A stretch of 64,000 nt of DNA, from positions 434,001 to 498,000 of the forward strand of contig NZ_JAMXST010000003.1 in NCBI RefSeq assembly GCF_024124905.1. The letters are read 5' to 3'. This document shows, one piece after another, positions 1 through 64,000 of this stretch (the first letter of the stretch is position 1; every line of letters starts with the position of its first letter). The stretch is from Cellulosimicrobium cellulans. GTDB taxonomy: Bacteria; Actinomycetota; Actinomycetes; Actinomycetales; Cellulomonadaceae. Made by a program: the position numbers and the translations under genes. The notes under the pieces are model-generated. The model was not told the DNA's origin, made no database searches, and was given only the letters and a program-made list of their open reading frames with translations.

Positions 1-318
1 GTCGAGACGCCCGGCCCGGAGAACCTCGGCATCCCGTTCACGGGCATCTCCTTCGACAACCCCGTGCAGGGGACCGTGACGGTCGAGACCCCGCTCCCGG
101 GCGGCAACATCGCCGACCAGGCGACGCGCTGGGAGTACATCGCGAACGACACGCTGCCCGCCTACCAGCAGCTCGTCACCCAGCACCCGGACCAGGCGGC
201 GCAGATCATCGGCACCGACGTCTCCGACCGGATCGACGACTACCGGCTCACGAACCCCGCACGCATCGGCCGCATCCTTGACAGACTGACCGAGTGGGAC
301 GTGGACGTGGACCAGTGA
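1..318 (+). CDS. C-terminal part of an unrecognised protein (5' truncated)
   Basis: The reading frame is open from the first base of the window to a TGA at 316-318, so the start lies outside. The visible 105 residues are hydrophilic and acidic, with no cysteine, no membrane segment and no motif I recognise. They end in a helical stretch rich in Asp, Arg and Leu. The stop overlaps the GTG start of the next lipoprotein gene (GTGA), which suggests that the two are translated together. I cannot assign a function; the upstream part of the gene would be needed. Confident that it codes, not what it does. Confidence 0.6.
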   Translation, partial: VETPGPENLGIPFTGISFDNPVQGTVTVETPLPGGNIADQATRWEYIANDTLPAYQQLVTQHPDQAAQIIGTDVSDRIDDYRLTNPARIGRILDRLTEWDVDVDQ

Positions 319-992
319 GCCGGCTCGGCCTGGCCGGGCGGCGGCGGACGGCGACTCGGGCCGCGGTCGTCGTGCTCGCCGGCTCGCTCGTCCTGACGGC
401 GTGCACCGTGACGTTCGGCGGTCCGGACGACGCGACCACGAGCCCGGGCGGGACGAGCGCGGCGACCGGAGGGACGGCGTCGGGCGACGAGGCCGGGACG
501 ACGACGATCGAGGACATCGAGAGGGGCGAGCCCATGCGCTGGGACGTGAGCAGGCCGATCACCGCGGAGTCCGTGGGGCTGGGCGAGTCGCAGGCCGTCG
601 TGCGGGTGCCCGACGGCGCGGCGCAGGTCGAGCTGACCCTCCCGGACGGGACGTGGTCCACGACGGCCGAGGAGCTGACGATCCAGCCCCGACGGGGGTA
701 CGTGAGCACGATCAACGTGTTCCGCACGCTGTCCGGCGGCCAGGCGGTCCACGACCAGCTCGTCGCCGACGCCGAGGTCCTCGGCTTCCCCCGGTCGCAG
801 GTGGACCGCTGGCTCGACGAGCTCCCGGCGTCGCTCGACGCGTCGCGCACGGGCGGGACGCGCGAGCGCACGGGCATCAACGGCTCGAACGGCGACGTCG
901 TCACGTCCGTGCAGATCAGCCACGAGCCCGGGCCGGGCGGCGACGAGAGCATCCGGCTCTGGTACGCGATCAGCCCGGTCACCCCGGACTGA
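315..992 (+). CDS. small lipoprotein of unknown function
   Basis: A secreted, probably lipid-anchored protein. I chose GTG 315 because it overlaps the stop of the upstream gene (GTGA); an ATG 21 bases earlier is possible but would lie inside that gene. Residues 1-29 form a lipoprotein signal peptide: RRR, a hydrophobic run, then the lipobox LTAC with the lipidated Cys30. Next comes a Thr/Gly/Ser-rich linker of about 35 residues and then a soluble domain without cysteines. I do not recognise the domain. The overlapping upstream gene suggests a shared transcript. A weak hairpin at 1036-1060 follows. It could be a lipoprotein partner of the truncated upstream product, but this is inference. Confidence 0.7.
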   Translation: MSRLGLAGRRRTATRAAVVVLAGSLVLTACTVTFGGPDDATTSPGGTSAATGGTASGDEAGTTTIEDIERGEPMRWDVSRPITAESVGLGESQAVVRVPDGAAQVELTLPDGTWSTTAEELTIQPRRGYVSTINVFRTLSGGQAVHDQLVADAEVLGFPRSQVDRWLDELPASLDASRTGGTRERTGINGSNGDVVTSVQISHEPGPGGDESIRLWYAISPVTPD

Positions 993-1035
993 CGGCTCGG
1001 CCGGCCTCCTCCGCGTGCCCGGCGTGAAGAACCGG

Positions 1036-1060
1036 GGGACGAACCGGGCCGGTTCGTCCC
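1036..1060 (+). terminator. hairpin after the lipoprotein gene
   Basis: A perfect 10-bp stem (GGGACGAACC / GGTTCGTCCC) with a 5-base loop, 44 bases past the stop. There is no T-run, as is common for actinobacterial terminators. A TAGCGT -10-like box at 1089-1094 follows and could serve the next gene. Confidence 0.45.
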
Positions 1061-1133
1061 GAGCGCCCGGGACGTCCGGGGCGTGAGGTAGCGTCCCTCC
1101 CGTCCTGAACGGCACGGAGCAGGGGAGCAGCGA

Positions 1134-3125
1134 GTGAGCAGCGTCGCGCACGACCACGGCCGGACGACCACGCAGGGCCGGCCGCGCGTCCGGCACCGGG
1201 CCGTGCGCTGGGCGAGCGCCGCGGTGCTCGCGCCCGTCCTGGCCCTCCCGCTCGCCGCGTGCACGCCCGACCGGCCGGAGGCGCAGGACGCGGCGGACGC
1301 GCTCGCGCAGGCGATCCAGGCGGGCGACGTGAGCGGTCTGGAGTTCCGCAACGGCGCCGCGAAGGACGTCCAGGCCCACCTCGAGGCGGTGCTCGAGCCG
1401 CTCGCGCCGTACGAGCGCACGGTCGAGGTCTCGACGGTGGACGTCGTGGAGGAGGGCGACGACGCGGGCGACCGTGCGACGGCGACGCTCGCCTACCGCT
1501 GGGAGGTCGCCGGGGAGCAGGCTTGGGAGTACACGACGACGGCGGAGCTGACGTTCGCGGAGGCGGCCGACGGCGAGGACGGACCCGGGGCGTGGGACGT
1601 CGTGTGGGAGCCGGACGTGCTCGTCCCCGAGCTCGGCCAGGGCGACCGGCTCGCGGTGAAGCGCGTGCCCGCCGTGCGTGCGGGCATCCTCGGCGCGGAC
1701 GACGTCCCGATCGTCCAGGACCGGCCGGTCTACCGGATCGGCGTCGACAAGACCCTCGTCGCCTCGGGAGCGTGGGACCGCGCCGCGCGCGAGCTCGCCG
1801 CGATCGTCGGGCTCGACCCCGAGGAGTACGCGCAGCGCGTCGCCGGGGCGGGGGAGAAGGCGTTCGTCGAGGCGATCACGGTCCGTACCGAGGACACGGC
1901 GGGGGTCGACGTCGACGCGGCGCGCGGGGTCGACGGCGTCCGCGTGCTCGACGACGAGCTCCCGCTCGCGCCGACGCGCGAGTTCGCGCGCCCCATCCTC
2001 GGGCGCGTGGGGGACGCGACGGCGGAGATCGTCGAGGAGTCCGAGGGGGCGATCGCCGCCGGCGACCAGGTCGGTCTCTCCGGCCTCCAGCGCCAGTACG
2101 ACGAGCAGCTCCGGGGCGTCCAGGGCCTGTCGATCGAGGTCGTGCCGGGCGAGGGCGACGCCGACGGCGAGGTGACCGAGGTCTTCTCGGTGGACCCGGT
2201 GGACGGCGTCCCCCTCAGCACGACCCTCCGGCCGGACATGCAGGTCGCCGCCGAGGCGGTGCTGGCGGGGCAAGGGCCGAGCGCGATCGTCGCGATCCAG
2301 CCCTCCACCGGAGCCGTGCTGGCCGCGGCGAGCTCGACGGCGGGCGAGGGCCTCTCGACCGCGACGACCGGCCAGTACGCGCCCGGCTCGACCTTCAAGG
2401 TCGCGACGACGCTCGCGATGCTGCGCGCGGGGCTCACGCCCGACACGACCGTCGCGTGCCCGCCCACGATCTCCGTGGACGGCCGCGAGTTCCAGAACGT
2501 CCCGGGCTACCCGACGGCGGCGCTCGGCGACGTGCCGCTGCGCACCGCCTTCGCCAACTCGTGCAACACCGCGATGATCGGGCAGCGGGACACGGTGACG
2601 CAGCAGGCGCTGCACGACGCCGCCGCGTCGCTCGGGCTGGGCGTCGAGTCCGACCTGGGCGCGCCCGCGTTCTTCGGCGACGTCCCGACCGACTCGCAGG
2701 GCACCGAGCACGCCGCGTCGATGATCGGGCAGGGCAAGGTCCAGGCCTCCCCGCTGGCGATGGCGACCGTCGCGGCGAGCGTCGCCGCCGGGCACACGGT
2801 GGCGCCCGTCCTGGTCCACCCGGACGTGCAGACCGTCGCCGACGAGCAGCCCGCGAGCACCCTCACCGAGGAGGAGGCGGCGACGCTGCGGGACCTCATG
2901 CGCGCGGTCGTCACCGAGGGGTCGGCGTCGATCCTCCAGGACCTGCCGGGGGAGCCCGGCGCCAAGACCGGCACCGCGCAGTACGGCGACGGCAGCCAGT
3001 CCCACGCCTGGATGATCGCGACCCAGGGGGACCTCGCGGTCGCCGTGTTCGTCGAGACGGGCGACGGCGGCGCCGTCACCGCGGGCCCGCTGATGCACGC
3101 GTTCCTCGACGCGCCCAACGCCTGA
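1134..3125 (+). CDS. class B penicillin-binding lipoprotein (transpeptidase with MecA-type N-terminal domain)
   Basis: A DD-transpeptidase that cross-links peptidoglycan outside the membrane. GTG 1134 follows the ribosome site AGGGGAG. Residues 1-42 are a signal peptide ending in the lipobox LAAC (Cys43). Residues about 48-160 resemble the NTF2-like domain of MecA-type PBPs, followed by a PBP dimerisation region and the transpeptidase domain from about residue 365. All three active-site motifs are present: STFK (nucleophile Ser419, Lys422), SCN (Ser476) and KTGTA (Lys611). At 663 residues the length is normal for the family. An anchor by lipid rather than a transmembrane helix is less usual but known in actinobacteria. 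A strong terminator follows at 3137-3170. The exact role (elongation, division or beta-lactam tolerance) cannot be told from sequence. Confidence 0.9.
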   Translation: MSSVAHDHGRTTTQGRPRVRHRAVRWASAAVLAPVLALPLAACTPDRPEAQDAADALAQAIQAGDVSGLEFRNGAAKDVQAHLEAVLEPLAPYERTVEVSTVDVVEEGDDAGDRATATLAYRWEVAGEQAWEYTTTAELTFAEAADGEDGPGAWDVVWEPDVLVPELGQGDRLAVKRVPAVRAGILGADDVPIVQDRPVYRIGVDKTLVASGAWDRAARELAAIVGLDPEEYAQRVAGAGEKAFVEAITVRTEDTAGVDVDAARGVDGVRVLDDELPLAPTREFARPILGRVGDATAEIVEESEGAIAAGDQVGLSGLQRQYDEQLRGVQGLSIEVVPGEGDADGEVTEVFSVDPVDGVPLSTTLRPDMQVAAEAVLAGQGPSAIVAIQPSTGAVLAAASSTAGEGLSTATTGQYAPGSTFKVATTLAMLRAGLTPDTTVACPPTISVDGREFQNVPGYPTAALGDVPLRTAFANSCNTAMIGQRDTVTQQALHDAAASLGLGVESDLGAPAFFGDVPTDSQGTEHAASMIGQGKVQASPLAMATVAASVAAGHTVAPVLVHPDVQTVADEQPASTLTEEEAATLRDLMRAVVTEGSASILQDLPGEPGAKTGTAQYGDGSQSHAWMIATQGDLAVAVFVETGDGGAVTAGPLMHAFLDAPNA

Positions 3126-3136
3126 CCTCGCGAGTA

Positions 3137-3170
3137 GCGACGCCCGGCCCGGAACGGTGCCGGGCGTCGC
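3137..3170 (+). terminator. terminator of the penicillin-binding protein gene
   Basis: A perfect 12-bp GC-rich stem (GCGACGCCCGGC / GCCGGGCGTCGC) with a 10-base loop, starting 12 bases after the stop codon and followed by TCTCTC. Confidence 0.75.
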
Positions 3171-3316
3171 TCTCTCGGCGGGGGGGATCGCTATCTCGCG
3201 GAGGTGGGGAATAGGGTCCCCGGTCGGGTCGTTGTGCACCAGCGGGTATGATCGGTTGCCGCGGGCGTCCGTCTGCCCGCTTTCCAGCGAGAACCCACCG
3301 TTCCGGGAGAACCTTC

Positions 3317-3400
3317 GTGTTCGTCAGCGTGCCTGCCTGGCAGCTCACCCAGCGCCGCGACGTCGACCTCCGTCGAGTCGCCAGCGCGCTGTGTCGCTGA
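3317..3400 (+). CDS. 27-residue leader peptide, putative cysteine/sulfur attenuator
   Basis: Seen: a GTG at 3317, six bases after the ribosome site GGGAGA (3305-3310), opens a 27-codon frame ending with TGA 3398-3400. The peptide ends RRDVDLRRVASALCR, with its only cysteine as the penultimate residue. A TATGAT -10-like box lies at 3247-3252, about 65 bases upstream. Known: many actinobacteria carry short 'putative leader peptides' with the pattern RR-x-VDL-x-R-x-x-S-x-x-C(R) before sulfur-metabolism and sulfur-transport genes, thought to sense cysteine supply through ribosome stalling or attenuation. Inferred: the peptide controls the symporter that starts 230 bases downstream, which would then be a cystine or other sulfur-compound importer. 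The frame is too short for most gene callers. Confidence 0.75.
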   Translation: MFVSVPAWQLTQRRDVDLRRVASALCR

Positions 3401-3450
3401 CCCCCCGTCGCCGCTGACGCCTCTCCGCCTCCGCACACCCGTCAGGACCC

Positions 3451-3469
3451 CGGGTCGCCTCGCGACCCG
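3451..3469 (+). promoter_or_regulatory. hairpin in the leader between leader peptide and symporter
   Basis: A perfect 8-bp stem (CGGGTCGC / GCGACCCG) with a 3-base loop, 50 bases past the leader-peptide stop. A short direct repeat, CCGTCAGGACC, lies on either side (3439-3449 and 3499-3509). It could be one of the alternative structures of an attenuator, or a ribosome-stalling-dependent terminator without a T-run. Apart from this and the leader peptide, I see no coding potential in 3401-3630. Confidence 0.4.
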
Positions 3470-3630
3470 AGCCGCTGACGTGCGTGGCGCGCCCCGCACC
3501 GTCAGGACCTCACGCCCTCCGGCCTGATGCCCTGCCCGGGCCGCGCTGCTGCCGGCGCCCCGCGACGACGTCCCGAGCCCCTCTCCCGAGAGCGGGCGCT
3601 CGTGCGCCCGCGACACCCGAAAGGTCCCCT

Positions 3631-5166
3631 GTGTCCTCGACCCCCTCACCGGCCTCCTGGAAGGCCGGCTCGCAGCAGGTGAGCCAGGCCCCGGCCGCCG
3701 CACCCGCGACGAAGAAGCGCCGGTTCCCCTCGTTCAGCGTCCAGATCCTGCTGGGCCTCGCGGTCGGCGTCGGCCTCGGTGCCCTCGCCCTCGCCATGGG
3801 CCCGCAGGACGCGGCCGGCGAGGTTCCCAACGGCCTGACCACGACGCTCGACACCGTCGGCTCCTCGTTCGTCACGCTGCTCAAGGCCGTCGTCCCGCCG
3901 CTCATCTTCACCGCGATCGTCGCGTCGATCGCGAACCTGCGCACCGTCACCAACGCGGCGCGCCTCGCCGGCCAGACGCTCCTGTGGTTCGCCATCACCG
4001 CGGCGATCTCCGTGGCCGTCGGCATCGGCCTGGGCCTGCTGTTCAACCCGGGCCAGAACGCCTCGGTGTCCGTCGACGACGCCTACGAGGCGGGGCGCAC
4101 CGGCACGTGGCTCGACTTCCTCACCGGCCTCATCCCGGGCAACGTCCTGGGCATCGGGGCGTCGACCCGCCTGACGACGGGGGACGACGGCGCGCTCACG
4201 GGTGCCGCTGAGACCTCGGTGAACTTCAACGTCCTGCAGATCCTCGTCGTCGCGCTGGTGATCGGCATCGCCGCGCTCAAGTCGGGCAAGAAGGCGGACC
4301 CGTTCCTCGCGTTCAACCGCTCCGCGCTCGCGATCGTGCAGAAGGTGCTGTGGTGGATCATCCGCCTTGCGCCGATCGGCACCGCCGGCCTCATCGGCTA
4401 CGCCATCGCGGCCTACGGCTGGACGTCGCTCGCATCGCTCGCGTGGTTCGCCGTCGCGATCTACGTCGGCCTCGCGGTCGTGCTGTTCGTCGTCTACCCG
4501 ATCCTGCTGCGCACCAACGGCCTGAAGATCTCGAGCTACTTCCGGGGCGCATGGCCCGCGATCCAGCTCGCGTTCGTCTCGCGCTCCTCGATCGGCACGC
4601 TGCCCGTGACGCAGCGCGTCACCGAGCGCAACCTCGGCGTGCCGAGCGAGTACGCGTCGTTCGCGGTGCCGCTGGCCGCGACCACCAAGATGGACGGTTG
4701 CGCCTCGATCTACCCGGCCATCTCGGCGATCTTCGTCGCGCAGATCTTCGGCATCGACCTGTCGATCACCGACTACCTGCTCATCGCGTTCGTCTCCGTC
4801 GTCGGCTCCGCCGCGACCGCGGGCCTCACCGGCGCGATCGTCATGCTGACCCTCACGCTCTCGACCGTCGGCCTGCCGCTCGCGGGCGTCGGCCTGCTGC
4901 TGGCGATCGACCCGATCCTCGACATGGGCCGCACCGCGGTCAACGTCGCGGGCCAGGCGCTCGTCCCGACGATCGTCGCCAAGCGCGAGGGCATCCTCGA
5001 CCTCGAGAAGTACGAGTCCGCCAGCGCGGAGGACCTCTTCGTGGACGAGGACGACGCGTCCGAGACGACCGCCACCGAGACGACCGCCACCGAGACCTCG
5101 GCGACGACCGAGACCGAGGAGGCCACGCCGTCGGCCACCAAGGAGCCGGCAGGCGCCTCCGCCTGA
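3631..5166 (+). CDS. dicarboxylate/amino acid:cation symporter family (DAACS) transporter, probably cystine-type
   Basis: A multi-spanning secondary importer of the glutamate-transporter fold. GTG 3631 is the most likely start (511 residues): the frame is open further upstream, but that stretch overlaps the leader region and is not hydrophobic. About eight membrane segments and two re-entrant hairpins are expected. Seen: SRSSIGTLPVT (HP1 tip), TTKMDGC where the family usually has T-x-NMDGT, a GSAATAGLTGA hairpin (HP2 region), and DPILDMGRTAVNVAGQ (TM8). The C-terminus is a Thr/Glu-rich tail of about 40 residues built on repeats of TETTA. Known: DAACS members carry dicarboxylates, Glu/Asp, Ser/Thr or cystine. 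Inferred: the sulfur-type leader peptide upstream points to cystine. A 21-bp palindrome follows the stop. Confidence 0.85.
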   Translation: MSSTPSPASWKAGSQQVSQAPAAAPATKKRRFPSFSVQILLGLAVGVGLGALALAMGPQDAAGEVPNGLTTTLDTVGSSFVTLLKAVVPPLIFTAIVASIANLRTVTNAARLAGQTLLWFAITAAISVAVGIGLGLLFNPGQNASVSVDDAYEAGRTGTWLDFLTGLIPGNVLGIGASTRLTTGDDGALTGAAETSVNFNVLQILVVALVIGIAALKSGKKADPFLAFNRSALAIVQKVLWWIIRLAPIGTAGLIGYAIAAYGWTSLASLAWFAVAIYVGLAVVLFVVYPILLRTNGLKISSYFRGAWPAIQLAFVSRSSIGTLPVTQRVTERNLGVPSEYASFAVPLAATTKMDGCASIYPAISAIFVAQIFGIDLSITDYLLIAFVSVVGSAATAGLTGAIVMLTLTLSTVGLPLAGVGLLLAIDPILDMGRTAVNVAGQALVPTIVAKREGILDLEKYESASAEDLFVDEDDASETTATETTATETSATTETEEATPSATKEPAGASA

Positions 5167-5188
5167 CGCGCCCACGCGCCGTCGAACA

Positions 5189-5231
5189 CGACATGGGTGC
5201 CGTTATCCACGGGATAACGGCACCCATGTCG
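5189..5231. repeat. palindromic intergenic element, copy 1
   Basis: A perfect 20-bp inverted repeat, arms 5189-5208 and 5212-5231 with a 3-base loop; one more A-T pair extends it outward. It lies between the convergent symporter and SHOCT genes, so it can terminate both. A second element at 50626-50670 shares the flanks CGAACACGACATG and GTCGTTCTCG and the core TAT/ATAACG, so this is a dispersed repeat family rather than a one-off terminator. Confidence 0.75.
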
Positions 5232-5240
5232 TTCTCGGCG

Positions 5241-5549
5241 TCAGGGCTGGGGGCGACCCTCGCGCAGGACCGCGAGGCGCGAGCGGTACTCCTGCTCGTC
5301 GATCTCGCCGCGCGCGTAGCGCTCGCCGAGGATCGCGACGGGGTCCGGGCCGGTGGCGCGCCAGCCGTTCGGGCCGCCCGGGCCCCAGCCGCGGCGTGCG
5401 CGGCGGGCGACCAGGAAGATCACGGACGCGAACAGCAGGAACCACAGCAGCGGGAAGACGAACCACCACGGTCCGGGTCCCCAGCCGGCGTGCGCCACGG
5501 ACGCGACGGCCTCCGTGGGGACCACGGCCCCGGTGAGTGCGGTGAGCAT
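5241..5549 (-). CDS. small membrane protein with C-terminal SHOCT domain
   Basis: A 102-residue protein with one strong transmembrane helix around residues 25-48 (WWFVFPLLWFLLFASVIFLV), a basic, Gly-rich linker (ARRARRGWGPGG) and a C-terminal SHOCT motif (DPVAILGERYARGEIDEQEYRSRL, residues about 69-92). Known: SHOCT is a short two-helix module found at the ends of many bacterial proteins, probably for oligomerisation; its function is unsettled. The ATG lies 160 bases upstream of the end of the response-regulator gene on the same strand, with no visible link between them. It converges with the symporter gene across a palindromic element. Confidence 0.8.
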   Translation of the reverse strand: MLTALTGAVVPTEAVASVAHAGWGPGPWWFVFPLLWFLLFASVIFLVARRARRGWGPGGPNGWRATGPDPVAILGERYARGEIDEQEYRSRLAVLREGRPQP

Positions 5550-5708
5550 GACGACCTCCGGTGTCGGTGCGCCCCGCCGGGCGGCGGGGGCGGCCGTGAT
5601 CCGGCCGCACCTCCAGGCTTCCCGGTGCCCGACGCCGCGTCGTCCCCCGTGCGTGCCGACCTCGCTCGTCCCGCGGTGCCGGTCCGGGCGGCCCCTCGCG
5701 CCCGGCGG

Positions 5709-6374
5709 TCAGCCCACCCAGCCGGGCCGGACGAGCCCGGACTCGTAGGCCGCGACGACGAGCTGCGCGCGGTCGCGCGCACCCACCTTGGCCATGACGC
5801 GCGACACGTGCGTCTTCACGGTCGACTCCGACAGGTAGAGCGTGCCCGCGATCTCGTCGTTCGAGAGCCCGCCCGCGACCTCGACGAGCACCTCGCGCTC
5901 GCGCGGCGTGAGCTCCTCGACACCGGGGACCGGCCCGACGGTCCGCGTCGCGTCCGCGACGCGGGAGAGCAGGCGTCGGGTCACCGTGGGCGAGAGCAGG
6001 GCGTCGCCCCGCGCCGCGACCCGCACCGCGCGGACGAGGTCGACGGGCTCGGTGTCCTTGACGAGGAACCCGCTCGCGCCGCCGCGGATCGCGTCCGTCA
6101 CGTACTCGTCGAGCTCGAACGTGGTGACCACCACGACGTGCACGTGCGACGCCGCACGGTCGGCGACGATCCGCCGGGTCGCCTCGAGCCCGTCGAGTCC
6201 GGGCATCCGGATGTCCATGAGCACGACGTCGGGCAGGTGCTCCAGCGCGAGCCGGACGGCGTCGTCCCCGGTCGCGGCCTCGGCGACGACGCGCATGTCG
6301 TCCTCGGAGTCGATGAGCGCACGGAAGCCACCGCGCACGAGCGCCTGGTCGTCGGCCAGCACGACGTCGATCAT
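5709..6374 (-). CDS. NarL/LuxR-family response regulator
   Basis: A DNA-binding response regulator of 221 residues. The receiver domain (1-120) has the acidic pair Asp8-Asp9, the phosphorylation site Asp54 in VVLMDIRMPG, and a conserved Lys in LVKDTEP. The C-terminal LuxR-type helix-turn-helix is ELTPREREVLVEVAGGLSNDEIAGTLYLSESTVKTHVSRVMAKV. The ATG is preceded by GAGGAGG and overlaps the kinase stop (ATGA), so the pair is one operon with translational coupling. Partner: the histidine kinase ending at 6371. The signal and targets are not evident. Certain as to family. Confidence 0.93.
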   Translation of the reverse strand: MIDVVLADDQALVRGGFRALIDSEDDMRVVAEAATGDDAVRLALEHLPDVVLMDIRMPGLDGLEATRRIVADRAASHVHVVVVTTFELDEYVTDAIRGGASGFLVKDTEPVDLVRAVRVAARGDALLSPTVTRRLLSRVADATRTVGPVPGVEELTPREREVLVEVAGGLSNDEIAGTLYLSESTVKTHVSRVMAKVGARDRAQLVVAAYESGLVRPGWVG

Positions 6375-7729
6375 GGTGCCTCCTCGTGCCGCGGGGGTCC
6401 CTCGTCGGACCGCCCGGTGCTGCCCGACCGGGGCGTGGTGCCCGGCCAGGGAAAGACTGCCCGCACCCGGAAGCCGCGTCCAGCGGTACCTTCCTCCCGC
6501 TCCGACCCCAGCCCCGGTGTCGGACCGGGCACCGACCCCGCCGCGAGCGACCCGCCGACGCTCTCCACGCGCTCGCGCATGCCCCGCAGGCCGTAGCCCG
6601 GCTCGGCGTCGGAGGGTGCGCCCGCGCCGTCGTCGGTGACGGTCACCGTCACGCGGCGCGAGGTGCTGTCCCCGTCCGCCCGGGTGCCGCTCCGGTCGGA
6701 CGCGGACCCGTCGCTCGCATCGACGACGACGCGGACGTCGACGTGCGTCGCGCCGTGCGCGTGCCGCCGCACGTTGGTCAGGGCCTCCTGCACCACGCGG
6801 TAGACGACCCCGGCGAGCCGGTCGGGCAGCCCGGCGGTAGCGGGATCCACGGCGAGGGCGACCGCGATCCCGCCTCCCTCCGCCCGCTGCACGAGCCGGG
6901 GGAGCGCGGCGAGGTCCCACGTCGGGGCGAGCGGGGCGTCGGCTGCGGCCAGGTCGTGCGCCGCGGCCGCCTCCGCGAGCGGCTCCCCCCGGACGACGCC
7001 GAGCACCGCACGGACCTCGTCGAGGGCCTCCGTGCTGGTGGTGCGGATCGCCGTCAGCGCGCTGCGGGCCTGGTCGGGGTCGCGGTCCAGCAGGTGCAGC
7101 CCGACGCCCGCCTGCACGGTGATCGCGGAGAGCGAGTGCGCGAGCACGTCGTGGACCTCGCGCGCGATGCGCAGCCGCTCGTCCGCGACGGCCGTGCGCT
7201 CCCGCTCGACCCGCGCGACCTGCTCGGCCTGCCGTGCGGCGGCGATCCGGGCCGACCGGTCGCGGATCGCGCCCGCGACGAGCAGCACGACGACGGTCCA
7301 CGCCGCCCCGCCGAGGAGCGTCGCCCGCGGCGGGGCGTCGGGGCGGAGGGCCGCCGCCGCGACGACGGCCCCTGCGAGCAGCACGGCCCCGCCCCACGCC
7401 ACGCGCCGCGCGCGCTCCGCGGGGCCGCTGAGGAGCACCCCGACCAGCACGCCGACGGGCCCCGCGAGGACCGGACCCCACGCGTACCCGGCGACGAGGA
7501 AGACCCCGGCGGCCGCGACCGACACCGCGACCGCGGCGACCGGACGCGGCACGAGGAGCACGAGTGCGAGCGGGGAGACGAGGAGGAGGGCGACGGCGGC
7601 GAGGTCGAGCGGGCGCGCGCCCGGCTGCCCGTGCGTCGCACCCACCGACCCGGCGACCGAGAGCACCGCGAGCACCACGGCGAGGAACGCCCGGGGGCGG
7701 CGACGGTCGAGCGGGCCCATGCGTCGCAC
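6371..7729 (-). CDS. sensor histidine kinase, HisKA_3 family
   Basis: A membrane-bound sensor kinase of 452 residues (a second ATG three codons in is equally good). The N-terminal half carries four to six hydrophobic helices without a clear extracytoplasmic sensor domain. The dimerisation/phosphoacceptor domain contains RLRIAREVHDVLAHSLSA with the acceptor His in REVHD, typical of HisKA_3 (NarX/DesK-like). The ATPase domain has the N-box EALTNVRRHA and the glycine loops DDGAGAP and GYGLRGMRERV. It overlaps the downstream response-regulator gene by four bases. Known: such pairs in actinobacteria often respond to cell-envelope or antibiotic stress, but nothing in the sequence identifies the stimulus here. 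Confidence 0.92.
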   Translation of the reverse strand: MRRMGPLDRRRPRAFLAVVLAVLSVAGSVGATHGQPGARPLDLAAVALLLVSPLALVLLVPRPVAAVAVSVAAAGVFLVAGYAWGPVLAGPVGVLVGVLLSGPAERARRVAWGGAVLLAGAVVAAAALRPDAPPRATLLGGAAWTVVVLLVAGAIRDRSARIAAARQAEQVARVERERTAVADERLRIAREVHDVLAHSLSAITVQAGVGLHLLDRDPDQARSALTAIRTTSTEALDEVRAVLGVVRGEPLAEAAAAHDLAAADAPLAPTWDLAALPRLVQRAEGGGIAVALAVDPATAGLPDRLAGVVYRVVQEALTNVRRHAHGATHVDVRVVVDASDGSASDRSGTRADGDSTSRRVTVTVTDDGAGAPSDAEPGYGLRGMRERVESVGGSLAAGSVPGPTPGLGSEREEGTAGRGFRVRAVFPWPGTTPRSGSTGRSDEGPPRHEEAP

Positions 7730-7902
7730 GCTACGCCGCGCTCGGCCGGACCGCGTCCGACCGGGGTGCCGGGCGCCGTCGTCCCGGGGTGCCGTGCGGG
7801 CGAACCTGCACCCCCGGCGATCCTGTCCGAGGTGTCACACCCGAAGCCCCGCCGGTGAGGGCGATCCTGCTTCGCGCTCTGAGCGCCGGTAGCCTGCGAC
7901 CC

Positions 7903-8505
7903 ATGGCAGCGCACGATCCGCACGCGGACCCCGGGCTCGTCGAGGACGAGGACCGCGCGGCCGACGGCGGCGGGCCAGCACCGGCTCGCCCGGCCCGGAC
8001 CGCGGAGCGCGTCGTCCTCGGGCTCTACGTCCTGGTGCTCGTGTGGGTCGTGCTGCTCAAGATCCACACCGGCGACCTCGGCGACCTCGGCGACCTCGTC
8101 GGCCGCCGGTCGGTCAACCTGGTCCCGATGGGCGGCACGGCCACCGGCGGCCTCGGCTCCCGAGAGCTGGCCGTCAACGTCCTCGTGTTCGTCCCGCTCG
8201 GCGTGCTCGTCCTCCTGGCGGCCCGGCAGCGGCGCTTCGCCAGGATGCTCCTCCTCGTCGTCGGGGTGTCCGTCGTCTTCGAGGTCGTCCAGTACGTCGC
8301 CGGCATCGGGGCCAGCGACGTCACCGACGTCCTCACCAACACGGCCGGCGGGCTCGTGGGCATGGGCCTCGCCTGGCTCGGCCTGCGCGTGTTCGGCGAC
8401 CACGCCCGGCGCCGCGTCCTCGTCGCCCTCGTCGTCGTGCTGGTCGCGCTGGCGGCGGGGTTCTTCACCTGGCTCGGGGTGACGGGCGTCCGGTTCCGGC
8501 TGTAG
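7903..8505 (+). CDS. VanZ-like family membrane protein
   Basis: A 200-residue protein with four to five transmembrane helices and the VanZ pattern: NLVPMGG near the first loop, a helix with ELAVNVLVFVPLG, and EVVQYVAGIGASDVTDVLTNTAGGLVGM. Known: VanZ-type proteins are small membrane proteins, the prototype being linked to low-level teicoplanin resistance; most have no proven role. I chose ATG 7903 because a -10-like TAGCCT lies at 7890-7895, only seven bases ahead, suggesting a leaderless transcript. The tandem GDLGDLGDL is a local codon repeat. It is divergent from the kinase operon. Confidence 0.8.
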   Translation: MAAHDPHADPGLVEDEDRAADGGGPAPARPARTAERVVLGLYVLVLVWVVLLKIHTGDLGDLGDLVGRRSVNLVPMGGTATGGLGSRELAVNVLVFVPLGVLVLLAARQRRFARMLLLVVGVSVVFEVVQYVAGIGASDVTDVLTNTAGGLVGMGLAWLGLRVFGDHARRRVLVALVVVLVALAAGFFTWLGVTGVRFRL

Positions 8506-8518
8506 CGCCGCCGTCCGT

Positions 8519-9001
8519 CTAGCCGGTCGGCTCGCGCACCGCGGCGAGCACGACGGGGTCGGCGCAGCCGCGCGCGAACCCGGCGATGCGCCGGTCGATG
8601 TCGCGCCCGAGCACCCACGAGCCGACGCGTTCGGCGAGCGGGGCGAGCCAGCGGGGGCGGCACCGGAAGGAGTAGCGCCAGGTGGCGCGCGTGCCGCCGG
8701 ACGGGTCGGGCGCGAACCGCCACCCGCCCGCGAGGTTCTCGAAGAACCAGGACCCGCGGACCATGCGCATCCCGACGTTCGTCGGCGGGTTGTAGGAGAC
8801 GTACTCGCTCACCATGGACAGTCCGCTGCGGTGCCGGGTGAAGGTGCGCACGCCCTTCGCGGGCGCCGTGGCGCCGTCGAGGAAGTGCTGTCGCCGGACG
8901 AACGGGTCCCAGCGGAGGCGGACGTCACCGGTCGTCTGGGAGACGGCGAACGCCGTCGCGGGGTCGACGGGGACCACGAGGGAGGACTCGACCACGGGCA
9001 T
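8519..9001 (-). CDS. SRPBCC (START/polyketide-cyclase-like) family protein
   Basis: A soluble protein of 160 residues with the SRPBCC pattern: an N-terminal strand with ESSLVVPVDPATAFAV, then an alternating strand pattern ending with GGTRATWRYSFRCRPRWL and a long C-terminal helix. Known: this fold forms a hydrophobic cavity for lipids or aromatic ligands; members range from cyclases to lipid-transfer proteins. Nothing in the neighbourhood indicates the ligand. It converges with the VanZ-like gene, the two stops lying 13 bases apart. Confidence 0.75.
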   Translation of the reverse strand: MPVVESSLVVPVDPATAFAVSQTTGDVRLRWDPFVRRQHFLDGATAPAKGVRTFTRHRSGLSMVSEYVSYNPPTNVGMRMVRGSWFFENLAGGWRFAPDPSGGTRATWRYSFRCRPRWLAPLAERVGSWVLGRDIDRRIAGFARGCADPVVLAAVREPTG

Positions 9002-9135
9002 GGTCGGATGCTCCCACGGGCGCCGCCGTCACGCCCCGCGCTCGGAGGTCGCGCCGCGTCCGGGTCCGGACGCGCGGACGGCCCGCCCCGGCGAGGGACG
9101 GGCCGCCCGGACCGCGGCGCGGGGGTGTGCGAGGG

Positions 9136-9597
9136 TCAGGACGCGAACGCGTACCCGGCCTCCGTGCACTGCGCGCGGAAGGCGTCGAGAGACTCCTGGA
9201 GCGACGACGTGTCGATCGTGGCCTCCTGCACGGCGGCCTCGAACGGGGCCTTGATCCCGTTGAGGTTCTCCTGGAGGTCGGGGTCTGCGAAGTTCTGGAC
9301 CGCGATGAGGCGCTCGCGCGTGGTGTAGATCGCGGCGGCGGCGGCCTCGTCCTCGGGCGTCTCGAGCAGCGGCGTCGTCTCGGTGACGAGGCGCTCGGCG
9401 GAGTACTCGCCGCCGTAGAACATGTTGCACGTCGTGGTCACGGACACGACGGCCGGCGTGACCTCGGAGGCCGCCTCGGTCGTGGTCGTGGTCTCGGGGG
9501 TCGCGGTGTCGTCGCTCGCCGGGTCGGTCGGCGAGGCGCAGGACGCCAGCAGGAGGGCACAGGAGAGCGCCGCGGTAGCGGCAAGAAACTTACGCAT
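9136..9597 (-). CDS. small lipoprotein of unknown function
   Basis: A 153-residue protein with the signal peptide MRKFLAATAALSCALLLASC; lipobox LASC, lipidated Cys20. A Thr/Glu-rich linker with a run of TTTT follows, then a mostly helical domain with two cysteines (TTCNMFYGG and FRAQCTEAGY) that could form a disulfide. The frame is open further upstream, but ATG 9597 gives the perfect lipoprotein signal, so I chose it. I do not recognise the domain. Confidence 0.75.
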   Translation of the reverse strand: MRKFLAATAALSCALLLASCASPTDPASDDTATPETTTTTEAASEVTPAVVSVTTTCNMFYGGEYSAERLVTETTPLLETPEDEAAAAAIYTTRERLIAVQNFADPDLQENLNGIKAPFEAAVQEATIDTSSLQESLDAFRAQCTEAGYAFAS

Positions 9598-9714
9598 GCT
9601 AACGATTTCACACTCTCGCGCACGCGGGGCGCAAGAAGATTCGCGGGCCGCACGCTCAGGAACGGCGGAATCCTGCGGTTCCCGGGGCAACCTTGTGCCC
9701 AGCGTCACAACCGT

Positions 9715-9732
9715 CCGGGACCGAGGTCCCGG
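9715..9732 (-). terminator. short hairpin after the oxidoreductase gene
   Basis: A perfect 8-bp inverted repeat (CCGGGACC / GGTCCCGG) with a 2-base loop, directly adjoining the stop codon of the leftward oxidoreductase gene. The loop is tight and there is no T-run, so this is tentative. Confidence 0.4.
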
Positions 9733-10662
9733 TCACGGGACGTCGAGGACGACCTTGCCGCGGACGTGCCCGTCGGCGACGAGCCGCAGCGCCTCCGCCG
9801 CGTCCGTGAGCGGGAATCGTGCCGAGACCTCCGCCCGGAGCCGCCCGTCCTCCGCGAGCGCGAGTACCTCGTCGAGCGCGCCCTTCGCGTCGACCTTGTC
9901 CACGACGCCCGCGGCGCGCGACGCGTCGGACCCGACGATCGTCACCGCGCTCGGCGGGTCGTCCGGGGTGGCGGGCGCCAGGTCCTCGCCCAGCAGCGCG
10001 ACGGTCGCGGCGAGCGCGTCCGCGGTGCCGACGAGGTCGACGACGACGCTCACCGCGTCCAAGCCGTCCGGCAGCGCCCGCACCGCGTCGACGAGACCGG
10101 GCCCGTACGCGACCGGGGCCGCGCCGAGACCGCGCAGGTAGTCGTGGTTCGCGGGCGACGCCGTCCCGACGACGCGCGCGCCGAGCGCGGTCGCGATCTG
10201 CACCGCCGCCGATCCGACGCCCCCGCTCGCGCCGTGCACCAGGACCACGTCGCCCTCGCCGACGTCGGCCTGGACGAGCGCGGAGAATGCGGTCGCGGCC
10301 GCGACGGGCAGCACGGCCGCCTGCTCGACGGGGACGGACGCGGGCGTGCGGCGCACGTGGTCGGCGCGGACGAGCGAGAGCTCGCGCTGCGCGCCGGTCC
10401 CGTGCCAGACGACCTCGTCGCCGGGAGCGAGGTCGGGCACGTCGGGCCCCACGGCGTCGACCACGCCGGCGGCCTCGAACCCGAGCACGCCGGGCACGCG
10501 GCCCCCGAACGCGCCGGCGAGCCGCTTGAGGTCCGCGGGGTTGACCCCGACGACGCGGTTCGCGACGCGTACCTGGCCGGGCCCGGGCTCGCCGACGTGC
10601 TCGTCGTCGACCCGCAACGTCTCCGGCCCGCCGAAGGACTCGAAGACGACGACCGTGCTCAT
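9733..10662 (-). CDS. MDR-family NADP-dependent oxidoreductase (quinone-oxidoreductase type)
   Basis: A cytosolic 309-residue reductase of the medium-chain dehydrogenase superfamily. The N-terminal GroES-like domain has GVNPADLKRLAGAFGGRVPGVLGFEAAGVV; the nucleotide-binding domain has VLVHGASGGVGSAAVQIATALGARVVGT. The zinc-ligand cysteines of alcohol dehydrogenases are missing, as in zeta-crystallin/quinone oxidoreductases. The C-terminus ends ADGHVRGKVVLDVP, usual for the family. The ATG at 10662 gives the conserved N-terminus MSTVVVFESFGGPE. It is divergent from the DksA-like gene across a 188-bp region in which I see no clear site. Confidence 0.88.
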   Translation of the reverse strand: MSTVVVFESFGGPETLRVDDEHVGEPGPGQVRVANRVVGVNPADLKRLAGAFGGRVPGVLGFEAAGVVDAVGPDVPDLAPGDEVVWHGTGAQRELSLVRADHVRRTPASVPVEQAAVLPVAAATAFSALVQADVGEGDVVLVHGASGGVGSAAVQIATALGARVVGTASPANHDYLRGLGAAPVAYGPGLVDAVRALPDGLDAVSVVVDLVGTADALAATVALLGEDLAPATPDDPPSAVTIVGSDASRAAGVVDKVDAKGALDEVLALAEDGRLRAEVSARFPLTDAAEALRLVADGHVRGKVVLDVP

Positions 10663-10850
10663 GCAGACCCCCTGTGGTCTCGCCGTCGGACGTCGGTCGC
10701 GCGCCGCGGGGGCGAGACCGCGCGGCGGGCCCGGGGGGAGCCGGGCGGTTCCACTCTTCCACCCGTCGACCGCCGCTGTCATGCGCCCACCACGGGCAGG
10801 ACTCCCCGTCCGGGACGGTTTCACCCCCTCCGCGACGTTGAGGGGACGAG

Positions 10851-11225
10851 ATGACGACACCACGAGACCGCCGAGCGCCCGCCCGGGGCGACGCCGCGCG
10901 CGTGCGCCTGCTCGCCGTGCGGGCCGACGCCGCGGCACGGCTCCGCGCGCTGCGCGCCGAGGTCGCAGGGATCGTCGAGGCGTCGCGCGACTCGAACGCG
11001 GACGACGAGCACGACCCGGACGGCGCGACCATCGCGTTCGAGCGCGCCCAGGTGGACGCGCTCGCGCGCGACGCGGCGGCGCGGGTGGAGGAGGCCGACG
11101 CCGCCCTGGCCCGGCTCGACGCGGGCTCCTACGGCGTGTGCGAGGCCTGCGGGCAGCAGATCGCCGCCGGGCGACTGGAGGCGCGCCCGACGGCGAGGAC
11201 CTGCGTCGCGTGCGCGGTCCGCTGA
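10851..11225 (+). CDS. DksA/TraR-family C4 zinc-finger protein
   Basis: A 124-residue protein with a long coiled-coil-like Ala/Arg-rich first half and a C-terminal finger with CEACG and CVAC (four cysteines), plus the family motif LARLDAGSYGVCEACGQQI and the downstream R-L-E-A-R-P-x-x-x-x-C. Known: DksA-type proteins reach into the secondary channel of RNA polymerase; short actinobacterial members are poorly studied. The acidic coiled-coil tip needed for DksA action is seen only as DDEHDPD. It probably acts on transcription, but this is inference. Confidence 0.85.
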   Translation: MTTPRDRRAPARGDAARVRLLAVRADAAARLRALRAEVAGIVEASRDSNADDEHDPDGATIAFERAQVDALARDAAARVEEADAALARLDAGSYGVCEACGQQIAAGRLEARPTARTCVACAVR

Positions 11226-11258
11226 ACCCTGACCGCCTGAACCGGCCCGCGTGACCGG

Positions 11259-12023
11259 TCAGAGCTGGCCGTGGCCCTTCTTCGAGGGCACGCCCGCGAT
11301 GAGGCCGCCGTCCACGACGAACTCCGACCCCGTGGAGTAGGACGACTCGTCGCTCGCGAGGAAGAGGATCAGCCGGGAGACCTCCTCGGGCGCGGCCGGC
11401 CTGCCGAGGGGGATGAGCAGGTCGTCGGGGTTGAGCGAGGCCGTCATGGGCGTCGAGATGAACCCGGGGTGCACCGAGTTGACGCGGACGCCGTACGGGC
11501 CGAGGTCGAGCGCGACCGACTTGGTGAGCCCGCGGACGCCGAACTTCGACGCGACGTAGCCGTGCAGCCCGGCGCTGCCGCGCATGCCCTCGACGGACGA
11601 GACGTTGATGATCGACCCCGCGCCGGCCTTCGCCATGACGGGCGAGACCGCACGGATCCCGAGGAACGTGCCCGTGAGGTTGACGTCGATGATCGTGCGC
11701 CACGCCGCGGTGTCGAACTCGGTGATCGGGCCGCCGTTCGCGATGCCCGCGTTGTTGACGAGCACGTCCACGCGAGCGAACGCCGAGATCGTCGCGGCGA
11801 CGGCCGCGGCCCAGTCGTCCTCGCTCGTGACGTCGAGGTGGACGTAGCGCGCGTCCGGGCCGAGCTCGGCGGCGAGCGCCTCGCCCTTCTCGTCGTCGAG
11901 GTCGGCGATCACGACCTTCGCGCCCTCGGCGACGAGGGCGCGGGCGTGCGTGACGCCCATGCCGCCGGTGCCGCCGGTGATGATCGCGACCTTGTCCTGG
12001 ACCCTTCCGGGAGTGCTGCCCAT
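11259..12023 (-). CDS. SDR-family oxidoreductase (3-alpha/20-beta-hydroxysteroid dehydrogenase-like)
   Basis: A classical short-chain dehydrogenase of 254 residues. Cofactor site GGTGGMG, the Asp of IADLDDEK (favours NAD(H)), NNAG, the catalytic Ser in INVSSVEG, and the catalytic pair in YVASK are all present. The ATG at 12023 follows AAAGGAG at good spacing. The TetR gene lies directly upstream on the same strand (126 bases between), so the two probably form an operon or an autoregulated pair. The substrate is not evident; close relatives act on steroids, cyclohexanol-type alcohols or acyl carriers. Confidence 0.88.
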   Translation of the reverse strand: MGSTPGRVQDKVAIITGGTGGMGVTHARALVAEGAKVVIADLDDEKGEALAAELGPDARYVHLDVTSEDDWAAAVAATISAFARVDVLVNNAGIANGGPITEFDTAAWRTIIDVNLTGTFLGIRAVSPVMAKAGAGSIINVSSVEGMRGSAGLHGYVASKFGVRGLTKSVALDLGPYGVRVNSVHPGFISTPMTASLNPDDLLIPLGRPAAPEEVSRLILFLASDESSYSTGSEFVVDGGLIAGVPSKKGHGQL

Positions 12024-12148
12024 GGTGGGGCTCCTTTCTGAGGGCGCGACGGCGTCGGCCCGCCTCGTGAGCGGGTCCGGCGTCGTCGCGCGGTGTGGTG
12101 TGCACCTGCCCGCCGGCGGCACGGTCGACCGGCGGAGGGGACGGCTCG

Positions 12149-12766
12149 TCAGGTCGACGGCGTGGTCCACCAGGCGGGCAGGGCGTCTCGGGCGACCCGG
12201 GGGAAGAACCCCGGGTCGCGGGGTGGAGGAGTGGCGAGCCAGACCTCGAGGGCGCCGACCGTGCCGAAGCCGACGTACGTGGCGAAGGCACGAGCCGTAG
12301 TCGCGACCTCCGCGTCGGTGCCGGCGCCCGTGGGCAGGAGCCCGGGGTGGGCGCCGAGGTGCTCCACGAGCGTCTCGGTGACGTGGCCCGCGAGCAGCCG
12401 GAACAGCGGGGCGCTGAGCCCGCCCTCGAGCGCCCGCTCGTAGACGGGCAGGTGCGCCTCGACGTGCTCGACGAGCGCGTGGCTCCAGTGGTCGACGACG
12501 TCGCGCGACCGGGCGGGGACGTCGTCCGCCGTCTCGGCCACCCGGACGTCCTCGAAGAACCGGTCGCGGATCGTGTCGAGCTCGGCGGCCAGCGCGCGGA
12601 CGAGGAGGTCCGCGGGGCTCGGGGCGTGGTCGTAGAACGTCACGCGGTTGATGCCCGCGCGGGCGGCGACGGCCGAGACGGTGAGGTCGGCGACGTCCCG
12701 CTCCGCGGCGAGCTCGAGGATCGCGTCCCGCAGGAGGGCGGCGGTCCGCGCGCTGCGCTTGTCCAC
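12149..12766 (-). CDS. TetR/AcrR-family transcriptional regulator
   Basis: A repressor-type regulator of 205 residues. The start is GTG 12766, placed nine bases after GGAGG; the frame remains open to an ATG at 12832, but that extension (RRDRRWWTV) is unlike the family. The helix-turn-helix is LTVSAVAARAGINRVTFYDHAPSPADLL; the C-terminal ligand domain is helical and of normal length. Upstream (about 12813-12848) the leftward strand carries CCTAAGCGAC and CCTAAGTCG as an imperfect repeat, a candidate operator. It probably controls itself and the SDR gene downstream. Confidence 0.85.
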   Translation of the reverse strand: MDKRSARTAALLRDAILELAAERDVADLTVSAVAARAGINRVTFYDHAPSPADLLVRALAAELDTIRDRFFEDVRVAETADDVPARSRDVVDHWSHALVEHVEAHLPVYERALEGGLSAPLFRLLAGHVTETLVEHLGAHPGLLPTGAGTDAEVATTARAFATYVGFGTVGALEVWLATPPPRDPGFFPRVARDALPAWWTTPST

Positions 12767-12892
12767 GGTCCACCACCTCCGATCGCGTCGTCCGTCGTCA
12801 TCGACGATACGCCGAGGCAACGACTTAGGCAACAGGTGTCGCTTAGGCCCGTCCGGTCGAGACGTGACCCGAGCGACGCGACAGGGCGCCGG

Positions 12893-13315
12893 TCAGAGGT
12901 CGGAGAGGAAGTCGCCGCCGATCCCCGCCTGGGTCTCCAGGAGGTCGCCGGTGTCGCCGAGGACCACCCAGTTCGGCCCGGCGAGCGCCGCCTGACCCTC
13001 CACGGGCGGCTCGACCGGCAGGAGGCCGAGGAACTCGCCCTCGTCGACGTCGTCCGCGAAGACGGCCAGGAGCGTGGTGTCGTCGCACTCGCCGAGCTCG
13101 ACGTCGGGCGAACCGGAGTCCTCGGGCGTGAACGACAGGCACGTCAGCCCCGCGGTCGTCGCGGCCTCGTGGAGCGCGTCGAGCGAGTCGTACTCCACGT
13201 CCTTCTCGCCAGGGCCGGGGCCGGAGCACGCGGCGAGGAGCCCGGCGAGCACGACGAGGCCGGCGAGGGGTGCCCGGGCGGGCCGACGGGACGGGGGACC
13301 GGGTCGGGTGCGCAT
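12893..13315 (-). CDS. small lipoprotein of unknown function
   Basis: A 140-residue protein. The signal peptide ends in LLAAC (Cys30), then GPGPGEKD and a soluble domain with two cysteines (GLTCLSF and GECDD) that may pair. The domain is acidic and ends in GGDFLSDL. I do not recognise it. ATG 13315 is preferred over an upstream ATG because it starts the lipoprotein signal directly. No ties to the neighbours are visible. Confidence 0.7.
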   Translation of the reverse strand: MRTRPGPPSRRPARAPLAGLVVLAGLLAACSGPGPGEKDVEYDSLDALHEAATTAGLTCLSFTPEDSGSPDVELGECDDTTLLAVFADDVDEGEFLGLLPVEPPVEGQAALAGPNWVVLGDTGDLLETQAGIGGDFLSDL

Positions 13316-13378
13316 GTCTCGATGGTCCGCCGTCGTGCCCGGTCGCGCCACGGGAAGCCCGTGCCGGACCGTCCGGCG

Positions 13379-13446
13379 CGAGATCGACCCGTACGGCCGA
13401 GATCGGCCTTCGGGAGGTCGATCTCGGGCCGCGGGGGTCGATCTCG
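13379..13446. repeat. nested double palindrome after the amidohydrolase gene
   Basis: The outer arms CGAGATCGACCC (13379-13390) and GGGTCGATCTCG (13435-13446) pair perfectly; the inner arms CCGAGATCGGCC (13397-13408) and GGTCGATCTCGG (13416-13427) pair with one G-T. The word TCGATCTCGG occurs twice in the same direction. It starts two bases after the stop codon of the leftward amidohydrolase and probably acts as its terminator, but the nesting and repetition are more than a terminator needs. Confidence 0.6.
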
Positions 13447-13448
13447 GG

Positions 13449-14735
13449 TCAGGCGCGGAAGCGCTCGTCGCGCTCGACGACGCGGCCCGCGCCGCGGCCG
13501 TCGGCCGCCGTCGGGTCCCACGTGTACGCCTCGGTGCCCGTGATGAGCACGTGCTCGGCGCGCGACGTCACGTCCAGCGGGTCGCCCGACCACACGACGA
13601 CGTCGCCGTCGAGGCCCGGAGCGAGGGCGCCGACCCGGTCGTCGAGGCCCAGGAACGCCGCCGGGTTGACGGTGAGGGCGCGCAGCGCGGTGTCGCGGTC
13701 GAGGCCCTCCTTGACCGCGAGCGACGCCTGGTGCACGAGGAAGTTGATCGGCACGACGGGGTGGTCGGTCGTGATCGCGACGCGCACGCCCGCGCGGGCC
13801 AGCGCGCCGAGGTTCGCGATGTCGCGGTTGCGCAGCTCGATCTTGGAGCGCGAGGTGAACAGCGGGCCGAAGATCACCGGCACGTCGCGCTCGGCGAGCA
13901 CGTCGGCGACGGCGGCGCCGTCGGTCCCGTGGTTCACCACGAGCTTGTAGCCGAACTCGTCCGCGAGGCGCAGGGCCGTCGCGATGTCGTCGGCGCGGTG
14001 CGTGTGCTGGTCCCAGTACAGCTCGCCCGCGAGGACGCGCGCGAGGGTCTCCTTCGCGAGGTCGCGGTCGAACGGCTCGCCCTTCGCCGCGGCCGCGTCG
14101 CGCTTCGCGGCGTAGTTCTGCGCGTCGACAAACGCCGCGCGGATGACCTTCGCGACGCCGAGCCGCGTCGACGGCGTCTTCTTCTGGTCGCCGTACACGC
14201 GCTTGGGGTTCTCGCCCAGCGCCGACTTCACGGAGACCGCCTCGCGGATCACCTGCTCGTCGACGGTGCGGCCGCCCCACGTCTTGATCGCGACCGTCTG
14301 GCCGCCGATCGGGTTGCCCGAGCCCGGCTTCACGACGGCGCTCGTCACGCCGCCGACCAGCGCGTCGCGGAAGCCCTCGTCCTCGACGTTGATCGCGTCG
14401 ATCGCGCGCAGGGCGGCGCCGTTCGGGTCGGTCATCTCGTTGGTGTCGTTGCCGGCCCAGCCCTCGGCCTCCTCCATGACGCCCATGTGGGCGTGCGCCT
14501 CGACGAAGCCGGGCAGCACCCAGCGGCCCCGCGCGTCGAGGGTCGGGACGCCGTCGGGCACGACGACGTCCGCGCCGACCGCGGTGATGACGCCGTCCTC
14601 GATGAGCACGGTGCCGCCCTCGATCGGGTCCGAGGCGACGGGCACGACGTAGCCGTGCACGACGGCGACGCTGCGGCGCGCGGTGCGCGGGACGGGGCGG
14701 GAGGAGCCGGGGGCGGGGGTGGATGAGGTCGTCAT
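13449..14735 (-). CDS. amidohydrolase family protein (imidazolonepropionase-like)
   Basis: A 428-residue metal-dependent hydrolase of the amidohydrolase superfamily (TIM barrel with a flanking beta sandwich). Seen: the metal motif HAHMG after VLPGFVEA, further candidate ligands in DQHTHRAD and LVVNHGTDG, and the late acid in ITTDHPVVP. The C-terminal sandwich motif GLDGDVVVWSGDPLDVTS is typical. It resembles secreted or cytosolic imidazolonepropionase-like proteins found in many actinobacteria. No signal peptide is seen, so it is cytosolic. ATG 14735 is chosen. The substrate is not predictable; cyclic amides are the general class. Confidence 0.85.
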   Translation of the reverse strand: MTTSSTPAPGSSRPVPRTARRSVAVVHGYVVPVASDPIEGGTVLIEDGVITAVGADVVVPDGVPTLDARGRWVLPGFVEAHAHMGVMEEAEGWAGNDTNEMTDPNGAALRAIDAINVEDEGFRDALVGGVTSAVVKPGSGNPIGGQTVAIKTWGGRTVDEQVIREAVSVKSALGENPKRVYGDQKKTPSTRLGVAKVIRAAFVDAQNYAAKRDAAAAKGEPFDRDLAKETLARVLAGELYWDQHTHRADDIATALRLADEFGYKLVVNHGTDGAAVADVLAERDVPVIFGPLFTSRSKIELRNRDIANLGALARAGVRVAITTDHPVVPINFLVHQASLAVKEGLDRDTALRALTVNPAAFLGLDDRVGALAPGLDGDVVVWSGDPLDVTSRAEHVLITGTEAYTWDPTAADGRGAGRVVERDERFRA

Positions 14736-14839
14736 GGTCCCATCATCGCCCCGGGCAAGCGTCGGAGGGTGTGCGCGGGGGCGGGCGGGGCGCACTAGGC
14801 TCCTGAACGCACCACCGTACCGCGCGCGAAGGAGCTCGC

Positions 14840-15535
14840 ATGCACGTCGTCGTCGGGCTGTTCCGGCTGTTCCTCGTCGTCCTCGCCCTCGTCGGGACGC
14901 GCGCCATCTGGCGCGACGGCGACATCGAGGGCCTCGTCTACTTCACGAACCAGACCGGCTTCCTCATCGCCGTCGTGTTCACGTGGGCGGGCGTCGCGTC
15001 GCTCCTGCGCCGCCGGCAGCCGCCGGGGTGGCTCAAGGGGGGCGTCACGCTCTTCGCCGCGATCACCGGGCTGGTCGCGAACCTCGTGCTCGCCCCCGAG
15101 GACCCCGAGGCCCCGGCCGTGTTCCTCGGGCTGACCGACGGCCAGATCGAGCACGAGCTCCTGCCGCTCGCCGTGTTCGTCGACTTCCTCCTGCTCGACG
15201 CCCACCGGCGCCTGCGCGGCCTCGACGCCGCGCGCTGGCTCCTGTACCCGCTCGCGTACTTCGCGTTCACGACGATCCGCGGGTTCGTCAGCCCCGGCAG
15301 CGAGTACCCGTACGGCTTCGTCGACCTCGACGCGCTCGGATGGACCGGGCTGCTCGTCAACGTCGTGCTCTACGGGGCGGGCTTCTTCGTGCTCGGCCTC
15401 GTCATCGTCGGGATCGACCGGCTCCTGCCCACGGGTCCGGCGATCGGCCGGTACGCGGACCGCTCGCCCGCCCCGGCGTCCCCGGAGGAGGCGGGGGCCG
15501 AGGGCAGCCCGGACGACGCGCCCGCGTCGCGCTAG
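14840..15535 (+). CDS. Pr6Pr-family membrane protein
   Basis: A 231-residue protein with six predicted helices and the family signature: an early YFTNQTGFL, a central loop with HELLPLAVFVDFLLLD, and a late PYGFVDLDALGWTG. Known: the Pr6Pr family (FAR-17a/AIG1-like) is a six-helix membrane protein group of unknown function in actinobacteria. A TAGGCT -10-like box at 14795-14800 lies upstream. The Pro/Glu/Ala-rich tail is hydrophilic. It opens a set of genes all reading rightward to 20.9 kb, but its role in the copper set downstream is uncertain. Confidence 0.8.
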   Translation: MHVVVGLFRLFLVVLALVGTRAIWRDGDIEGLVYFTNQTGFLIAVVFTWAGVASLLRRRQPPGWLKGGVTLFAAITGLVANLVLAPEDPEAPAVFLGLTDGQIEHELLPLAVFVDFLLLDAHRRLRGLDAARWLLYPLAYFAFTTIRGFVSPGSEYPYGFVDLDALGWTGLLVNVVLYGAGFFVLGLVIVGIDRLLPTGPAIGRYADRSPAPASPEEAGAEGSPDDAPASR

Positions 15536-15545
15536 GGTGGCCGTC

Positions 15546-16241
15546 GTGTCCTCCTCGGTCGTCGGTCCGCTGCGCGTCGCCCGCGCCGCGCTCGTGGCGA
15601 CCCTCGTGCTCGCGCTGACGGCGCTCGCGCACCGCGTCGCCGGAGGCAACCTCCCGGACCCGCTCGTCCTCGCGGCGCTCGCCGCCTTCACGCTCGCCGG
15701 CACGACGGCGGCCGCGCGGTTGCGGTTCACGCCCACCCGCCTCGTCGTGCTCCTGGGCGGCGCCCAGGTCGCGCTGCACCAGGCGCTCGTCGTGCTCGCT
15801 CCTGTCGGGTCGTGCGTCCCGGTCGGGGTCACGTCCGGGCACGGCGGCCACGTCGCCTCGGTGGGCGACGTCGTCTGCGCGGCGCCCGTCGGCACGCCGG
15901 TCCCGGCTGCTGGCGGGGCGGGCCTCGTGCACCCGGAGCACCTCACGACGTCGGGCACGGCGGGCCTGTGGATGGTCGTCGCCCACGCGGTGGCGACCAT
16001 CGTGCTGGCGCTCGTCCTCGCGCGCGGCGAGCGCGCCCTCGAGCGGTTCCTCGCGTGGGTGACGCCGCGCGCCGCCCTCCCTGCGCTCGTCCCCGTCGTG
16101 CCGCGTGCGCGTCCTGGCGTGCCGGGGGCGCGCACCGTGCGCGTCGCGTCCCTGTGGCGTGCGCGCCGTGCGCCGACGCGCGGGCCCCCGACGGCGGACG
16201 GCCCGTCGGGAGCACTGCTGCGCCCCCTCGCCGCGTCCTGA
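15546..16241 (+). CDS. His-containing multi-span membrane protein of the copper locus (paralogue A)
   Basis: A 231-residue protein with about four helices. GTG 15546 is chosen because TAGGGT at 15533-15538 lies seven bases ahead, the same arrangement as before the paralogue at 17117. Histidines sit within helices: ALAHRVAGG, VALHQALV and VVAHAVATIVLAL. A loop holds SCVPVG...GHGGHVASVGDVVC and a His-containing segment VHPEHL. The same three histidine positions appear in the 17117 paralogue. I know no named family. Together with CopC and YcnI neighbours, a role in copper transfer across the membrane is a reasonable inference; direct evidence is lacking. Confidence 0.65.
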   Translation: MSSSVVGPLRVARAALVATLVLALTALAHRVAGGNLPDPLVLAALAAFTLAGTTAAARLRFTPTRLVVLLGGAQVALHQALVVLAPVGSCVPVGVTSGHGGHVASVGDVVCAAPVGTPVPAAGGAGLVHPEHLTTSGTAGLWMVVAHAVATIVLALVLARGERALERFLAWVTPRAALPALVPVVPRARPGVPGARTVRVASLWRARRAPTRGPPTADGPSGALLRPLAAS

Positions 16242-16329
16242 CGCGGCACCCGACGAAGCCGACCCGGTGACGACCGGGCCCGGGGCACCACCGTGCGGCG
16301 ACCGCCGCGCCTCGGACGGAAGAACCCTC

Positions 16330-17028
16330 ATGATCCTCTCCCTGCGCCGACCCGTGTCGGCCCTCCTCGCCCTCCTCGCCGCCGCCGCGCTGGCCCTGGG
16401 CCTCACCGCCGGGCTCGCGACCCTCACGGCCGCCCCGGCATCCGCGCACGACCGCATCCTCAGCTCGGACCCGGCCGACGGCGCCCAGCTCGCGACGCCC
16501 CCGACCGCGATCACGCTGACCTTCAACACCGAGCCGCTCCCCGTCGAGCCGCAGGTCGTGATCTCGGACTCCGCCGGCACGGTCGTGACGCAGGGCGCGC
16601 CGACGATCGAGGGCAGCACCGCCACGCTCGCGCTCGACCCGGCGGTCGCGCTCGGCGGCGACACGTACACCGTCGCGTGGCGCGTCGTCTCGTCCGACGG
16701 CCACCCCATCGAGGGAACGTTCGCGTTCGCCGTCGCGGCCCAGCCCGAGGCGCCGGTCGCCGAGGAGCCCACGGCGGACGAGGCCACGCCGGAGGAGCCC
16801 GCCTCCGAGGAGGCCACCACGGACGCGGCCGACGAGACGACGCCGGAGCCCGCGACGACCCAGGCGACGGACGCAGCGACGGACGCGGAGGACGGCGGCT
16901 CGTCGATCGTCCCCGTGCTCGTGGGGCTCGGCGCGCTCGTGGTCGCCGCCGTGGTCGTCGTCGTGATCGTCCTGCGCCGCCGCGGTGCCGCGACGGGCGA
17001 CGACGCGCCGCACGACCCCGAGGACTGA
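16330..17028 (+). CDS. CopC-type copper-binding protein with C-terminal membrane anchor
   Basis: A secreted copper-binding domain tethered to the outer face of the membrane (232 residues). The signal peptide ends at APASA, so the mature protein begins with His (HDRILSSDPADGAQL), the usual first Cu(II) ligand of CopC. The second conserved site is SSDGHPIEGTFAFAV, giving the Asp and His ligands. The domain covers residues about 38-138. A Glu/Ala/Thr-rich linker and one helix with a RRR stop follow. ATG 16330 has a GGAAG ribosome site. Neighbours are a His-rich membrane protein on each side and YcnI/CopCD downstream, supporting a copper locus. Confidence 0.88.
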   Translation: MILSLRRPVSALLALLAAAALALGLTAGLATLTAAPASAHDRILSSDPADGAQLATPPTAITLTFNTEPLPVEPQVVISDSAGTVVTQGAPTIEGSTATLALDPAVALGGDTYTVAWRVVSSDGHPIEGTFAFAVAAQPEAPVAEEPTADEATPEEPASEEATTDAADETTPEPATTQATDAATDAEDGGSSIVPVLVGLGALVVAAVVVVVIVLRRRGAATGDDAPHDPED

Positions 17029-17116
17029 CCGTGCCGGCGCACGCCGTCCTCCCCGGCCCGGGGAGGACGGCGGCCGACCCTGCCGCGGTCACGCCGTCAC
17101 CCGCTAGGGTGCGTCC

Positions 17117-17653
17117 GTGACGTCGCCCGGAGCAGGGGTGCTCCGCGGCGTGCGGGCGCTGCTGCTCGCCGCCGCGGTCGTCGGCCTGTCCGTCGTCGCG
17201 CACGGCCTCGCCGGGGGGACCGACCCCGGAGCCGTCCCCCTCGGCGTGCTCGCCGTCCTGACCGCCGTCGCCGTGCGGCCCCTCACGCGCCGCCAGGTCG
17301 GGCTGCCGCGGCTGCTCGGCCTGCTCGGCGCGGGCCAGCTCGTGCTGCACGTCGTCTTCGACCGCTGCGCCGCGCTGTCCCCGGCCGACGCGTCCGCGCA
17401 CGCGCACGCCGCCTCCCCCCTGACGATGCTCGGCGCCCACGCCGTCGCGACGCTCGCCGTCGCGCTCGTCCTGCGCTACGGCGACGCCGTGCTGTGGCGC
17501 CTGTGGACGTGGCTCGCCGGGCGCCGGGTCCCCGGCCGACCGCGGGCCGTCGTGGTCCGCGCGGCGCCTCCCGCCGTCGGCGCGCTGCCGACGGTCCGCG
17601 ACCTGCTCGCGCGCGGTGCCGCGCCCGGGCGCGGTCCGCCCGCCGTCGCCTGA
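17117..17653 (+). CDS. His-containing multi-span membrane protein of the copper locus (paralogue B)
   Basis: A 178-residue protein, paralogous to the product at 15546: VVAHGLAGG matches ALAHRVAGG, GQLVLHVVF matches QVALHQALV, and GAHAVATLAVALVLRYGDAVLWRLW matches VAHAVATIVLALVLARGERALERFL. A periplasm-side loop carries SAHAHAASPL. GTG 17117 lies six bases after TAGGGT, suggesting leaderless translation. The first paralogue precedes copC and this one follows it, so the arrangement may come from duplication. Function unknown; copper-related by context. Confidence 0.65.
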   Translation: MTSPGAGVLRGVRALLLAAAVVGLSVVAHGLAGGTDPGAVPLGVLAVLTAVAVRPLTRRQVGLPRLLGLLGAGQLVLHVVFDRCAALSPADASAHAHAASPLTMLGAHAVATLAVALVLRYGDAVLWRLWTWLAGRRVPGRPRAVVVRAAPPAVGALPTVRDLLARGAAPGRGPPAVA

Positions 17654-17806
17654 CCTCTCCCGGACGCCTCCGCGGCGTCCTGCTTCCGCGCGCCCGCGCG
17701 TCCTGCACGCCCACCCGGCCGGTTCCGCCCGGCCGCGCCGGGGCGTGCCCGTGACGTGCCGTCGCGCGCCGGAGCCCCCGTCTTCCTCTCCCCGAAAGGC
17801 ACCATC

Positions 17807-18544
17807 ATGCGAAAGACCCTGCGCGCCGTCGGCGCCGCCGCCCTCACCACCGGGATCGTCGTCGTCGGCGCGGGCGCCGCGGCAGCCCACGTCACCGTCA
17901 CGCCGGACACGACCGACGCGGGCGCGTACGCGCTGCTCACGTTCGGCGTCCCGCACGGCTGCGGCGACTCGCCGACCACGAAGGTCTCCATCCAGGTCCC
18001 CGAGCAGATCGTCACCGTGACGCCCACCGTCAACCCCGGCTGGGACGTCGAGAAGGTCATGGCGGCCCTCGACGAGCCGGTCGACGACGGGCACGGCGGC
18101 CAGTACACCGAGCGCGTCGCCGAGGTCGTCTACACCGCGAAGACCCCGCTGCCCGACGGCTACCGCGACGCCCTCGTGCTCTCGCTCCAGCTCCCCGACG
18201 CCGCGGGGGACACGCTCGTCTTCCCGACCGTCCAGGAGTGCGCCGAGGGCGAGACCGCCTGGGTGCAGGTCGCGGCCGAGGGCGAGGACGGGCACGACCT
18301 CGAGGCGCCCGCGCCGCTGGTCGAGCTGACGGCGGCCGAGGACGAGGGCCACGACGCCCCGGCCGAGACCGTCGCCGACGGGTCGGCGGGTGACAGCGCC
18401 GACGCGGACGCGTCGGGCGACGCCGCATCGGCGGGCGCGTCCGACGGGCCGGCCCCGGCGCTCACGTGGACGGCCCTCGTCCTCGCCGCGGCGGGTCTGG
18501 TGCTCGGGGCGCTCGGGTTCGTGCGCTCGCGCCCGAGGGCCTGA
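17807..18544 (+). CDS. YcnI/DUF1775 family copper-binding protein
   Basis: An extracytoplasmic copper-binding protein of 245 residues. The signal peptide ends at GAAAA, so the mature N-terminus is HVTVTPDTT, the single-His ligand of the YcnI 'brace'. The conserved HGCGDSPTTKVSIQVPEQ and NPGWDVEK (the Trp near the copper site) are present; the domain ends near FPTVQECAEG. A Glu/Asp/Ala tail and one helix with RSRPRA form a membrane anchor. The ATG follows GAAAGG. Three bases separate its stop from the copC-copD fusion, so they are co-transcribed. Known: B. subtilis YcnI binds Cu(II) and sits next to a CopCD-like YcnJ. Confidence 0.88.
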   Translation: MRKTLRAVGAAALTTGIVVVGAGAAAAHVTVTPDTTDAGAYALLTFGVPHGCGDSPTTKVSIQVPEQIVTVTPTVNPGWDVEKVMAALDEPVDDGHGGQYTERVAEVVYTAKTPLPDGYRDALVLSLQLPDAAGDTLVFPTVQECAEGETAWVQVAAEGEDGHDLEAPAPLVELTAAEDEGHDAPAETVADGSAGDSADADASGDAASAGASDGPAPALTWTALVLAAAGLVLGALGFVRSRPRA

Positions 18545-18547
18545 CCC

Positions 18548-20275
18548 GTGGGCCGCCCCTCGGTGCTGCGCCGGGTGGTGGCCGTCGTCGTCGGTGCCGC
18601 GGCCGCGGTCCTGCTCGCGATCCTCGCGAGCGGCCCGGCCGCGGCCCACGCCGTCCTCGTGGGCACGGACCCGCGGGACGGCACCGTCCTCGACGCGCCG
18701 CCCGACGCGCTGACCATCACCTTCAACGAGCCCGTCCAGGTCGTGACCGGCGGGACGACGGTCCTCGCCGCCGACGGCTCGCCCGTCGACGTGGACGTCG
18801 CCGCGGTCGACGACGCGCTCGTCGTCACCCCGGCCACGACGCTCGACGACGGCACGTACGTCGTGAGCTGGCGCGTCGTGTCCCTCGACACGCACCCCGT
18901 CGCCGGGGCCTTCACGTTCTCCGTGGGGGCGCCGACCGCGACGTCCGTCGAGGCCCGGGTCGCCGAGCCGACGGCGGCGCTCGTCGCCGTCCGCGCGCTC
19001 GACCAGACCGCGGTCTACGCGGGGACGTTCCTCGTCGCGGGACTCGTGGGGTTCGAGCTCCTCGTGCTGCACGTGTCGCCCGGGGCCGCGCCGGTCCTGC
19101 GTCGACGCCTGCAGCGCGTGCGGCGCGGAGCCCTGGCCGTCGCGGCCGTCGGGATCGTGCTCGCGGTCCCGCTCACCCCGGCCTGGCAGGCCGGCGGCGG
19201 GCTGGGGGCGCTCGTCGACCCGGCGACCTGGGCGGCGGGCGTCACGACCGACTCCACGCTCGCGGGCGCGCTCGGTCTCGCGGGGCTCGTCGTCACGACC
19301 CTGCTCGCACCCCGCGCGGCCAGGGAGACCCGGGCGGCGTGGCCCGCCGGGGTCGTGCTCGGCGGGGCGGCTCTCGCTCTGGGGTCGCTCGTGCTCGTGG
19401 GGCACACCCGCACGTTCGGTCCGCCCTGGCTGGTCGTCACGGCGGACGCGCTCCACGTCGTGGCCGGGGCCGTGTGGCTCGGCGGGGTCGTCGGCCTCGC
19501 GCTCGTCCTCGCGCCGTCCGCGCACGTCGACACGCGTCGTGCGGGCGTGACGGTCGCGCGGTTCTCGACGCTCGGTGCGTGGGTCGTCCTCGCGCTCGCC
19601 GTCACCGGCACCGTCCTCGGGTGGCGCATCCTTGGCACCCTCGACGCGCTCGTGTCGACGACGTACGGCCAGACCCTGCTCGTCAAGGTCGGCGTGGCGC
19701 TGTGCCTCGTCGGCATCGCGGCCTGGAACCGGTACCGGCTCGTCCCGGCGGTCGCGGGCGACGACGGTCCGGGCGGGCGAGGTGCCCGGCAGGTCGGTGG
19801 GACGGCCGGGGCGGCCACGCGCCGTCGGCTCGGCCGGACGGTCGCGGCCGAGGCCCTGCTGCTCGTGCTCGTGCTCGTCGTGACGGGCGTGCTCGTCTCG
19901 CGCAGCCCGGTCGTCACCGCCGACCCGTCCGCCGAGGAGGCCGCGACCCCGGCCGTCGAGGTGGTCGAGGAGCTCGGCGACGGGACGCTGCGCGCGCGGA
20001 TCACTCCCGGCCGGGTCGGCGTCAACGCGCTCGAGATCGAGCTGCTCGACGCCGACGGGCAGCCCCTGGAGCCCGTCGCCGTGCCCGAGCTGTCGACGAC
20101 GCTCGCCGACCCCGCGCTCGGCCCGTTCACCCGGCCCCTCACGCAGACCGGGACGGGCGCGTACGAGGCGACGCTCGACCTGCCGATGGCGGGCGACTGG
20201 ACCGTGCACGTGAGCGTCCGGACGTCCAAGTACGAGAACCCGATCGTCGAGATCCCCGTGGAGGTGTCCTCATGA
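18548..20275 (+). CDS. CopC-CopD fusion copper importer (YcnJ-like)
   Basis: A 575-residue membrane protein. After a signal sequence the CopC domain starts HAVLVGTDPRDG and contains SLDTHPVAGAFTF, keeping the His/Asp/His ligands. From about residue 150 to 440 come eight or so helices of the CopD domain, with candidate metal residues in VGHTRTFG and DALHVVAGAVWLGG. A last domain (about 470-575) resembles the FixH/YtkA-like beta sandwich at the end of YcnJ. The gene overlaps the next gene (ATGA at 20272-20275). Known: the fusion brings copper into the cytosol. Here it is flanked by two YcnI proteins, which could load it. Confidence 0.9.
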   Translation: MGRPSVLRRVVAVVVGAAAAVLLAILASGPAAAHAVLVGTDPRDGTVLDAPPDALTITFNEPVQVVTGGTTVLAADGSPVDVDVAAVDDALVVTPATTLDDGTYVVSWRVVSLDTHPVAGAFTFSVGAPTATSVEARVAEPTAALVAVRALDQTAVYAGTFLVAGLVGFELLVLHVSPGAAPVLRRRLQRVRRGALAVAAVGIVLAVPLTPAWQAGGGLGALVDPATWAAGVTTDSTLAGALGLAGLVVTTLLAPRAARETRAAWPAGVVLGGAALALGSLVLVGHTRTFGPPWLVVTADALHVVAGAVWLGGVVGLALVLAPSAHVDTRRAGVTVARFSTLGAWVVLALAVTGTVLGWRILGTLDALVSTTYGQTLLVKVGVALCLVGIAAWNRYRLVPAVAGDDGPGGRGARQVGGTAGAATRRRLGRTVAAEALLLVLVLVVTGVLVSRSPVVTADPSAEEAATPAVEVVEELGDGTLRARITPGRVGVNALEIELLDADGQPLEPVAVPELSTTLADPALGPFTRPLTQTGTGAYEATLDLPMAGDWTVHVSVRTSKYENPIVEIPVEVSS

Positions 20276-20892
20276 CCGGTCCCCAGCGGTCGCTCCCCGG
20301 GCGGCGCGGGCTGCGCGTCGTCCTCGCCGCCGTCGCCGCGGGCACGCTCGCCGTGCTGACCGCCGGCCCGGCGGCTGCGCACGTGCTCATCGAGACCGTG
20401 GAACCCCACGGCGACGGCACGTCGACGCTCACCTTCACGTTCGACCACGGGTGCGACGGCGAGCCCACCGACGCGCTGCGCGTCACGCTCCCCGAGGGCG
20501 TCGAGGCGCTCGCCACCGGCCAGCCGGACGGATGGACCTCGGAGATGACCGACGACGCGGTGGCCTGGTCCGGGGCGCCCGTGCCCGACGGCGAGCGCGC
20601 GGCCTACACGCTCGACGTCCGGGTCACGGGGGACGTCGGGCAGGCGTTCGTCTTCCCCGCCGTGCAGGAGTGCCCGTCGGGGGAGTCGTACGCGTGGACG
20701 GACACCGACCCGTCCGGCGCCCGGCCCGCGCCGACGTTCGTCGCGACCGCGGCGTCGCTCGCCCCGGCGCCCGTCGTCGCCGGGGCGTCCCCGACGCCGA
20801 CGGCGCCCCTCGTCGCGGCCGTCGTGGTGGGAGCCGTAGGGATCGGGGCCGCGGGCGGCTGGTCGGCCCGGCGTCGGCTGCGGGCCACCTGA
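20272..20892 (+). CDS. second YcnI/DUF1775 family protein
   Basis: A 206-residue relative of the YcnI at 17807. The signal peptide ends at PAAA, leaving HVLIETVEP at the mature N-terminus; the conserved FDHGCDGEPTDALRVTLPEG, the Trp of QPDGWTSEM and VFPAVQECPSGESYAW are kept. One C-terminal helix anchors it. Its ATG overlaps the stop of the copC-copD gene, so translation is coupled. The two YcnI proteins differ in the tail: this one lacks the acidic linker. A division of labour (for example different copper states) is possible but unproven. Confidence 0.85.
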   Translation: MTGPQRSLPGRRGLRVVLAAVAAGTLAVLTAGPAAAHVLIETVEPHGDGTSTLTFTFDHGCDGEPTDALRVTLPEGVEALATGQPDGWTSEMTDDAVAWSGAPVPDGERAAYTLDVRVTGDVGQAFVFPAVQECPSGESYAWTDTDPSGARPAPTFVATAASLAPAPVVAGASPTPTAPLVAAVVVGAVGIGAAGGWSARRRLRAT

Positions 20893-20931
20893 GAGGTCGC
20901 TGCGCGGGCGTCGGGACCGCACCCGTCGTAC

Positions 20932-20947
20932 TGTGATCCAGATCACT
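20932..20947. promoter_or_regulatory. CRP/GlxR-like palindrome
   Basis: TGTGATCCAGATCACT matches the TGTGA-N6-TCACA pattern of Crp/GlxR sites at all but the last base. It lies between two convergent genes, where no coding gene starts, so it would have to serve a non-coding transcript or be fortuitous. Confidence 0.4.
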
Positions 20948-20971
20948 GTTCGTGAACGTCCCGAACATGCG

Positions 20972-21094
20972 CCCACCGCCTCTTGCACTGGTGGGGGACG
21001 TCGCCGCGACGGGTCACGCGGCGACACCTGGACCGGTGGCGGTCCGCGACGAGAGCTTCGCTGGGGGGAGCTCTCGCGGCGGATCGCCACCGGT
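20972..21094. terminator. three successive hairpins between convergent genes
   Basis: Hairpin 1: CCCACC (20972-20977) with GGTGGG (20990-20995). Hairpin 2: GTCGCCGCG (21000-21008) with CGCGGCGAC (21017-21025), perfect. Hairpin 3: arms 21032-21057 and 21069-21094, with 10 pairs at the base (CCGGTGGCG), an internal mismatch region and 8 pairs at the tip (CGAGAGCT/AGCTCTCG). The third probably terminates both the YcnI and DUF1772 transcripts. The whole could be a small structured RNA. I see no gene in 20893-21125. Confidence 0.55.
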
Positions 21095-21125
21095 TCCTCT
21101 GTCTGCGGGCCCCTGCGTGGCGGCG

Positions 21126-21566
21126 TCAGGCCGCGACCGCGAGGGCCAGCAGCGCGAACGCGGCGACGAGCAGGGCGATGCGGACGAGGTGGTACCGGTC
21201 CCAGCGGTGGGCCTGCTCGCGCCAGTCGGCGGGCGCGGTCTCGGGGGTCCACGTCTTGCCGCGGTTGTTGATGGGGACGAGCACAGCGACCGACAGGACG
21301 ATGCTCAGGGCCAGGATTGCGGCGGCGGTCCAGGCCGCCCACGCCCCGTCGGGCAGCACGAGGGCGGTGGCCGCGGTGAGCAGGAGCGAGCCGAAGTACC
21401 AGAACGGCATGGCCCGCCCGAGCATCCGGCCGCCGTCGGCCCGAGCGAGCAGGCCCGCGTTCCCCGGCAGCCGGTCGACGATCGGGTTGACGACGAACGC
21501 GACCGACACCTCGACCCCCACCATCAGCCCCACGACCACCACCGCGACGATCGGCAACCACTGCAT
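21126..21566 (-). CDS. DUF1772 (anthrone oxygenase-like) membrane protein
   Basis: A 146-residue protein with four helices. The family pattern is clear: an early VSVAFVVNPI, a middle GRAMPFWYFGSLLL, and the signature VPINNRGKTW...DWREQAHRWDRYHLVRIALL. Known: DUF1772 proteins are often annotated as anthrone oxygenase-like, though most have no proven activity. The ATG is followed upstream by two TCTAGC-N3-GCTAGA palindromes that the divergent TetR gene shares, so it is the likely target of that repressor. Confidence 0.85.
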   Translation of the reverse strand: MQWLPIVAVVVVGLMVGVEVSVAFVVNPIVDRLPGNAGLLARADGGRMLGRAMPFWYFGSLLLTAATALVLPDGAWAAWTAAAILALSIVLSVAVLVPINNRGKTWTPETAPADWREQAHRWDRYHLVRIALLVAAFALLALAVAA

Positions 21567-21601
21567 GTCAGGCTCCTTCGATCCAGGGAACGGGCAGAGA
21601 A

Positions 21602-21648
21602 TCTAGCAACGCTAGAAAAACTAGCACAGACAATCTAGCGACGCTAGA
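21602..21648. promoter_or_regulatory. twin TetR operators between the DUF1772 and tetR genes
   Basis: Two 15-bp perfect palindromes of the form TCTAGC-N3-GCTAGA at 21602-21616 and 21634-21648, centres 32 bp (three helical turns) apart, with a half site (CTAGC) at 21621-21625 between them. The right one ends eight bases before the GTG of the TetR gene. Divergent position and spacing fit autoregulation and control of the DUF1772 gene. Confidence 0.85.
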
Positions 21649-21656
21649 CTCGTCCC

Positions 21657-22250
21657 GTGAGCACACCGGCAGCAGCCCGCAAGGCACGGCTCCGCGAGGA
21701 GCGGGAAGCGCAGATCGTCGCGGCCGCGCGCGTGCTCGCCGAGGAGCAGGGGTGGGAAGCCGTCACCACCCGTCGGCTCGCCGACGCGATCGGCTACAGC
21801 CAGCCCGTCCTCTACGGGCACTTCCCGGAGGGCCGGTCCCAGATCGTCACCGCTGTGGCGCTCGTCGGCTTCCAGGAGCTCGCCGTCGCGCTGTCCGCGG
21901 CCCGTCCGGCGCCCGGCGCGGACAGGAGCGGCGAGGACCGGGTCCGCGCGCTCGTGCTCGCCTACCTCGACTTCGCCGAGCGCCATCCAGCGACGTACGA
22001 GGCGATGTTCCACCTGCCGATCCGGGCCGCCTTCGCGTCCGAGGAGACGCCGCGCGCGATGCGCGAGGGGTTCGACGCGATCATCGACACGCTCCTCGCG
22101 CTGGACCGCCCGCCGGCCGACCCAGGCACGGCTGCCGAGGTCGTGTGGGGGGCGATGCACGGCGTCGCGACGTTGGAGCGCGCGGGCAGGTTCTCCGTCG
22201 GGAACGACGACCGGCGCGTCGACGAGCTGGTCCGCCGGATCGTCGGCTGA
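21657..22250 (+). CDS. TetR/AcrR-family regulator of the divergent DUF1772 gene
   Basis: A 197-residue regulator. The N-terminal DNA-binding domain runs QIVAAARVLAEEQGWEAVTTRRLADAIGYSQPVLYGHFPEGRSQIV, a complete TetR helix-turn-helix with the closing YxHF. The C-terminal domain contains HPATYEAMFHLPI and ends VWGAMHGVATLERAGRF, typical of the WHG-type TetR ligand domains. GTG 21657 lies eight bases after a palindromic operator, so repressor binding would block its own promoter. Ligand unknown. Confidence 0.9.
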   Translation: MSTPAAARKARLREEREAQIVAAARVLAEEQGWEAVTTRRLADAIGYSQPVLYGHFPEGRSQIVTAVALVGFQELAVALSAARPAPGADRSGEDRVRALVLAYLDFAERHPATYEAMFHLPIRAAFASEETPRAMREGFDAIIDTLLALDRPPADPGTAAEVVWGAMHGVATLERAGRFSVGNDDRRVDELVRRIVG

Positions 22251-22257
22251 CCCCGCG

Positions 22258-22956
22258 TCACGACGTCCGTCCGTCCGGCACCCGACGAGGGGCGTCGGTC
22301 GCGGCCGCCACGGACGCGGTCCGCTGCGCCGGGTGGGTGTGCAGGTGCCAGAGGAGCTCCGCGCACTCCGCCGGGTCGAGGCTCGGGTCGCCGTGCTCGT
22401 CGGCGCCCGCGGTGACGAGCCGGGCGACCTGGATCCCGTCCGGTGCGAGCGCGTCCCGGAGCATGCCGAGGTACGCGGACACGGCGGCGGCCGCGACGGC
22501 CGCCCCGGCCGCGAACGGGCTGCCGGTGAGCGCGTCGTCGTCGGTGATGCCGAGGACGGATCCCCGGCCGAGAACGCGCTGCCCTCCGACCACGTACTCG
22601 ACCGCGGTGACGAGGCCGACCACGGCCCGGTCGACCGCGTCCTGGATCTCCTCGGGCGACGTCTCGAGGACGTGCTGGCGCGCACCGGGCGCCGACGGTG
22701 GGTCGTAGACGAGGACCTCGATCGCCGACAGGTCCTGCGCGGTGCGGTCGAGCGCGAGGACCAGCGCGTCGGCGTCGTGCGCGTCCGCGGCGTAGACCCG
22801 CGCCCGCACTCCCTCACCGCGCAGCGCGCAGACGACCGGCCCGAGGCGGTCCAGGGACCGGGAGACGAACGCGACGTCGTGACCCGCGGCCCCGAAGCGC
22901 CGCGCGATCGCCGCACCGCGTGACGCGCTCGTCCCGACGATCGCCACGGTCGTCAT
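22258..22956 (-). CDS. degenerate SDR-like protein
   Basis: A 232-residue Rossmann-fold protein. The N-terminus MTTVAIVGTSASRGAAIARRFGAAGHDVAFVSRS aligns with short-chain dehydrogenases, and the strand AIEVLVYDPPSAPG lies where NNAG is expected. The catalytic YxxxK is absent: the helix that should carry it reads SPFAAGAAVAAAAVSAYLGML. It may bind a nucleotide without classical dehydrogenase activity. It converges with the TetR gene, eight bases apart. Function unknown. Confidence 0.7.
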   Translation of the reverse strand: MTTVAIVGTSASRGAAIARRFGAAGHDVAFVSRSLDRLGPVVCALRGEGVRARVYAADAHDADALVLALDRTAQDLSAIEVLVYDPPSAPGARQHVLETSPEEIQDAVDRAVVGLVTAVEYVVGGQRVLGRGSVLGITDDDALTGSPFAAGAAVAAAAVSAYLGMLRDALAPDGIQVARLVTAGADEHGDPSLDPAECAELLWHLHTHPAQRTASVAAATDAPRRVPDGRTS

Positions 22957-23108
22957 CCTGTCTCCCTCGCCGTCGTCACCGTGCGCGGGGCCCTGGCCGT
23001 CGCGCGTACCGGACGGTAGACAGGTGGAGGGGAGTGCTGGGAGTCCCTGTCAGGACCCCCGACCGCCCGGTGAGACGGCGGCGGACCGCATCGCGGTCGA
23101 CGCCGTCC

Positions 23109-23978
23109 TCAGGTGGTCGTCGAGGTGGGCGGTCGGCCGGCCCCCGTGAGGTCCGCGAGCCGGGCCATCCGCCGCGCCGAGGTCGACCCAGGCTCGGGGG
23201 AGTAGAGGGTGAGGGTGAGTCCTGGCTCGGATTCCATGGCGCAGGCCTCGTAGGCGATCGTGAGCTCCCCTACCACTGGGTGGCGGAACGTCTTGAGCCC
23301 GGTGCCGTGCCGGCGGACCTCGCCCGCGCGCCACCGGGTCTCGAACTCGGCGCTGTGGCAGAGCAGCTCCTCGACCGTCTCGTGCAGGTCGGCGCTGCGC
23401 GGGTCGCGCGCGGCCTCCGTGCGCAAGATCGCGACCGCGATGTCCGCGAACACGTCCCAGTCGGGGCAGAAGGTCCGGGCACGGTCGCTGAGGAACGTGA
23501 AGCGGGCCATGTTCGGCGTCCCGGGCATGTCGTGCAGGTCCTGGTGGAAGGCGTGCGCCAGGGCGTTCTCGGCGAGGATGTCCATCGCTCCGTTGCGGAC
23601 GAACGCAGGTCCGGCGGTGAAGGCGTCGAGCACCCACTGGAGGCTGGGGTGCGGCTGCCACGACCGGGTGCTCGTGCGCCGGTCCGCCTCTCCGCCGCGG
23701 GCGACGATCTCCGCGAGGTTCGACAGGTGTGCGCGCTCGGCCTCGTCGAGCCGCAGCGCGCGGGCGATCGCGTCGAGCACCTGGGGAGAGACGCGGGAGA
23801 TCGCGCCGCGCTCGATCCGCGTGTAGTACTCGACGCTCACGCCGGCGAGCGTCGCCACCTCGCTGCGGCGCAGGCCGCGGACCTTGCGCCCCGGGCGCGG
23901 GGTGATCCCCACCTCCTGCGGGGTGATCCTCTCGCGTCGCGCGACGAGGAAGTCGCGCACCAGCGCACGGGCATCCAT
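23109..23978 (-). CDS. XRE-family regulator with MmyB-like ligand domain
   Basis: A 289-residue regulator. Residues about 8-75 form the helix-turn-helix (RRERITPQEVGI...GLRRSEVATLAGVSVEYYTRIERGAISRVSPQVLDAIARAL), the hallmark of this actinobacterial group. Residues about 100-270 form the MmyB-like domain (WVLDAFTAGPAFVRNGAMDILAENALAHAF...; RTFCPDWDVFADIAVAILRTEAARDP), which in studied relatives binds a fatty acid. The ATG at 23978 matches the usual MDARALVRDFL start; one at 23996 is possible. It is divergent from the giant sugar-dehydrogenase gene and may control it, or a neighbour on its own side; no operator is proven. Confidence 0.85.
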   Translation of the reverse strand: MDARALVRDFLVARRERITPQEVGITPRPGRKVRGLRRSEVATLAGVSVEYYTRIERGAISRVSPQVLDAIARALRLDEAERAHLSNLAEIVARGGEADRRTSTRSWQPHPSLQWVLDAFTAGPAFVRNGAMDILAENALAHAFHQDLHDMPGTPNMARFTFLSDRARTFCPDWDVFADIAVAILRTEAARDPRSADLHETVEELLCHSAEFETRWRAGEVRRHGTGLKTFRHPVVGELTIAYEACAMESEPGLTLTLYSPEPGSTSARRMARLADLTGAGRPPTSTTT

Positions 23979-24299
23979 GGCTCGAAAGTAGGCCATGGAC
24001 CCCGGCTCGGCAGGCGGCGACGAGAAGCAGCGCCTCGGGGCCATTTGCATAGTTGACTAACACAACAATGCTGAAGAGCATGCAACTTTCGTCTTGGTGT
24101 CGACAAAAGTAAATCTCGAAGGTACGGTCGGTTTTCGTCGGGTACCGGGCATCCCCGGTCCGTCGCAAGCGCAGCCTCAGTGTCGAGGGCTCGCCATGCC
24201 TGTACCGGCGTGAGCCACAACGGAGTGGAGGTGGAGACCCCGCGTCCCGCTCGACCGCTGCGGCTGTCTGGTTCCCCCGAACGCCTCAAGGAGGACGTT
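23979..24299. promoter_or_regulatory. divergent intergenic region, AT-richer centre
   Basis: This 321-bp stretch separates the XRE regulator from the sugar-dehydrogenase fusion. The part from about 24045 to 24140 is clearly richer in A+T than the surroundings and holds TTGACTAACACAACAATG and a small inverted repeat ATGCT-GAAG-AGCAT (24068-24081). A strong ribosome site AAGGAGG at 24288-24294 precedes the GTG at 24300. It probably carries promoters for both directions; I cannot place them exactly. Confidence 0.45.
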
Positions 24300-27200
24300 G
24301 TGCACAGAACTCCACTAGGCCACCGATGGTGGTCTCGTTACGCCGCCGCGGCGGCGTCGGCCGCCGTGCTGGTACCGCTGACCATCGGCGGCGCCTCGGC
24401 CCACCCCGGGCACGAGCAGGACAGCACCGCGGTCACCGCCGCCGCGGACGCCGAAGCGGCTCTCGACTGGGACAGCTACGAGAAGGTGCTGCTGAGCAAG
24501 AACACCGGTGAGCCGATCGACCTCGCCGTCCTGCCGGACTCGCGGGTCCTCCACACCTCGCGCGACGGCGTCGTGCGCCTCACCGACTCCGCGACGGGCC
24601 TGACCACCCAGATCGCGAAGCTCGACGTCTACGCGAACTCCGAGGACGGGCTCCAGGGCATCTCCCTGGACCCGAACTTCGAGGAGAACCACTACCTGTA
24701 CCTGGTCTACGCGCCCCGCGTCATGGAGGGCACGTCGCCCTCCGGCGTGGAGTACCCGGAGACGACCCCGTCGGGCAGCGCGCCGAACTCGCTTCCGGCG
24801 GGCGAGGACGAGAGCTACTGGGACCGCTGGCTCGGGTACAACCAGCTCTCGCGGTTCACGTGGGACCCGGCGACCGACTCCATCGACCTCTCCACCGAGC
24901 GCGCGATCCTCAAGGTCGACGCGCAGCGCGGCCAGTGCTGCCACGTGGGCGCGGACATGGCGTGGGACGCCGACGGGAACCTGTTCCTGTCCACCGGTGA
25001 CAACACGCCGGCGGGCACGCCCGGCGCCGACGGGTACGCGCCGAACAACAACGCCCCGGGCATGAACCCGGGCTTCGACGACCGTCGCGGCGCGGGCAAC
25101 ACCAACGACCTGCGCGGCAAGATCCTGCGGATCAACCCGATCGAGGACCTCGCCCCCGGCACCGAGGTGGGCCCGGGGAGCACGTACACGATCCCCGAGG
25201 GCAACCTCTTCGACGACCCGCAGTACGACGACGTCCAGGACCTCGTGCGCAACGAGACCTACGTCATGGGGCTGCGCAACCCGTTCCGGATCGACTACGA
25301 CATCGAGTCCGGCGCGCTCGTGTGGGGTGACTACGGCCCCGACGCGGCGAACGCCAACCCGAACCGCGGCCCCATGGGCTACGTGGAGTGGCAGCTGACG
25401 ACCGAGCCGATGAACGGTGGCTGGCCGTACTGCCACGGCCCGAACGCGAACTACAACGAGTGGGACTTCGCGACGCAGACGCCGGGCGAGTGGTTCGACT
25501 GCGAGGCCGGGGCGAAGAACAACTCCACGTGGAACACGGGCCTCGACGTCCTGCCGCCGGCGACGGCGCCGCAGGTCTACTACGGCGACCGCCCCGGCGA
25601 CCAGCCCGAGCTGCTCGACCCGCTGGTCGAGCTCGGCGGCGGCGGTCAGGCGCCCATGGGCGGGCCGATCTTCCGCTCCGCCGACTACCCGGACGCGCCG
25701 GGCAAGTTCCCCGCGTACTGGGACGGCAAGCCGTTCATGGCGGAGTTCTCGCAGGACTACGTCGTCGCCTTCACGCTGGACGAGCTGTCGTCGGCCGGTC
25801 AAGTCACCGCGGTCGAGGACTTCCTGCCCAACGCGCACCTGGAGACGGTCAACCAGCCGATCTGGGACAACGTCATGGACATGGAGTTCGGCCCCGACGG
25901 CACGATGTACGTGCTGGAGTACGGCGACGGCTTCTTCCGCCAGAACCCCGACGCGGGCCTGTACCGGATCACCTACGGCTCCGACAACAAGACCCCGCGC
26001 CCCGCGATCTCCGCGTCCCCGACCTCGGGCGGGGACGCGCCGCTCGAGGTGACCTTCGACGCGTCCGGGACCTCGGACGCCGAGACCCCGAACGCGGGCC
26101 TGACCTTCGACTGGGACTTCAACTCCGACGGCGTGTACGACGCCCAGGGCGAGACGGTGACCCACACGTTCACCGAGCGCGGCCAGTTCAACGTGCAGCT
26201 GCGCGTCACCGACGAGGGCGGCAAGTTCGGTCTGGCGATCCAGCAGATCACGGTCGGGAACACCGCTCCGGAGATCACGCTGAGCCAGCCCGACGGCGCC
26301 ATCTTCAACTGGGGCGACGCCGTCCCGTACACCGTCTCCGTGCACGACGCGGAGGACGGCGACACCCCGGTGTGCCGCAACATCCAGTACACCTTCGGGC
26401 TGGGCCACAACACGCACGCGCACCCCGAGGTGAGCGGTCGGGCCGCGGACACGGAGGCCGGCTGCGGCTTCACGATCCAGACCAGCCCGGACGCCGTCGA
26501 GCACGGTGAGGGCGAGAAGATCTTCGGCACCCTCGTCGTGACCTACAACGACCAGGCGCAGGGCACCGTCCCGTCGATCCGCGGCGAGGCCACCCACATC
26601 CTCAAGCCGCAGGCGCAGCAGGCCGAGTGGTACGACGCGGCCGAGGGCGTCGAGGTCGTCGAGGACCCGGCGGCGCACGCCGGGCGCTACGTCACCTCGT
26701 TCGACGCGGGCGACTCCTTCACCTACCAGCCGCTGGCGCTCGTCCACGCGCCGACGGGCGAGGCGATCGACGAGATCACCGTCCGCGGCAGCGGCGAGGG
26801 CACCGTCACGCTGAGCTGGCAGGCCGAGGGGTCGGAGTCCGCCGAGCCGCTGGCCGACTTCGCCTTCACGGGCGCGGGCTGGCAGGACGTCACGAAGACC
26901 CTGGGCAGCGTGCCCGAGGGGTCGGGCTCGATCGTCGTGACGACCACCGGCGGCGTCGACGTCGACCAGCTCTCGTTCGCCGTGGGCGACGGCACCACCG
27001 AGCCGGTCACCATCCCGGTGGAGAAGGTCTCGATGCAGCTGTTCTCGCTCAGCTCGTGGAGCCGCCAGATCGGCTGGGAGGGCGTCTACGACCGCCTGGG
27101 CGAGATCGGCTTCCAGAACGTCGAGCCCTTCGGGTCGAACTTCTCCGGCCTCACGGCCGAGCAGGCTCGTGCCCAGTTCGACGCGGCCGGTCTTCGTGTC

Positions 27201-28085
27201 CCGTCCTCGCACTACACCGTGAACGAGGGCACCTTCGACGCGACCCTCGCGTACGTCAAGACGCTGGGCCAGGAGTACGTGGGCTCGGGCGGCTTCCCGT
27301 CCCCCGGCATCGGCGGGGGCCTGGAGAACGTGCTGGCCACGGCCGACGCCATGGACCGTCTCGGCGAGCGTTCGGTCGCGAACGGCACCGGCAAGCTGTT
27401 CGGTCACAACCACGACCAGGAGTTCAACACCAAGTACGAGTACAACGGTGAGCTGACCTCCGCGTGGGAGATCCTCGTGGCGGAGACGAACCCCGAGTAC
27501 GTCGCCTTCGAGCTGGACACGGCCTGGGCGGCGAACGCCGGCGTGGACGTGCCGGCGCTGATCGACGAGTACGCGGACCGCATCGAGCTCCTGCACATCA
27601 AGGACGCGACCAACCTCAACGCGGGTGGGCGTCCGACGTTCACCAACCTCGGTGAGGGCGACATGCCGCTGCAGGACATCCTGCGGGCCGGTCTCGATGC
27701 GGACGTGGCGTACTTCGTCATGGAGTACGACGGCTCGCCGGCGAACGACGTGTTCTCCGTCGAGGGCTTCGAGTACCTCACCGGCATCCCCGCCGGTGCG
27801 GACACCCCGGAGGTCGACGTGACGGTCGAGCCGCGCTGCATGGCCGGCAAGGTCTACGTCGCGGTGCGTGCGCTCAACGCGGACGACTCCGCGCTGGACG
27901 TCGCGATCGAGACGCCGTTCGGCAGCAAGACCTTCGAGGACGTGGCCCCGGGCAAGAACGCCTACCAGTCGTTCAACGCTCGTGCCACGGAGATCGAGGC
28001 CGGTGAGGTGACCGTCACGGTCACCGACCCGGACGGAGCGACGGACACGGTCACGGCCGCGTACGACGCGCGGTCGTGCAGCTGA
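24300..28085 (+). CDS. secreted PQQ-type sugar dehydrogenase / PKD / TIM-barrel isomerase fusion
   Basis: A 1261-residue secreted protein. GTG 24300 follows AAGGAGG. After a signal peptide ending near SAHPGHE come: a GSDH six-bladed propeller (about 55-560; SEDGLQGISLDPNF, CHVGADMAWDADGNLFLSTGDN, YVMGLRNPFRIDYD, NVMDMEFGPDGTMYVLEYG), a PKD domain (563-650; FDWDFNSDGVYD), an Ig-like segment with HNTHAHPEVSG, a CBM6/35-like domain (about 770-905), a sugar-phosphate isomerase/epimerase TIM barrel (907-1163; FGHNHDQEF, VAFELDTAW, ELLHIKD), and a C-terminal beta domain (1170-1261) also found in the SurE product downstream. Known: GSDH enzymes oxidise sugars with PQQ. Inferred: it oxidises and rearranges a sugar outside the cell. 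Domain identities are from pattern only. Confidence 0.85.
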   Translation: MHRTPLGHRWWSRYAAAAASAAVLVPLTIGGASAHPGHEQDSTAVTAAADAEAALDWDSYEKVLLSKNTGEPIDLAVLPDSRVLHTSRDGVVRLTDSATGLTTQIAKLDVYANSEDGLQGISLDPNFEENHYLYLVYAPRVMEGTSPSGVEYPETTPSGSAPNSLPAGEDESYWDRWLGYNQLSRFTWDPATDSIDLSTERAILKVDAQRGQCCHVGADMAWDADGNLFLSTGDNTPAGTPGADGYAPNNNAPGMNPGFDDRRGAGNTNDLRGKILRINPIEDLAPGTEVGPGSTYTIPEGNLFDDPQYDDVQDLVRNETYVMGLRNPFRIDYDIESGALVWGDYGPDAANANPNRGPMGYVEWQLTTEPMNGGWPYCHGPNANYNEWDFATQTPGEWFDCEAGAKNNSTWNTGLDVLPPATAPQVYYGDRPGDQPELLDPLVELGGGGQAPMGGPIFRSADYPDAPGKFPAYWDGKPFMAEFSQDYVVAFTLDELSSAGQVTAVEDFLPNAHLETVNQPIWDNVMDMEFGPDGTMYVLEYGDGFFRQNPDAGLYRITYGSDNKTPRPAISASPTSGGDAPLEVTFDASGTSDAETPNAGLTFDWDFNSDGVYDAQGETVTHTFTERGQFNVQLRVTDEGGKFGLAIQQITVGNTAPEITLSQPDGAIFNWGDAVPYTVSVHDAEDGDTPVCRNIQYTFGLGHNTHAHPEVSGRAADTEAGCGFTIQTSPDAVEHGEGEKIFGTLVVTYNDQAQGTVPSIRGEATHILKPQAQQAEWYDAAEGVEVVEDPAAHAGRYVTSFDAGDSFTYQPLALVHAPTGEAIDEITVRGSGEGTVTLSWQAEGSESAEPLADFAFTGAGWQDVTKTLGSVPEGSGSIVVTTTGGVDVDQLSFAVGDGTTEPVTIPVEKVSMQLFSLSSWSRQIGWEGVYDRLGEIGFQNVEPFGSNFSGLTAEQARAQFDAAGLRVPSSHYTVNEGTFDATLAYVKTLGQEYVGSGGFPSPGIGGGLENVLATADAMDRLGERSVANGTGKLFGHNHDQEFNTKYEYNGELTSAWEILVAETNPEYVAFELDTAWAANAGVDVPALIDEYADRIELLHIKDATNLNAGGRPTFTNLGEGDMPLQDILRAGLDADVAYFVMEYDGSPANDVFSVEGFEYLTGIPAGADTPEVDVTVEPRCMAGKVYVAVRALNADDSALDVAIETPFGSKTFEDVAPGKNAYQSFNARATEIEAGEVTVTVTDPDGATDTVTAAYDARSCS

Positions 28086-28098
28086 TCTGATCCCGAGC

Positions 28099-28136
28099 GC
28101 CGGGTGAGGCGGGCGTCCGACACCGTCTCACCCGGC
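28099..28136 (+). terminator. terminator of the sugar-dehydrogenase fusion gene
   Basis: A perfect 10-bp stem (GCCGGGTGAG / CTCACCCGGC), extended by one outer C-G pair and further inner pairs, beginning 13 bases after the stop. Confidence 0.65.
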
Positions 28137-28422
28137 GACACCGGGGCGCCACGTGGGGCGGCGGCCGATGCCGCCCCACCCTCTCCACGGTGGTGCGCCC
28201 CCCGGCGGCGCCGGCACGCCCCGCAGCGGGCGCACCACCTCCTCACGATCCCTCGCGGACGCGGCAGTGTCGCCGCGCCTCCTCGCGACCGAGGGTCGAG
28301 ACGGCAGGACGACGGGGTCCTGGCAGTCCGACCGCTCCGGAGCGCGTCGGTCACGACGACGTGACCGACGGACCCGATCGACGTCACGTCGGTCCCCACC
28401 ACTCACATCCAGGAGCACACCC
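28137..28422 (+). other. 286-bp gene-free leader region of the surE-like gene
   Basis: I see no coding gene here. It contains a perfect 11-bp hairpin at 28345-28370 (CGTCGGTCACG / CGTGACCGACG, 4-base loop), 52 bases before the ATG at 28423. It is likely to be in the 5' untranslated region, or a second terminator. The ribosome site AGGAG at 28411-28415 precedes the start. Confidence 0.4.
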
Positions 28423-29724
28423 ATGACCGCACGTACTCTTCGACGCGCCCTGCTGGCCGGATCGGCGGCCCTCGCGGCAGCCTTCGTCGCCGCGCTCGGC
28501 CCTGCCTCTGCGTCGACCGTCCCGGACGGCCCCCTCGAGGGTCTCCGGATCGTCATCTCCAACGACGACTCCATGCAGAACTCCCGGCCGAACGGCTCCG
28601 ACGGGGAGGGGCTGTACGAGCTGCGCAAGGTCTTCTGCGACGCCGGTGCCGACGTCGTCGTGGTCGCGCCCTGGGGTTACCAGAGCGGGGCCGGGACCGC
28701 GGTGACGAACAGCGGCACGTTCCACATGCAGGAGGCGGACACGCTCCCCGAGCGCTACGCCGCAGACTGCGGCGACGCGCCGAGCCAGGGTGCCGTGTTC
28801 GGGGTGTGCCAGCCGATCGACGGGCGGTGCACGCCGGAGTCGCGCAGCGCCACCCCCGTCGACACGGTCAAGCTCGCCGTCCGCGGCGGCCTGCAGCACG
28901 TGCTCGGGTGGACGGAGCGCCCCGACCTGGTGCTGTCCGGCATCAACTCCGGACCCAACCTCGGCTCGTCGGTGAACGACTCCGGGACGGCGGGGGCCGC
29001 CCTGTCCGCCCTGTCCGTCAACACCCCCGGCTTCGCGATCAGCGCGTCGGCGACCGGCGCGGACCACCAGGCGGTCTACGAGCGGACCGCGCGGTTCGCC
29101 GTCCGGTACGTGGAGGAGGTCGTCCGGCAGGACGCGCTGACCACCGAGTACGTCACGAACATCAACTTCCCGCGTCTCACGGCGGACCAGAGCCCGGCCG
29201 GCGTCGTCGTCGCCCCGGTGGGCACCGGCACGACCGCGCGCCACTCCTACAACCCGAGCGGCGAGCGGTCCTTCACCGTCGGCCTCAGCGGGTGCCAGGC
29301 CGGCGACACCACGTGCGTCGCGGAGACCCGTCCCGACGCCGACTACCTCATGAACCGGGCCGGCTACATCACCGTCACGCCGCTGACGCCCGACCGCACC
29401 CACCTCGCCGCGACGCCCGAGATCGGCTCGGTCATCAGCGAGCTGTCGACGGTGGCGGTACGGGCCAGCGCGACCGGCCGCTGCATCGCCGGGACCGCGT
29501 ACGTCGCGGCGCTCGTCCGCAACGACGACACCGTGCCCCTCGACGTCACTCTCTCGACGCCGTTCGGGGAGAGGTCCGTGAGCGACGTCCAGCCCGGTGC
29601 CGCCGCGTACCAGTCGTTCAGCTCCCGGTCGCGCTCCGTCGAGGCCGGCACGAGCCGGCTCACGGCCTCCGGCGACGGTCGGAGCGTCGAGGTCGACGTC
29701 GACTACGCCGCCGTCGCCTGCTGA
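28423..29724 (+). CDS. secreted SurE-family phosphatase with extra C-terminal domain
   Basis: A 433-residue exported phosphatase. The signal peptide (1-31) ends at GPASA. The SurE domain (about 38-330) has the metal-binding ISNDDS, the ligand motif SGINSGPNLGSSVNDSGTAGAA (family SGxNxGxN...YSGTVgAA), and VAPWGYQSGAGTAV. A C-terminal beta domain (about 343-433; GRCIAGTAYVAALVRNDD...LSTPFGERSVSDVQPGAAAYQSFSSRS) is closely similar to the C-terminus of the preceding 1261-residue protein. Known: SurE removes phosphate from nucleotides and polyphosphate, usually in the cytosol; secreted forms are less studied. The position beside a secreted sugar enzyme suggests nutrient scavenging. A 14-bp-stem terminator follows. 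Confidence 0.88.
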   Translation: MTARTLRRALLAGSAALAAAFVAALGPASASTVPDGPLEGLRIVISNDDSMQNSRPNGSDGEGLYELRKVFCDAGADVVVVAPWGYQSGAGTAVTNSGTFHMQEADTLPERYAADCGDAPSQGAVFGVCQPIDGRCTPESRSATPVDTVKLAVRGGLQHVLGWTERPDLVLSGINSGPNLGSSVNDSGTAGAALSALSVNTPGFAISASATGADHQAVYERTARFAVRYVEEVVRQDALTTEYVTNINFPRLTADQSPAGVVVAPVGTGTTARHSYNPSGERSFTVGLSGCQAGDTTCVAETRPDADYLMNRAGYITVTPLTPDRTHLAATPEIGSVISELSTVAVRASATGRCIAGTAYVAALVRNDDTVPLDVTLSTPFGERSVSDVQPGAAAYQSFSSRSRSVEAGTSRLTASGDGRSVEVDVDYAAVAC

Positions 29725-29728
29725 CGAC

Positions 29729-29768
29729 GCCGGGGGTGGAACGTCGTCCGACGCGTTCCACCCCCGGC
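29729..29768 (+). terminator. terminator of the surE-like gene
   Basis: A perfect 14-bp stem (GCCGGGGGTGGAAC / GTTCCACCCCCGGC) with a 12-base loop, starting five bases after the stop codon. Confidence 0.8.
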
Positions 29769-29858
29769 ACCCGGGACCGATCGCCGCGCTTCCTCGGGTG
29801 GCGCGGGTGTGCCGAAGCGGCGACAGTGGCCGCAACGCGTAGAGAGCAGGAGACACCC

Positions 29859-30713
29859 GTGAGCGACGGACGAGTGGTGGTCGTCACCGGGGCGGCACGG
29901 GGGATCGGTCGCGCTGCGGCGGTCGCGTTCGCGGGCGCCGGATACCGTGTCGCCGGAGCCGACATCGCGGCGCTGGCGAGCCCGGCGATGGACTACGCCC
30001 CCGCTGACCCCGAGGACCTTGCCGAGACCGGCCGCCTCGTCGAGGAAGCCGGGGTCGAGTGGCTCCCGGTGGTCTTCGACCAGCGTGACCGGGCGGCCGT
30101 CCGCGCCGGGTTCGCCCAGGTCGTCGAGCGGTTCGGGGGCGTCGACGTGGTCTTCGCCAACGCCGGCGTGCAGGGCTTCGCGTCGCTGCTGGACATGAGC
30201 GACGAGCTCTGGGACGACCAGATCGACATCAACCTCACCGGGACGGCGAACGTCGTGCGGGCCTCTGCACCGCTGCTCATCGAGCGCGGCGGCGGGCGCA
30301 TCATCATCACCTCGTCCACGCAGGGCCAGCACGGCACGCTCGGGGGCGCCGGCTACTCGGCGTCCAAGTGGGGGCTGATCGGGCTCATGAAGTCCGCGGC
30401 GCTCGACCTCGGTGAGCACGGCATCACCGTCAACGCGGTGATCCCGGGACTCGTCGACACCGCGCTGACCCGTCACGAGGACCGCTACGCGCAGATCATC
30501 CGCGCCGGCGGGCACGAGCCCACCGGAGACGTCGCCCAGGACGAGCAGACCGCCGCGGAGGCCCAGCGTGCCAAGCTCCCCTTGGGGGTGCCGTGGGTCG
30601 AGCCGGAGGACGTCGCACCGCTGGTCGTGTTCCTCGCCTCCGACGAGGCGAGGATGGTCAGCGGTACCAGCTTCGCCGTCACTGGCGGCGACAGCGCCAA
30701 CATCACCGCATGA
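29859..30713 (+). CDS. SDR-family oxidoreductase, mycofactocin-coupled/carveol-dehydrogenase style
   Basis: A 284-residue short-chain dehydrogenase. GTG 29859 follows CAGGAG at good spacing and gives the conserved start VVVVTGAARGIGRAAAVAFAGAGYRVAGADI. NAGVQG, the catalytic Ser of IITSSTQG and YSASKWGLIGLMKSAALDL are intact. A long insertion near the substrate pocket (DTALTRHEDRYAQIIRAGGHEPTGD) is typical of the mycofactocin-coupled SDR group, which holds NAD tightly. No mycofactocin genes are in the window, so that link is a suggestion only. It is monocistronic by spacing. Confidence 0.85.
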   Translation: MSDGRVVVVTGAARGIGRAAAVAFAGAGYRVAGADIAALASPAMDYAPADPEDLAETGRLVEEAGVEWLPVVFDQRDRAAVRAGFAQVVERFGGVDVVFANAGVQGFASLLDMSDELWDDQIDINLTGTANVVRASAPLLIERGGGRIIITSSTQGQHGTLGGAGYSASKWGLIGLMKSAALDLGEHGITVNAVIPGLVDTALTRHEDRYAQIIRAGGHEPTGDVAQDEQTAAEAQRAKLPLGVPWVEPEDVAPLVVFLASDEARMVSGTSFAVTGGDSANITA

Positions 30714-30750
30714 CGTGACGCCCCGAGCGGTCACCCTGCGTGCCTGAAGG

Positions 30751-31965
30751 TCACACGGCGTCGCTGCGGGCGCCGAGCCAGGGCGCGAGGACGTCGGTGC
30801 GGCCGAGCCAGCGCAGGCCGCCGTCGGCGAGCTCGTCGGGCGTCGCCAGCACGTCGCGGAACGCGTCGAGGAGCCGGCGGCGACCGCCGTCGTCGTCCGC
30901 GTCGCCCGCGGCCGTCGCCCCGACGATCACGACGCGCGTGTGCGGCTCGACAGGCCGCCCCTCGGCCGTCGTGGCGTCGTCCCAGGTGCCGAGGGTGCCG
31001 ATGCAGAGCTGGCCGCCCGCGCCGTCCCACGCGCACAGCGAGTCGGGGCGGTTCGCGACGTGGAACACCCCACGCGACCGGACCCGGCCGGTGCCGAGGT
31101 CCTCGATCCGGCGCAGCAGGCGCTCGGGATCGAACGGCCGGGCCGACCACAGCTCGATCGTCCAGCTCCGGTCGCCGGACGGCTCGTCGCGCCGGGGGAG
31201 CGGACCCCGCGCGCCGAGGGGGTGGGCGCGGCGCTCGCCGGCGGCGGGGTCGTGCGTGTACCGGGCGAGGTCGTCGGCCACGAGCGCGTGCAGCCCGTCG
31301 ACCCGCCGGGTGCCGACGCCGCGGAGGCGGTCGACGAGCCCGGACCCGGTGGCCGCGGTCGCGACGTCACCGGTCGTCACCACGAGGTCGGCGTGCTCGA
31401 GCTGGGCGGCGAGCACCTCGCCGACCGCCCGCTGGTCGTCCTCCGTCAGCCCGACGCCGCGCTCGGAGACGAGGTCGTCGTCGAGCAGGTCGTGCTCGAG
31501 CGTGTCGACGTCGGCGACGGCGAGGACGGTAGCGAGACGGAGGCGCTCGAGCTCGCCGCCGGGGGTGGTCTGCGCGGCGAGCGCCCGCACGACCGGCAGC
31601 GACTCCGCAGCCACGGGCAGCGCGAGGACGACGTGGTCCCAGCGGCCGTCGTCGGCGAGCCGGCGCAGCGTCGGGACGGCGTCCTCCCGCACGGCGCACG
31701 ACAAGCACGCGTGCTCGAGCGGCACGACCTCGTCCTCGATCACGCCGGTGGCGTCCACGACGACGCGCCGCAGCGCGTCCTCGGCGGCCCGGATGTCGTG
31801 CCGGAGCGCGACGACGCGCGGCGCCCCGACGACGAGCCCGAACACGGCGCTGTCCCGCAGCACGGGGTCGATCGTCGCCAGGACGCTCAGCGCGACGCGC
31901 GGGTCTCCGGCGTCGGAGGGAACGTCGGGCGTGGCCTCCGACGCAGAGGGTGACGAGAAGGGCAT
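30751..31965 (-). CDS. COG0523/CobW-like protein without a P-loop
   Basis: A 404-residue relative of the CobW/COG0523 metallochaperone family. The N-terminal half keeps the metal motif HACLSCAVRED (the CxCC-type site reduced to CxxC) and the downstream hydrophobic strands, but the Walker A site G-x-x-x-x-GKT is missing: the region reads GLVVGAPRVVAL. The CobW C-terminal domain is present (WTIELWSARPFDPERLLRRIEDLGTGRVRSRGVFHVANRP). Known: in Mycobacterium smegmatis the COG0523-like Mrf is co-regulated with cysteine-free ribosomal proteins and helps ribosome hibernation under zinc shortage. This gene is divergent from just such an operon, with a Zur box between. An Mrf-like role is an inference. 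Confidence 0.8.
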   Translation of the reverse strand: MPFSSPSASEATPDVPSDAGDPRVALSVLATIDPVLRDSAVFGLVVGAPRVVALRHDIRAAEDALRRVVVDATGVIEDEVVPLEHACLSCAVREDAVPTLRRLADDGRWDHVVLALPVAAESLPVVRALAAQTTPGGELERLRLATVLAVADVDTLEHDLLDDDLVSERGVGLTEDDQRAVGEVLAAQLEHADLVVTTGDVATAATGSGLVDRLRGVGTRRVDGLHALVADDLARYTHDPAAGERRAHPLGARGPLPRRDEPSGDRSWTIELWSARPFDPERLLRRIEDLGTGRVRSRGVFHVANRPDSLCAWDGAGGQLCIGTLGTWDDATTAEGRPVEPHTRVVIVGATAAGDADDDGGRRRLLDAFRDVLATPDELADGGLRWLGRTDVLAPWLGARSDAV

Positions 31966-32075
31966 GAAGCGCTCCGATCCGTGGTCTGGGGCGCCCCGCG
32001 CGACCTCGTGGTCGACGCCGGGAACAACCCGCTCCTGAGAACTGTTCTCGACAGCGGGTCAGCATAGCGTCTTGA

Positions 32076-32090
32076 CGGGAATGATTCTCA
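32076..32090. promoter_or_regulatory. Zur box 1 (ribosomal operon / COG0523)
   Basis: CGGGAATGATTCTCA matches TGAGAAT-S-ATTMTCA well on the right half and in part on the left. It lies inside the spacer of a rightward promoter: TTGACG at 32072-32077 and TAGTGT at 32096-32101. Position between two zinc-limitation genes supports Zur binding. Confidence 0.75.
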
Positions 32091-32139
32091 CTATCTAGTG
32101 TCGTCCCCGTCGCCCCGACCGACCCCGAGAGGAACCGCC

Positions 32140-32376
32140 ATGTCCGCCGTCTGCCAGGTGCTCGGCACCGCTCCCGGGTTCGGCCACGCGATCTCGCACT
32201 CCCACGTGCGGACCAAGCGTCGCTTCGACCCGAACATCCAGAAGAAGCGCTACTGGGTGCCGTCGCTGGGTCGTCACGTGACCCTGCGCGTCAGTGCCCG
32301 GGGCATCAAGACCATCGACCGCCAGGGGATCGACGCCGTCGTGGCGCGGATCCTCGCCCGAGGGGAGAAGCTCTGA
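32140..32376 (+). CDS. rpmB: 50S ribosomal protein L28, zinc-independent paralogue
   Basis: A 78-residue L28: [60 protein letters not shown] is the complete family pattern. A single cysteine (Cys5) and no CxxC pairs mean it cannot hold the structural zinc of the 'C+' form. Known: actinobacteria keep Zur-repressed 'C-' copies that replace zinc-bearing ribosomal proteins when zinc is scarce, freeing the metal. First gene of a five-gene operon behind Zur box 1; the ATG follows GAGAGGA, and its stop overlaps the L33 start (TGATG). Confidence 0.93.
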
Positions 32377-32543
32377 TGGCTACCCGCACCGACCTCCGTC
32401 CCGTGATCAAGCTCCGGTCCACCGCGGGCACCGGGTTCACGTACGTGACCCGCAAGAACCGCCGCAACGACCCCGACCGCATGGTCCTGCGCAAGTTCGA
32501 CCCCGTCGTCCGCCGCCACGTTGACTTCCGCGAGGAGCGCTGA
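32376..32543 (+). CDS. rpmG: 50S ribosomal protein L33, zinc-independent paralogue
   Basis: A 55-residue L33 ([20 protein letters not shown], then [21 protein letters not shown]). The two CxxC pairs of the zinc-bearing form are absent: no cysteine remains. The ATG overlaps the L28 stop and its own stop overlaps the S14 start, both as TGATG, so translation is coupled along the operon. Too short for many gene callers. Confidence 0.93.
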
Positions 32544-32848
32544 TGGCGAAGCGGTCCAAGGTCGCGCGCAACGACCGGCGCGTCGAGGTCGTCGCCCGCT
32601 TCGCCGAGCGTCGCGCGGAGCTCAAGCGCGTCGTCGCGTCGCCGACCTCCTCGCCCGAGGAGAAGGCGGCCGCGGTGCGCGAGCTCCAGCGCCAGCCCCG
32701 CGACGCGAGCGCCACGCGGGTGCGCAACCGCGACGTCGTCGACGGCCGCCCGCGCGGCTACCTGAGGAAGTTCGGGCTCTCCCGCGTGCGCCTGCGCGAA
32801 CAGGCGCACCGTGGCGAGCTGCCCGGAGTCACGAAGTCGAGCTGGTGA
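32543..32848 (+). CDS. rpsN: 30S ribosomal protein S14, zinc-independent (long) paralogue
   Basis: A 101-residue S14 of the long, cysteine-free type: [30 protein letters not shown] at the start and [31 protein letters not shown] at the end. The zinc-bearing S14 form is about 61 residues with four cysteines. It is translationally coupled to L33 upstream. 59 bases with a fresh ribosome site (AAGGAG) separate it from the L31 gene. Confidence 0.94.
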
Positions 32849-32907
32849 CGGCGGCCGCCCTGCGCGGCGGCTCCCGTCCCGTCACCGGCCCAGCAAGGAG
32901 AACCACC

Positions 32908-33204
32908 ATGAAGAAGGGCATCCACCCCGTCTACGGGCCCGTCGTCTACCGCGACAAGTCCGCCGACTTCGCGTTTCTCACGCGCTCGACCCTCGCGGGC
33001 GACCACCCGCAGGGCCCCGGCGTCCCGCGCGAGACCGTGACGTGGACGGACGGGAACACCTACCCGGTCGTCGACGTCGAGATCTCGAGCGCGAGCCACC
33101 CGTTCTACACGGGCACGCAGCGCGTCGTGGACACCGCCGGCCGCGTCGAGAAGTTCCGCCAGCGCTACGGCGCCCGCGGAGTCCAGGGCGGGGGTGCGCG
33201 ATGA
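32908..33204 (+). CDS. rpmE2: 50S ribosomal protein L31 type B, zinc-independent
   Basis: A 98-residue L31 type [29 protein letters not shown]...[36 protein letters not shown]. It lacks the cysteines of type A L31 and has the extra internal segment of type B. The ATG follows AGCAAGGAG. The stop overlaps the L36 start (ATGA at 33201-33204). Known: YtiA/L31B displaces the zinc form under zinc limitation. Confidence 0.95.
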
Positions 33205-33323
33205 AGGTCCGCGCCTCGCTCCGCTCGCTCAAGGACAAGCCCGGGGCGAAGGTCGTGCGCCGGCACGGCAAGACCTTCGTCCTCAACAAGGCCAACCCGC
33301 GCTGGAAGGCCCGTCAGGGCTGA
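33201..33323 (+). CDS. rpmJ: 50S ribosomal protein L36, zinc-independent paralogue
   Basis: A 40-residue L36: it starts [20 protein letters not shown], continues [20 protein letters not shown], and has no cysteine, whereas the zinc-bearing L36 has a C3H site. Last gene of the Zur-controlled ribosomal operon; a strong terminator follows at 33333-33364. Too short for many gene callers. Confidence 0.94.
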
Positions 33324-33332
33324 CGCCGGATC

Positions 33333-33364
33333 GAGGCCCCGGCCCCCTCGGGGGTCGGGGCCTC
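33333..33364 (+). terminator. terminator of the zinc-independent ribosomal operon
   Basis: A 14-bp stem (GAGGCCCCGGCCCC / GGGGTCGGGGCCTC, one G-T) with a 4-base loop, ten bases past the L36 stop. Confidence 0.85.
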
Positions 33365-33435
33365 GCTGTGTCCCGTGGGTGACCGCCCCGCGCCGAGGTC
33401 GCTCGAGAGTGGGACAGCGAGGCTGTCGAGCTTTG

Positions 33436-33450
33436 TGAGAACGATTATCG
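33436..33450. promoter_or_regulatory. Zur box 2 (anchored-repeat ABC operon)
   Basis: TGAGAACGATTATCG lines up with the other boxes; a fully symmetric GAACGATTATCGTTC overlaps it at 33439-33453. It covers the spacer of a probable promoter (TTGTGA 33433-33438, TATAGT 33457-33462), 102 bases before the operon's first GTG. Confidence 0.85.
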
Positions 33451-33537
33451 TTCGTATATAGTCCGAGCGCGGGCGGCCGTCAGGCGCCGCCCAGGACGAG
33501 CCCGCCGTCGGACCCGACGGCCTAGAGAGGATCCACC

Positions 33538-36500
33538 GTGTCAGTCGCCATCCGAGGCAGGGCGTGGGCCGCCGCCCTCGGCCTGCTCGCGCTGCTCGCA
33601 TCGTTCGTCGTCCCGACGGCCGCCGGAGCGCTCCCGACGGCCTCCGCGCAGACCGTCCCCGATCGTGAGTTCGTGCTCACGCACGGCCACGTGGACGGGT
33701 TCGAGACCATCTACGACGCGGCGAGCGGCAGGCTCGTGCTGAGCGTCAAGGACGACACCCGCATCCACGACACCGGCGCCGTCTTCCGCGTGCCGGAGAC
33801 GACGACGTTCGCCTACCAGGACGAACGGTCACGTACGACGCTGCCCCCGGCGACCGCGGGATGGGCGTTCCTCGGGAAGCACGGCGGCACGACGGCGTGG
33901 CTCGGCACCCAGTCCGGCGGGGACCAGACCTACGCGCCCTGGGTGGGGTGGAGCACAGAGCGGCTGCTGACGAGCCTTGCCGGGACGGGCGTCACGCCGG
34001 CAGCGGGCACGCCAGTGAGCCTCGACGTGCGCGTCCAGGGCCCGGGGGACGTGTTCTCGTTCCAGAACGACGCGTTCGGCGGGCCGATCAACGTGTACGT
34101 GAACACGCTCACGGGGGCCGGCACGATCCCGGTCGCGCAGAACGCCCACGTCCACACGAACTGGGTCTTCACGGCCGAGGGCGACTACACGTTCGTCGTG
34201 ACCCCGTCCCTGGCCACGGCCGACGGCCGGACGATCGCCGGGTCCTCGGCCACCTACCACTTCCGGGTCGGCGAGCGTGCGCCCGAGCCGGTGACGACGA
34301 CGGTCGCAGTCACCTCGGACCATGGGTCGTACCTCGAGGGTCAGTCGGCGGTGTTCACCGCGTCGCAGGAACCCGTGACGGAGCTGGCGGTGTACCGGTG
34401 GGAGGTCGCGGCGGCGGGTTCGCAGGAGTTCGTCGCGGTGGAAGGTGCCTCGGGCGCGTCGTACGAGCGCGAGCTGACCCTCGCGGACGACGGTGCGCAG
34501 GTGCGCGCCGTGCTGCTGGACGGGAAGCGGGTGGTGGGCACGTCCGAGCCGGTCACTCTCGCCGTGACTGCGGCCGCCGCGGCGCACACGGTGCAGATCA
34601 CCGGGCTCCAGGACTGGTACGCCTTGAACAGCGAGATCCTTCTTGAGGCCGTGATCGAGCCGGCAGTCGAGGATGCGACCTTCCGCTGGGAGCGACGGTT
34701 CGTCGACGCCTCGGAGTTCACGCCGTTCTACCCGACCGTGTTCCGCGACGCCGACCTGACGCTCCTGGCGAACGAGTACGCCACCGGCGTCGCATGGCGC
34801 GTCGTCGCGCTAGATGCGCAGGGCGCCGAGCTCGCGATGTCCGAGCCGGTCGTGATCCCCGGGGTCCGCGAGGTCCCGTGGGAGGCACCCGTCCTCGACG
34901 ACACGCCGGTCGTTCTCACCGAGGGCCACATCGACCTGTTCAGCCTGTACCTCGACGCCGGCCGCCTCGTGCTGTCGGTCGTCGACGATACGCGGCAGCA
35001 CGCGAGCCGGAAGGTCGACCGCGCACCGAGCGCGGTGACGGTGTCCGTCGACCCGGAGCTGAGCGCCACGCCGGTGCCGGACACGGGCTACGACTTCCTC
35101 GGCGAGCCCGGGAACGAGGTCTACGTGCTGCCGGGGTCGGGGAAGACAGGGCTGCCGTGGCCCGGGTGGTCGACCGAGCAGCTCGAGAAGAGCCTGCCCG
35201 CAGGCGAGACGGTCTCCGACCTGCGCTACGAGATCGAGGCCGAGGGTCCGGGTGACGTGTCCGCCTGGGCCGGGGCGATGAACGGGTCGCCGAGCGTGCA
35301 CTTCGACAGCGGCGACGACGAGCCCGACGTCATCTCGGTCCACCTGGGCGCGCACGTCCACACCAGCTGGGGCTTCACCGAGCAGGGCACCTACACGCTC
35401 CGCGTCACCGCGAAGGGCTCGCTGTCCGACGGCACCTCGCTGGTCAGCGACACCGAGACCTACACGTTCCAGGTCGGTGAGGCGGCACCCGAGCCGGTGA
35501 CGACGACGGTGACGGTCACGTCGAACAAGGACTCCTACGCCGAGGGCGAGTCTGCGGTGCTCACCGCGTCGCAGGATCCGGTGACGGACCTGGTGACGTA
35601 CCGGTGGGAGGTCGCGGAGGCGGGCTCGGACGAGTTCGTCGCGGTCGAGGGCGCCTCGGGCGCGTCGTACGAGCGTGCGCTGACCACGGCGGACGACGGT
35701 GCACGGGTGCGTGCGGTACTGCTGGACGGTGAGCGGGTCGCGGGCACGTCGGAGCCGTTGAGGCTGGACGTTACCGCGAAGCCGGACCCCGGTCCCGGCC
35801 CGAACCCGGACGCGTCGGAGCCCAACCGTGAGTTCGTCCTGAACAAGGGCCACATCGACGGTTTCGAGACCACCTACGACGCCTCGAGCGAGGAGCTCGT
35901 GCTGTCGGTGAAGGACGACACGCGTCTCTACGACGCGGGTCCGACGTTCCGCAGGCCCGCGGACGTGACCATCGCCTACGAGGACGCCCGGGCCGTGCAA
36001 AAGCTCCCCGCGGCCCAGGGCAACTGGTCGTTCCTCGGCGAGTACGGGGGCGCCGACGCGTGGATCGGCACCCAGACGGGCGAGGACCAGACCTATCTGC
36101 CCTGGATGGGGTGGAGCACCGAGCGTCTGCTGTCCACCCTGCAGGGAACCGGCATCACTCCGGCCGCGGGCAGCCCGGTCTCGCTCGCGGTCGAGGTCAC
36201 CGGCCCGGGCGACGTGTTCACGTTCCAGAACGACTCCTTCGGCAACCCGATCAACCGGTACGTCGACACCACGACGTCGGCGGGCGGCACCATCCCCGTC
36301 ACGGCCAACGCGCACGTGCACACCAACTGGGTGTTCACGGCCGAGGGTGACTATCACCTCACCGTCACGCCGTCCCTCAAGACGGCCGACAACAGGACGA
36401 TCACCGGTGACAGCGCCGACTACCACGTCCGCGTCGGTGCCTACATGCCGCCGTTCGAGCCGCTGCCCGAGGACCAGCTCACCGACGCCAACCGGGGCGG

Positions 36501-37668
36501 GCTGACGCTCGACAAGGACAGCTACCCGCTCGGGTCGGACGCCGTCGCGTCGTCGTCGGCACTCACGGACGCCCGCAGGGTCGTCGCGTACGTCTACTCC
36601 GAGCCCACCTCGGCCGGTGAGCTGACGGCGGCCGACGGTGCGGTGACGGTCACGATCCCGTCGACGGTCGGGACGGGCGCGCACAAGCTTGCGCTCTACG
36701 ACTCGCCCACGGGTGAGCTCCTCGGCTGGGCGCCGTTCACCGCGACCGCCGCCGCGAACGACGTCGGAGGCGCAGGAGATGGCGACGGCGGCGGTGCTGG
36801 CGCCGGGGACGGCTCGGGTTCCGATGCCGGGACGGGCGCAGGCTCGACGACGCCGGAGCAGTGCATCCCGACGCCCGTCACGAGCGAGGTCAAGACCGGC
36901 GCCGTCAGCGGCATCACGGAAGGTCACTTCGACTTCGGGTCGATGGTGGAGAACGGCACGCTCGTCGCGAAGACGAAGGACGACCGCAAGCAGCCGCCGA
37001 GTTGGGTCGACCCAGAGTCCCTGACGTTCCGGCTCGGGGACGCCGCCAAGCGCGAGGTTCCCGCCGGCGCCGACTTCGCCTTCCTGGGCAAGGCCGGGGC
37101 GACGATCTGGTCGATCGGCCAGGTCCAGGAGCCCGGTGTGCCCTGGGTCGGGTGGAACACGCAGCACCCTTCGCTCATCGAGGCGGCGGCCGGACCGGTG
37201 ACGTACACGCTGGATCGCGTCGACGGCCCCGGAAAGCTCGGGGTCTACGCCACCGGGAACTTCGGCGGGGTGGGCACCAAGTACTTCGGGACGATGGACG
37301 GGTTCCCGCGCTCGACGTCGGTGCCGCTCAACCAGCACGTGCACGGCAACTGGGCCTTCAGCGAGCAGGGCGTCTACAAGGTGACGTTCACGCTGTCGGT
37401 GCCGCTGAAGAGCGGCGGCACGGTCTCCGATTCCGCGACGATCACGTTCTCCGTCGGGGACAGCTCGGGTACCGCGACGAAGACGACGTACGTCGGCAAG
37501 ACCGCGTCGGGCGAGGACTGCGAGCTGAGCGCCGACCAGAAGGCGGCACTGGCGACGACTGGTGCCGACCCCGCGAGCGCTCTCGCGCTCGGTGCCCTCC
37601 TGCTCGTCGCCGGTACGACGCTCTACGGCGCCTCCCGCAGGCGGCGCGGCGCGCGTTCGACCGTCTGA
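33538..37668 (+). CDS. surface-anchored choice-of-anchor M repeat protein with sortase signal
   Basis: A 1376-residue wall protein, first gene of the zinc ABC operon. GTG 33538 follows AGAGAGGA. A signal peptide ends near ASAQ. Four anchor-M repeats lie at residues about 43-242, 455-645, 760-965 and 1125-1310; each begins GH(V/I/F)D, has a DD pair, FLG..G, (P/A)W.GW.T and ends (A/Q)HVH(T/G)(N/S)W.F...G.Y. Two near-identical Ig-like domains (about 250-345 and 652-747) separate repeats. The C-terminus LATTG, a hydrophobic helix and RRRR form a sorting signal of the LAxTG type used by class E sortases. Known: these repeats (TIGR03769 group) accompany actinobacterial metal-type ABC transporters. 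Inferred: GHxD and HxH bind zinc at the surface. Confidence 0.85.
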   Translation: MSVAIRGRAWAAALGLLALLASFVVPTAAGALPTASAQTVPDREFVLTHGHVDGFETIYDAASGRLVLSVKDDTRIHDTGAVFRVPETTTFAYQDERSRTTLPPATAGWAFLGKHGGTTAWLGTQSGGDQTYAPWVGWSTERLLTSLAGTGVTPAAGTPVSLDVRVQGPGDVFSFQNDAFGGPINVYVNTLTGAGTIPVAQNAHVHTNWVFTAEGDYTFVVTPSLATADGRTIAGSSATYHFRVGERAPEPVTTTVAVTSDHGSYLEGQSAVFTASQEPVTELAVYRWEVAAAGSQEFVAVEGASGASYERELTLADDGAQVRAVLLDGKRVVGTSEPVTLAVTAAAAAHTVQITGLQDWYALNSEILLEAVIEPAVEDATFRWERRFVDASEFTPFYPTVFRDADLTLLANEYATGVAWRVVALDAQGAELAMSEPVVIPGVREVPWEAPVLDDTPVVLTEGHIDLFSLYLDAGRLVLSVVDDTRQHASRKVDRAPSAVTVSVDPELSATPVPDTGYDFLGEPGNEVYVLPGSGKTGLPWPGWSTEQLEKSLPAGETVSDLRYEIEAEGPGDVSAWAGAMNGSPSVHFDSGDDEPDVISVHLGAHVHTSWGFTEQGTYTLRVTAKGSLSDGTSLVSDTETYTFQVGEAAPEPVTTTVTVTSNKDSYAEGESAVLTASQDPVTDLVTYRWEVAEAGSDEFVAVEGASGASYERALTTADDGARVRAVLLDGERVAGTSEPLRLDVTAKPDPGPGPNPDASEPNREFVLNKGHIDGFETTYDASSEELVLSVKDDTRLYDAGPTFRRPADVTIAYEDARAVQKLPAAQGNWSFLGEYGGADAWIGTQTGEDQTYLPWMGWSTERLLSTLQGTGITPAAGSPVSLAVEVTGPGDVFTFQNDSFGNPINRYVDTTTSAGGTIPVTANAHVHTNWVFTAEGDYHLTVTPSLKTADNRTITGDSADYHVRVGAYMPPFEPLPEDQLTDANRGGLTLDKDSYPLGSDAVASSSALTDARRVVAYVYSEPTSAGELTAADGAVTVTIPSTVGTGAHKLALYDSPTGELLGWAPFTATAAANDVGGAGDGDGGGAGAGDGSGSDAGTGAGSTTPEQCIPTPVTSEVKTGAVSGITEGHFDFGSMVENGTLVAKTKDDRKQPPSWVDPESLTFRLGDAAKREVPAGADFAFLGKAGATIWSIGQVQEPGVPWVGWNTQHPSLIEAAAGPVTYTLDRVDGPGKLGVYATGNFGGVGTKYFGTMDGFPRSTSVPLNQHVHGNWAFSEQGVYKVTFTLSVPLKSGGTVSDSATITFSVGDSSGTATKTTYVGKTASGEDCELSADQKAALATTGADPASALALGALLLVAGTTLYGASRRRRGARSTV

Positions 37669-37683
37669 CGCGCCTGCAGCCCG

Positions 37684-37735
37684 CACCGTCCTGCGACGAC
37701 ACCTCCACCTCCTCCTGTGTCGTCGCAGGACGGTG
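37684..37735 (+). terminator. perfect 19-bp hairpin inside the ABC operon
   Basis: The arms 37684-37702 and 37717-37735 are perfect complements (CACCGTCCTGCGACGACAC and its mate); loop 14 bases, no T-run. It sits between the first repeat-protein gene and the substrate-binding gene, 29 bases before the latter's ATG. It may act as a partial terminator or as an RNA-stability or processing site that sets unequal expression. Confidence 0.65.
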
Positions 37736-37764
37736 TGCGCACCACGAGAACGAAAGTTGGACTC

Positions 37765-39345
37765 ATGACCACGGGTAGGTGGCGTCGGCGACGCCGCGCG
37801 ACCGCTACGGCGGCCCTCCTCGGCCTCGCCCTCGTGACGGCGGGCTGCGCGTCCGGCCCGGATGCTCCGTCGACGGACACGCTCGACGTCGTCACCACGA
37901 CCGGGATCCTCGCCGACCTCGCGCGCAACGTCGCCGGGGACCGCGCGGTCGTGACGTCGCTCGTGCCGGAGGGCGGGGACCCGCACTCCTACGAGCCCTC
38001 GTTGCGCGACGTGCGCGACGTCGTCTACGCGGACGTCGCCTTCAGCAACTACATGCTGCTGGAGGAGCACAACATCATCAAGATGCTCGACTCCAACCTT
38101 CCCGAAGGGGTCCCGAACGTCTCGCTCGCGGAGTCGGCGGTGAAGTACGCGGCGGAGATCATCCCCCTCGTCGAGAACGTCAACCTCGACACCATCTGGC
38201 TCGGGCTCCGCGTGAGCGGCTCGGGCACCGAGCACGGCGCTACGCGGTCCTCGGACGTGCACCTCAGCGCCACCGGCCTGGAAGGGCCCGGCCAGCTCAC
38301 GGGCTACCTCACGGAGACGTTCGGCCAGCCACGCACCTACTTCGACTCGGCGGACGGGTTCGACGCCGGCGACGGGTACGCGGCGGACACCGTGACCCTG
38401 CCCACGAACGCCCACACCCACATGAGCTGGACGTTCTCCGAGCCGGGCGTGTACCGACTGACGTTGAGCGCCGCGCTCGCACCGACGCCGGACGCCCGTC
38501 CGGTCGGCATGGGCACCTCGACGATCACGTTCGCGGTCGGGGTCGACCCGTACTCGGTCCCGGGGATGGAGGACGCGGCGGTGCTCGCCGGCGGTCACGC
38601 GGACGTGTCGGTCGAGCTCGACGACGGGCGGGTCGTCCTCGCGGCCGACGACGAGCACGACGTCGGAGGTCACCACCACCTGCACGACCCGGCCGAGACG
38701 GTGATCTCCGTGCCGAACAAGGCGCTCGCGCCCGTGCCGGCCGGTCAGGACTTCCGCTTCCTGGGCAAGGCGGGGGAGCAGATCTACCAGCTCCCGCAGG
38801 CCGTGCTGGGCAAGCACGTGCACGGCGAGATCGACCCGCACCTGTGGCAGAACGTGCGCAACGCCGAGGCGTACGTCGAGATCATGCGGGACACGCTCGT
38901 CGACGTAGACCCGGACGGCGCCGCAGAGTACCGCGCCAACGCCGCGGCGTACCTCGAGACGCTGCAGGAGACAGACCGGTACGTCGAGGACACGATCGCG
39001 TCCATCCCGCGCTCGCAGCGCTACCTCGTGACGACCCACGACGCCTTCGCCTATCTGGGTGCGGCGTACGGGATCGAGATCGCCGGGTTCGTCACGCCCA
39101 ACCCCGCGACCGAGCCGAGCATCGCCGAGCGGCGCAAGCTCACCCAGACCGTGCGCACGCTGCAGGTGCCCGCGGTCTTCCTCGAACCCAACCTCATCGC
39201 GCGCTCGTCGGTCCTCACCGAGGTCGCGAAGGAGAACGGCATCGAGGTGTGCCGCATCTACTCCGACGCGTTCGACCGCGACGTCACGACGTACGTCGAG
39301 ATGATGCGCGCCAACGCGGACTCGCTCAGACGCTGTCTCTCCTGA
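37765..39345 (+). CDS. zinc-type ABC substrate-binding lipoprotein with inserted anchor-M module
   Basis: A 526-residue cluster A-I metal-binding lipoprotein; lipobox TAGC, Cys28. The metal ligands are recognisable: His74 (GGDPHSYEP), His359 (DPHLW), His425 (THDAF) and Asp501 (SDAF). H-H-H-D is the zinc pattern; manganese binders usually have Glu third. The spacing 359-425-501 equals that of ordinary members, but His74 to His359 spans 285 residues instead of about 70. The extra roughly 210 residues (136-345) are an anchor-M repeat with its halves in swapped order, including THMSWTF and HHHLHDP. Known: 'anchored repeat-type' ABC systems carry such binding proteins. Inferred: it delivers zinc to the ATPase/permease pair encoded downstream. 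Confidence 0.88.
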   Translation: MTTGRWRRRRRATATAALLGLALVTAGCASGPDAPSTDTLDVVTTTGILADLARNVAGDRAVVTSLVPEGGDPHSYEPSLRDVRDVVYADVAFSNYMLLEEHNIIKMLDSNLPEGVPNVSLAESAVKYAAEIIPLVENVNLDTIWLGLRVSGSGTEHGATRSSDVHLSATGLEGPGQLTGYLTETFGQPRTYFDSADGFDAGDGYAADTVTLPTNAHTHMSWTFSEPGVYRLTLSAALAPTPDARPVGMGTSTITFAVGVDPYSVPGMEDAAVLAGGHADVSVELDDGRVVLAADDEHDVGGHHHLHDPAETVISVPNKALAPVPAGQDFRFLGKAGEQIYQLPQAVLGKHVHGEIDPHLWQNVRNAEAYVEIMRDTLVDVDPDGAAEYRANAAAYLETLQETDRYVEDTIASIPRSQRYLVTTHDAFAYLGAAYGIEIAGFVTPNPATEPSIAERRKLTQTVRTLQVPAVFLEPNLIARSSVLTEVAKENGIEVCRIYSDAFDRDVTTYVEMMRANADSLRRCLS

Positions 39346-39408
39346 ACCACCCACGACCACGCGAGTGCCCGACCCATCGCGGCACCCTGCTAGCACGAAG
39401 GATCACCC

Positions 39409-40485
39409 ATGAACACCCGCACCACCGACCGGTCGTACGCCGACGCGTCGTCGCACGGCACCGCGCGACGGCCCGCGCTCGTCACCCTTGCCGTCGTCGG
39501 CGCACTCCTCGTCGGCTCGGGGGCGTCGGCACTGCCCGCCGACATCGAGGACGATCCGGCGCTGCAGCAGACCGTCGAGGGCAACGAGGCGAGCGTCGAA
39601 GGGCGTGAAGTCATCACCGACGGCCACGTCGACGTCGGCCCGCGCTTCCTCGACGACACGTGGACGCTCCAGGCCCGGGACGACCGGGCCGTGCCACCCG
39701 TCTGGCGGTTCCCCGACGAGACGGTCTTCCACGTCGTCGACGAGTCGATCCTCGAGGCACCGGACAGCGAGGACTACGCCTTCCTCGGCGTTGAGCCAGG
39801 AGCGCTTCTCTACGTCGTGCCGCAGGCCCAGAACCAGGCCGTCGTCTGGCTCGGCTGGAACACCCAGGACCCCGAGGTGACGCAGCGCATCGACCGGGGC
39901 GCGACTCTGCGCCTCGACGGGGTCGAGGGGCCGGGTTCGTTCTTCCTCTTCCTCCAGGAGGGGGTGACGGGCCCACCCAACGTCCTGTGGAACTCGGGGA
40001 CGGCGTACCCGCAGGATCTGTGGATGGACGTCAACACGCACGTCCATGCCAACTGGGTGTTCACCGAGCCCGGCGTCTACACGCTCGACGTGACGATGCT
40101 CGCCGACCTCACCGACGGGACCCACGTCGAGGATCCCGGCGTCCTGCGCTTCGCGGTCGGCACCTCCACCGACCCGCAGACCGCTTTCCCCGCCGCGAAC
40201 GAGGAACCGGCCGAGGGGACGACAGAGCCCACCACGGACGCCCCGGACACGGAAACCGACCCGGCGGACGACGCCGACGAGGCGGACGAGGTCACCGACC
40301 CCGAGAGCGAGGATGCGTCGGCGTCCGGCGTGGCACTCTGGGTCGGGCTCGCGGCGCTGGTGCTCGTGGCCGCCGTCGTCGTGACGGTCGTCCGGGGCCG
40401 CCGCGCTCGCGCGCTCGCCGAGCAAGAGGCTGACGGCGGTGACGCCCACGCGGGGTCCGCCGACGGCGCGAAGGACCGCTCGTGA
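39409..40485 (+). CDS. membrane-anchored choice-of-anchor M protein
   Basis: A 358-residue protein with a single anchor-M repeat. The N-terminus carries a hydrophobic export segment (ALVTLAVVGALLVGSGASA). The repeat (about 65-255) runs GHVDVG, DDRAVPPVW, DYAFLGVEPGALLYVVPQ, VVWLGWNTQD, EGPGSFFLF and NTHVHANWVFTEPGVYTL. An acidic Thr/Glu/Asp linker, one helix (about 306-328) and a basic stop (RGRRAR) place it on the outer membrane face, without a sortase motif. It lies between the substrate-binding and ATPase genes, its stop overlapping the ATPase start (GTGA). It could act as a docking partner of the permease; inferred. Confidence 0.85.
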   Translation: MNTRTTDRSYADASSHGTARRPALVTLAVVGALLVGSGASALPADIEDDPALQQTVEGNEASVEGREVITDGHVDVGPRFLDDTWTLQARDDRAVPPVWRFPDETVFHVVDESILEAPDSEDYAFLGVEPGALLYVVPQAQNQAVVWLGWNTQDPEVTQRIDRGATLRLDGVEGPGSFFLFLQEGVTGPPNVLWNSGTAYPQDLWMDVNTHVHANWVFTEPGVYTLDVTMLADLTDGTHVEDPGVLRFAVGTSTDPQTAFPAANEEPAEGTTEPTTDAPDTETDPADDADEADEVTDPESEDASASGVALWVGLAALVLVAAVVVTVVRGRRARALAEQEADGGDAHAGSADGAKDRS

Positions 40486-41339
40486 GCGCGCCGGCCGTTG
40501 CGGACACGACGTCGTCGACCACGAGAGAAGGCAGCGGGGGTGTTCCGGTGCTCCGGGTGCGCGACGTGTCGGTCGAGCTCGGGGGCCGGCTCGTGCTGCG
40601 TGACGCGAGTCTCGACGTGGGTGCCGGCGAGCTCGTCGGGCTGATCGGTCCCAACGGCGCGGGCAAGACGACGCTCCTGCGGGCGGTTCTCGGTCTCGTC
40701 CGACGCAGGTCGGGCGAGGTCCTCGTGGACGGCGCGGGCGGGCGTTCCGCCTCGGCGGGGATCGGGTACGTGCCCCAGCGGCACGAGTTCGCGTGGGACT
40801 TCCCGATCTCCGTGGAGGACGCCGTGCTGTCCGGGCGGGTGCGGAGCATCGGCTGGTTGCGCAGGGCCGGTGTGGCGGACTACCGCGCGGTGCGTGAGGC
40901 GCTCGACCGCGTGCGCATGACGCACCTCCGCCGGCGCCCGGTAGGGGAGCTGTCCGGCGGCCAGCGCCAGCGGGTCCTCGTCGCTCGCGCCCTCGCGCTG
41001 CGGCCCCGCGCGCTGCTCCTCGACGAGCCGTTCACCGGCCTCGACGTCCCGACGCAGGAGCTGCTCACCGACCTGTTCGCCGAGCTCGCGCGCGAGGACG
41101 GCCAGGCTGTGCTCATGACGACGCACGACCTCGTAGCGGCGATGCACGCGTGCACGCGTGTCTGCCTGCTCAACCGCACCGTCGTCGCGACGGGCACGCC
41201 CGCGGAGCTCGCGGACCCCGACCTGTGGATGCGCGCGTTCGGCATCTCGGCGTCCTCGCCGCTGCTCGCCTCGCTCGGGCTCGCTCCCGCTGCCTCCACC
41301 TCCGCTGCCCCGACCCACGAGAAGGAGGCGGACGCGTGA
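40482..41339 (+). CDS. metal ABC transporter ATP-binding protein (anchored-repeat type)
   Basis: A 285-residue ATPase. Walker A GPNGAGKTT (residues 56-64), Q-loop VPQRHEF, signature LSGGQRQRV, Walker B ALLLDEP and switch His in TTHD are all intact. The Q-loop and length fit the ZnuC/MntB cluster. The C-terminal tail (from LLASLGLAP) is Ala/Ser/Pro-rich. GTG 40482 overlaps the upstream stop, and its stop overlaps the permease start, so stoichiometric synthesis is expected. Confidence 0.93.
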   Translation: MSAPAVADTTSSTTREGSGGVPVLRVRDVSVELGGRLVLRDASLDVGAGELVGLIGPNGAGKTTLLRAVLGLVRRRSGEVLVDGAGGRSASAGIGYVPQRHEFAWDFPISVEDAVLSGRVRSIGWLRRAGVADYRAVREALDRVRMTHLRRRPVGELSGGQRQRVLVARALALRPRALLLDEPFTGLDVPTQELLTDLFAELAREDGQAVLMTTHDLVAAMHACTRVCLLNRTVVATGTPAELADPDLWMRAFGISASSPLLASLGLAPAASTSAAPTHEKEADA

Positions 41340-42280
41340 TCTCGATCGGGGACTTCGTCCAGGACCTGCTCAATCCCGACCTCGCGTTCCTGCCCAAAGC
41401 GCTCCTCGTCGCCGTGATGTCGAGCGTCGTGTGCGGCGTCATCGGGTGCCACGTCGTGCTCCGCGGCATGGCGTTCATCGGCGACGCCGTCGCGCACGCC
41501 GTCTTCCCCGGCCTCGCGGTCGCCTTCGTGCTGCAGGGCTCGCTGGTCCTCGGCGGCGCGGTCGCGGGCGTCGTCACGGCGGTCCTCGTCGCCGTGTTCT
41601 CCCAGAACCGGCGGCTCAAGGAGGACTCGATCATCGGGGTCTTCTTCGTCGCCGCGTTCGCGCTCGGCATCGTCGTCATCTCGACGGCACCCGGGTACGC
41701 CGGGTCGCTGCAGCAGTTCCTCTTCGGCTCGATCACGGGCATCCCCGACGAGGACGTCGCCGTGGTCGCCGTCGCGGGGACCGTCCTGCTCCTGCTCGCC
41801 TTCCTCCTGCACAAGGAGTTCGTCGCGGTGAGCCTCGACCGGGAGATGGCCCGCTCCGCCGGCCTGCCGGTGTTCTGGCTCGACCTCGTGCTGTACGTGC
41901 TGGTGACGATCGCGATCGTCATCTCGGTGCAGACGATCGGGAACATCCTCGTGCTCGCGCTGCTCATCACCCCCGCGGCCGCGGCGCGGCTGCTCACCGA
42001 CCGGCTCGGCGTGATGATGCTCCTCGCGCCCGTGATCGGCGGCGGCTCGGCCCTCGTCGGGCTCTACCTGTCGTGGAGCCTCGACCTGCCCGCGGGCGGC
42101 ACGATCGTCCTCGTCGCGACCACCGTCTTCCTGCTCGCATGGTTCCTCGCCCCGCGCCACGGCCTCCTGGCACGCCGCCGTGCGCACGCGTCCGCGCGCA
42201 CGCCCGAAGAGGAGGCGGGCGGCCTGGCTCAGGCCCCCGGAGCGTCGGACGACCGAGAACCCGCGACGACGGCGCCGTAG
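41336..42280 (+). CDS. metal ABC transporter permease (anchored-repeat type)
   Basis: A 314-residue permease of the ABC-3 family with eight to nine helices. Typical stretches: VVCGVIGCHVVLRGMAFIGDAVAHAVFPGLA, EDSIIGVFFVAAFALGIVVIS, GSITGIPDEDV, and the late NILVLALLITPAAAARLLTDRLGVMM. GTG 41336 overlaps the ATPase stop (GTGA). The C-terminal 40 residues are polar. With the binding protein and ATPase it completes a zinc importer; a homodimer is expected because only one permease gene is present. Confidence 0.92.
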   Translation: MISIGDFVQDLLNPDLAFLPKALLVAVMSSVVCGVIGCHVVLRGMAFIGDAVAHAVFPGLAVAFVLQGSLVLGGAVAGVVTAVLVAVFSQNRRLKEDSIIGVFFVAAFALGIVVISTAPGYAGSLQQFLFGSITGIPDEDVAVVAVAGTVLLLLAFLLHKEFVAVSLDREMARSAGLPVFWLDLVLYVLVTIAIVISVQTIGNILVLALLITPAAAARLLTDRLGVMMLLAPVIGGGSALVGLYLSWSLDLPAGGTIVLVATTVFLLAWFLAPRHGLLARRRAHASARTPEEEAGGLAQAPGASDDREPATTAP

Positions 42281-42390
42281 GTCGCGCGCCGCGTCGACGT
42301 GGCCGGTCGCCCGCCCATGGCTCTGGCGAGCGGTGCCCGCTTCGTCCGCACGGTGAGACGTGAGGGCCCAGGGATTGCGCAGACGCTAAC

Positions 42391-42405
42391 TGAGAATCAT
42401 TATCA
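42391..42405. promoter_or_regulatory. Zur box 3 (His-rich secreted protein)
   Basis: TGAGAATCATTATCA is a near-perfect palindrome (one mismatch in seven pairs) in an AT-rich patch 44 bases before the ATG at 42449. Confidence 0.85.
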
Positions 42406-42448
42406 TTAATGCTCGCTCAGGGTGAGCGGGCTGGACAAGGAGACGACG

Positions 42449-43030
42449 ATGCATCGGATGCGTACGGCAGGGGGTGCCCGGACGGGCGTGACGGTTCTGG
42501 GCACGGTCCTCGGGACGGCGGTGGCGACCGTCGGGCTCGCCTCGGCGCTCGCCACGTCGGCGGCGGCCGCCGACCGGACGAGCGGACACTTCGACGTGGC
42601 CGCGGAGATCGAGTGCGACGCGAACGGCGAGGTCGTGGATGTGCACGCGCACGTCCACGAGCACGTCGGTGGCGCGCACGTCGAGTTGCCCGTGGGTGAC
42701 TGGCTGGCCTTCACGGGCGGCGGCGCGAACGGCCCGTCGGTCGGCTTCGCCGTGGAGGAGGACGCGACGTGCGACCTCTCCGAGGTCGAGTTCACGGCGA
42801 ACACCCTGGCCGCGTCGAGCACGGGGACGTCGCTGTCGGCGAGCGGGCTCGCGGGCGTGTTCTCGGCGAGCAAGACCGCCTCCTCGGGATCGGTCACGCT
42901 CGGAGCCGGCGGTCACGAGGACGTCGGGTGGTCGTTCGCCACGACTGGCACGTACGTCCTCACGTTCGACGTGAGCGTCGACGGCGTGCCGTGGGCGACG
43001 TCCGAGGAGCTCCCCCTCAAGAGCTCCTGA
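42449..43030 (+). CDS. small His-rich secreted protein, anchor-M-like
   Basis: A 193-residue exported protein. ATG 42449 follows AAGGAG; a GTG 27 bases earlier lacks a ribosome site. The signal peptide ends at ATSAAAA. The mature part starts with GHFDVAAEIECD, then VDVHAHVHEHVGGAHVELP (six histidines in 19 residues), and closes with GAGGHEDVGWSFATTGTYVLTFDV, resembling the start and end of an anchor-M repeat. No anchor is present, so it should be released. Zur box 3 lies directly upstream and a strong terminator directly downstream, so it is a single-gene unit. Inferred: a secreted zinc carrier or buffer. Confidence 0.75.
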   Translation: MHRMRTAGGARTGVTVLGTVLGTAVATVGLASALATSAAAADRTSGHFDVAAEIECDANGEVVDVHAHVHEHVGGAHVELPVGDWLAFTGGGANGPSVGFAVEEDATCDLSEVEFTANTLAASSTGTSLSASGLAGVFSASKTASSGSVTLGAGGHEDVGWSFATTGTYVLTFDVSVDGVPWATSEELPLKSS

Positions 43031-43039
43031 CGGGTGCAC

Positions 43040-43078
43040 GTGCGTGCGGGCGGGGCGCTGTGCCCCGCCCGCACGCAC
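43040..43078 (+). terminator. terminator of the His-rich protein gene
   Basis: A perfect 17-bp stem (GTGCGTGCGGGCGGGGC and its complement) with a 5-base loop, starting 10 bases after the stop. Confidence 0.85.
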
Positions 43079-43224
43079 GCCTGCCGCGCTCCGCCGGAGG
43101 GAGGCGTCGGCGACGAGGCTCGCGAGCGCCGGCCCGGCGGGTGCCGGACGTGAACGGATGGACGACGCGTCGACGCACGGCGCGTCCCGACGAACCAGGA
43201 CGGACGAACGCAGTGGGACGACAG

Positions 43225-46200
43225 ATGACAGGACGCCGGACCCCGGCCGGGCGAGCGGCGCGCCGCGCCGCGGTGGCGGGAGTGCTGGCAGCAGGAATCG
43301 CCCTGCCCCTCGCTCCGGTGGCCCACGGCCTCGACGGGGCGGGCGCGCTCGCCCCGGTCCCCACGAGGGCTCCCGTCCTGATCGACGAGGGGGTGTCGTT
43401 CCTCACCGCTGCGTACGCGGACGGCCGGACGACGATCGACCTGGGACACGGGCCGACGACGACCACCGCTCCCAAGGACGTGCAGTCCCGGTACGGCGTG
43501 GAGGACGTCGTCGTCTCCGTGCCCCGCCCCAAGCAGGGCATCGTCCCCGCCGACGCGACGTGGGCACCGCTGGGACCGGAGGGGACCACCGTCTACGGGA
43601 CGCAACGCTCCGTCCCGGCGAGCGGCTTCGAAGGCACGGCCGCGACGATCGTCCTGAGCACCTACGGGATGTCGCGGACCGACGTCGTGGCCGGCGGGGT
43701 GCGCTGGGTGGTCGACGACGTCGAGGGGGGCGGCCTGGTCGCGTTCGGCAAGCCCGGTGTCTTCATCGAGGGCACGCCGGCGCGAGGCTGGTACGCCGCA
43801 CACGACATGGCTGCCCCGTTCGAGCCGTTGACGATGAACCCCGGCCAGCACTCGACGTCCGACTCGGTGTACTTCACCGAGCTCGGGCTCCACTGCGTGC
43901 ACCTGCGCGCCGAGATCACCACGACCGGCGGCGAGGTCGTCTCCTCGGAGCCGGTGACGCTGCGGGTCGCGGTCGGCAACGTCCCGGACGCCGCCACCGC
44001 AGAGTGCGGGGCCGCCGTCGACCCGGGTCAGCCGGTGCTGCCGCCCGAGGGCGAGGAGCCCGTCGACCCGGTGGATCCTGTCGACCCGGTGGACCCCGTC
44101 GAGCCAGGTGACCTCACCGACCCGCGCAACAACACGGTGCTGCCGCCGACGCACACGGACCTCTCGTTGCGTCCTGGCGACGACGCGCTGCGCCTGCTGC
44201 TGCGCGAGTCGACCACGTCGTCGGAGACGTGGCACGAGCCGGCCACGACGGTCGTGCACGTCCCGGACGCCGCGCGCGTCACCGTGCCCGAGCCGACGGC
44301 CTCGGCGGACTCGACGTTCCTCGCGCCCGCGGGCGAGACGATCTACCGGTTGCCCAAGCAGCCCAAGCCGAACATCGCCTGGCTCGGTCTCGCGTCCGAG
44401 CACTTCGACGCGACGGACTACGAGCGGCTGCCGAACCTGCGCGTCGTCTCGGTGACCGGGCTCGACGGCGGTGCGGCACCGGGTGACTTCTTCTTCGGCG
44501 CGGACGAGGCGTTCGTGCGCTCCGGAGCGGCCCCGTACTTCTCGACGAAGCAGGGGCTTCCGCAGGCGCACCAGGCGCTCCCGCCGAGCCTCGCGCACAA
44601 GCACCTGAGCTGGGACTTCACGGCGCCCGGGACGTACTGCGTCCGGATCACGGCCGATGCCACCCAGACGGACGGCACGCGCGTCGGCGACGACACCGTG
44701 CTCACCTTCGTCGTCGGCGGGAGGTCGTACGACCCGACCTCGGCGCCCACGTGCCTGCAGTCGGACGTCGACCGCGCCGTCAGCCACGTCGTCGCCCCGG
44801 CCGAGGCGCCGGCCGGCGAGACGGCCGTCATCGAGGAGCCCCGCTACCTCGAGCACGTGCACTTCGCGCATCTGACGCCGCGCCTGACCGACGCCGGGCT
44901 GGACCTCTCGCTCGTCGAGGGCGACCGGGCGTCGTCGGGCGTGCGCCACGACCTCGCCGACGTCGTCGTCGCGACGGGCGACACCGTGCACTCCCTGTCC
45001 GTGGAGGCCCTGCGCGAGGACTGGCGCGACGCGGAGGAACCGTACGTGCGCGGCTACGAGCTGCGCGCGCAGTCCGCGGCGACGAACGACCTGAGCCTCG
45101 ACCTGGCCGGCCTCGACCCGGCCGCCCTCGACGGCGACCTCACCTGGACGCTCGACGACGTCGACGGCCCGGGCTCGTTCCTCGTCGTCGACGAGTGGCA
45201 GTCCCTCGTCCCGGGGCACAAGGGCGCCCTGCTGTCGACGCACGCGGACTACCCGGCGACGTCGACGACGGTGGCTCCGGGGGCGGCGAACCTGCTGCGC
45301 TGGAGCTTCTCCGACGCCGGACGGTACTGCGTCACCACGACGCTCTCCGGCACGACGGCGGCCGGAGAACCCGTGGCGAGGACCACGACTCTCACCGTCG
45401 CTGCGGGTGTCGACCCAGCAGGCGTCGAGCCCTGCGAGCCGGCAGACCCCACGGATCCGACCGACCCGACCGACCCGACCGACCCGACCGACCCGACCGA
45501 CCCGACCGACCCGGCCGACCCGACCGACCCGGCCGACCCGGTATGGCCCGTCACTGACCGGACGGTCCTGAGCAGCGGGCACGTCGACCTGCTCGCGCGC
45601 GTCTCGGCCCACGCGGCGGGCACGGTGCTCGAGACCGTCGTCCGCGACGACTCCGTGGTGCCCGCGCTGGAGCACGACCTGGACGAGGTCGTCCTCGACG
45701 TCCCCGAGGGCGCCCGCCAGCAGGTCCCCGCCGACCCTGCCTACGCGTTCCTCGGCGAGCCCGGCGACCCGGTGTGGCTCCTGCCCGAGAGCCCGCGGGC
45801 CGACCTCGTGTGGCCCGGGTGGAACCTCGACGCGGCCGAGGGCTCCGGCGCGAACGCCGTGCGCTGGGACCTCGACGACGTGCGCGGGCCCGGGTCGTTC
45901 ACGCTCTACGACTCGGCCGGCGACGACTGGGGCGCGCCGCGCGTCCTGCTCGACGGCGCCGAGCACGCGTCCCTCACGTACGCGGAGCACGCGCACGGGA
46001 CGTGGGCGTTCGCCGCCGCGGGCGTGTACTGCCTCGACGTGCGCCAGACGGCGCTCGACGCGTCCGGAGCGGAGCTCCCCGGTGCGACGGACGGCGGGAC
46101 GCTCGTGCTCGCCGTCGGGGTCGACGCCCGGCGCGTCGACGAGCAGCACTGCGGCATGACGGCCGACGACGTCGCCGTGGGGCCGACCGACCCGGGTGGC

Positions 46201-46800
46201 CCCACGGACCCGGGCGCCCCGAGCGAGGACGACCTCACCGATGCCCGCCGCGGCACCGTGCGCGTCGAGGGCGAGTTCTCGCCCGGCGACACGGTCCCGG
46301 TGTCCGTGGGTCCGGAGGCGGCGGGCGAGACCGTGGCGTCCTGGCTGTTCTCCGACCCGGTCGCCCTCGGCACCGCGGAGGTCGCGGCGGACGGTACGTA
46401 CACGGTCGTGCTGCCCGACGACGTCGCGCTCGGTGCGCACCGCCTCGCCGTGACCCAGGCCGACGGCTCGCTCGTCGGCTGGACGCCTCTGAACGTCGTC
46501 GCTCCGGCGGTCGACGACCCGGTCGACGACCCGGTCGACGACCCCACGGACGGCCCGACCGACGGCCCGACCGACGTGCCGAGCCCCGGCACGTCCGGCG
46601 ATGGTGCTGGCGGCACCGCCGGCGCCGGGAACGGTGCGTCGGGCATGAGGGGTGGGTCGCTCGCGACGACCGGTCTCGACGCGGCAGCCGCAGCGGCGAC
46701 AGCCCTCCTCGTCGCGGGACTGGGAACGCTGCTCGTCGCCTCTCGCCGCCGTCTGGCGCCGGCGCCCGGGCGGGAGCGCGCACCGCTGCGCAGGTCCTGA
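43225..46800 (+). CDS. giant ABC transporter-associated surface repeat protein with LATTG sorting signal
   Basis: A 1191-residue wall protein. ATG 43225 opens a signal peptide (RRAAVAGVLAAGIALPLAPVAHG). Four divergent anchor-M repeats follow, at about 48-255, 295-515, 535-735 and 772-970. They keep parts of the pattern: THTDLSL..., AHKHLSWDF, EHVHFAHL, GHVDLLARV, YAEHAHGTWAF. Linkers are VDPVDPVDP (about 276) and a DPT run (741-772). A short domain (EDDLTDARRGTVRVEGEFSPGD) also occurs in the 33538 protein (DQLTDANRGGLTLDKDSY). The C-terminus has LATTG, a helix and SRRR. Known: matches the described ABC-transporter-associated repeat proteins. Repeat 1 has lost GHxD, suggesting that only some repeats hold metal. 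Confidence 0.83.
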   Translation: MTGRRTPAGRAARRAAVAGVLAAGIALPLAPVAHGLDGAGALAPVPTRAPVLIDEGVSFLTAAYADGRTTIDLGHGPTTTTAPKDVQSRYGVEDVVVSVPRPKQGIVPADATWAPLGPEGTTVYGTQRSVPASGFEGTAATIVLSTYGMSRTDVVAGGVRWVVDDVEGGGLVAFGKPGVFIEGTPARGWYAAHDMAAPFEPLTMNPGQHSTSDSVYFTELGLHCVHLRAEITTTGGEVVSSEPVTLRVAVGNVPDAATAECGAAVDPGQPVLPPEGEEPVDPVDPVDPVDPVEPGDLTDPRNNTVLPPTHTDLSLRPGDDALRLLLRESTTSSETWHEPATTVVHVPDAARVTVPEPTASADSTFLAPAGETIYRLPKQPKPNIAWLGLASEHFDATDYERLPNLRVVSVTGLDGGAAPGDFFFGADEAFVRSGAAPYFSTKQGLPQAHQALPPSLAHKHLSWDFTAPGTYCVRITADATQTDGTRVGDDTVLTFVVGGRSYDPTSAPTCLQSDVDRAVSHVVAPAEAPAGETAVIEEPRYLEHVHFAHLTPRLTDAGLDLSLVEGDRASSGVRHDLADVVVATGDTVHSLSVEALREDWRDAEEPYVRGYELRAQSAATNDLSLDLAGLDPAALDGDLTWTLDDVDGPGSFLVVDEWQSLVPGHKGALLSTHADYPATSTTVAPGAANLLRWSFSDAGRYCVTTTLSGTTAAGEPVARTTTLTVAAGVDPAGVEPCEPADPTDPTDPTDPTDPTDPTDPTDPADPTDPADPVWPVTDRTVLSSGHVDLLARVSAHAAGTVLETVVRDDSVVPALEHDLDEVVLDVPEGARQQVPADPAYAFLGEPGDPVWLLPESPRADLVWPGWNLDAAEGSGANAVRWDLDDVRGPGSFTLYDSAGDDWGAPRVLLDGAEHASLTYAEHAHGTWAFAAAGVYCLDVRQTALDASGAELPGATDGGTLVLAVGVDARRVDEQHCGMTADDVAVGPTDPGGPTDPGAPSEDDLTDARRGTVRVEGEFSPGDTVPVSVGPEAAGETVASWLFSDPVALGTAEVAADGTYTVVLPDDVALGAHRLAVTQADGSLVGWTPLNVVAPAVDDPVDDPVDDPTDGPTDGPTDVPSPGTSGDGAGGTAGAGNGASGMRGGSLATTGLDAAAAAATALLVAGLGTLLVASRRRLAPAPGRERAPLRRS
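45445..45540 (+). repeat. tandem 9-bp repeat coding for Asp-Pro-Thr linker
   Basis: About 10.7 in-frame copies of GACCCGACC or close variants, encoding a DPT/DPA linker between the third and fourth repeats of the surface protein. Changes in copy number would only alter linker length by three residues each and keep the frame. Confidence 0.85.
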
Positions 46801-46812
46801 GCGCCACCCCTG

Positions 46813-46854
46813 CGTCGCGCCGGTCCCGGGTTCACGTCCTGGGCCGGCGCGACG
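46813..46854. terminator. bidirectional terminator
   Basis: An 11-bp perfect stem (CGTCGCGCCGG / CCGGCGCGACG) with further pairing of CCC and GGG in the loop, between the convergent surface-protein and COG0523 genes. Confidence 0.7.
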
Positions 46855-46884
46855 TGGGCGACGTCGTCGCGTGCGCCTGCTGCG

Positions 46885-47943
46885 CTACCGGCCGGGCAGC
46901 CGACCGAGATCGTCCGCGGTCACGGCTTCTCCGGGCCGCAGCGGGCACGCGTCGAGCAACGCGCGCACGCGGGCGTCGTCCATGCCGGCCCCGAGGCACA
47001 CGAGCCGGCTCGTCCCGTCGCCCGGGCCTCGGCGACGCGTCCAGCGCACCTGCCGACCCACGACCTGCAGCGTGAACGAGGACGCGCTGTCGGGCCCGGC
47101 GATGCGCACGACGCCCTTGGCGCGGAACAGGCCGGGCGGTCGCGGGTCGAGCAGCGCCGCGAGGCGCGCGGGGTGCAGCGGGGCGTCGGCGACGAGGTCG
47201 TGCGCGGTGTAGAGGTCGTGCACGTGGGTGTGCCCGTCGTGCCGATCGGAACCGTGGGGGCCGGGTCCGTCCCCGGTGGTCACGTAGCCCTCGCTCGCGA
47301 GGGCGAGCGACGGCTGCCACGGGGCGGTGCGCGGCGCGGGGTCGTCGAGCACGAGACGCGGGTCGAGCCGACCCTCGACGGTCCGCACGAGCGGAGCGGC
47401 AGCGTTGAGCCCGCGGCACCACGCGGTCGTCGCGTCGAGGTCGGGTGCGGTGTCGGCCTTGTTGAGCACGACGACGTCCGCCGCCGCGACGTGGCGCGCC
47501 AGGCGGGGGTGCTGGGCGAGCGTCGTCGGCCCCTCGGCGGCGTCGACGACGTGCACGAGCGCGGACACGCGCACGTCGGGGTGCAGCGCGACGCGCCGCG
47601 CGAGCGTCACGGGCTCCGCGAGGCCGCTTGCCTCGATCACGACGGCGTCGACCCGTCGTCGTGCGCGGGCGAGCCGCGTCAGCAGGGGTGGGAGGTCGTC
47701 GTCCTCGGCGGCGCAGCACAGGCAGCCGCCCGCCACGCTGTCGATGCTCTCGGTGCCGCCCTCGACGAGCAACGGGTCGATCCCCGTCGGGCCGAAGTCG
47801 TTGACGACGATCGCGAGCCGACGCCCGCCGGCACGGGCGAGCAGGTGGTTGACGAGGGTCGTCTTGCCCGTCCCGAGGAAGCCCGAGACCACGAGCACGG
47901 GGAGCGGTGCTCTGCGTGGTCGGGATGTTGGGGCCGTGCTCAT
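46885..47943 (-). CDS. COG0523/CobW-family GTPase, zinc metallochaperone candidate
   Basis: A 352-residue G3E GTPase with an intact P-loop (VSGFLGTGKTTLVNHLL), switch region, the metal motif GGCLCC, and the guanine motif NKAD. A His-rich loop HGSDRHDGHTHVHDLYTAHD and the CobW C-terminal domain (FRAKGVVRIAGPDSASSFTLQVVGRQVRW) follow. ATG 47943 is taken; one three codons earlier is possible. It is divergent from the AztD-like gene with Zur box 4 in the 165-bp gap. Known: Zur-controlled COG0523 proteins (ZagA/ZNG1-like) hand zinc to essential enzymes under shortage. Contrast with the P-loop-less relative at 30751. Confidence 0.88.
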   Translation of the reverse strand: MSTAPTSRPRRAPLPVLVVSGFLGTGKTTLVNHLLARAGGRRLAIVVNDFGPTGIDPLLVEGGTESIDSVAGGCLCCAAEDDDLPPLLTRLARARRRVDAVVIEASGLAEPVTLARRVALHPDVRVSALVHVVDAAEGPTTLAQHPRLARHVAAADVVVLNKADTAPDLDATTAWCRGLNAAAPLVRTVEGRLDPRLVLDDPAPRTAPWQPSLALASEGYVTTGDGPGPHGSDRHDGHTHVHDLYTAHDLVADAPLHPARLAALLDPRPPGLFRAKGVVRIAGPDSASSFTLQVVGRQVRWTRRRGPGDGTSRLVCLGAGMDDARVRALLDACPLRPGEAVTADDLGRLPGR

Positions 47944-47997
47944 CCCGCGCACGATAGCGCGCCGTCGAATCGGTGCACAGTGATGGCGAGGAGATAA

Positions 47998-48012
47998 TGA
48001 GAATGATTCCAG
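47998..48012. promoter_or_regulatory. Zur box 4 (COG0523 GTPase / AztD-like)
   Basis: TGAGAATGATTCCAG keeps the left half and five of seven bases of the right half of the box pattern. It lies 55 bases before the leftward GTPase start and 97 bases before the rightward AztD-like start, so it could control both. Confidence 0.75.
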
Positions 48013-48108
48013 TTTCTGTTACGGTGTCGCGCGGAGCCGCCTCGCGGCCACGTCCCCTGCACGGAAAGGAGTGGTCGTCGCGTCCGATCCCGCGACGACC
48101 GACCACGC

Positions 48109-49521
48109 ATGACCCCCTCAGCACGCACCCGGACCCGGAGCCTGACGGCTCTCGGTCTCGTCCTGCCGCTCACGTTCCTCGCCGCCTGCTCGTCGGGCGA
48201 GACCGACGCGGAGCCCGGTGCCGACCAGGCCGCGACCGAGGAGGCGACGAGCGCGCCCAACGAGGCCGCCACCGTGACGCCGCGGCTCGCCGTCACGTAC
48301 GACGGCGGCATCCAGGTCCTCGATGCCACGACCCTGGAGGTCGTCGACGACATCGAGCTGGACGGCTTCAACCGCCTCAACGGGGCGGGCGACGGCCGCC
48401 ACCTGCTCGTTTCCACGTCCGGCGGCTTCCAGGTCCTCGACGCCGGCACGTGGGCCGAGCCGCACGGCGACCACTCGCACTACTACACGGCGGACCCGGA
48501 GCTCACCGACACGGTGTTCGAGGCGGAGAAGCCGGGCCACGTCGTCGTGCACGACGGCCGGACCGCCCTCTTCGACGACGGCACCGGCCACGTGACCGTC
48601 CTCGACTCCGCCGCGGTGGCCGACGACGCTCGCGATACGCGCGAGCACACGACCCCCGAGGCGCACCACGGCGTCGCGATCGAGCTGCACGACGGCACGC
48701 TCGTCGTGTCCGAGGGCACCGAGGACGCGCGCACCGGCATCCGCGCGCTCGACGCCGATGATCGCGAGATCGCGGCCTCCGACGAGTGCCCGGGCGTCCA
48801 CGGTGAGGCCGTCGCGGCCGACGACGCCGTGCTCGTCGGGTGCGAGGACGGCGTCCTCGTCTACAAGGACGGGCAGATCACGAAGGTCGCGAGCCCTGAC
48901 GCATACGGCCGCATCGGCAACCAGGCCGGTTCCGAGGCGTCGACCGTCGTCCTCGGCGACTACAAGTCCGACCCGGACGCCGAGCTCGAGCGCCCGACGC
49001 GCGTCTCCCTGACCGACACCGCGACCGGCGAGCTGACGCTCGTCGACCTCCCGTCGAGCTACACCTTCCGCTCGCTCGCGCGCGGTGACGACGGCGAGGC
49101 GCTCGTGCTCGGCACCGACGGGCAGATCCACGTCATCGACCCGGAGACCAAGGTGCTCGTCCGCTCGATCCCGGTCATCGAGGCGTGGGAGGAGCCGGAC
49201 GAGTGGCAGTCCCCGCGCCCGGCGATCTTCGTGCTCGACGGCTCGGCTTACGTCACGGACCCGGCGAACAAGGCGATCCACGCCGTCGACATCGAGACCG
49301 GCGAGGTGTGGAACAGCGTCGACCTCGACGTCGAGCCCAACGAGATCAACGGCGTCTCCGGTGCTGCCGCGACGAGCGACACCGCGCACGAGCACGGCGA
49401 CGAGGGCGAGCACGCGGAGGAGGGTCACGAGCACTCCGAGGGCGAGCACGCGGAGGACGAGCACTCCGAGGACGGCCACGACCACGAGCACGCCGACGAG
49501 GAGACGGCCTCGCAGGGCTGA
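48109..49521 (+). CDS. AztD-like zinc metallochaperone lipoprotein
   Basis: A 470-residue exported beta-propeller. Lipobox LAAC (Cys27) after a signal peptide; the domain (about 55-420) has propeller repeats (GGIQVLDATTLEVVDDI; DTGTGHV-type blades) and AztD-like His sites: HGDHSHYYTADPE, EAHHGVAIELHDG and CPGVHGEAV. The last 45 residues alternate His with Glu/Asp (HEHGDEGEHAEEGHEHSEGEH...), a low-affinity zinc sponge. Known: AztD in Paracoccus gives zinc to the binding protein AztC. Here no classical aztC is adjacent, so the acceptor may be the repeat-bearing binding protein at 37765. The nearest ribosome site to ATG 48109 is weak, so the start is less certain. Confidence 0.85.
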   Translation: MTPSARTRTRSLTALGLVLPLTFLAACSSGETDAEPGADQAATEEATSAPNEAATVTPRLAVTYDGGIQVLDATTLEVVDDIELDGFNRLNGAGDGRHLLVSTSGGFQVLDAGTWAEPHGDHSHYYTADPELTDTVFEAEKPGHVVVHDGRTALFDDGTGHVTVLDSAAVADDARDTREHTTPEAHHGVAIELHDGTLVVSEGTEDARTGIRALDADDREIAASDECPGVHGEAVAADDAVLVGCEDGVLVYKDGQITKVASPDAYGRIGNQAGSEASTVVLGDYKSDPDAELERPTRVSLTDTATGELTLVDLPSSYTFRSLARGDDGEALVLGTDGQIHVIDPETKVLVRSIPVIEAWEEPDEWQSPRPAIFVLDGSAYVTDPANKAIHAVDIETGEVWNSVDLDVEPNEINGVSGAAATSDTAHEHGDEGEHAEEGHEHSEGEHAEDEHSEDGHDHEHADEETASQG

Positions 49522-49548
49522 CCCGACCGGGGCCCGCACGGTGCCGAC

Positions 49549-49586
49549 ACGCCGCGGTCCGCCCTCCCGGGGGCGGGCCGCGGCGT
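49549..49586 (+). terminator. terminator between the aztD-like and zur genes
   Basis: A 16-bp stem (arms 49549-49564 and 49571-49586, one G-T pair) with a 6-base loop, so zur has its own promoter. Confidence 0.85.
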
Positions 49587-49645
49587 CAGCGTGCCCCGGA
49601 ATCCCGTGAGATCCTCGGGCGTTGACCGAGCGGGAGGTGGGTGTC

Positions 49646-50059
49646 GTGCAGAGGATGACGCGCCAGCGGGCGGCACTGCTCGAGGCGATCGAGGAGCAGG
49701 AGGGCTTCCGCAGCGCGCAGGCGATCCACCAGGACCTGCGGGCCCGCGGCGATGCCGTCGGGCTCGCGACGGTCTACCGGGGCCTCCAGGCGCTCGCGGA
49801 CGCCGGCGTGGTCGACAGCCTGCGCACCGCCGAGGGCGAGAGCCTCTACCGGCGCTGCGCCCGCGCGGAGCACCACCACCACCTCGTGTGCCGCTCGTGC
49901 GGCCGCGCGGAGGAGATCGACGGTCCGAGCGTCGAGTCGTGGGCGCGGAGCGTCGGCGGGACGCACGGGTTCGTGGACATCGAGCATGTCGTGGAGCTCT
50001 TCGGCACGTGCGCGGAGTGCCGGGCTCGCGACGGACAGGCGCGCTCCGATCGCGCCTGA
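49646..50059 (+). CDS. zur: zinc uptake regulator, Fur family
   Basis: A 137-residue Fur-family repressor. The start GTG 49646 lies eight bases after GGGAGG; an in-frame TTG at 49622 and ATG at 49655 are alternatives. The winged helix RQRAALLEAIEEQEGFRSAQAIHQDLRARGDAVGLATVYRGLQALADAGVVDSL fits Zur, the regulatory zinc-site His cluster HHHHLVCRSCGRAEEIDG follows, and two CxxC pairs (CRSC and CAEC) hold the structural zinc. Its place inside an island with five Zur-box-like sites makes zinc, rather than iron, the sensed metal. I see no clear box before zur itself. Confidence 0.9.
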   Translation: MQRMTRQRAALLEAIEEQEGFRSAQAIHQDLRARGDAVGLATVYRGLQALADAGVVDSLRTAEGESLYRRCARAEHHHHLVCRSCGRAEEIDGPSVESWARSVGGTHGFVDIEHVVELFGTCAECRARDGQARSDRA

Positions 50060-50236
50060 CGGCCCTGCGCGCGGGGCTCACGGCGCGGCGCGCCGGACGC
50101 GATCGGCCCGAGAAGTCGCGCGAAACTCCGCGTGTTCCCTAGTGTTGTCCCCGGTGCACGGCCTCGCGGCTGGCACACTGAGACCGTGACGACGGGTGGT
50201 GACCACCGCGCGTCGTGAACCGAAGAAGGGATTCGC

Positions 50237-50518
50237 ATGTCGCTCAACAAGTCCGAGCTCGTCTCGGCCATCGCCAGCAAGGCCGACCTGTCGAAGGCGG
50301 ACGCCGAGAAGGCCCTCAACGCCTTCCAGGAGGTGCTCATCGAGTCGCTGGGCAAGGGCGAGGCCGTCAAGGTCACGGGCCTCCTGTCCGTCGAGCGCGT
50401 CGAGCGTGCCGCCCGCACGGGCCGCAACCCCCGTACGGGCGAGGAGATCTCGATCCCGGCCGGCTTCGGCGTGAAGATCAGCGCCGGCAGCCTGCTCAAG
50501 AAGGCCGTCGCCAAGTGA
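50237..50518 (+). CDS. hup: HU-family DNA-binding protein
   Basis: A 93-residue histone-like protein: [93 protein letters not shown] contains the full HU pattern with the DNA-binding arm [13 protein letters not shown]. It lacks the long Lys/Ala-rich tail of mycobacterial and streptomycete HupB/HupS. ATG preceded by GAAGAAGGG. A strong terminator follows. It is not obviously part of the zinc response; it has its own unit. Confidence 0.95.
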
Positions 50519-50558
50519 CGTCTCGCTGACCGGCCGCTGCCGGTCCGGTCAGCAGCAC

Positions 50559-50594
50559 GAAGGCCCGGAACCCCGTGAGGGGCTCCGGGCCTTC
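50559..50594 (+). terminator. terminator of the HU gene
   Basis: A 15-bp stem (GAAGGCCCGGA-A-CCCC / GGGG-C-TCCGGGCCTTC, one mismatch) with a GTGA loop, 40 bases past the stop. Confidence 0.9.
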
Positions 50595-50625
50595 GTCGTC
50601 CCCGTTCCCCGCCCCAGCGCCGAAC

Positions 50626-50670
50626 ACGACATGAGGGTCGCTATGCGCCCGATAACGACCCTCAGGTCGT
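50626..50670. repeat. palindromic intergenic element, copy 2
   Basis: The arms 50626-50644 and 50652-50670 pair at 17 of 19 positions around a 7-base loop (GCGCCCG). The flanks CGAACACGACATG and GTCGTTCTCG are shared with the element at 5189-5231. It lies between the convergent HU and 50730 genes, although HU already has its own terminator just upstream. Confidence 0.7.
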
Positions 50671-50729
50671 TCTCGACGCGGGGTGGAGGCGTGTTCGGCG
50701 CGAGGGGTGGGGGGCCGGGGGGTGGGGGG

Positions 50730-51101
50730 TCAGGCGTGGACGACGTTCGCGAGGATGCCGTGCTGGGTCAGGCGCGTGCCGATCGCCTGGTCGACCTCGG
50801 AGAACGCCTTGTTCGAGCGGGCCACGCCGATGGCACCGGCCATGGCGCCGTGCCCCGTCGGGCGGTCGATGCGGGCGACGAGCTGGTCGCCGTGGAGCAT
50901 GAAGTCGACCGTGAAGACGAGGTGCTGCGCCTTGCCGGCGAACGCGCCGAGCCAGAACGTCTTCTGCTTGCTCCCGCGCTCGGCGGCCCACTGGCCCGTC
51001 GGGCGCGTGGTGACGGTGAAGCCCTGCTCCTGGAGCGCGGCGTGCAGGTGCTGCTTGGCGACCTCGGGGTCGCCGGACAGGAAGTAGTCGACCGTGGCCA
51101 T
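50730..51101 (-). CDS. conserved hypothetical protein
   Basis: A small cytosolic protein of 123 residues ([20 protein letters not shown], then [23 protein letters not shown]). It has no cysteine, no signal and no membrane segment; the pattern of alternating strands and helices ([34 protein letters not shown]) suggests a compact alpha/beta fold. ATG 51101 follows AGGAG. I do not recognise a family. It is divergent from the zinc-independent L32 gene, and Zur box 5 lies 120 bases upstream of its start, so zinc control cannot be excluded. Confidence 0.7.
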
Positions 51102-51220
51102 GCTGGCTCCTCGTGGCGTTCGTGGCTGGCTGTGACGGGGTGTGACCGCTGTGTCGCCGCCGCTCGGGCGGACGGCCCTCGGGATGCTACCGCCCGCCCG
51201 CGTCCGCCCGGCGAACGTCT

Positions 51221-51235
51221 TGAGAATCGTTCTCA
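51221..51235. promoter_or_regulatory. Zur box 5 (L32)
   Basis: TGAGAATCGTTCTCA is the most symmetric box (six Watson-Crick pairs and one G-T). It overlaps the -35 of a promoter: TTGAGA 51220-51225, 17-bp spacer, TAGGCT 51243-51248. Confidence 0.9.
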
Positions 51236-51278
51236 TGAACCGCTAGGCTGGGCGTACCACCCACCGGAAGGACTCCCC

Positions 51279-51449
51279 ATGGCCGTGCCCAAGCGCAAGC
51301 TCTCCCGCTCGAACACCCGGGCTCGTCGCTCGCAGTGGAAGGCGCAGGTGCCGGAGCTCGTCACCGTCGTCGTCGACGGGCGCGAGGTCACCCTCCCGCG
51401 CCGCCTCGTCGCGGGCGTGCGTCGAGGCTACGTGACGCTCCCGGAGTGA
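51279..51449 (+). CDS. rpmF: 50S ribosomal protein L32, zinc-independent paralogue
   Basis: A 56-residue L32: [20 protein letters not shown], then [36 protein letters not shown]. The four cysteines of zinc-bearing L32 are all absent. ATG 51279 follows GGAAGGA. It has its own Zur box and promoter and a terminator at 51459-51488. With L28, L33, S14, L31 and L36 it completes a set of six cysteine-poor ribosomal proteins. Confidence 0.93.
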
Positions 51450-51458
51450 TCCCGGTGC

Positions 51459-51488
51459 CCGACGGCGCGTGCCGCCCCGCGCCGTCGG
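51459..51488 (+). terminator. terminator of the L32 gene
   Basis: A perfect 11-bp stem (CCGACGGCGCG / CGCGCCGTCGG) with an 8-base loop, nine bases past the stop. Confidence 0.75.
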
Positions 51489-51510
51489 CCCGCCGTGGCA
51501 GCATCCTCGG

Positions 51511-52806
51511 GTGAGCGAGCCGAGCCCCGACCCGACGTCCGGCCCCGTCCCCGGGCGCGGGGAACGGCGCGAGCAGACCGGGTGGTCGCGCGCCGACCTG
51601 CACGGGCACGGCCACGCGCACGGGCCGGCGGCCCCGGCGACGCGGCGCGTGCGTCTCACGCTCGCGGCGTTCCTCGTCCCCGCCCTGCTCGCCACGCTGG
51701 CCGGGCTGGTCGCGCTGTGGCCCGCGTCGGCGGACGTCCCGGACCGCATCCCCGTCGCGGCCGAGGGCAGCTCGGTCCTGCGCGCCACGGTCACCGGGCC
51801 GATCGACGCGGAGACCGGCGAGGTGCCCGCCCGCCTCGACGCCGGTTCCCGCGCGGGCGGCGAGGACGTCGGTGGCGACGCCATCACCGTCAGCGCGCCG
51901 CCCGAGTACGTCGCCTACGGGTTCGACGAGGGTGACCGGCTTCGCGTCCTCTACATCGCCGAGGCCGTCGGGGCGGGCGCGAGCCCGTACGTCTTCATGG
52001 ACTTCGAGCGCGGGCTCCCCATCGGGATCCTCGCGGTCGCGTACGCCGTCGTGGTGCTCGCGGTCGCGCGCTGGCGGGGCCTCGCGGCGCTCGCCGGGCT
52101 CGCGGGCGCGTTCGTCGTCATCACCTGGTTCACCCTGCCCGCGCTGCTCACGGGCCAGGACGCGCTGGGCGTCGCGCTCGTGACGTCGTCGCTCGTCATG
52201 TTCGTCGTCCTCTACGTCGCGCACGGGTTCACCGCGCGCACGTCGACGGCGCTGCTGGGCACGCTCGCCGGGCTCGCGCTCACGGCCGTGCTGGGGTGGT
52301 GGGGCTCGGGCGCGGCCAACATCACGGGGCTCACCTCGGAGGAGTCCCTGTGGATACCCCAGTACGCGCCCGCCCTGGACATCCAGGGCGTGGTGCTGTG
52401 CGGCATCGTCCTCGCGGGCATGGGTGTGCTCAACGACGTGACCATCACCCAGGCGTCGGCGGTCTGGGAGCTGCGGGCGGTCGCGCCGCTCGCGACCCGG
52501 CGCGAGCTGTTCGCGCGCGCCATGCGCATCGGGCGCGACCACATCGCCTCGACCGTCTACACGATCGCCTTCGCCTACGTCGGCGCGGCCCTGCCGCTGC
52601 TCATGGCGGTCTACCTCTCCGACCAGAGCCTCGCGACGAGCCTCACCTCGGGCGAGATCGCGGAGGAGGTCGTGCGCACGCTCGTCGGCTCGATCGGCCT
52701 CGTCCTCGCCATCCCGATCACCACGGCCATCGCGGCGCTCACCGTGCCGGGCACGGCGTCCGTGGGGTCCGTCCCCGTGGGTAGGGTCGAGGTCCCCGCG
52801 GCCTGA
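51511..52806 (+). CDS. YibE/F family membrane protein
   Basis: A 431-residue protein with a His-containing cytosolic N-terminus (LHGHGHAHG), one helix, an extracytoplasmic domain (about 75-165; PVAAEGSSVLRATVTGPIDAETGEV) and seven further helices. Typical YibE/F stretches include GILAVAYAVVVLAVARWRG, ALDIQGVVLCGIVLAGMGVLNDVTITQASAVWEL and AYVGAALPLLMAVYL. Function of the family is unproven. The His-rich start is notable beside the zinc island, yet no Zur box precedes it. GTG 51511 is chosen. Confidence 0.85.
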   Translation: MSEPSPDPTSGPVPGRGERREQTGWSRADLHGHGHAHGPAAPATRRVRLTLAAFLVPALLATLAGLVALWPASADVPDRIPVAAEGSSVLRATVTGPIDAETGEVPARLDAGSRAGGEDVGGDAITVSAPPEYVAYGFDEGDRLRVLYIAEAVGAGASPYVFMDFERGLPIGILAVAYAVVVLAVARWRGLAALAGLAGAFVVITWFTLPALLTGQDALGVALVTSSLVMFVVLYVAHGFTARTSTALLGTLAGLALTAVLGWWGSGAANITGLTSEESLWIPQYAPALDIQGVVLCGIVLAGMGVLNDVTITQASAVWELRAVAPLATRRELFARAMRIGRDHIASTVYTIAFAYVGAALPLLMAVYLSDQSLATSLTSGEIAEEVVRTLVGSIGLVLAIPITTAIAALTVPGTASVGSVPVGRVEVPAA

Positions 52807-52838
52807 CGACGGCCCGGCGGGACGACGGGAGGACGACG

Positions 52839-53756
52839 GTGACGGGGACGACGAGCGGCCGAGACGGCCGGGACGGCCGGAGCGCAGCGGTGCTGGGGCC
52901 GGGAGGGGTCGGTGGGCTGGTCGGCGCGCTGCTCGCGCGGTCCGGGGCCGACGTGACGTTCCTCGCGGGGGAGGCCACGGCGGCGGCGCTGACCGAGCAC
53001 GGGGTGCACGTGCGCAGCCGGCAGGTCGGCGAGCTCCACGTCCCCGCGCGGGCGGTCACGCGGCTCGACCGGCGGGTCGACGTCGTGCTCGTCGCGGTCA
53101 AGCAGACCGCGCTCGACGACGCGCTCGACCGGGTGCCGCCCGAGGCGCTCGGCGACGGCGTCGTCGTCCCGTTCCTCAACGGGCTCGACCACCTCGACGT
53201 GCTGCGCGCACGCTACGGGACCGAGCGCGTGCTGCCCGCGACGATCAGCGTCGAGTCGGCGCGCGTCGCCCCGGGGGAGATCGAGCACACGAGCGCGTTC
53301 GTCGACGTGGGGCTCGCGCCCGGCGCCGTCGAGCCGGAGCGCGTCGAGGCCGTGCGGAAGCTCCTCGACCGGGCCGGGATCGAGACGAGGGTCCACGCGG
53401 ACGAGACCGCGCTGATGTGGGCCAAGCTCTCGTTCCTCGCCCCGTTCGCCCTGCTCACGACGACGTACCGTGCCCCGATCGGGGACGTGCGCACCGCGCA
53501 CGGTGCCGAGCTCGAGGCGCTCGTGCGCGAGGTCGCGGCCGTCGCCGCGGCGAGCGGGGCACCGTCGGACCCCGAGCGGACGCTCGCCCGCTACGAGCGC
53601 TTCGCGCCGGAGGCCAAGTCCTCGATGCTGCGGGACGCCGAGGCCGGTCTCCCGCTCGAGGTGGACGCCATCGGCGGCGCGATCGTCCGGGCCGCCGACC
53701 GTGCGGGCGTGGACGCGCCGCTCACGCGCGCGCTCGTCGCCGGCCTCGGCGGCTGA
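52839..53756 (+). CDS. ketopantoate reductase family (PanE/ApbA-like) oxidoreductase
   Basis: A 305-residue NADP-dependent reductase. The N-terminal Rossmann motif is AVLGPGGVGGLVGALLARSGADVTFLA, and the catalytic Lys lies in VLVAVKQTALDDAL. The C-terminal helical domain has WAKLSFLAPFALLTTTYRAPIGDVR (with the conserved K) and EAKSSMLRDAEAGLPLEVDAIGG, the family signature before the end. Known: PanE makes pantoate for coenzyme A; many paralogues act on other 2-keto acids. Gene context does not tell which. GTG 52839, 32 bases after the YibE/F stop. Confidence 0.87.
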   Translation: MTGTTSGRDGRDGRSAAVLGPGGVGGLVGALLARSGADVTFLAGEATAAALTEHGVHVRSRQVGELHVPARAVTRLDRRVDVVLVAVKQTALDDALDRVPPEALGDGVVVPFLNGLDHLDVLRARYGTERVLPATISVESARVAPGEIEHTSAFVDVGLAPGAVEPERVEAVRKLLDRAGIETRVHADETALMWAKLSFLAPFALLTTTYRAPIGDVRTAHGAELEALVREVAAVAAASGAPSDPERTLARYERFAPEAKSSMLRDAEAGLPLEVDAIGGAIVRAADRAGVDAPLTRALVAGLGG

Positions 53757-53840
53757 CGGCGGCGTCCGCCGGGAGCCTTCACCGGACCGCCACGCGACCC
53801 CCTGTGGACGCGTCCCCAGGCGCCTCACAGGTTCGCCAGG

Positions 53841-56800
53841 ATGTCCGTCATGAGAGAGCCGTGGGTCGACGTCGCGCTGGCGCGGCTGCCCGAGACGCGT
53901 TCCTGCCCCGCGTGCGCCGCGACGCTGCGGTCGTCCCGCTGCGACCGGTGCCTGCTCGACCTCACCGGCCCGCTCGCGTTCGAGGTCGCCGCGGCGTCGA
54001 GCGAGGCGGCCGACGCGCTCTCGCGTCGCCAGGTCGCCCTCGACGCCCTGCGCGCGGCCCAGCCCGAGGCCGCCGCGTGGGCGGCCCGTACGGCCGCCGC
54101 CCCGCCCGGAGCCCGCGCGGTCCCCGCCGGCCCGCCCGGCGCGATGCGCCCGCTCGACCCGACCGGCCGCGGACAGGCGGGCCCGCGCCCGCCCGCCGTC
54201 GCGCCGGTGGCCGGGACCGTGGCCGGCACCGTGCCCGCGCCCGGGCCACGCCGTCCGGCGCCGGTCCGTCCCTCGCTGCCCGGGTCGCCCGGGTCGCCGG
54301 CCGGGTCGGTCCCGCCCGCACCCGCGGGGTCGCGCGCCGCCGTCGTGCCGGGCGCGGCGCCGTCGCGCTCGGTGGGTCTCCAGCCCGTCCTCGCCGGGGC
54401 GGGGGCGGGACTCCTCGCCGTCGCGACGGTCGTCTTCGTGTTCTTCACCTTCGCGGACGACCTCGCCCTGCGCGCCCTCGTGACGGGGGTCGTCACGGTG
54501 CTCACGGTCGGGGTCGCGGTGCTCCTGCGGTCGCGCGGCCTGCGCTCGTCCGCCGAAGCCGTCGCGGCGCTCGCCGTCGTGCTCGCGGTCGTGGACGTCG
54601 AGCTCGCGCTGAGCGCGTGGGGCCTCGACCGCGTCGGCACCGCGGCGGCGCGCGCGTCGCTGCTCGCCGCGGTCGTGGCCGGCCTCGGCGTGGTCGGGGA
54701 CCGGGCGCGCGTCCGGGCGTGGGTGACGAGCGCCGTGGTGCTCGGGCCGCTCGTGCCGCTCGTCGCGGCGCCGGCCGCGCAGGCGCCGTGGGGCTGGGCG
54801 GCCGCCCTCCTCACGACGGCGTGCCTCACGGCGTTCGCCGCGCCCGTCGCGGCGCGCTCCGGCGCGCGGGCCGGCAGCGCCCTCCGGGGCGAGCAGGCGC
54901 TGCTCGGCGTCGTGCGCACGGTCGCCGTGCCGCTCGCCGTGGTCGTCGGGCTGGCCGTCGCCGCCCCGCCGGGCCTCCCGACCGGCTCCGGGGCTGCCTT
55001 CGTCGCGCTCGGCGCCGCGCTCGCGGCCGTGCTCCTGCGCGTCACGACCCGCGAGCGGCGCTGGTACGCGGTCGGCGGCGCGACGGCCGTCCTCGCGGGC
55101 GCGCTGCTCGGGATCGGGGGTGACGTCGCATGGCTCGGCCTCGTCCCCGCCCTCGCGGCCGGCACGTGGCTCCTCGTCCTCGCGCTCACCTCGCCGCGTG
55201 CGGTGTCCGGCGTGCTCGGCTCCCCGGCCCCGGCGGTCGGACGGTCGGACGCCCTCCTCGGCGGCGCGGTCGTCGCCCTCGTCGGGGCCGGGCCCGCGCT
55301 GGCCGTCGCGGGGGTGCGCGCGGCGGAGGTCCTCGTGACCGGCACCGCCGGGACCGCCGCGACGCTCGACGACGCGCCCCTCGGCGTCGGGGTCCTGTCC
55401 GCCGGGCTGTGGGGGGAGGGCGTCCGCGGCGGCACCGTCGGCGCGGCGCTGCTCGACGGGACGCTTCTCGGCCTGCTGTCCGCCCTGGTCGTCCTGCTCG
55501 TCGCCGCCCGGCTCCCGCTGCGCACGCCCGTCGCCGTGCCGTTCCCGCGCCTCGCCGGGGCGCGACGGCTCGGTGCCGCCCCCGTCGTGCGGACGGGGCG
55601 CGCGCTCGGTCCGTGGGTGCTCCTCGCGCTCGTCGTCGCGCTCGTGCTGGACCCGCGGCTCGCGGGCGTCACCTCGCTCCTGCTGCTCGCGCTGCTCGCG
55701 GCCCTGCTCGTCGTCGCGACCGCCCGGCCCGTCACGACCGCTCCGCCCGACGGGCACCGGGCGGGCCTGGCGGCCGGGGCCGGCGACCCGGGGGTCGGCG
55801 CCGGTGGCGCCGCGCCGGGCGCGATCGTCCGCGCCGTCCGACGAGGGCTCGGTCGTGCCCTGCGCCCGGTCGCCGGGGCGCTCCCCGCCCCCCGAACCGT
55901 CCTGCGGCACGGTGCCGTGCCGGTCGGACGGGCCGAGGCGCGCGTCTGGTACGCGGCCGCCGTCGCGGGCGCGATCGTCGCCGTCCTGCTCCTCGTCGCC
56001 GGCTCGTGGGTCGCACGCCCGACCGCGACGGCCGGGGCGGTCGTCGTCGGCGGGCTCCTGCTCGCGGCGCGGGCCGCCGCGCCGCGCGCTCTGCACGCCC
56101 CGCTCGTCGGCACCGCCTACGGCTACGCGCTGCTCGTGGTCGGCGTGACGCTCGCGTGGAGCGGCGCCGGGACCGTCGCGGTCCTGTGCGCGGTCTCCGG
56201 GGTCGCCTCGCTCGCCGCGCTCGCGGTGACGCTCGTCCCGCGCGTCGACCGGGACTCGTGGTGGGCCGTGCTCGGCGTGACCGCGGTGCCGTTCGGCCTC
56301 GGCGTCCTCACGGTCGTCGACGAGCGCAGCTGGTGGTCCGTCGCCGCGTGCGCCGCGATGCTCGCGCTCGAGGTCGTGCTCGTCGGCTCGCGGCGGCCCG
56401 GGTCGGTCACCGCGCTGCGCGTCCTCGCCGCGGCGCTCGTCCTGCCGACGGCGGCCGTCGCCGTCGTCAGCGCGGGCGCCCTTCTCCTGCCGGGCAGCGG
56501 GTCGCCCGTCGTGCTGCCGGTCGTCGCGCTGCTCGTGGCGACGGCGCTCGCCGCGGCCCGCCCGGTCACGGCCCGGATCCACCTGGCCGCCGGTCGCGTC
56601 GCCGTCGAGGCGAGCGCCGCGCTCACGGGGGCGATCGCCGTCGGGCTCGCGTTCGGGCGCCCTGCCGCCGGGCCCACGGTCGCGGTCGCGGTGCTGCTCC
56701 TGCTCGCCGTGGGCGCCGGCCTCGCCGCGCGCGACCGGGACCGGCGCGGCGAGTGGTGGCTCGCCGCCGCGCTCGCGACCGCCGCGCTGTGGACGGCGCT

Positions 56801-58085
56801 CGCCGCCGCGGAGGTCGGGCTCGTCGAGGCGTACACCGCGCCGCCCGCCCTCGCCGCCCTCGTCGTGGGGGCGCTGCTCGCACGCCGCGGGCGCCGGTGG
56901 TGGGAGCTCGCGAGCGCGGGGCTGGTGCTGCTCGTCGTGCCGTCCGTGCTCGCCCTGGGCGCGGCGCCGGGCGCGGGCGACGTCCGGGCGCCGCTCCTCG
57001 TCGTGGCCGGGGCCGGGTGCGTCCTCGCCGCGGTGCTGCTGGGCCGCGGGACCGGCGAGGGCGGCTGGCGACGCGCCGCGGCCCTGCGGCTCGCGGGCGC
57101 GGGAGTGCTCGCGGCGACCGGCGGGACCGTCGAGTCGCTCCACGTCGCGCACGCGCCGGGCGGCGGCGCGGTGTTCCTGCTCGGGTTCGCCTGGGCGCTC
57201 GCCGCGGGCGGGGTCGCGCTCGGCGCGGGCCTCGTGGGCGCCCGGGTGGTGGCGGGTGGCCGGGGCCGGGGCGCCGACGTCGCGCGGCGCTGGGCCGTGG
57301 CGCCCGCCGCCACCCTCGCCGTGGTCGGGGCCGTCGCGAACGTCCGGCCGGTGTGGGGCGTCATCGCGACGGTCTGGCTCGTCGAGGTGGCCCTGCTCGC
57401 GCTCCTCGTGGTCGGGGTGCGGCGCGCGGTGCGCGGTCGGCTCGACCTCCCGCCCGCCTGGTTCACGTGGTCGCTCGCGCTCGTCGCCGCGATCGGCGCG
57501 TGGTCGCCGCGCGAGCTGCGCGTCGAGGTCTTCTCGGTCCCGCTCGGCGTCGGCCTGCTCGTCGCCGGGTACCTCGCGCTCGCGGCCGGCACGACGGCGG
57601 TGCCCGGCACCTCGGGCGGCACGGCGGGCGACGGCCTCGGTGCTCCGGGCGGCCCGGCCGGGGCGGCCCGCCAGGCGGGGGCGCAGGCGAGCGCGCCGCC
57701 GTCGCTCGCCGGGTGGCCCGTCGGGTTCGCCGGGTCGTGGCGGACCCTCGCCCCCGGCCTGCTCGCGCTCCTCGGGCCGTCGGTCCTCGCCACGTACACC
57801 GACGCGCGCACCTGGCGGGCCGTGCTCGTCGTCGTGCTCGCGCTGGCCGCGGTGCTCGTCGGGACGCGCAAGCATCTCGCGGCGCCGTTCCTGCTGGGAG
57901 TCGCGGTGCTGCCGGTCGAGATCCTCGTCGTGTTCGTGTCCCAGCTCGGCACGCGCATCTCCGCCGGACCCTGGATGCTGACGCTCGCCGCGGCCGGCGG
58001 CCTGCTGCTCATCATCGCGACGTACTACGAGCGCCGGATCGCCGCGTACGACGGCGCCGCGGCGTACGTGCGCGACCTCCGCTGA
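53841..58085 (+). CDS. giant multi-span membrane protein with N-terminal zinc ribbon (SCO7613-like)
   Basis: A 1414-residue protein. Residues 1-40 hold CPAC and CDRC, a zinc-ribbon-like cluster, then a helical segment and a Pro/Ala-rich linker to about residue 170. The rest is more than 30 hydrophobic helices of low complexity (Ala, Val, Leu, Gly) with basic loops and no charged catalytic motif. It matches in plan the actinobacterial membrane proteins named after Streptomyces SCO7613; function unknown. An ATG three codons later is an equal start. It is preceded by a protein of metabolism and followed by a two-component pair, with no visible link. Confidence 0.8.
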   Translation: MSVMREPWVDVALARLPETRSCPACAATLRSSRCDRCLLDLTGPLAFEVAAASSEAADALSRRQVALDALRAAQPEAAAWAARTAAAPPGARAVPAGPPGAMRPLDPTGRGQAGPRPPAVAPVAGTVAGTVPAPGPRRPAPVRPSLPGSPGSPAGSVPPAPAGSRAAVVPGAAPSRSVGLQPVLAGAGAGLLAVATVVFVFFTFADDLALRALVTGVVTVLTVGVAVLLRSRGLRSSAEAVAALAVVLAVVDVELALSAWGLDRVGTAAARASLLAAVVAGLGVVGDRARVRAWVTSAVVLGPLVPLVAAPAAQAPWGWAAALLTTACLTAFAAPVAARSGARAGSALRGEQALLGVVRTVAVPLAVVVGLAVAAPPGLPTGSGAAFVALGAALAAVLLRVTTRERRWYAVGGATAVLAGALLGIGGDVAWLGLVPALAAGTWLLVLALTSPRAVSGVLGSPAPAVGRSDALLGGAVVALVGAGPALAVAGVRAAEVLVTGTAGTAATLDDAPLGVGVLSAGLWGEGVRGGTVGAALLDGTLLGLLSALVVLLVAARLPLRTPVAVPFPRLAGARRLGAAPVVRTGRALGPWVLLALVVALVLDPRLAGVTSLLLLALLAALLVVATARPVTTAPPDGHRAGLAAGAGDPGVGAGGAAPGAIVRAVRRGLGRALRPVAGALPAPRTVLRHGAVPVGRAEARVWYAAAVAGAIVAVLLLVAGSWVARPTATAGAVVVGGLLLAARAAAPRALHAPLVGTAYGYALLVVGVTLAWSGAGTVAVLCAVSGVASLAALAVTLVPRVDRDSWWAVLGVTAVPFGLGVLTVVDERSWWSVAACAAMLALEVVLVGSRRPGSVTALRVLAAALVLPTAAVAVVSAGALLLPGSGSPVVLPVVALLVATALAAARPVTARIHLAAGRVAVEASAALTGAIAVGLAFGRPAAGPTVAVAVLLLLAVGAGLAARDRDRRGEWWLAAALATAALWTALAAAEVGLVEAYTAPPALAALVVGALLARRGRRWWELASAGLVLLVVPSVLALGAAPGAGDVRAPLLVVAGAGCVLAAVLLGRGTGEGGWRRAAALRLAGAGVLAATGGTVESLHVAHAPGGGAVFLLGFAWALAAGGVALGAGLVGARVVAGGRGRGADVARRWAVAPAATLAVVGAVANVRPVWGVIATVWLVEVALLALLVVGVRRAVRGRLDLPPAWFTWSLALVAAIGAWSPRELRVEVFSVPLGVGLLVAGYLALAAGTTAVPGTSGGTAGDGLGAPGGPAGAARQAGAQASAPPSLAGWPVGFAGSWRTLAPGLLALLGPSVLATYTDARTWRAVLVVVLALAAVLVGTRKHLAAPFLLGVAVLPVEILVVFVSQLGTRISAGPWMLTLAAAGGLLLIIATYYERRIAAYDGAAAYVRDLR

Positions 58086-58260
58086 CGCAAATCCCTACCG
58101 ACTGGCCCGTTTTCGCGCCGCGTGGCCCATAATGATCGGGGCCCGCCGCGTGCCGGCGGGCGAATCGGCAACGGAGGAGCAGGGCGAGGCCGCGACGGCA
58201 CACGGCAGTGTCCGCCGGCGCGGTCGTGCCCGGGGGACACAGTCCCTGGAGAACGGCATC

Positions 58261-58974
58261 GTGATCAGGATCGGCATCGTGGAGGACGACCCCGCGAGCA
58301 GCGCGCTGCTCGTGGAGTACCTGCGACGGTACGAGCGCGAGCACGACGAGCAGTTCGCGGTCGCCATGTTCACCGACGGCGAGCAGGTCGTCGCCGGGTA
58401 CCGGCCCGACTTCGACATCCTGCTCCTCGACGTCGAGATGCCGCACCTGGACGGGTTCAGCGCCGCGCAGCGCATCCGGCAGGTCGACGCCGACGTCGTG
58501 CTGATCTTCATCACGAACATGACGCAGCACGCGATCAAGGGCTACGAGGTCGACGCGCTGAGCTACATGCTCAAGCCGCTGCGGTACTTCGCGTTCTCGC
58601 AGGAGCTCAAGCGGTCGGTCGCGCGGCTCCGGCGCCGGTCGGCGGACTACCTGCTGCTCGCGGTCGACGGCGGGCTCGCTCGCGTGTCGACCGACGACAT
58701 CGTCTTCCTCGAGAGCGCGAAGCACCGGACGACCGTGCATACCGTGGACGGACGGTACTCCGTCGTCGGGCCGCTCAAGGCGCTCGAGGCGCAGCTCGAG
58801 GGCAAGGACTTCTTCCGCAGCAACAGCGGCTACCTCGTCAACCTGCGGCACGTGCTGGCCATCCAGGGCAGCAGCGTGCTCCTGGTGGGCGGGCACGACC
58901 TGCTCATCAGCCGGGCCCGCAAGAAGGCGTTCCTCGCGGCGCTCACCGACTACCTCGGGGCGCGACGCGCATGA
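58261..58974 (+). CDS. LytTR-family response regulator
   Basis: A 237-residue AgrA/LytR-type regulator. GTG 58261 follows GGAGAA and opens the receiver domain: acidic pair Asp9-Asp10, phosphorylation site Asp57 (ILLLDVEMPHLDG), conserved Lys in YMLKPL. The LytTR domain (about 140-237) contains VFLESAKHRTTVHTVDGRYSVVGPLKALEAQL and FFRSNSGYLVNLRHV, the DNA-binding beta fold. The stop overlaps the kinase start (ATGA). Two promoters downstream carry tandem repeats with the 21-bp period that LytTR proteins bind, so these are the likely targets. Confidence 0.92.
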   Translation: MIRIGIVEDDPASSALLVEYLRRYEREHDEQFAVAMFTDGEQVVAGYRPDFDILLLDVEMPHLDGFSAAQRIRQVDADVVLIFITNMTQHAIKGYEVDALSYMLKPLRYFAFSQELKRSVARLRRRSADYLLLAVDGGLARVSTDDIVFLESAKHRTTVHTVDGRYSVVGPLKALEAQLEGKDFFRSNSGYLVNLRHVLAIQGSSVLLVGGHDLLISRARKKAFLAALTDYLGARRA

Positions 58975-60356
58975 CCCAGGCACCCTCGATCCTGGAGACC
59001 CTGCCGGACATCCCGCGCGCGCTGACCGGGCTGGCCGAGTGGCTCGCGTGCCTCGTCTACGTGCTCCTGCGGCGACCGCGGCTCCCGCGCCCGCGCCTCG
59101 TCCTCCTCGCCGCCGCGGCGCTCGGCGCGCAGGTCGGCGTGCAGGCCCTCGCCGACCTGCTCCCGCGGCAGCTCTGGACCGTGGGCATGGCGGCCGCGGT
59201 CGCGTGCATGTACGGGTTCATCGTCGCGGCGGCGCGCGTCTCGGCACGGGACGCCGGGTACTTCGCGGCCCGCGCGCTCGTGCTCGCCGAGCTCGTGGCG
59301 GCCCTGCACTGGCAGGTCCACTGCTTCTTCTTCCTCCCCGAGGGGCGGCCCGGCACGGCGTGGCAGGTCGCGTTCTTCGTCCTCGTCTACGCGGTCGGGT
59401 ACGGGGTCGCGTACGTCGTCGAGTCCCGGCACTTCCGCCCCGACCAGGAGCTCGACGTCACGGTCGGCGAGCTCGCGTCGGCCGTCGCGATCGCGCTCGT
59501 CACGTTCTTCATGAGCAACATCAGCTTCCTCAACGCCAACACCCCGTTCAGCGGGCGCCTCGGCCTGGAGATCTTCTACATCCGCACGCTCGTCGACCTG
59601 TGCGGGTTCGTGGCGCTGTACGCGCAGCAGGGCCAGCGGCTCCAGCACCAGGCGCGGTCGGAGGTGCGGGCGATCGACGAGATGCTCCGCCGCCAGCACG
59701 AGCAGTACCTGCAGTCCAAGCGGAACATGAAGATCGTCCACCGCAAGTACCACGACCTCAAGCACCAGATCGGCGTGATCCGCGCCGAGGTCGACCCGCG
59801 ACGCCGGGCGTCCTACCTGGACGACCTGGAGGCCAGCATCTCGGGTCACGCCCGGCAGGCGGACACCGGGAACGGGGTGCTCGACGTCATCCTCACGACG
59901 AAGAGCCAGGAGTGCGCCGAGCGCGACATCGACCTCACGTGCGTGGTCGACGGCGCGCTGCTCGACTTCATGTCCGCCATGGACGTCGCCGCGGTGTTCG
60001 GCAACGCGCTGGACAACGCGATCGACGGCGTCATGGCGGTGCCCGAGCCGGAGCGGCGGATCATCAAGGTCGCCGTCTACGCGCGCGACCGGTTCGTGCT
60101 GCTCACGGTGGAGAACTACTTCTCCGGCGAGCTCCACACGGAGGGCGGCGACATCGTCACGCGGCGCGCCGACCGGACCCGGCACGGGTACGGCCTCAAG
60201 TCCATCCGGTACACCGCGGAGAAGTACGGCGGCTCCATGACGGTCAACACCGAGGACCGCTGGTTCCTGCTGCGCGTGCTGCTCCCGCTGCCGCAGGACC
60301 GGCCGCCCACCGCCGCCGCCCGGCGGTCGGCCACGTCGGGGGCCACCACCGCGTAG
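58971..60356 (+). CDS. GHKL-type sensor histidine kinase (AgrC/LytS-like)
   Basis: A 461-residue kinase. Six or seven helices (about 15-225) form the membrane sensor, followed by a coiled-coil with QQGQRLQHQARSEVRAIDEMLRRQHEQYLQSK. The acceptor His is in KYHDLKHQIGVIRAEV. The ATPase domain has the N-box VFGNALDNAIDGV and the G-box RHGYGLKSIRYTAEKYGGSM, as in AgrC. Known: such kinases sense peptides or small ligands; no peptide gene is visible nearby. It forms an operon with the LytTR regulator by overlap. Confidence 0.9.
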   Translation: MTQAPSILETLPDIPRALTGLAEWLACLVYVLLRRPRLPRPRLVLLAAAALGAQVGVQALADLLPRQLWTVGMAAAVACMYGFIVAAARVSARDAGYFAARALVLAELVAALHWQVHCFFFLPEGRPGTAWQVAFFVLVYAVGYGVAYVVESRHFRPDQELDVTVGELASAVAIALVTFFMSNISFLNANTPFSGRLGLEIFYIRTLVDLCGFVALYAQQGQRLQHQARSEVRAIDEMLRRQHEQYLQSKRNMKIVHRKYHDLKHQIGVIRAEVDPRRRASYLDDLEASISGHARQADTGNGVLDVILTTKSQECAERDIDLTCVVDGALLDFMSAMDVAAVFGNALDNAIDGVMAVPEPERRIIKVAVYARDRFVLLTVENYFSGELHTEGGDIVTRRADRTRHGYGLKSIRYTAEKYGGSMTVNTEDRWFLLRVLLPLPQDRPPTAAARRSATSGATTA

Positions 60357-60421
60357 GCCTTCCGGGCCCGACCCGACGGGACCTCCGGCCCCCGCGCCGT
60401 GACCCCGTCGTGACCTCGCCG

Positions 60422-60453
60422 ACCGATCGTGCACGCAAAGCGACGGTTCGTGC
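60422..60453 (+). promoter_or_regulatory. LytTR-type tandem site 1 (GH3 lipoprotein promoter)
   Basis: ACCGATCGTGC (60422-60432) and ACGGTTCGTGC (60443-60453) are direct repeats with a 21-bp period. 31 bases on, TAGCGT (60485-60490) forms a -10-like box. The same arrangement recurs at 63662-63693. The rest of 60357-60623 shows no gene. Confidence 0.75.
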
Positions 60454-60623
60454 ACCGCGCCGCCCGGGCCGCCCGGGCCGTCCATAGCGTGGCGGCGCGG
60501 CTCAGGACCACGACGTCCGGGCCTCGACGGGTTCGCAGAGCTCGCTCAGCCACGCACGTGCCCCGGTGGGGCGGCGGGGACGGCGCGGTGGCCGACGAGC
60601 GCGGAGACGACAAGGGAAGGTCG

Positions 60624-63020
60624 ATGAGGACAACGACAACGGCGGGAAAGCTCGACGGCAGGGCGGCGCGCGTCCGGGGAGCGGCGGCGCTCGCGGGCCT
60701 GGCCCTCGTGGCCACCGCGGGGTGCACGGCCGGCACCCCGGACGAGGAGAAGGCGTCGGACGCGTTCACCACGCGGGAGGTCACCGACGGGACCACGGCC
60801 TTCGTGGTCGTCGACAACCCGGGTGACGGCCCCACGCTCTCCTACGGCGCGGACAGCGCCGTCGAGCTGCTGACCGAGGAGGTCGACGGTCAGGAGTACG
60901 CGTTCAAGGACATGAACGCGAACGGGACGCTCGACACCTGGGAGGACTGGCGCGAGAGCGCGCAGGACCGCGCCGCGGCGCTGTCCGAGGAGCTGACGAT
61001 CGAGCAGATCGCCGGCCTCATGCTGTTCAGCTCGCACGAGCGGTCGCCCGCCGACGGGCTGACCGACGCGCAGAAGGAGTACCTGACGGACTCCCACCTG
61101 CGCAACGTGCTCAACGCCGGCCCGAACGACGTCGAGGCCAACGTCACCTGGTCCAACCAGATGCAGGCCTTCGCCGAGTCGCTCGCGACCGCGGACGAGC
61201 CCTACGTGCCGGTGAACTTCAGCTCCGACCCGCGCTCGACCGCCGGCGCCTCGGACTACAACGCCTCGGGCGACATCTCCCGGTGGCCGTCGAACCTCGG
61301 CCTCGCGGCGACGTTCGACGCGGAGCAGACGCGGAAGTTCGCGGAGGCGGCGTCCGCCGAGTACCGCGCGCTGGGCATCGCCACGGCGCTCAGCCCGCAG
61401 ATCGACCTCGCTACCGAGCCGCGATGGCTGCGCGTGGACGGCACGTTCGGCGAGGACGTCGCCCTCAGCACCGAGATGGCCCAGGCCTACGTGAGCGGCT
61501 TCCAGGGCACCCCGGGCCAGGAGGGCTGGGGGACCGAGTCGGTAAACGCGATGATCAAGCACTGGGCCGGCGACGGGCCGGGCGAGGGCGGTCGCGAGTC
61601 CCACACGACCGCGGGCAAGTACGGCGTGTACCCGGGCGGCAACTTCGACCAGCACACCGAGCCGTTCGTCGGGGCGCTCGACGCGGCCGCGGTCATGTCC
61701 GCCTACTCGATCGCGCTGGACGGTGAGGGGCAGCCGCTGTTCGGCGAGCGCGTCGGCTCGGCCTACGACTCGAAGCGCCTGAGCATCCTGCGCGACGACA
61801 ACGGCTACGACGGCGTCGTCGTCACGGACTGGGGCGTCACCGCCGGCGGCACCACGGACCCCGACGCGATGATCGGGACGTCGTGGGGCGTCGAGGACCT
61901 CACGGTCGAGGAGCGCCACTACGCGATCCTCAAGAACGGCGTGGACATGTTCGGCGGCAACAACGCCGTCGAGCCCGTCCTGGCGGCCCACGAGCTGTGG
62001 CAGCAGGACTTCGAGGCGGGGACGAACGACGTCGACGCCGACACCCGCTTCCGCCAGTCCGGCACGCGCATCCTCACCATGCTGTTCCAGCCGGGACTCT
62101 ACGAGAACCCGTACCTCGACCTCGACGCCTCCACGGCGACGGTCGGCAGCGAGGACAAGGTCGACGCCGGCTACGCGGCGCAGCTCGACTCCGTCGTCAT
62201 GCTGAAGAACGACGGGACCGTCGCGGCCTCGGACGCCGAGGCGTGGAAGGACAAGACGGTCTACATCCCGCGGTCCTACGACACCGGCTTCGCCGGCGTG
62301 TTCGGCCCGGGCGAGTACACCGAGGGCACGGGCATCACGCAGGAGACCGCCGAGGAGTACTTCGGGAAGGTCGTCACCGACGAGGCCGTGACGGACGCCG
62401 ACGGCAAGGTCACGAGCTACACCGCGCCGGACCTGTCCGACGTCGACCTCGTGCTCGTGGGCATGAAGAGCCCCAACAACGGCAACCCGTTCTCGCAGGC
62501 CGGCCACGACAGCGAGACCGGCGAGTGGTACCCGCTCTCCCTGCAGTACCGCCCGTACACCGCCGACGGCGCGAACGTGCGCCAGACGTCGATCTCCGGC
62601 GACCTGCTCCCGGACGGGACGCAGGAGAACCGGTCCTACTACGGCAAGACCTCGCGGATCGCGAACGAGTCGGACCTCGACGCGTTCGACCGGGCGCTCG
62701 CGGCCGTCGAGGCGTCGGGCAAGGACATCCCGGTGATCACCGTCCTCAAGGCGACGAACCCGACCGTCCCGGCCGAGTTCGAGTCGCGGTCCGACGCGAT
62801 CCTCGTCGGCTTCGGGGTGAGCGACCAGGCGCTCATCGAGTCGGCCCTCGGCCTGCACGAGACGCAGGGCCGGCTGCCGATCGGCTTCCCGGCCTCCATG
62901 GACGCGGTCGAGAAGCAGCTCGAGGACGTCGGGGAGGACGCCGAGCCCTACACCGACGCGGCGGGCAACGCGTACGCGTTCGGCTTCGGCCTGAACTTCA
63001 GCGGGCCGATCACGGACTGA
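60624..63020 (+). CDS. glycoside hydrolase family 3 lipoprotein
   Basis: A 798-residue secreted GH3 enzyme (beta-glucosidase/xylosidase class). Lipobox TAGC (Cys34). Residues about 90-105 (KDMNANGTLDTWEDW) look like a calcium-binding EF-hand/dockerin-type loop, known from similar GH3 proteins. The TIM barrel holds the motifs RWPSNLGLAATFD, ALSPQIDLATEPRW, VNAMIKHWAGDG and VVVTDWG with the probable nucleophile Asp402. The second domain (from about 520) has VVMLKNDGTV and a sandwich fold; the end YAFGFGLNF matches the family. ATG 60624 with GGAAGG. It is likely controlled by the LytTR site upstream. Substrate unknown. Confidence 0.9.
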   Translation: MRTTTTAGKLDGRAARVRGAAALAGLALVATAGCTAGTPDEEKASDAFTTREVTDGTTAFVVVDNPGDGPTLSYGADSAVELLTEEVDGQEYAFKDMNANGTLDTWEDWRESAQDRAAALSEELTIEQIAGLMLFSSHERSPADGLTDAQKEYLTDSHLRNVLNAGPNDVEANVTWSNQMQAFAESLATADEPYVPVNFSSDPRSTAGASDYNASGDISRWPSNLGLAATFDAEQTRKFAEAASAEYRALGIATALSPQIDLATEPRWLRVDGTFGEDVALSTEMAQAYVSGFQGTPGQEGWGTESVNAMIKHWAGDGPGEGGRESHTTAGKYGVYPGGNFDQHTEPFVGALDAAAVMSAYSIALDGEGQPLFGERVGSAYDSKRLSILRDDNGYDGVVVTDWGVTAGGTTDPDAMIGTSWGVEDLTVEERHYAILKNGVDMFGGNNAVEPVLAAHELWQQDFEAGTNDVDADTRFRQSGTRILTMLFQPGLYENPYLDLDASTATVGSEDKVDAGYAAQLDSVVMLKNDGTVAASDAEAWKDKTVYIPRSYDTGFAGVFGPGEYTEGTGITQETAEEYFGKVVTDEAVTDADGKVTSYTAPDLSDVDLVLVGMKSPNNGNPFSQAGHDSETGEWYPLSLQYRPYTADGANVRQTSISGDLLPDGTQENRSYYGKTSRIANESDLDAFDRALAAVEASGKDIPVITVLKATNPTVPAEFESRSDAILVGFGVSDQALIESALGLHETQGRLPIGFPASMDAVEKQLEDVGEDAEPYTDAAGNAYAFGFGLNFSGPITD

Positions 63021-63034
63021 CGGACCGCACGGGC

Positions 63035-63058
63035 GGGCGGTCGCACGAGCGGCCGCCC
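63035..63058 (+). terminator. terminator of the GH3 gene
   Basis: A 10-bp stem (GGGCGGTCGC / GCGGCCGCCC, one G-T) with a 4-base loop, 15 bases past the stop. Confidence 0.6.
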
Positions 63059-63148
63059 GTCCGGGGCGGACGGCGCCCGCCCGGCGCCGTCCGACCCCGA
63101 CCAGGCCGCGGGGTGGGCCCGCGGCACGAACGAACCAAGGAGCAGGAA

Positions 63149-63562
63149 GTGAAGCGGAACAAGGCGCTGACCACGGGGATCGGGCTGCTCGTCGCCGTCA
63201 CGGGGGCCTTCGGGCTGACGGCGTGCGGCAGCGGTGACGACTCCGCCGGCGGGTCCTCGTCGGAGAGCCAGTCGGCCGACGTCGACGTGGCGACCGACCT
63301 CGAGAACGCGCGCACGGCGGTCGCCGACGCGCTCGCGGAGGACGACAGCTGGGCGCAGATCATGCTCGCCAGCGACGTCAAGGAGCCGACCGTGAAGTAC
63401 GGCCTCCTCGTGGTGCCCTTCGTCCCCTCGGACGCCGCCTCGCGCGTCCAGGGCACGGTCGACATCAAGGACGGGAAGTACACGATCGAGGCCGACTCGG
63501 CCGCGACCGGCGAGACGTGGCAGATCGACCAGGACGGCACCATCACCCCGGCCGGGGAGTAG
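63149..63562 (+). CDS. small lipoprotein between two GH3 genes
   Basis: A 137-residue protein. GTG 63149 follows AAGGAGCAGG. The signal peptide ends in GLTAC (Cys26), then a Gly/Ser linker and a domain of about 90 residues with no cysteine: ARTAVADALAEDDSWAQIMLASDVKEPTVKYGLLVVPFVP...GTVDIKDGKYTIEADSAATGETWQIDQDGTITPAGE. The closing strands resemble a small beta domain. I do not recognise it. Position suggests a role at the cell surface with the GH3 enzymes. Confidence 0.75.
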   Translation: MKRNKALTTGIGLLVAVTGAFGLTACGSGDDSAGGSSSESQSADVDVATDLENARTAVADALAEDDSWAQIMLASDVKEPTVKYGLLVVPFVPSDAASRVQGTVDIKDGKYTIEADSAATGETWQIDQDGTITPAGE

Positions 63563-63568
63563 CCACCC

Positions 63569-63631
63569 GTGCCTCGCCCGTCCGGCGGGCTCGTCCGGTC
63601 CGCCGGGCGGCACGTCGGACGGACGAGGCAC
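63569..63631 (+). terminator. terminator before the second GH3-like gene
   Basis: The arms 63569-63583 and 63617-63631 pair at 14 of 15 positions (GTGCCTCGCCCGTCC / GGACGGACGAGGCAC); the loop holds further GC-rich pairing. Confidence 0.7.
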
Positions 63632-63661
63632 CACCCCGCGCACGGGTCGCGCACGACGACG

Positions 63662-63693
63662 ACCGTCCGTGCCGCAGAAACGACCGATCGTGC
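63662..63693 (+). promoter_or_regulatory. LytTR-type tandem site 2 (second GH3-like promoter)
   Basis: ACCGTCCGTGC (63662-63672) and ACCGATCGTGC (63683-63693), direct repeats with a 21-bp period; TAGCCT (63725-63730) follows after 31 bases, exactly as at site 1. Confidence 0.75.
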
Positions 63694-63762
63694 AGCCGCG
63701 GCGGGCGGCGCCGTACCCCGCTCCTAGCCTGAGGAACGGGCCCGCACTCGAGGAGGAATGCA

Positions 63763-64000
63763 GTGAACGCCAGGGCGAAGAACGCCGACGGTGGCAGGAC
63801 GCCGATGTCGAACAAGAAGTTCCTGTGGATCTGGGTACCCGTGCTCGCGACGGTGACCGTGCTCGTCGTCGTCGCGAACGTCGCGCTCAACGTCGCGGGC
63901 GGCTGGGTCGCGTCCCAGCTCGGGTCCGGCACCTACACGTTCACCAACTCCGAGGAGTCCTCGGGCTGGGACACCGAGTACTACACGGCCGAGCACGACA
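63763..64000 (+). CDS. N-terminus of a membrane-anchored protein, probably GH3-related (3' truncated)
   Basis: GTG 63763 follows AGGAGGA at 63751. The 79 visible residues contain a basic start, one helix (FLWIWVPVLATVTVLVVVANVAL) and an extracytoplasmic beginning GSGTYTFTNSEESSGWDTEYYTAEHD. A similar membrane-anchored start with WDTEYY is found in actinobacterial GH3 beta-glucosidases; together with the neighbouring GH3 gene and the shared promoter site this makes a second GH3 enzyme likely. The catalytic part lies beyond the window, so this is tentative. Confidence 0.6.
   Translation, partial: MNARAKNADGGRTPMSNKKFLWIWVPVLATVTVLVVVANVALNVAGGWVASQLGSGTYTFTNSEESSGWDTEYYTAEHD

Follow-up and report, generated by a model that had tools for sequence, protein, structure and literature searches.

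We describe an uncatalogued C-terminal domain (CTD), without a near match in Pfam-A or NCBIfam, that closes 47 open reading frames (ORFs) in the genome of a Cellulosimicrobium cellulans strain, two of which are neighbours in the window analyzed here (a stretch of 64,000 nucleotides): a large fusion protein and a secreted nucleotidase of the SurE type (Table 1). We propose that the CTD is a portable module for the non-covalent attachment of enzymes, and that the fusion protein is an exported enzyme that cleaves glycosides in two steps; as a joint proposal, we give this an even chance of being correct. The genus is a known source of wall-lytic enzymes, and the CTD labels dozens of exported-looking proteins within it. 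If the domain is an anchor, it would show which enzymes remain on the cell, supply a display tag and account for what lies at the C-terminus of many annotated enzymes. The fusion protein, if correctly read, would break glycosides through oxidation and elimination, not hydrolysis, and do so within one exported chain.

Table 1. Features of the two neighbouring genes (positions in the window)
Feature	Coordinates	Strand	Remarks
Fusion protein	24300..28085	+	1261 aa, 1261 codons; putatively exported GSDH - PKD - CBM6-like - TIM barrel (probably 3-keto-glycoside lyase type) - CTD; GTG start at 24300 preceded by an AAGGAGG site; stop ends at 28085
Signal-peptide-like segment of the fusion protein	24300..24401	+	Basic n-region and hydrophobic core, with ASA ahead of the presumed mature chain (from sequence and heuristic scan)
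GSDH propeller (PQQ-type glucose/sorbosone dehydrogenase)	24510..25346	+	Part matched by PF07995
PKD domain	25998..26225	+	Pfam PKD_4, 44.2 against a cut-off of 27
CBM6-like stretch	26619..26978	+	Pfam CBM_6, 17.4 bits, below the cut-off of 28.9
TIM barrel	27012..27803	+	Called xylose isomerase-like in Pfam; probably of 3-keto-glycoside 1,2-lyase / beta-eliminase type
CTD of the fusion protein	27798..28082	+	Beta-sandwich up to the stop codon; first Cys at 27837
Secreted SurE-type 5'/3'-nucleotidase with CTD	28423..29724	+	433 aa, 433 codons; ATG start at 28423; stop ends at 29724
SurE catalytic domain (PF01975)	28549..29223	+	Pfam 118.6 bits, cut-off 22.1
CTD of SurE	29443..29721	+	First Cys at 29482

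The close match between the C-termini of the two neighbours, from which the original prediction started, is borne out: the tails are 44% identical over 82 columns, and their local alignment score of 164 compares with a maximum of 61 in 5,000 shuffles (mean 27.8, s.d. 5.2), which upholds their homology. When the genome was searched with the fusion tail, the SurE tail appeared only in row 45 among 47 strong rows, and the nearest relative in the same genome, 64% identical, lies at G000:C7:96883. Local gene conversion as the origin of the likeness is not supported, because 43 rows from the same genome are closer to the fusion tail, and because the SurE tail is nearer to tails on unrelated carriers from other species (57% over 81 aa) than to that of the fusion protein. 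The SurE protein itself, which scores below the cut-off for all 13 of the listed NCBIfam equivalogs, was found in only two of 17 genomes of the genus, both of Cellulosimicrobium cellulans, where, judged by coordinates, it again adjoins the fusion gene; at 13 fusion loci from other strains and species it is never the neighbour, and so its adjacency to the fusion is a species-level trait. Since the tail occurs on 47 proteins and the two genes so rarely lie together, we reject a special link between the fusion protein and SurE, and the suggestion that the tail ties these enzymes to each other is left unsupported, while the companion suggestion, that it links them to the wall or to some shared route of export or attachment, is the one that we favour below.

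Searching with a profile of the CTD, the check proposed at the outset, recovered the 47 ORFs of this genome, each with one copy at the extreme C-terminus (at most 10 residues follow the profile match). The profile matches the fusion protein with E 7.7e-43 (positions 2-95) and the SurE tail with 102.5 bits (positions 1-82), both tails being themselves included in the profile. All 47 carriers look exported: each has a signal-peptide-like candidate in a simple scan, a charge-hydrophobicity-AxA heuristic run on stop-to-stop frames and not a trained predictor, in which individual inspection covered mainly the misses and late hits. Three of the candidates lie far inside long frames, after 793 to 1035 residues. 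We infer that the carriers are exported. Matches to the CTD number 25 to 63 per genome in all 17 genomes of the genus that were searched, and at least 36 of 248 sampled genomes of the order carry the domain, the order-wide counts being lower bounds because at most 22 candidates were scored per genome. Among relatives' copies (L074-L152), 111 of 112 CTDs are terminal, and in the exception the frame leaves the domain half-way; of 381 related loci, the scan retained 80.

The CTD is about 82-95 residues long and is modelled confidently as a seven-strand beta-sandwich (pLDDT 97), in which a disulfide probably links the first cysteine to the last. Both flanking cysteines are present in 44 of the 47 copies in this genome and neither is present in the remaining three; 27 of the 47 end in CG. 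In an alignment of 108 rows (A3, composed of 106 of the 108 distinct tails from relatives, two being left out, and the two tails of the window; two divergent CTD-like cases, C6_400502 and C6_201615, were excluded before alignment A2), residues R13, G42, G52, F59 and R62 are invariant, and 107-108 of the 108 rows retain Arg13, Arg62, Tyr56 and Gln57.

Scans of the 47 domains and of both whole proteins against Pfam-A and NCBIfam returned no known family for the CTD (best E 0.0041 and 0.0017); the cut-offs, given for the first member only, were not reached. No CBM model exceeded its Pfam cut-off on any of the 47 domains, the best being CBM_35 in two of them, with an E of only 0.0053 that leaves its cut-off of 28 bits out of reach. 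PDB sequence searches gave weak matches only, with designed Ig-like proteins the best at 0.005, and Foldseek gave no match at E ≤0.001. VIA reached a Z of at most 9.7, to many unrelated Ig/PKD-type domains; such a fold is common, and hence no family membership follows from it. No such domain is named in the titles or abstract openings of the open-licence literature searched. We therefore reject the idea that the CTD is a known domain under another name, as Pfam-A and NCBIfam hold no match to it better than E 0.0017.

LPXTG sortase tails and SLH domains, both of them C-terminal wall anchors, are used independently of cargo, as the CTD is, and share with it the terminal position. The CTD differs from both in that it folds as a beta-sandwich and probably contains a disulfide; an LPXTG-type motif with membrane segment and basic tail is absent from the fusion protein and from SurE, each of which ends in the CTD with a cysteine within its last two residues, and neither protein matches SLH (PF00395) at E up to 1. 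The C-terminal sorting domain of the type IX secretion system (T9SS) is likewise an Ig-like terminal domain common to dozens of unrelated exported proteins. The CTD differs in that no T9SS sorting-domain model is among the 19 NCBIfam families matched by the 47 CTDs at E up to 10, no machinery was identified, and the host has no outer membrane.

What homologues of the fusion protein carry in the slot of the CTD speaks for attachment at the surface. Ten chains that combine GSDH and barrel without the CTD occur in six genomes of the order, where its slot is taken by LPXTG-type tails (two genomes), by SLH domains (two genomes, over the Pfam cut-off, the profiles being run for fusion homologues only) or by unnamed GDWNGDGTDT repeats (two genomes); wall anchors thus replace the CTD in the fusion homologues of four of the six genomes. 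Homologues of two other carriers, sampled as the best 30 loci each, our own included, of 79 (pullulanase) and 121 (5'-nucleotidase) genomes matched, lend weak support to surface attachment. Among the 29 pullulanases of other genomes, eight have LPXTG- or SLH-like ends, as called by regular expression, two have a bare membrane segment and 19 have no anchor recognised by the scan; for the 29 5'-nucleotidases, the same calls give six LPXTG- or SLH-like ends and 23 proteins with no recognised anchor. For these other cargoes the exchange of anchors is thus weak, and the existence of pullulanases 77-79% identical that simply lack the CTD also speaks against the attachment reading. GH92 homologues at nine loci of other genomes comprise four that end at the locus edge and five without an anchor. 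By eye, two of the 5'-nucleotidase homologues (L184 and L190) end in chitin-binding-like units, and in G238 two similar units follow the CTD, which there is not terminal.

Taken together, we suggest that the CTD is a portable surface-attachment module. After export, the folded domain would bind one common component of the producer's own envelope, through a conserved face made of Tyr20, Arg24, Tyr56, Ser58 and Arg62 (A3 numbering), and enzymes of unrelated function would thereby be retained at the cell surface. A wider version would make the CTD the address tag of a so far undescribed system by which actinobacteria display or retain dozens of exported proteins on one envelope component, with the fusion protein as a member of an exported suite for oxidative glycan cleavage carried by that system; we offer it as a tentative extension that we would not expect to hold in full. 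Besides the fusion protein, four CTD carriers of this genome have a GSDH domain and one has an AP_endonuc_2 barrel; three carry a 3-keto-disaccharide hydrolase domain over the cut-off, and four carry ThuA.

Many carriers are glycosidases, and the domain could instead be a carbohydrate-binding module aimed at an external glycan, such as a fungal or plant wall, and not at the cell's own surface. The chitin-binding-like units in G238, L184 and L190 may be counted in its favour, and the arrangement in G238, which would fit a general binding module too, weighs against our attachment reading. We hold this reading to be unlikely in view of the cargo. Pfam scans of 46 of the 47 carriers (all but C4_61824, with cut frames used for three) show not only glycosidases but also peptidases, nucleases and phosphatases, among them SurE, a 5'-nucleotidase, an endonuclease/phosphatase, PAP2, a subtilase, an M28 peptidase and a GDSL lipase. 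Moreover, the CTD is a single terminal copy in each of the 47 carriers of this genome, whereas the other carbohydrate-binding domains that several carriers possess are internal, and CBM families matched it no better than CBM_35 did.

By analogy with T9SS, the CTD might also be a sorting or processing signal of a dedicated, undescribed surface-display machine, as its terminal position, single copy, conserved last residues, independence of cargo and abundance throughout the genus would allow. No receptor or partner gene was found beside CTD genes in eight low-copy loci, between which only the CTD carriers are common, and this counts against such a machine and also against the attachment module; the test is crude because the longest frames were picked, and the CTD frame was missed in L177 and L178. 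The three paralogues that lack both cysteines, the internal CTD of G238 and the lack of a sorting-domain model among the NCBIfam matches also argue against such a signal, which we judge quite improbable. That the CTD is a mere stabilising cap without a partner is more doubtful again: the closest pullulanases (77-79% identical) manage without the CTD, and the Ig-like fold is common, but the near-invariance of Arg13, Arg62, Tyr56 and Gln57 in our judgement exceeds what the folding of a sandwich usually needs. Least probable is a dockerin-like domain that assembles carriers on a scaffold, for although near-invariant polar and aromatic residues and the many glycan-breakdown enzymes sharing one domain would fit, the Pfam scans of 46 of the 47 carriers showed no dockerin or cohesin family, and peptidases, SurE and PAP2 seem to us ill-suited to one complex.

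Turning to the fusion protein itself, the predicted union of dehydrogenase propeller, PKD domain and barrel in one chain is confirmed by Pfam, with GSDH at 76 bits (cut-off 25), PKD_4 as tabulated and AP_endonuc_2 at 32.2 (cut-off 31.1), while the CBM-like label given to the stretch between PKD domain and barrel is weak, because CBM_6 stays under its cut-off. The propeller seems to extend beyond the PF07995 match to about position 25970, and its catalytic-type His (CCH) and Arg (RNP) are conserved in eight of eight aligned rows. To our knowledge, none of the solved GSDH relatives is a C3 oxidase. Members of that family (2ism, 2g8s, 7cdy) share with the fusion protein the propeller and the aligned His and Arg motif, but the similarity is local only (phmmer 2.2e-6 at best), and in the fusion protein the propeller is joined to a PKD domain and a lyase-type barrel. 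No PqqE was found over the cut-off in this genome, in a search with no positive control among the 14; this result, like the want of a known C3 oxidase among the solved relatives, weighs against the oxidising role proposed below.

The barrel had been taken for a sugar isomerase, which is probably the wrong chemistry, since its profile, fold and active-site residues resemble those of 3-keto-glycoside 1,2-lyases / beta-eliminases. Searched against the PDB, the barrel profile (A4) matches 8tcd at 4.7e-21 and 8bvk at 4e-17, and the PDB sequence matches at E <1e-5 consist only of lyase entries, AtOGE, 8tcs and two unassigned relatives. In Foldseek, AtOGE, two 3-keto-beta-glucopyranoside-1,2-lyases and two unassigned relatives fill the first nine rows (1.8e-15 to 6.6e-12), ahead of a next group that begins at 1.3e-9. 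The site of AtOGE comprises His66, His132, His134, Asp163, His189 and Glu233 (PMC10628242); these six metal-binding or catalytic residues all have aligned counterparts in the fusion barrel, invariant in 20 of 20 rows, so that the barrel contains a His/His/Asp/His/Glu site of the AtOGE type as listed there. The barrel thus resembles the lyases AL1 and BT1 (8tcd, 8tcr, 8tct) and AtOGE (8bvk) in fold, profile and register of these residues, and differs from them in being, as we suppose, exported, in being fused behind a PQQ-type propeller and in being followed by the CTD; for AtOGE, oxidation is described as the task of a separate flavoenzyme (PMC10628242). A true isomerase or epimerase is unlikely, in spite of the Pfam name, of epimerases of the same superfamily among the fold matches (E 3e-9 and weaker), and of the counterpart of AtOGE Glu161, which is not conserved in the barrel rows (consensus FQLD): the lyases and AtOGE precede the remaining fold matches by two to six orders of magnitude, and the PDB sequence matches point the same way.

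Given a barrel of lyase type, the fusion protein is probably an exported enzyme that oxidises and then eliminates. The PQQ-type propeller would oxidise a sugar hydroxyl, for which C3 would be needed, and the Mn-type TIM barrel would then cleave the resulting 3-keto-glycoside by beta-elimination; C3 as the site, PQQ as the cofactor and the coupling of both reactions are putative. That an oxidation and a second step are combined in one exported chain was foreseen as unusual, and the chain stands, but it is not unique, as the ten other chains in six genomes demonstrate. A split version also exists, with separate dehydrogenase and barrel genes adjoining each other in two genomes (G044 and G117).

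Both reading frames of the original prediction are upheld, each with a signal-peptide-like start, and the shorter product contains a Pfam SurE domain. In the longer one, the fusion, Pfam recovers the GSDH, PKD and AP_endonuc_2 domains, while the supposed CBM-like part amounts to a CBM6-like stretch below cut-off. The likeness of the two tails is real, with 44% identity over 82 columns and a score of 164, where the highest of 5,000 shuffles scored 61. The observation is sound, and its true scope is far wider than was stated. A comparison of the fusion tail with its own genome (4.67 Mb) returned 55 rows. Counting the fusion itself, 47 have E <=4.2e-13, and an iterated profile, applied to stretches fetched from this genome, gave 47 ORFs of at least 77 bits with this C-terminal domain (CTD) at the extreme end of each. 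Two further divergent cases, C6_400502 (terminal) and C6_201615 (internal and repeated), were removed before the CTD alignment A2 was built.

Neither Pfam-A nor NCBIfam, the libraries searched, catalogues the CTD. All 17 genus genomes searched carry it, with 25 to 63 matches each, as do 36 of 248 genomes and 16 of 86 genera in a search of the order that capped the matches per genome; in a phylum sample it was found in 4 of 296 genomes, all from this same order. Among the 79 loci listed, the named records belong to Cellulosimicrobium and Oerskovia, apart from one that bears the label Sphaerisporangium; further records come from the plasmid collection, two of Clavibacter and one each of Nonomuraea and Cellulosimicrobium. 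In one copy (locus L178) the CTD is followed by two chitin-binding-like units, recognized by eye; it is the sole non-terminal CTD among 11 non-fusion CTD frames listed.

The secreted SurE occurs in only two of the 17 genus genomes, the present one and another of the same species, where its coordinates again place it downstream of the fusion with a gap of about 0.5 kb. In 13 loci that contain a whole or partial orthologue of the fusion (L074-L084, L092, L093; stretches of at most 12 kb) no SurE catalytic domain was detected, and a search of 197 other genomes from the order gave no match to the protein at E 1e-40. This restricted adjacency argues that the similarity of the tails reflects independent use of a genus-wide module. 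A second SurE is present elsewhere in the genome.

Coordinates of the proteins, loci and CTD copies discussed (G000, the genome under study; G238, another genome; C, contig; L, locus)
Feature	Location	Remark
Fusion	window 24300-28085	1261 aa
Secreted SurE	window 28423-29724	433 aa
Second SurE	G000:C8:138281	
Surface protein, Choice-of-anchor M / TIGR03773 family	window 33538-37668	
Cluster of CTD carriers	G000:C7:92056-145062	53 kb
Sigma-70 frame	L049:1619-5755 (minus) = G000:C6:201615-205754	
Protein with divergent CTD	L038:3-1427 (plus) = G000:C6:400502-401929	
Non-terminal CTD	G238, L178:8120-8812	
CTD without both conserved Cys	L056:520-765	signal-peptide-like start nonetheless
CTD without both conserved Cys	L052:2415-2648	signal-peptide-like start nonetheless
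CTD without both conserved Cys	L047:1970-2215	signal-peptide-like start nonetheless

The CTD consensus begins with RC[LM]AGKxYVAVRATN, continues through TPFG, PGxNAYQSFxxR and AG, and ends with YxAxxCG. Across 108 rows Arg13, Gly42, Gly52, Phe59 and Arg62 (A3 alignment numbering) are invariant, and Gly17, Ala55, Tyr56 and Gln57 vary in one row each. The first and last Cys are both present in 44 of the 47 copies in the genome and both absent in the other three, a joint pattern which suggests that they are bonded to each other. The predicted structure has seven strands (mean pLDDT 97), on one sheet of which strand alternation would turn Tyr20, Ala22, Arg24, Tyr56 and Ser58 outward next to Arg62; structure comparison matched common Ig/PKD-like sandwiches and nothing else.

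We scanned 46 of the 47 carriers with Pfam, three of them on frames truncated at the locus edge. The cargo includes GH2, GH10, GH13 pullulanase, GH30, GH43, GH51-type arabinofuranosidase, GH92, GH97, GH127, PL8, purple acid phosphatase, 5'-nucleotidase, endonuclease/phosphatase, PAP2, SurE, an esterase, a GDSL lipase, M28 and S8 peptidases and BNR repeats. There are also four ThuA, five GSDH (the fusion among them), a second AP_endonuc_2 barrel and three 3-keto-disaccharide hydrolase domains above cut-off, while several carriers, e.g. L034 and L047, match no catalytic Pfam family at E 1e-4. It is difficult to conceive of one substrate for so varied a set, an argument in favour of an address and against a substrate-binding module, and the CTD behaves like a putative surface address. 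In one cluster of nine carriers, five match GH43 and two more match GH51-type or GH127, which gives the look of an arabinan/arabinoxylan locus labelled throughout with the CTD. Elsewhere sigma-70 regions 2 and 4, a zf-HC2 finger and a hydrophobic segment share a single frame with a long part that contains three stretches resembling the CTD; the product may be a sigma factor that spans the membrane and carries a CTD-kind domain outside. Another protein ends in a divergent CTD, and its N-terminal part appears asparaginase-like by eye.

Ten GSDH-barrel chains from six other genomes lack the CTD and show what may stand in its place. Chains of G067 end in LPNTG and LPDTG tails (by eye; no anchor model at E 0.01 in the one tail scanned), that of G245 in an LPTTG tail (LPXTG_anchor 16.7 against a cut-off of 15.9), and those of G147 and G133 in SLH (24.3-30.8 bits, cut-off 20.8), both G147 chains extending past contig ends. 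In G225 (L166) and G137 (L170) the slot is filled by C-terminal GDWNGDGTDT repeats, to which neither Pfam nor NCBIfam gave a named family in the tails scanned. An eleventh chain (L172 in G245), by BLAST a barrel alone, also has an LPTTG tail. Among the best-matching loci of other genomes, LPXTG- or SLH-like ends occur in 8 of 29 pullulanase and 6 of 29 5'-nucleotidase homologues, none of which carries the CTD; two more of the pullulanases end in a bare membrane segment, and the nearest ones inspected simply terminate, with no added tail. These mixed ends indicate that the slot holds an anchor in some cases but not in all. A Choice-of-anchor M / TIGR03773 family surface protein is encoded in the window, so other anchoring routes probably coexist with the CTD in this genome.

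Solved relatives of the barrel by sequence are 8tcd/8tcr, 8tcs, 8tct, 3obe, 3l23 and 8bvk. PDB titles identify 8tcd/8tcr and 8tct as 3-keto-beta-glucopyranoside-1,2-lyases and 8bvk as the A. tumefaciens O-glycoside beta-eliminase AtOGE, and assign no function to 3obe and 3l23; 8tcs was not among the titled matches in the fold-search listing. According to PMC10628242, the AtOGE site includes His66, His132, His134, Asp163, Glu161, His189 and Glu233. In the window barrel all of these except Glu161 line up with SSH, HNHD, ELD, HIKD and MEYD, at positions that vary in none of the 20 rows of the barrel alignment A4, whereas the counterpart of Glu161 is not conserved there. Rather than the isomerase originally proposed, the fusion is best read as a putative oxidase-lyase, since relatives and site residues of its barrel point to the lyase/beta-eliminase type. 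The propeller retains the GSDH-motif His and Arg in 8 of 8 rows, and no PqqE was found above cut-off in the genome. Dehydrogenase and barrel, fused here, are separate adjoining genes in G044 and G117, which supports a joint reaction of the two. Two barrels stand in tandem in five loci of the genus (L074, L075, L078, L080, L092), and two are present in five of the ten GSDH-barrel chains from other genomes.
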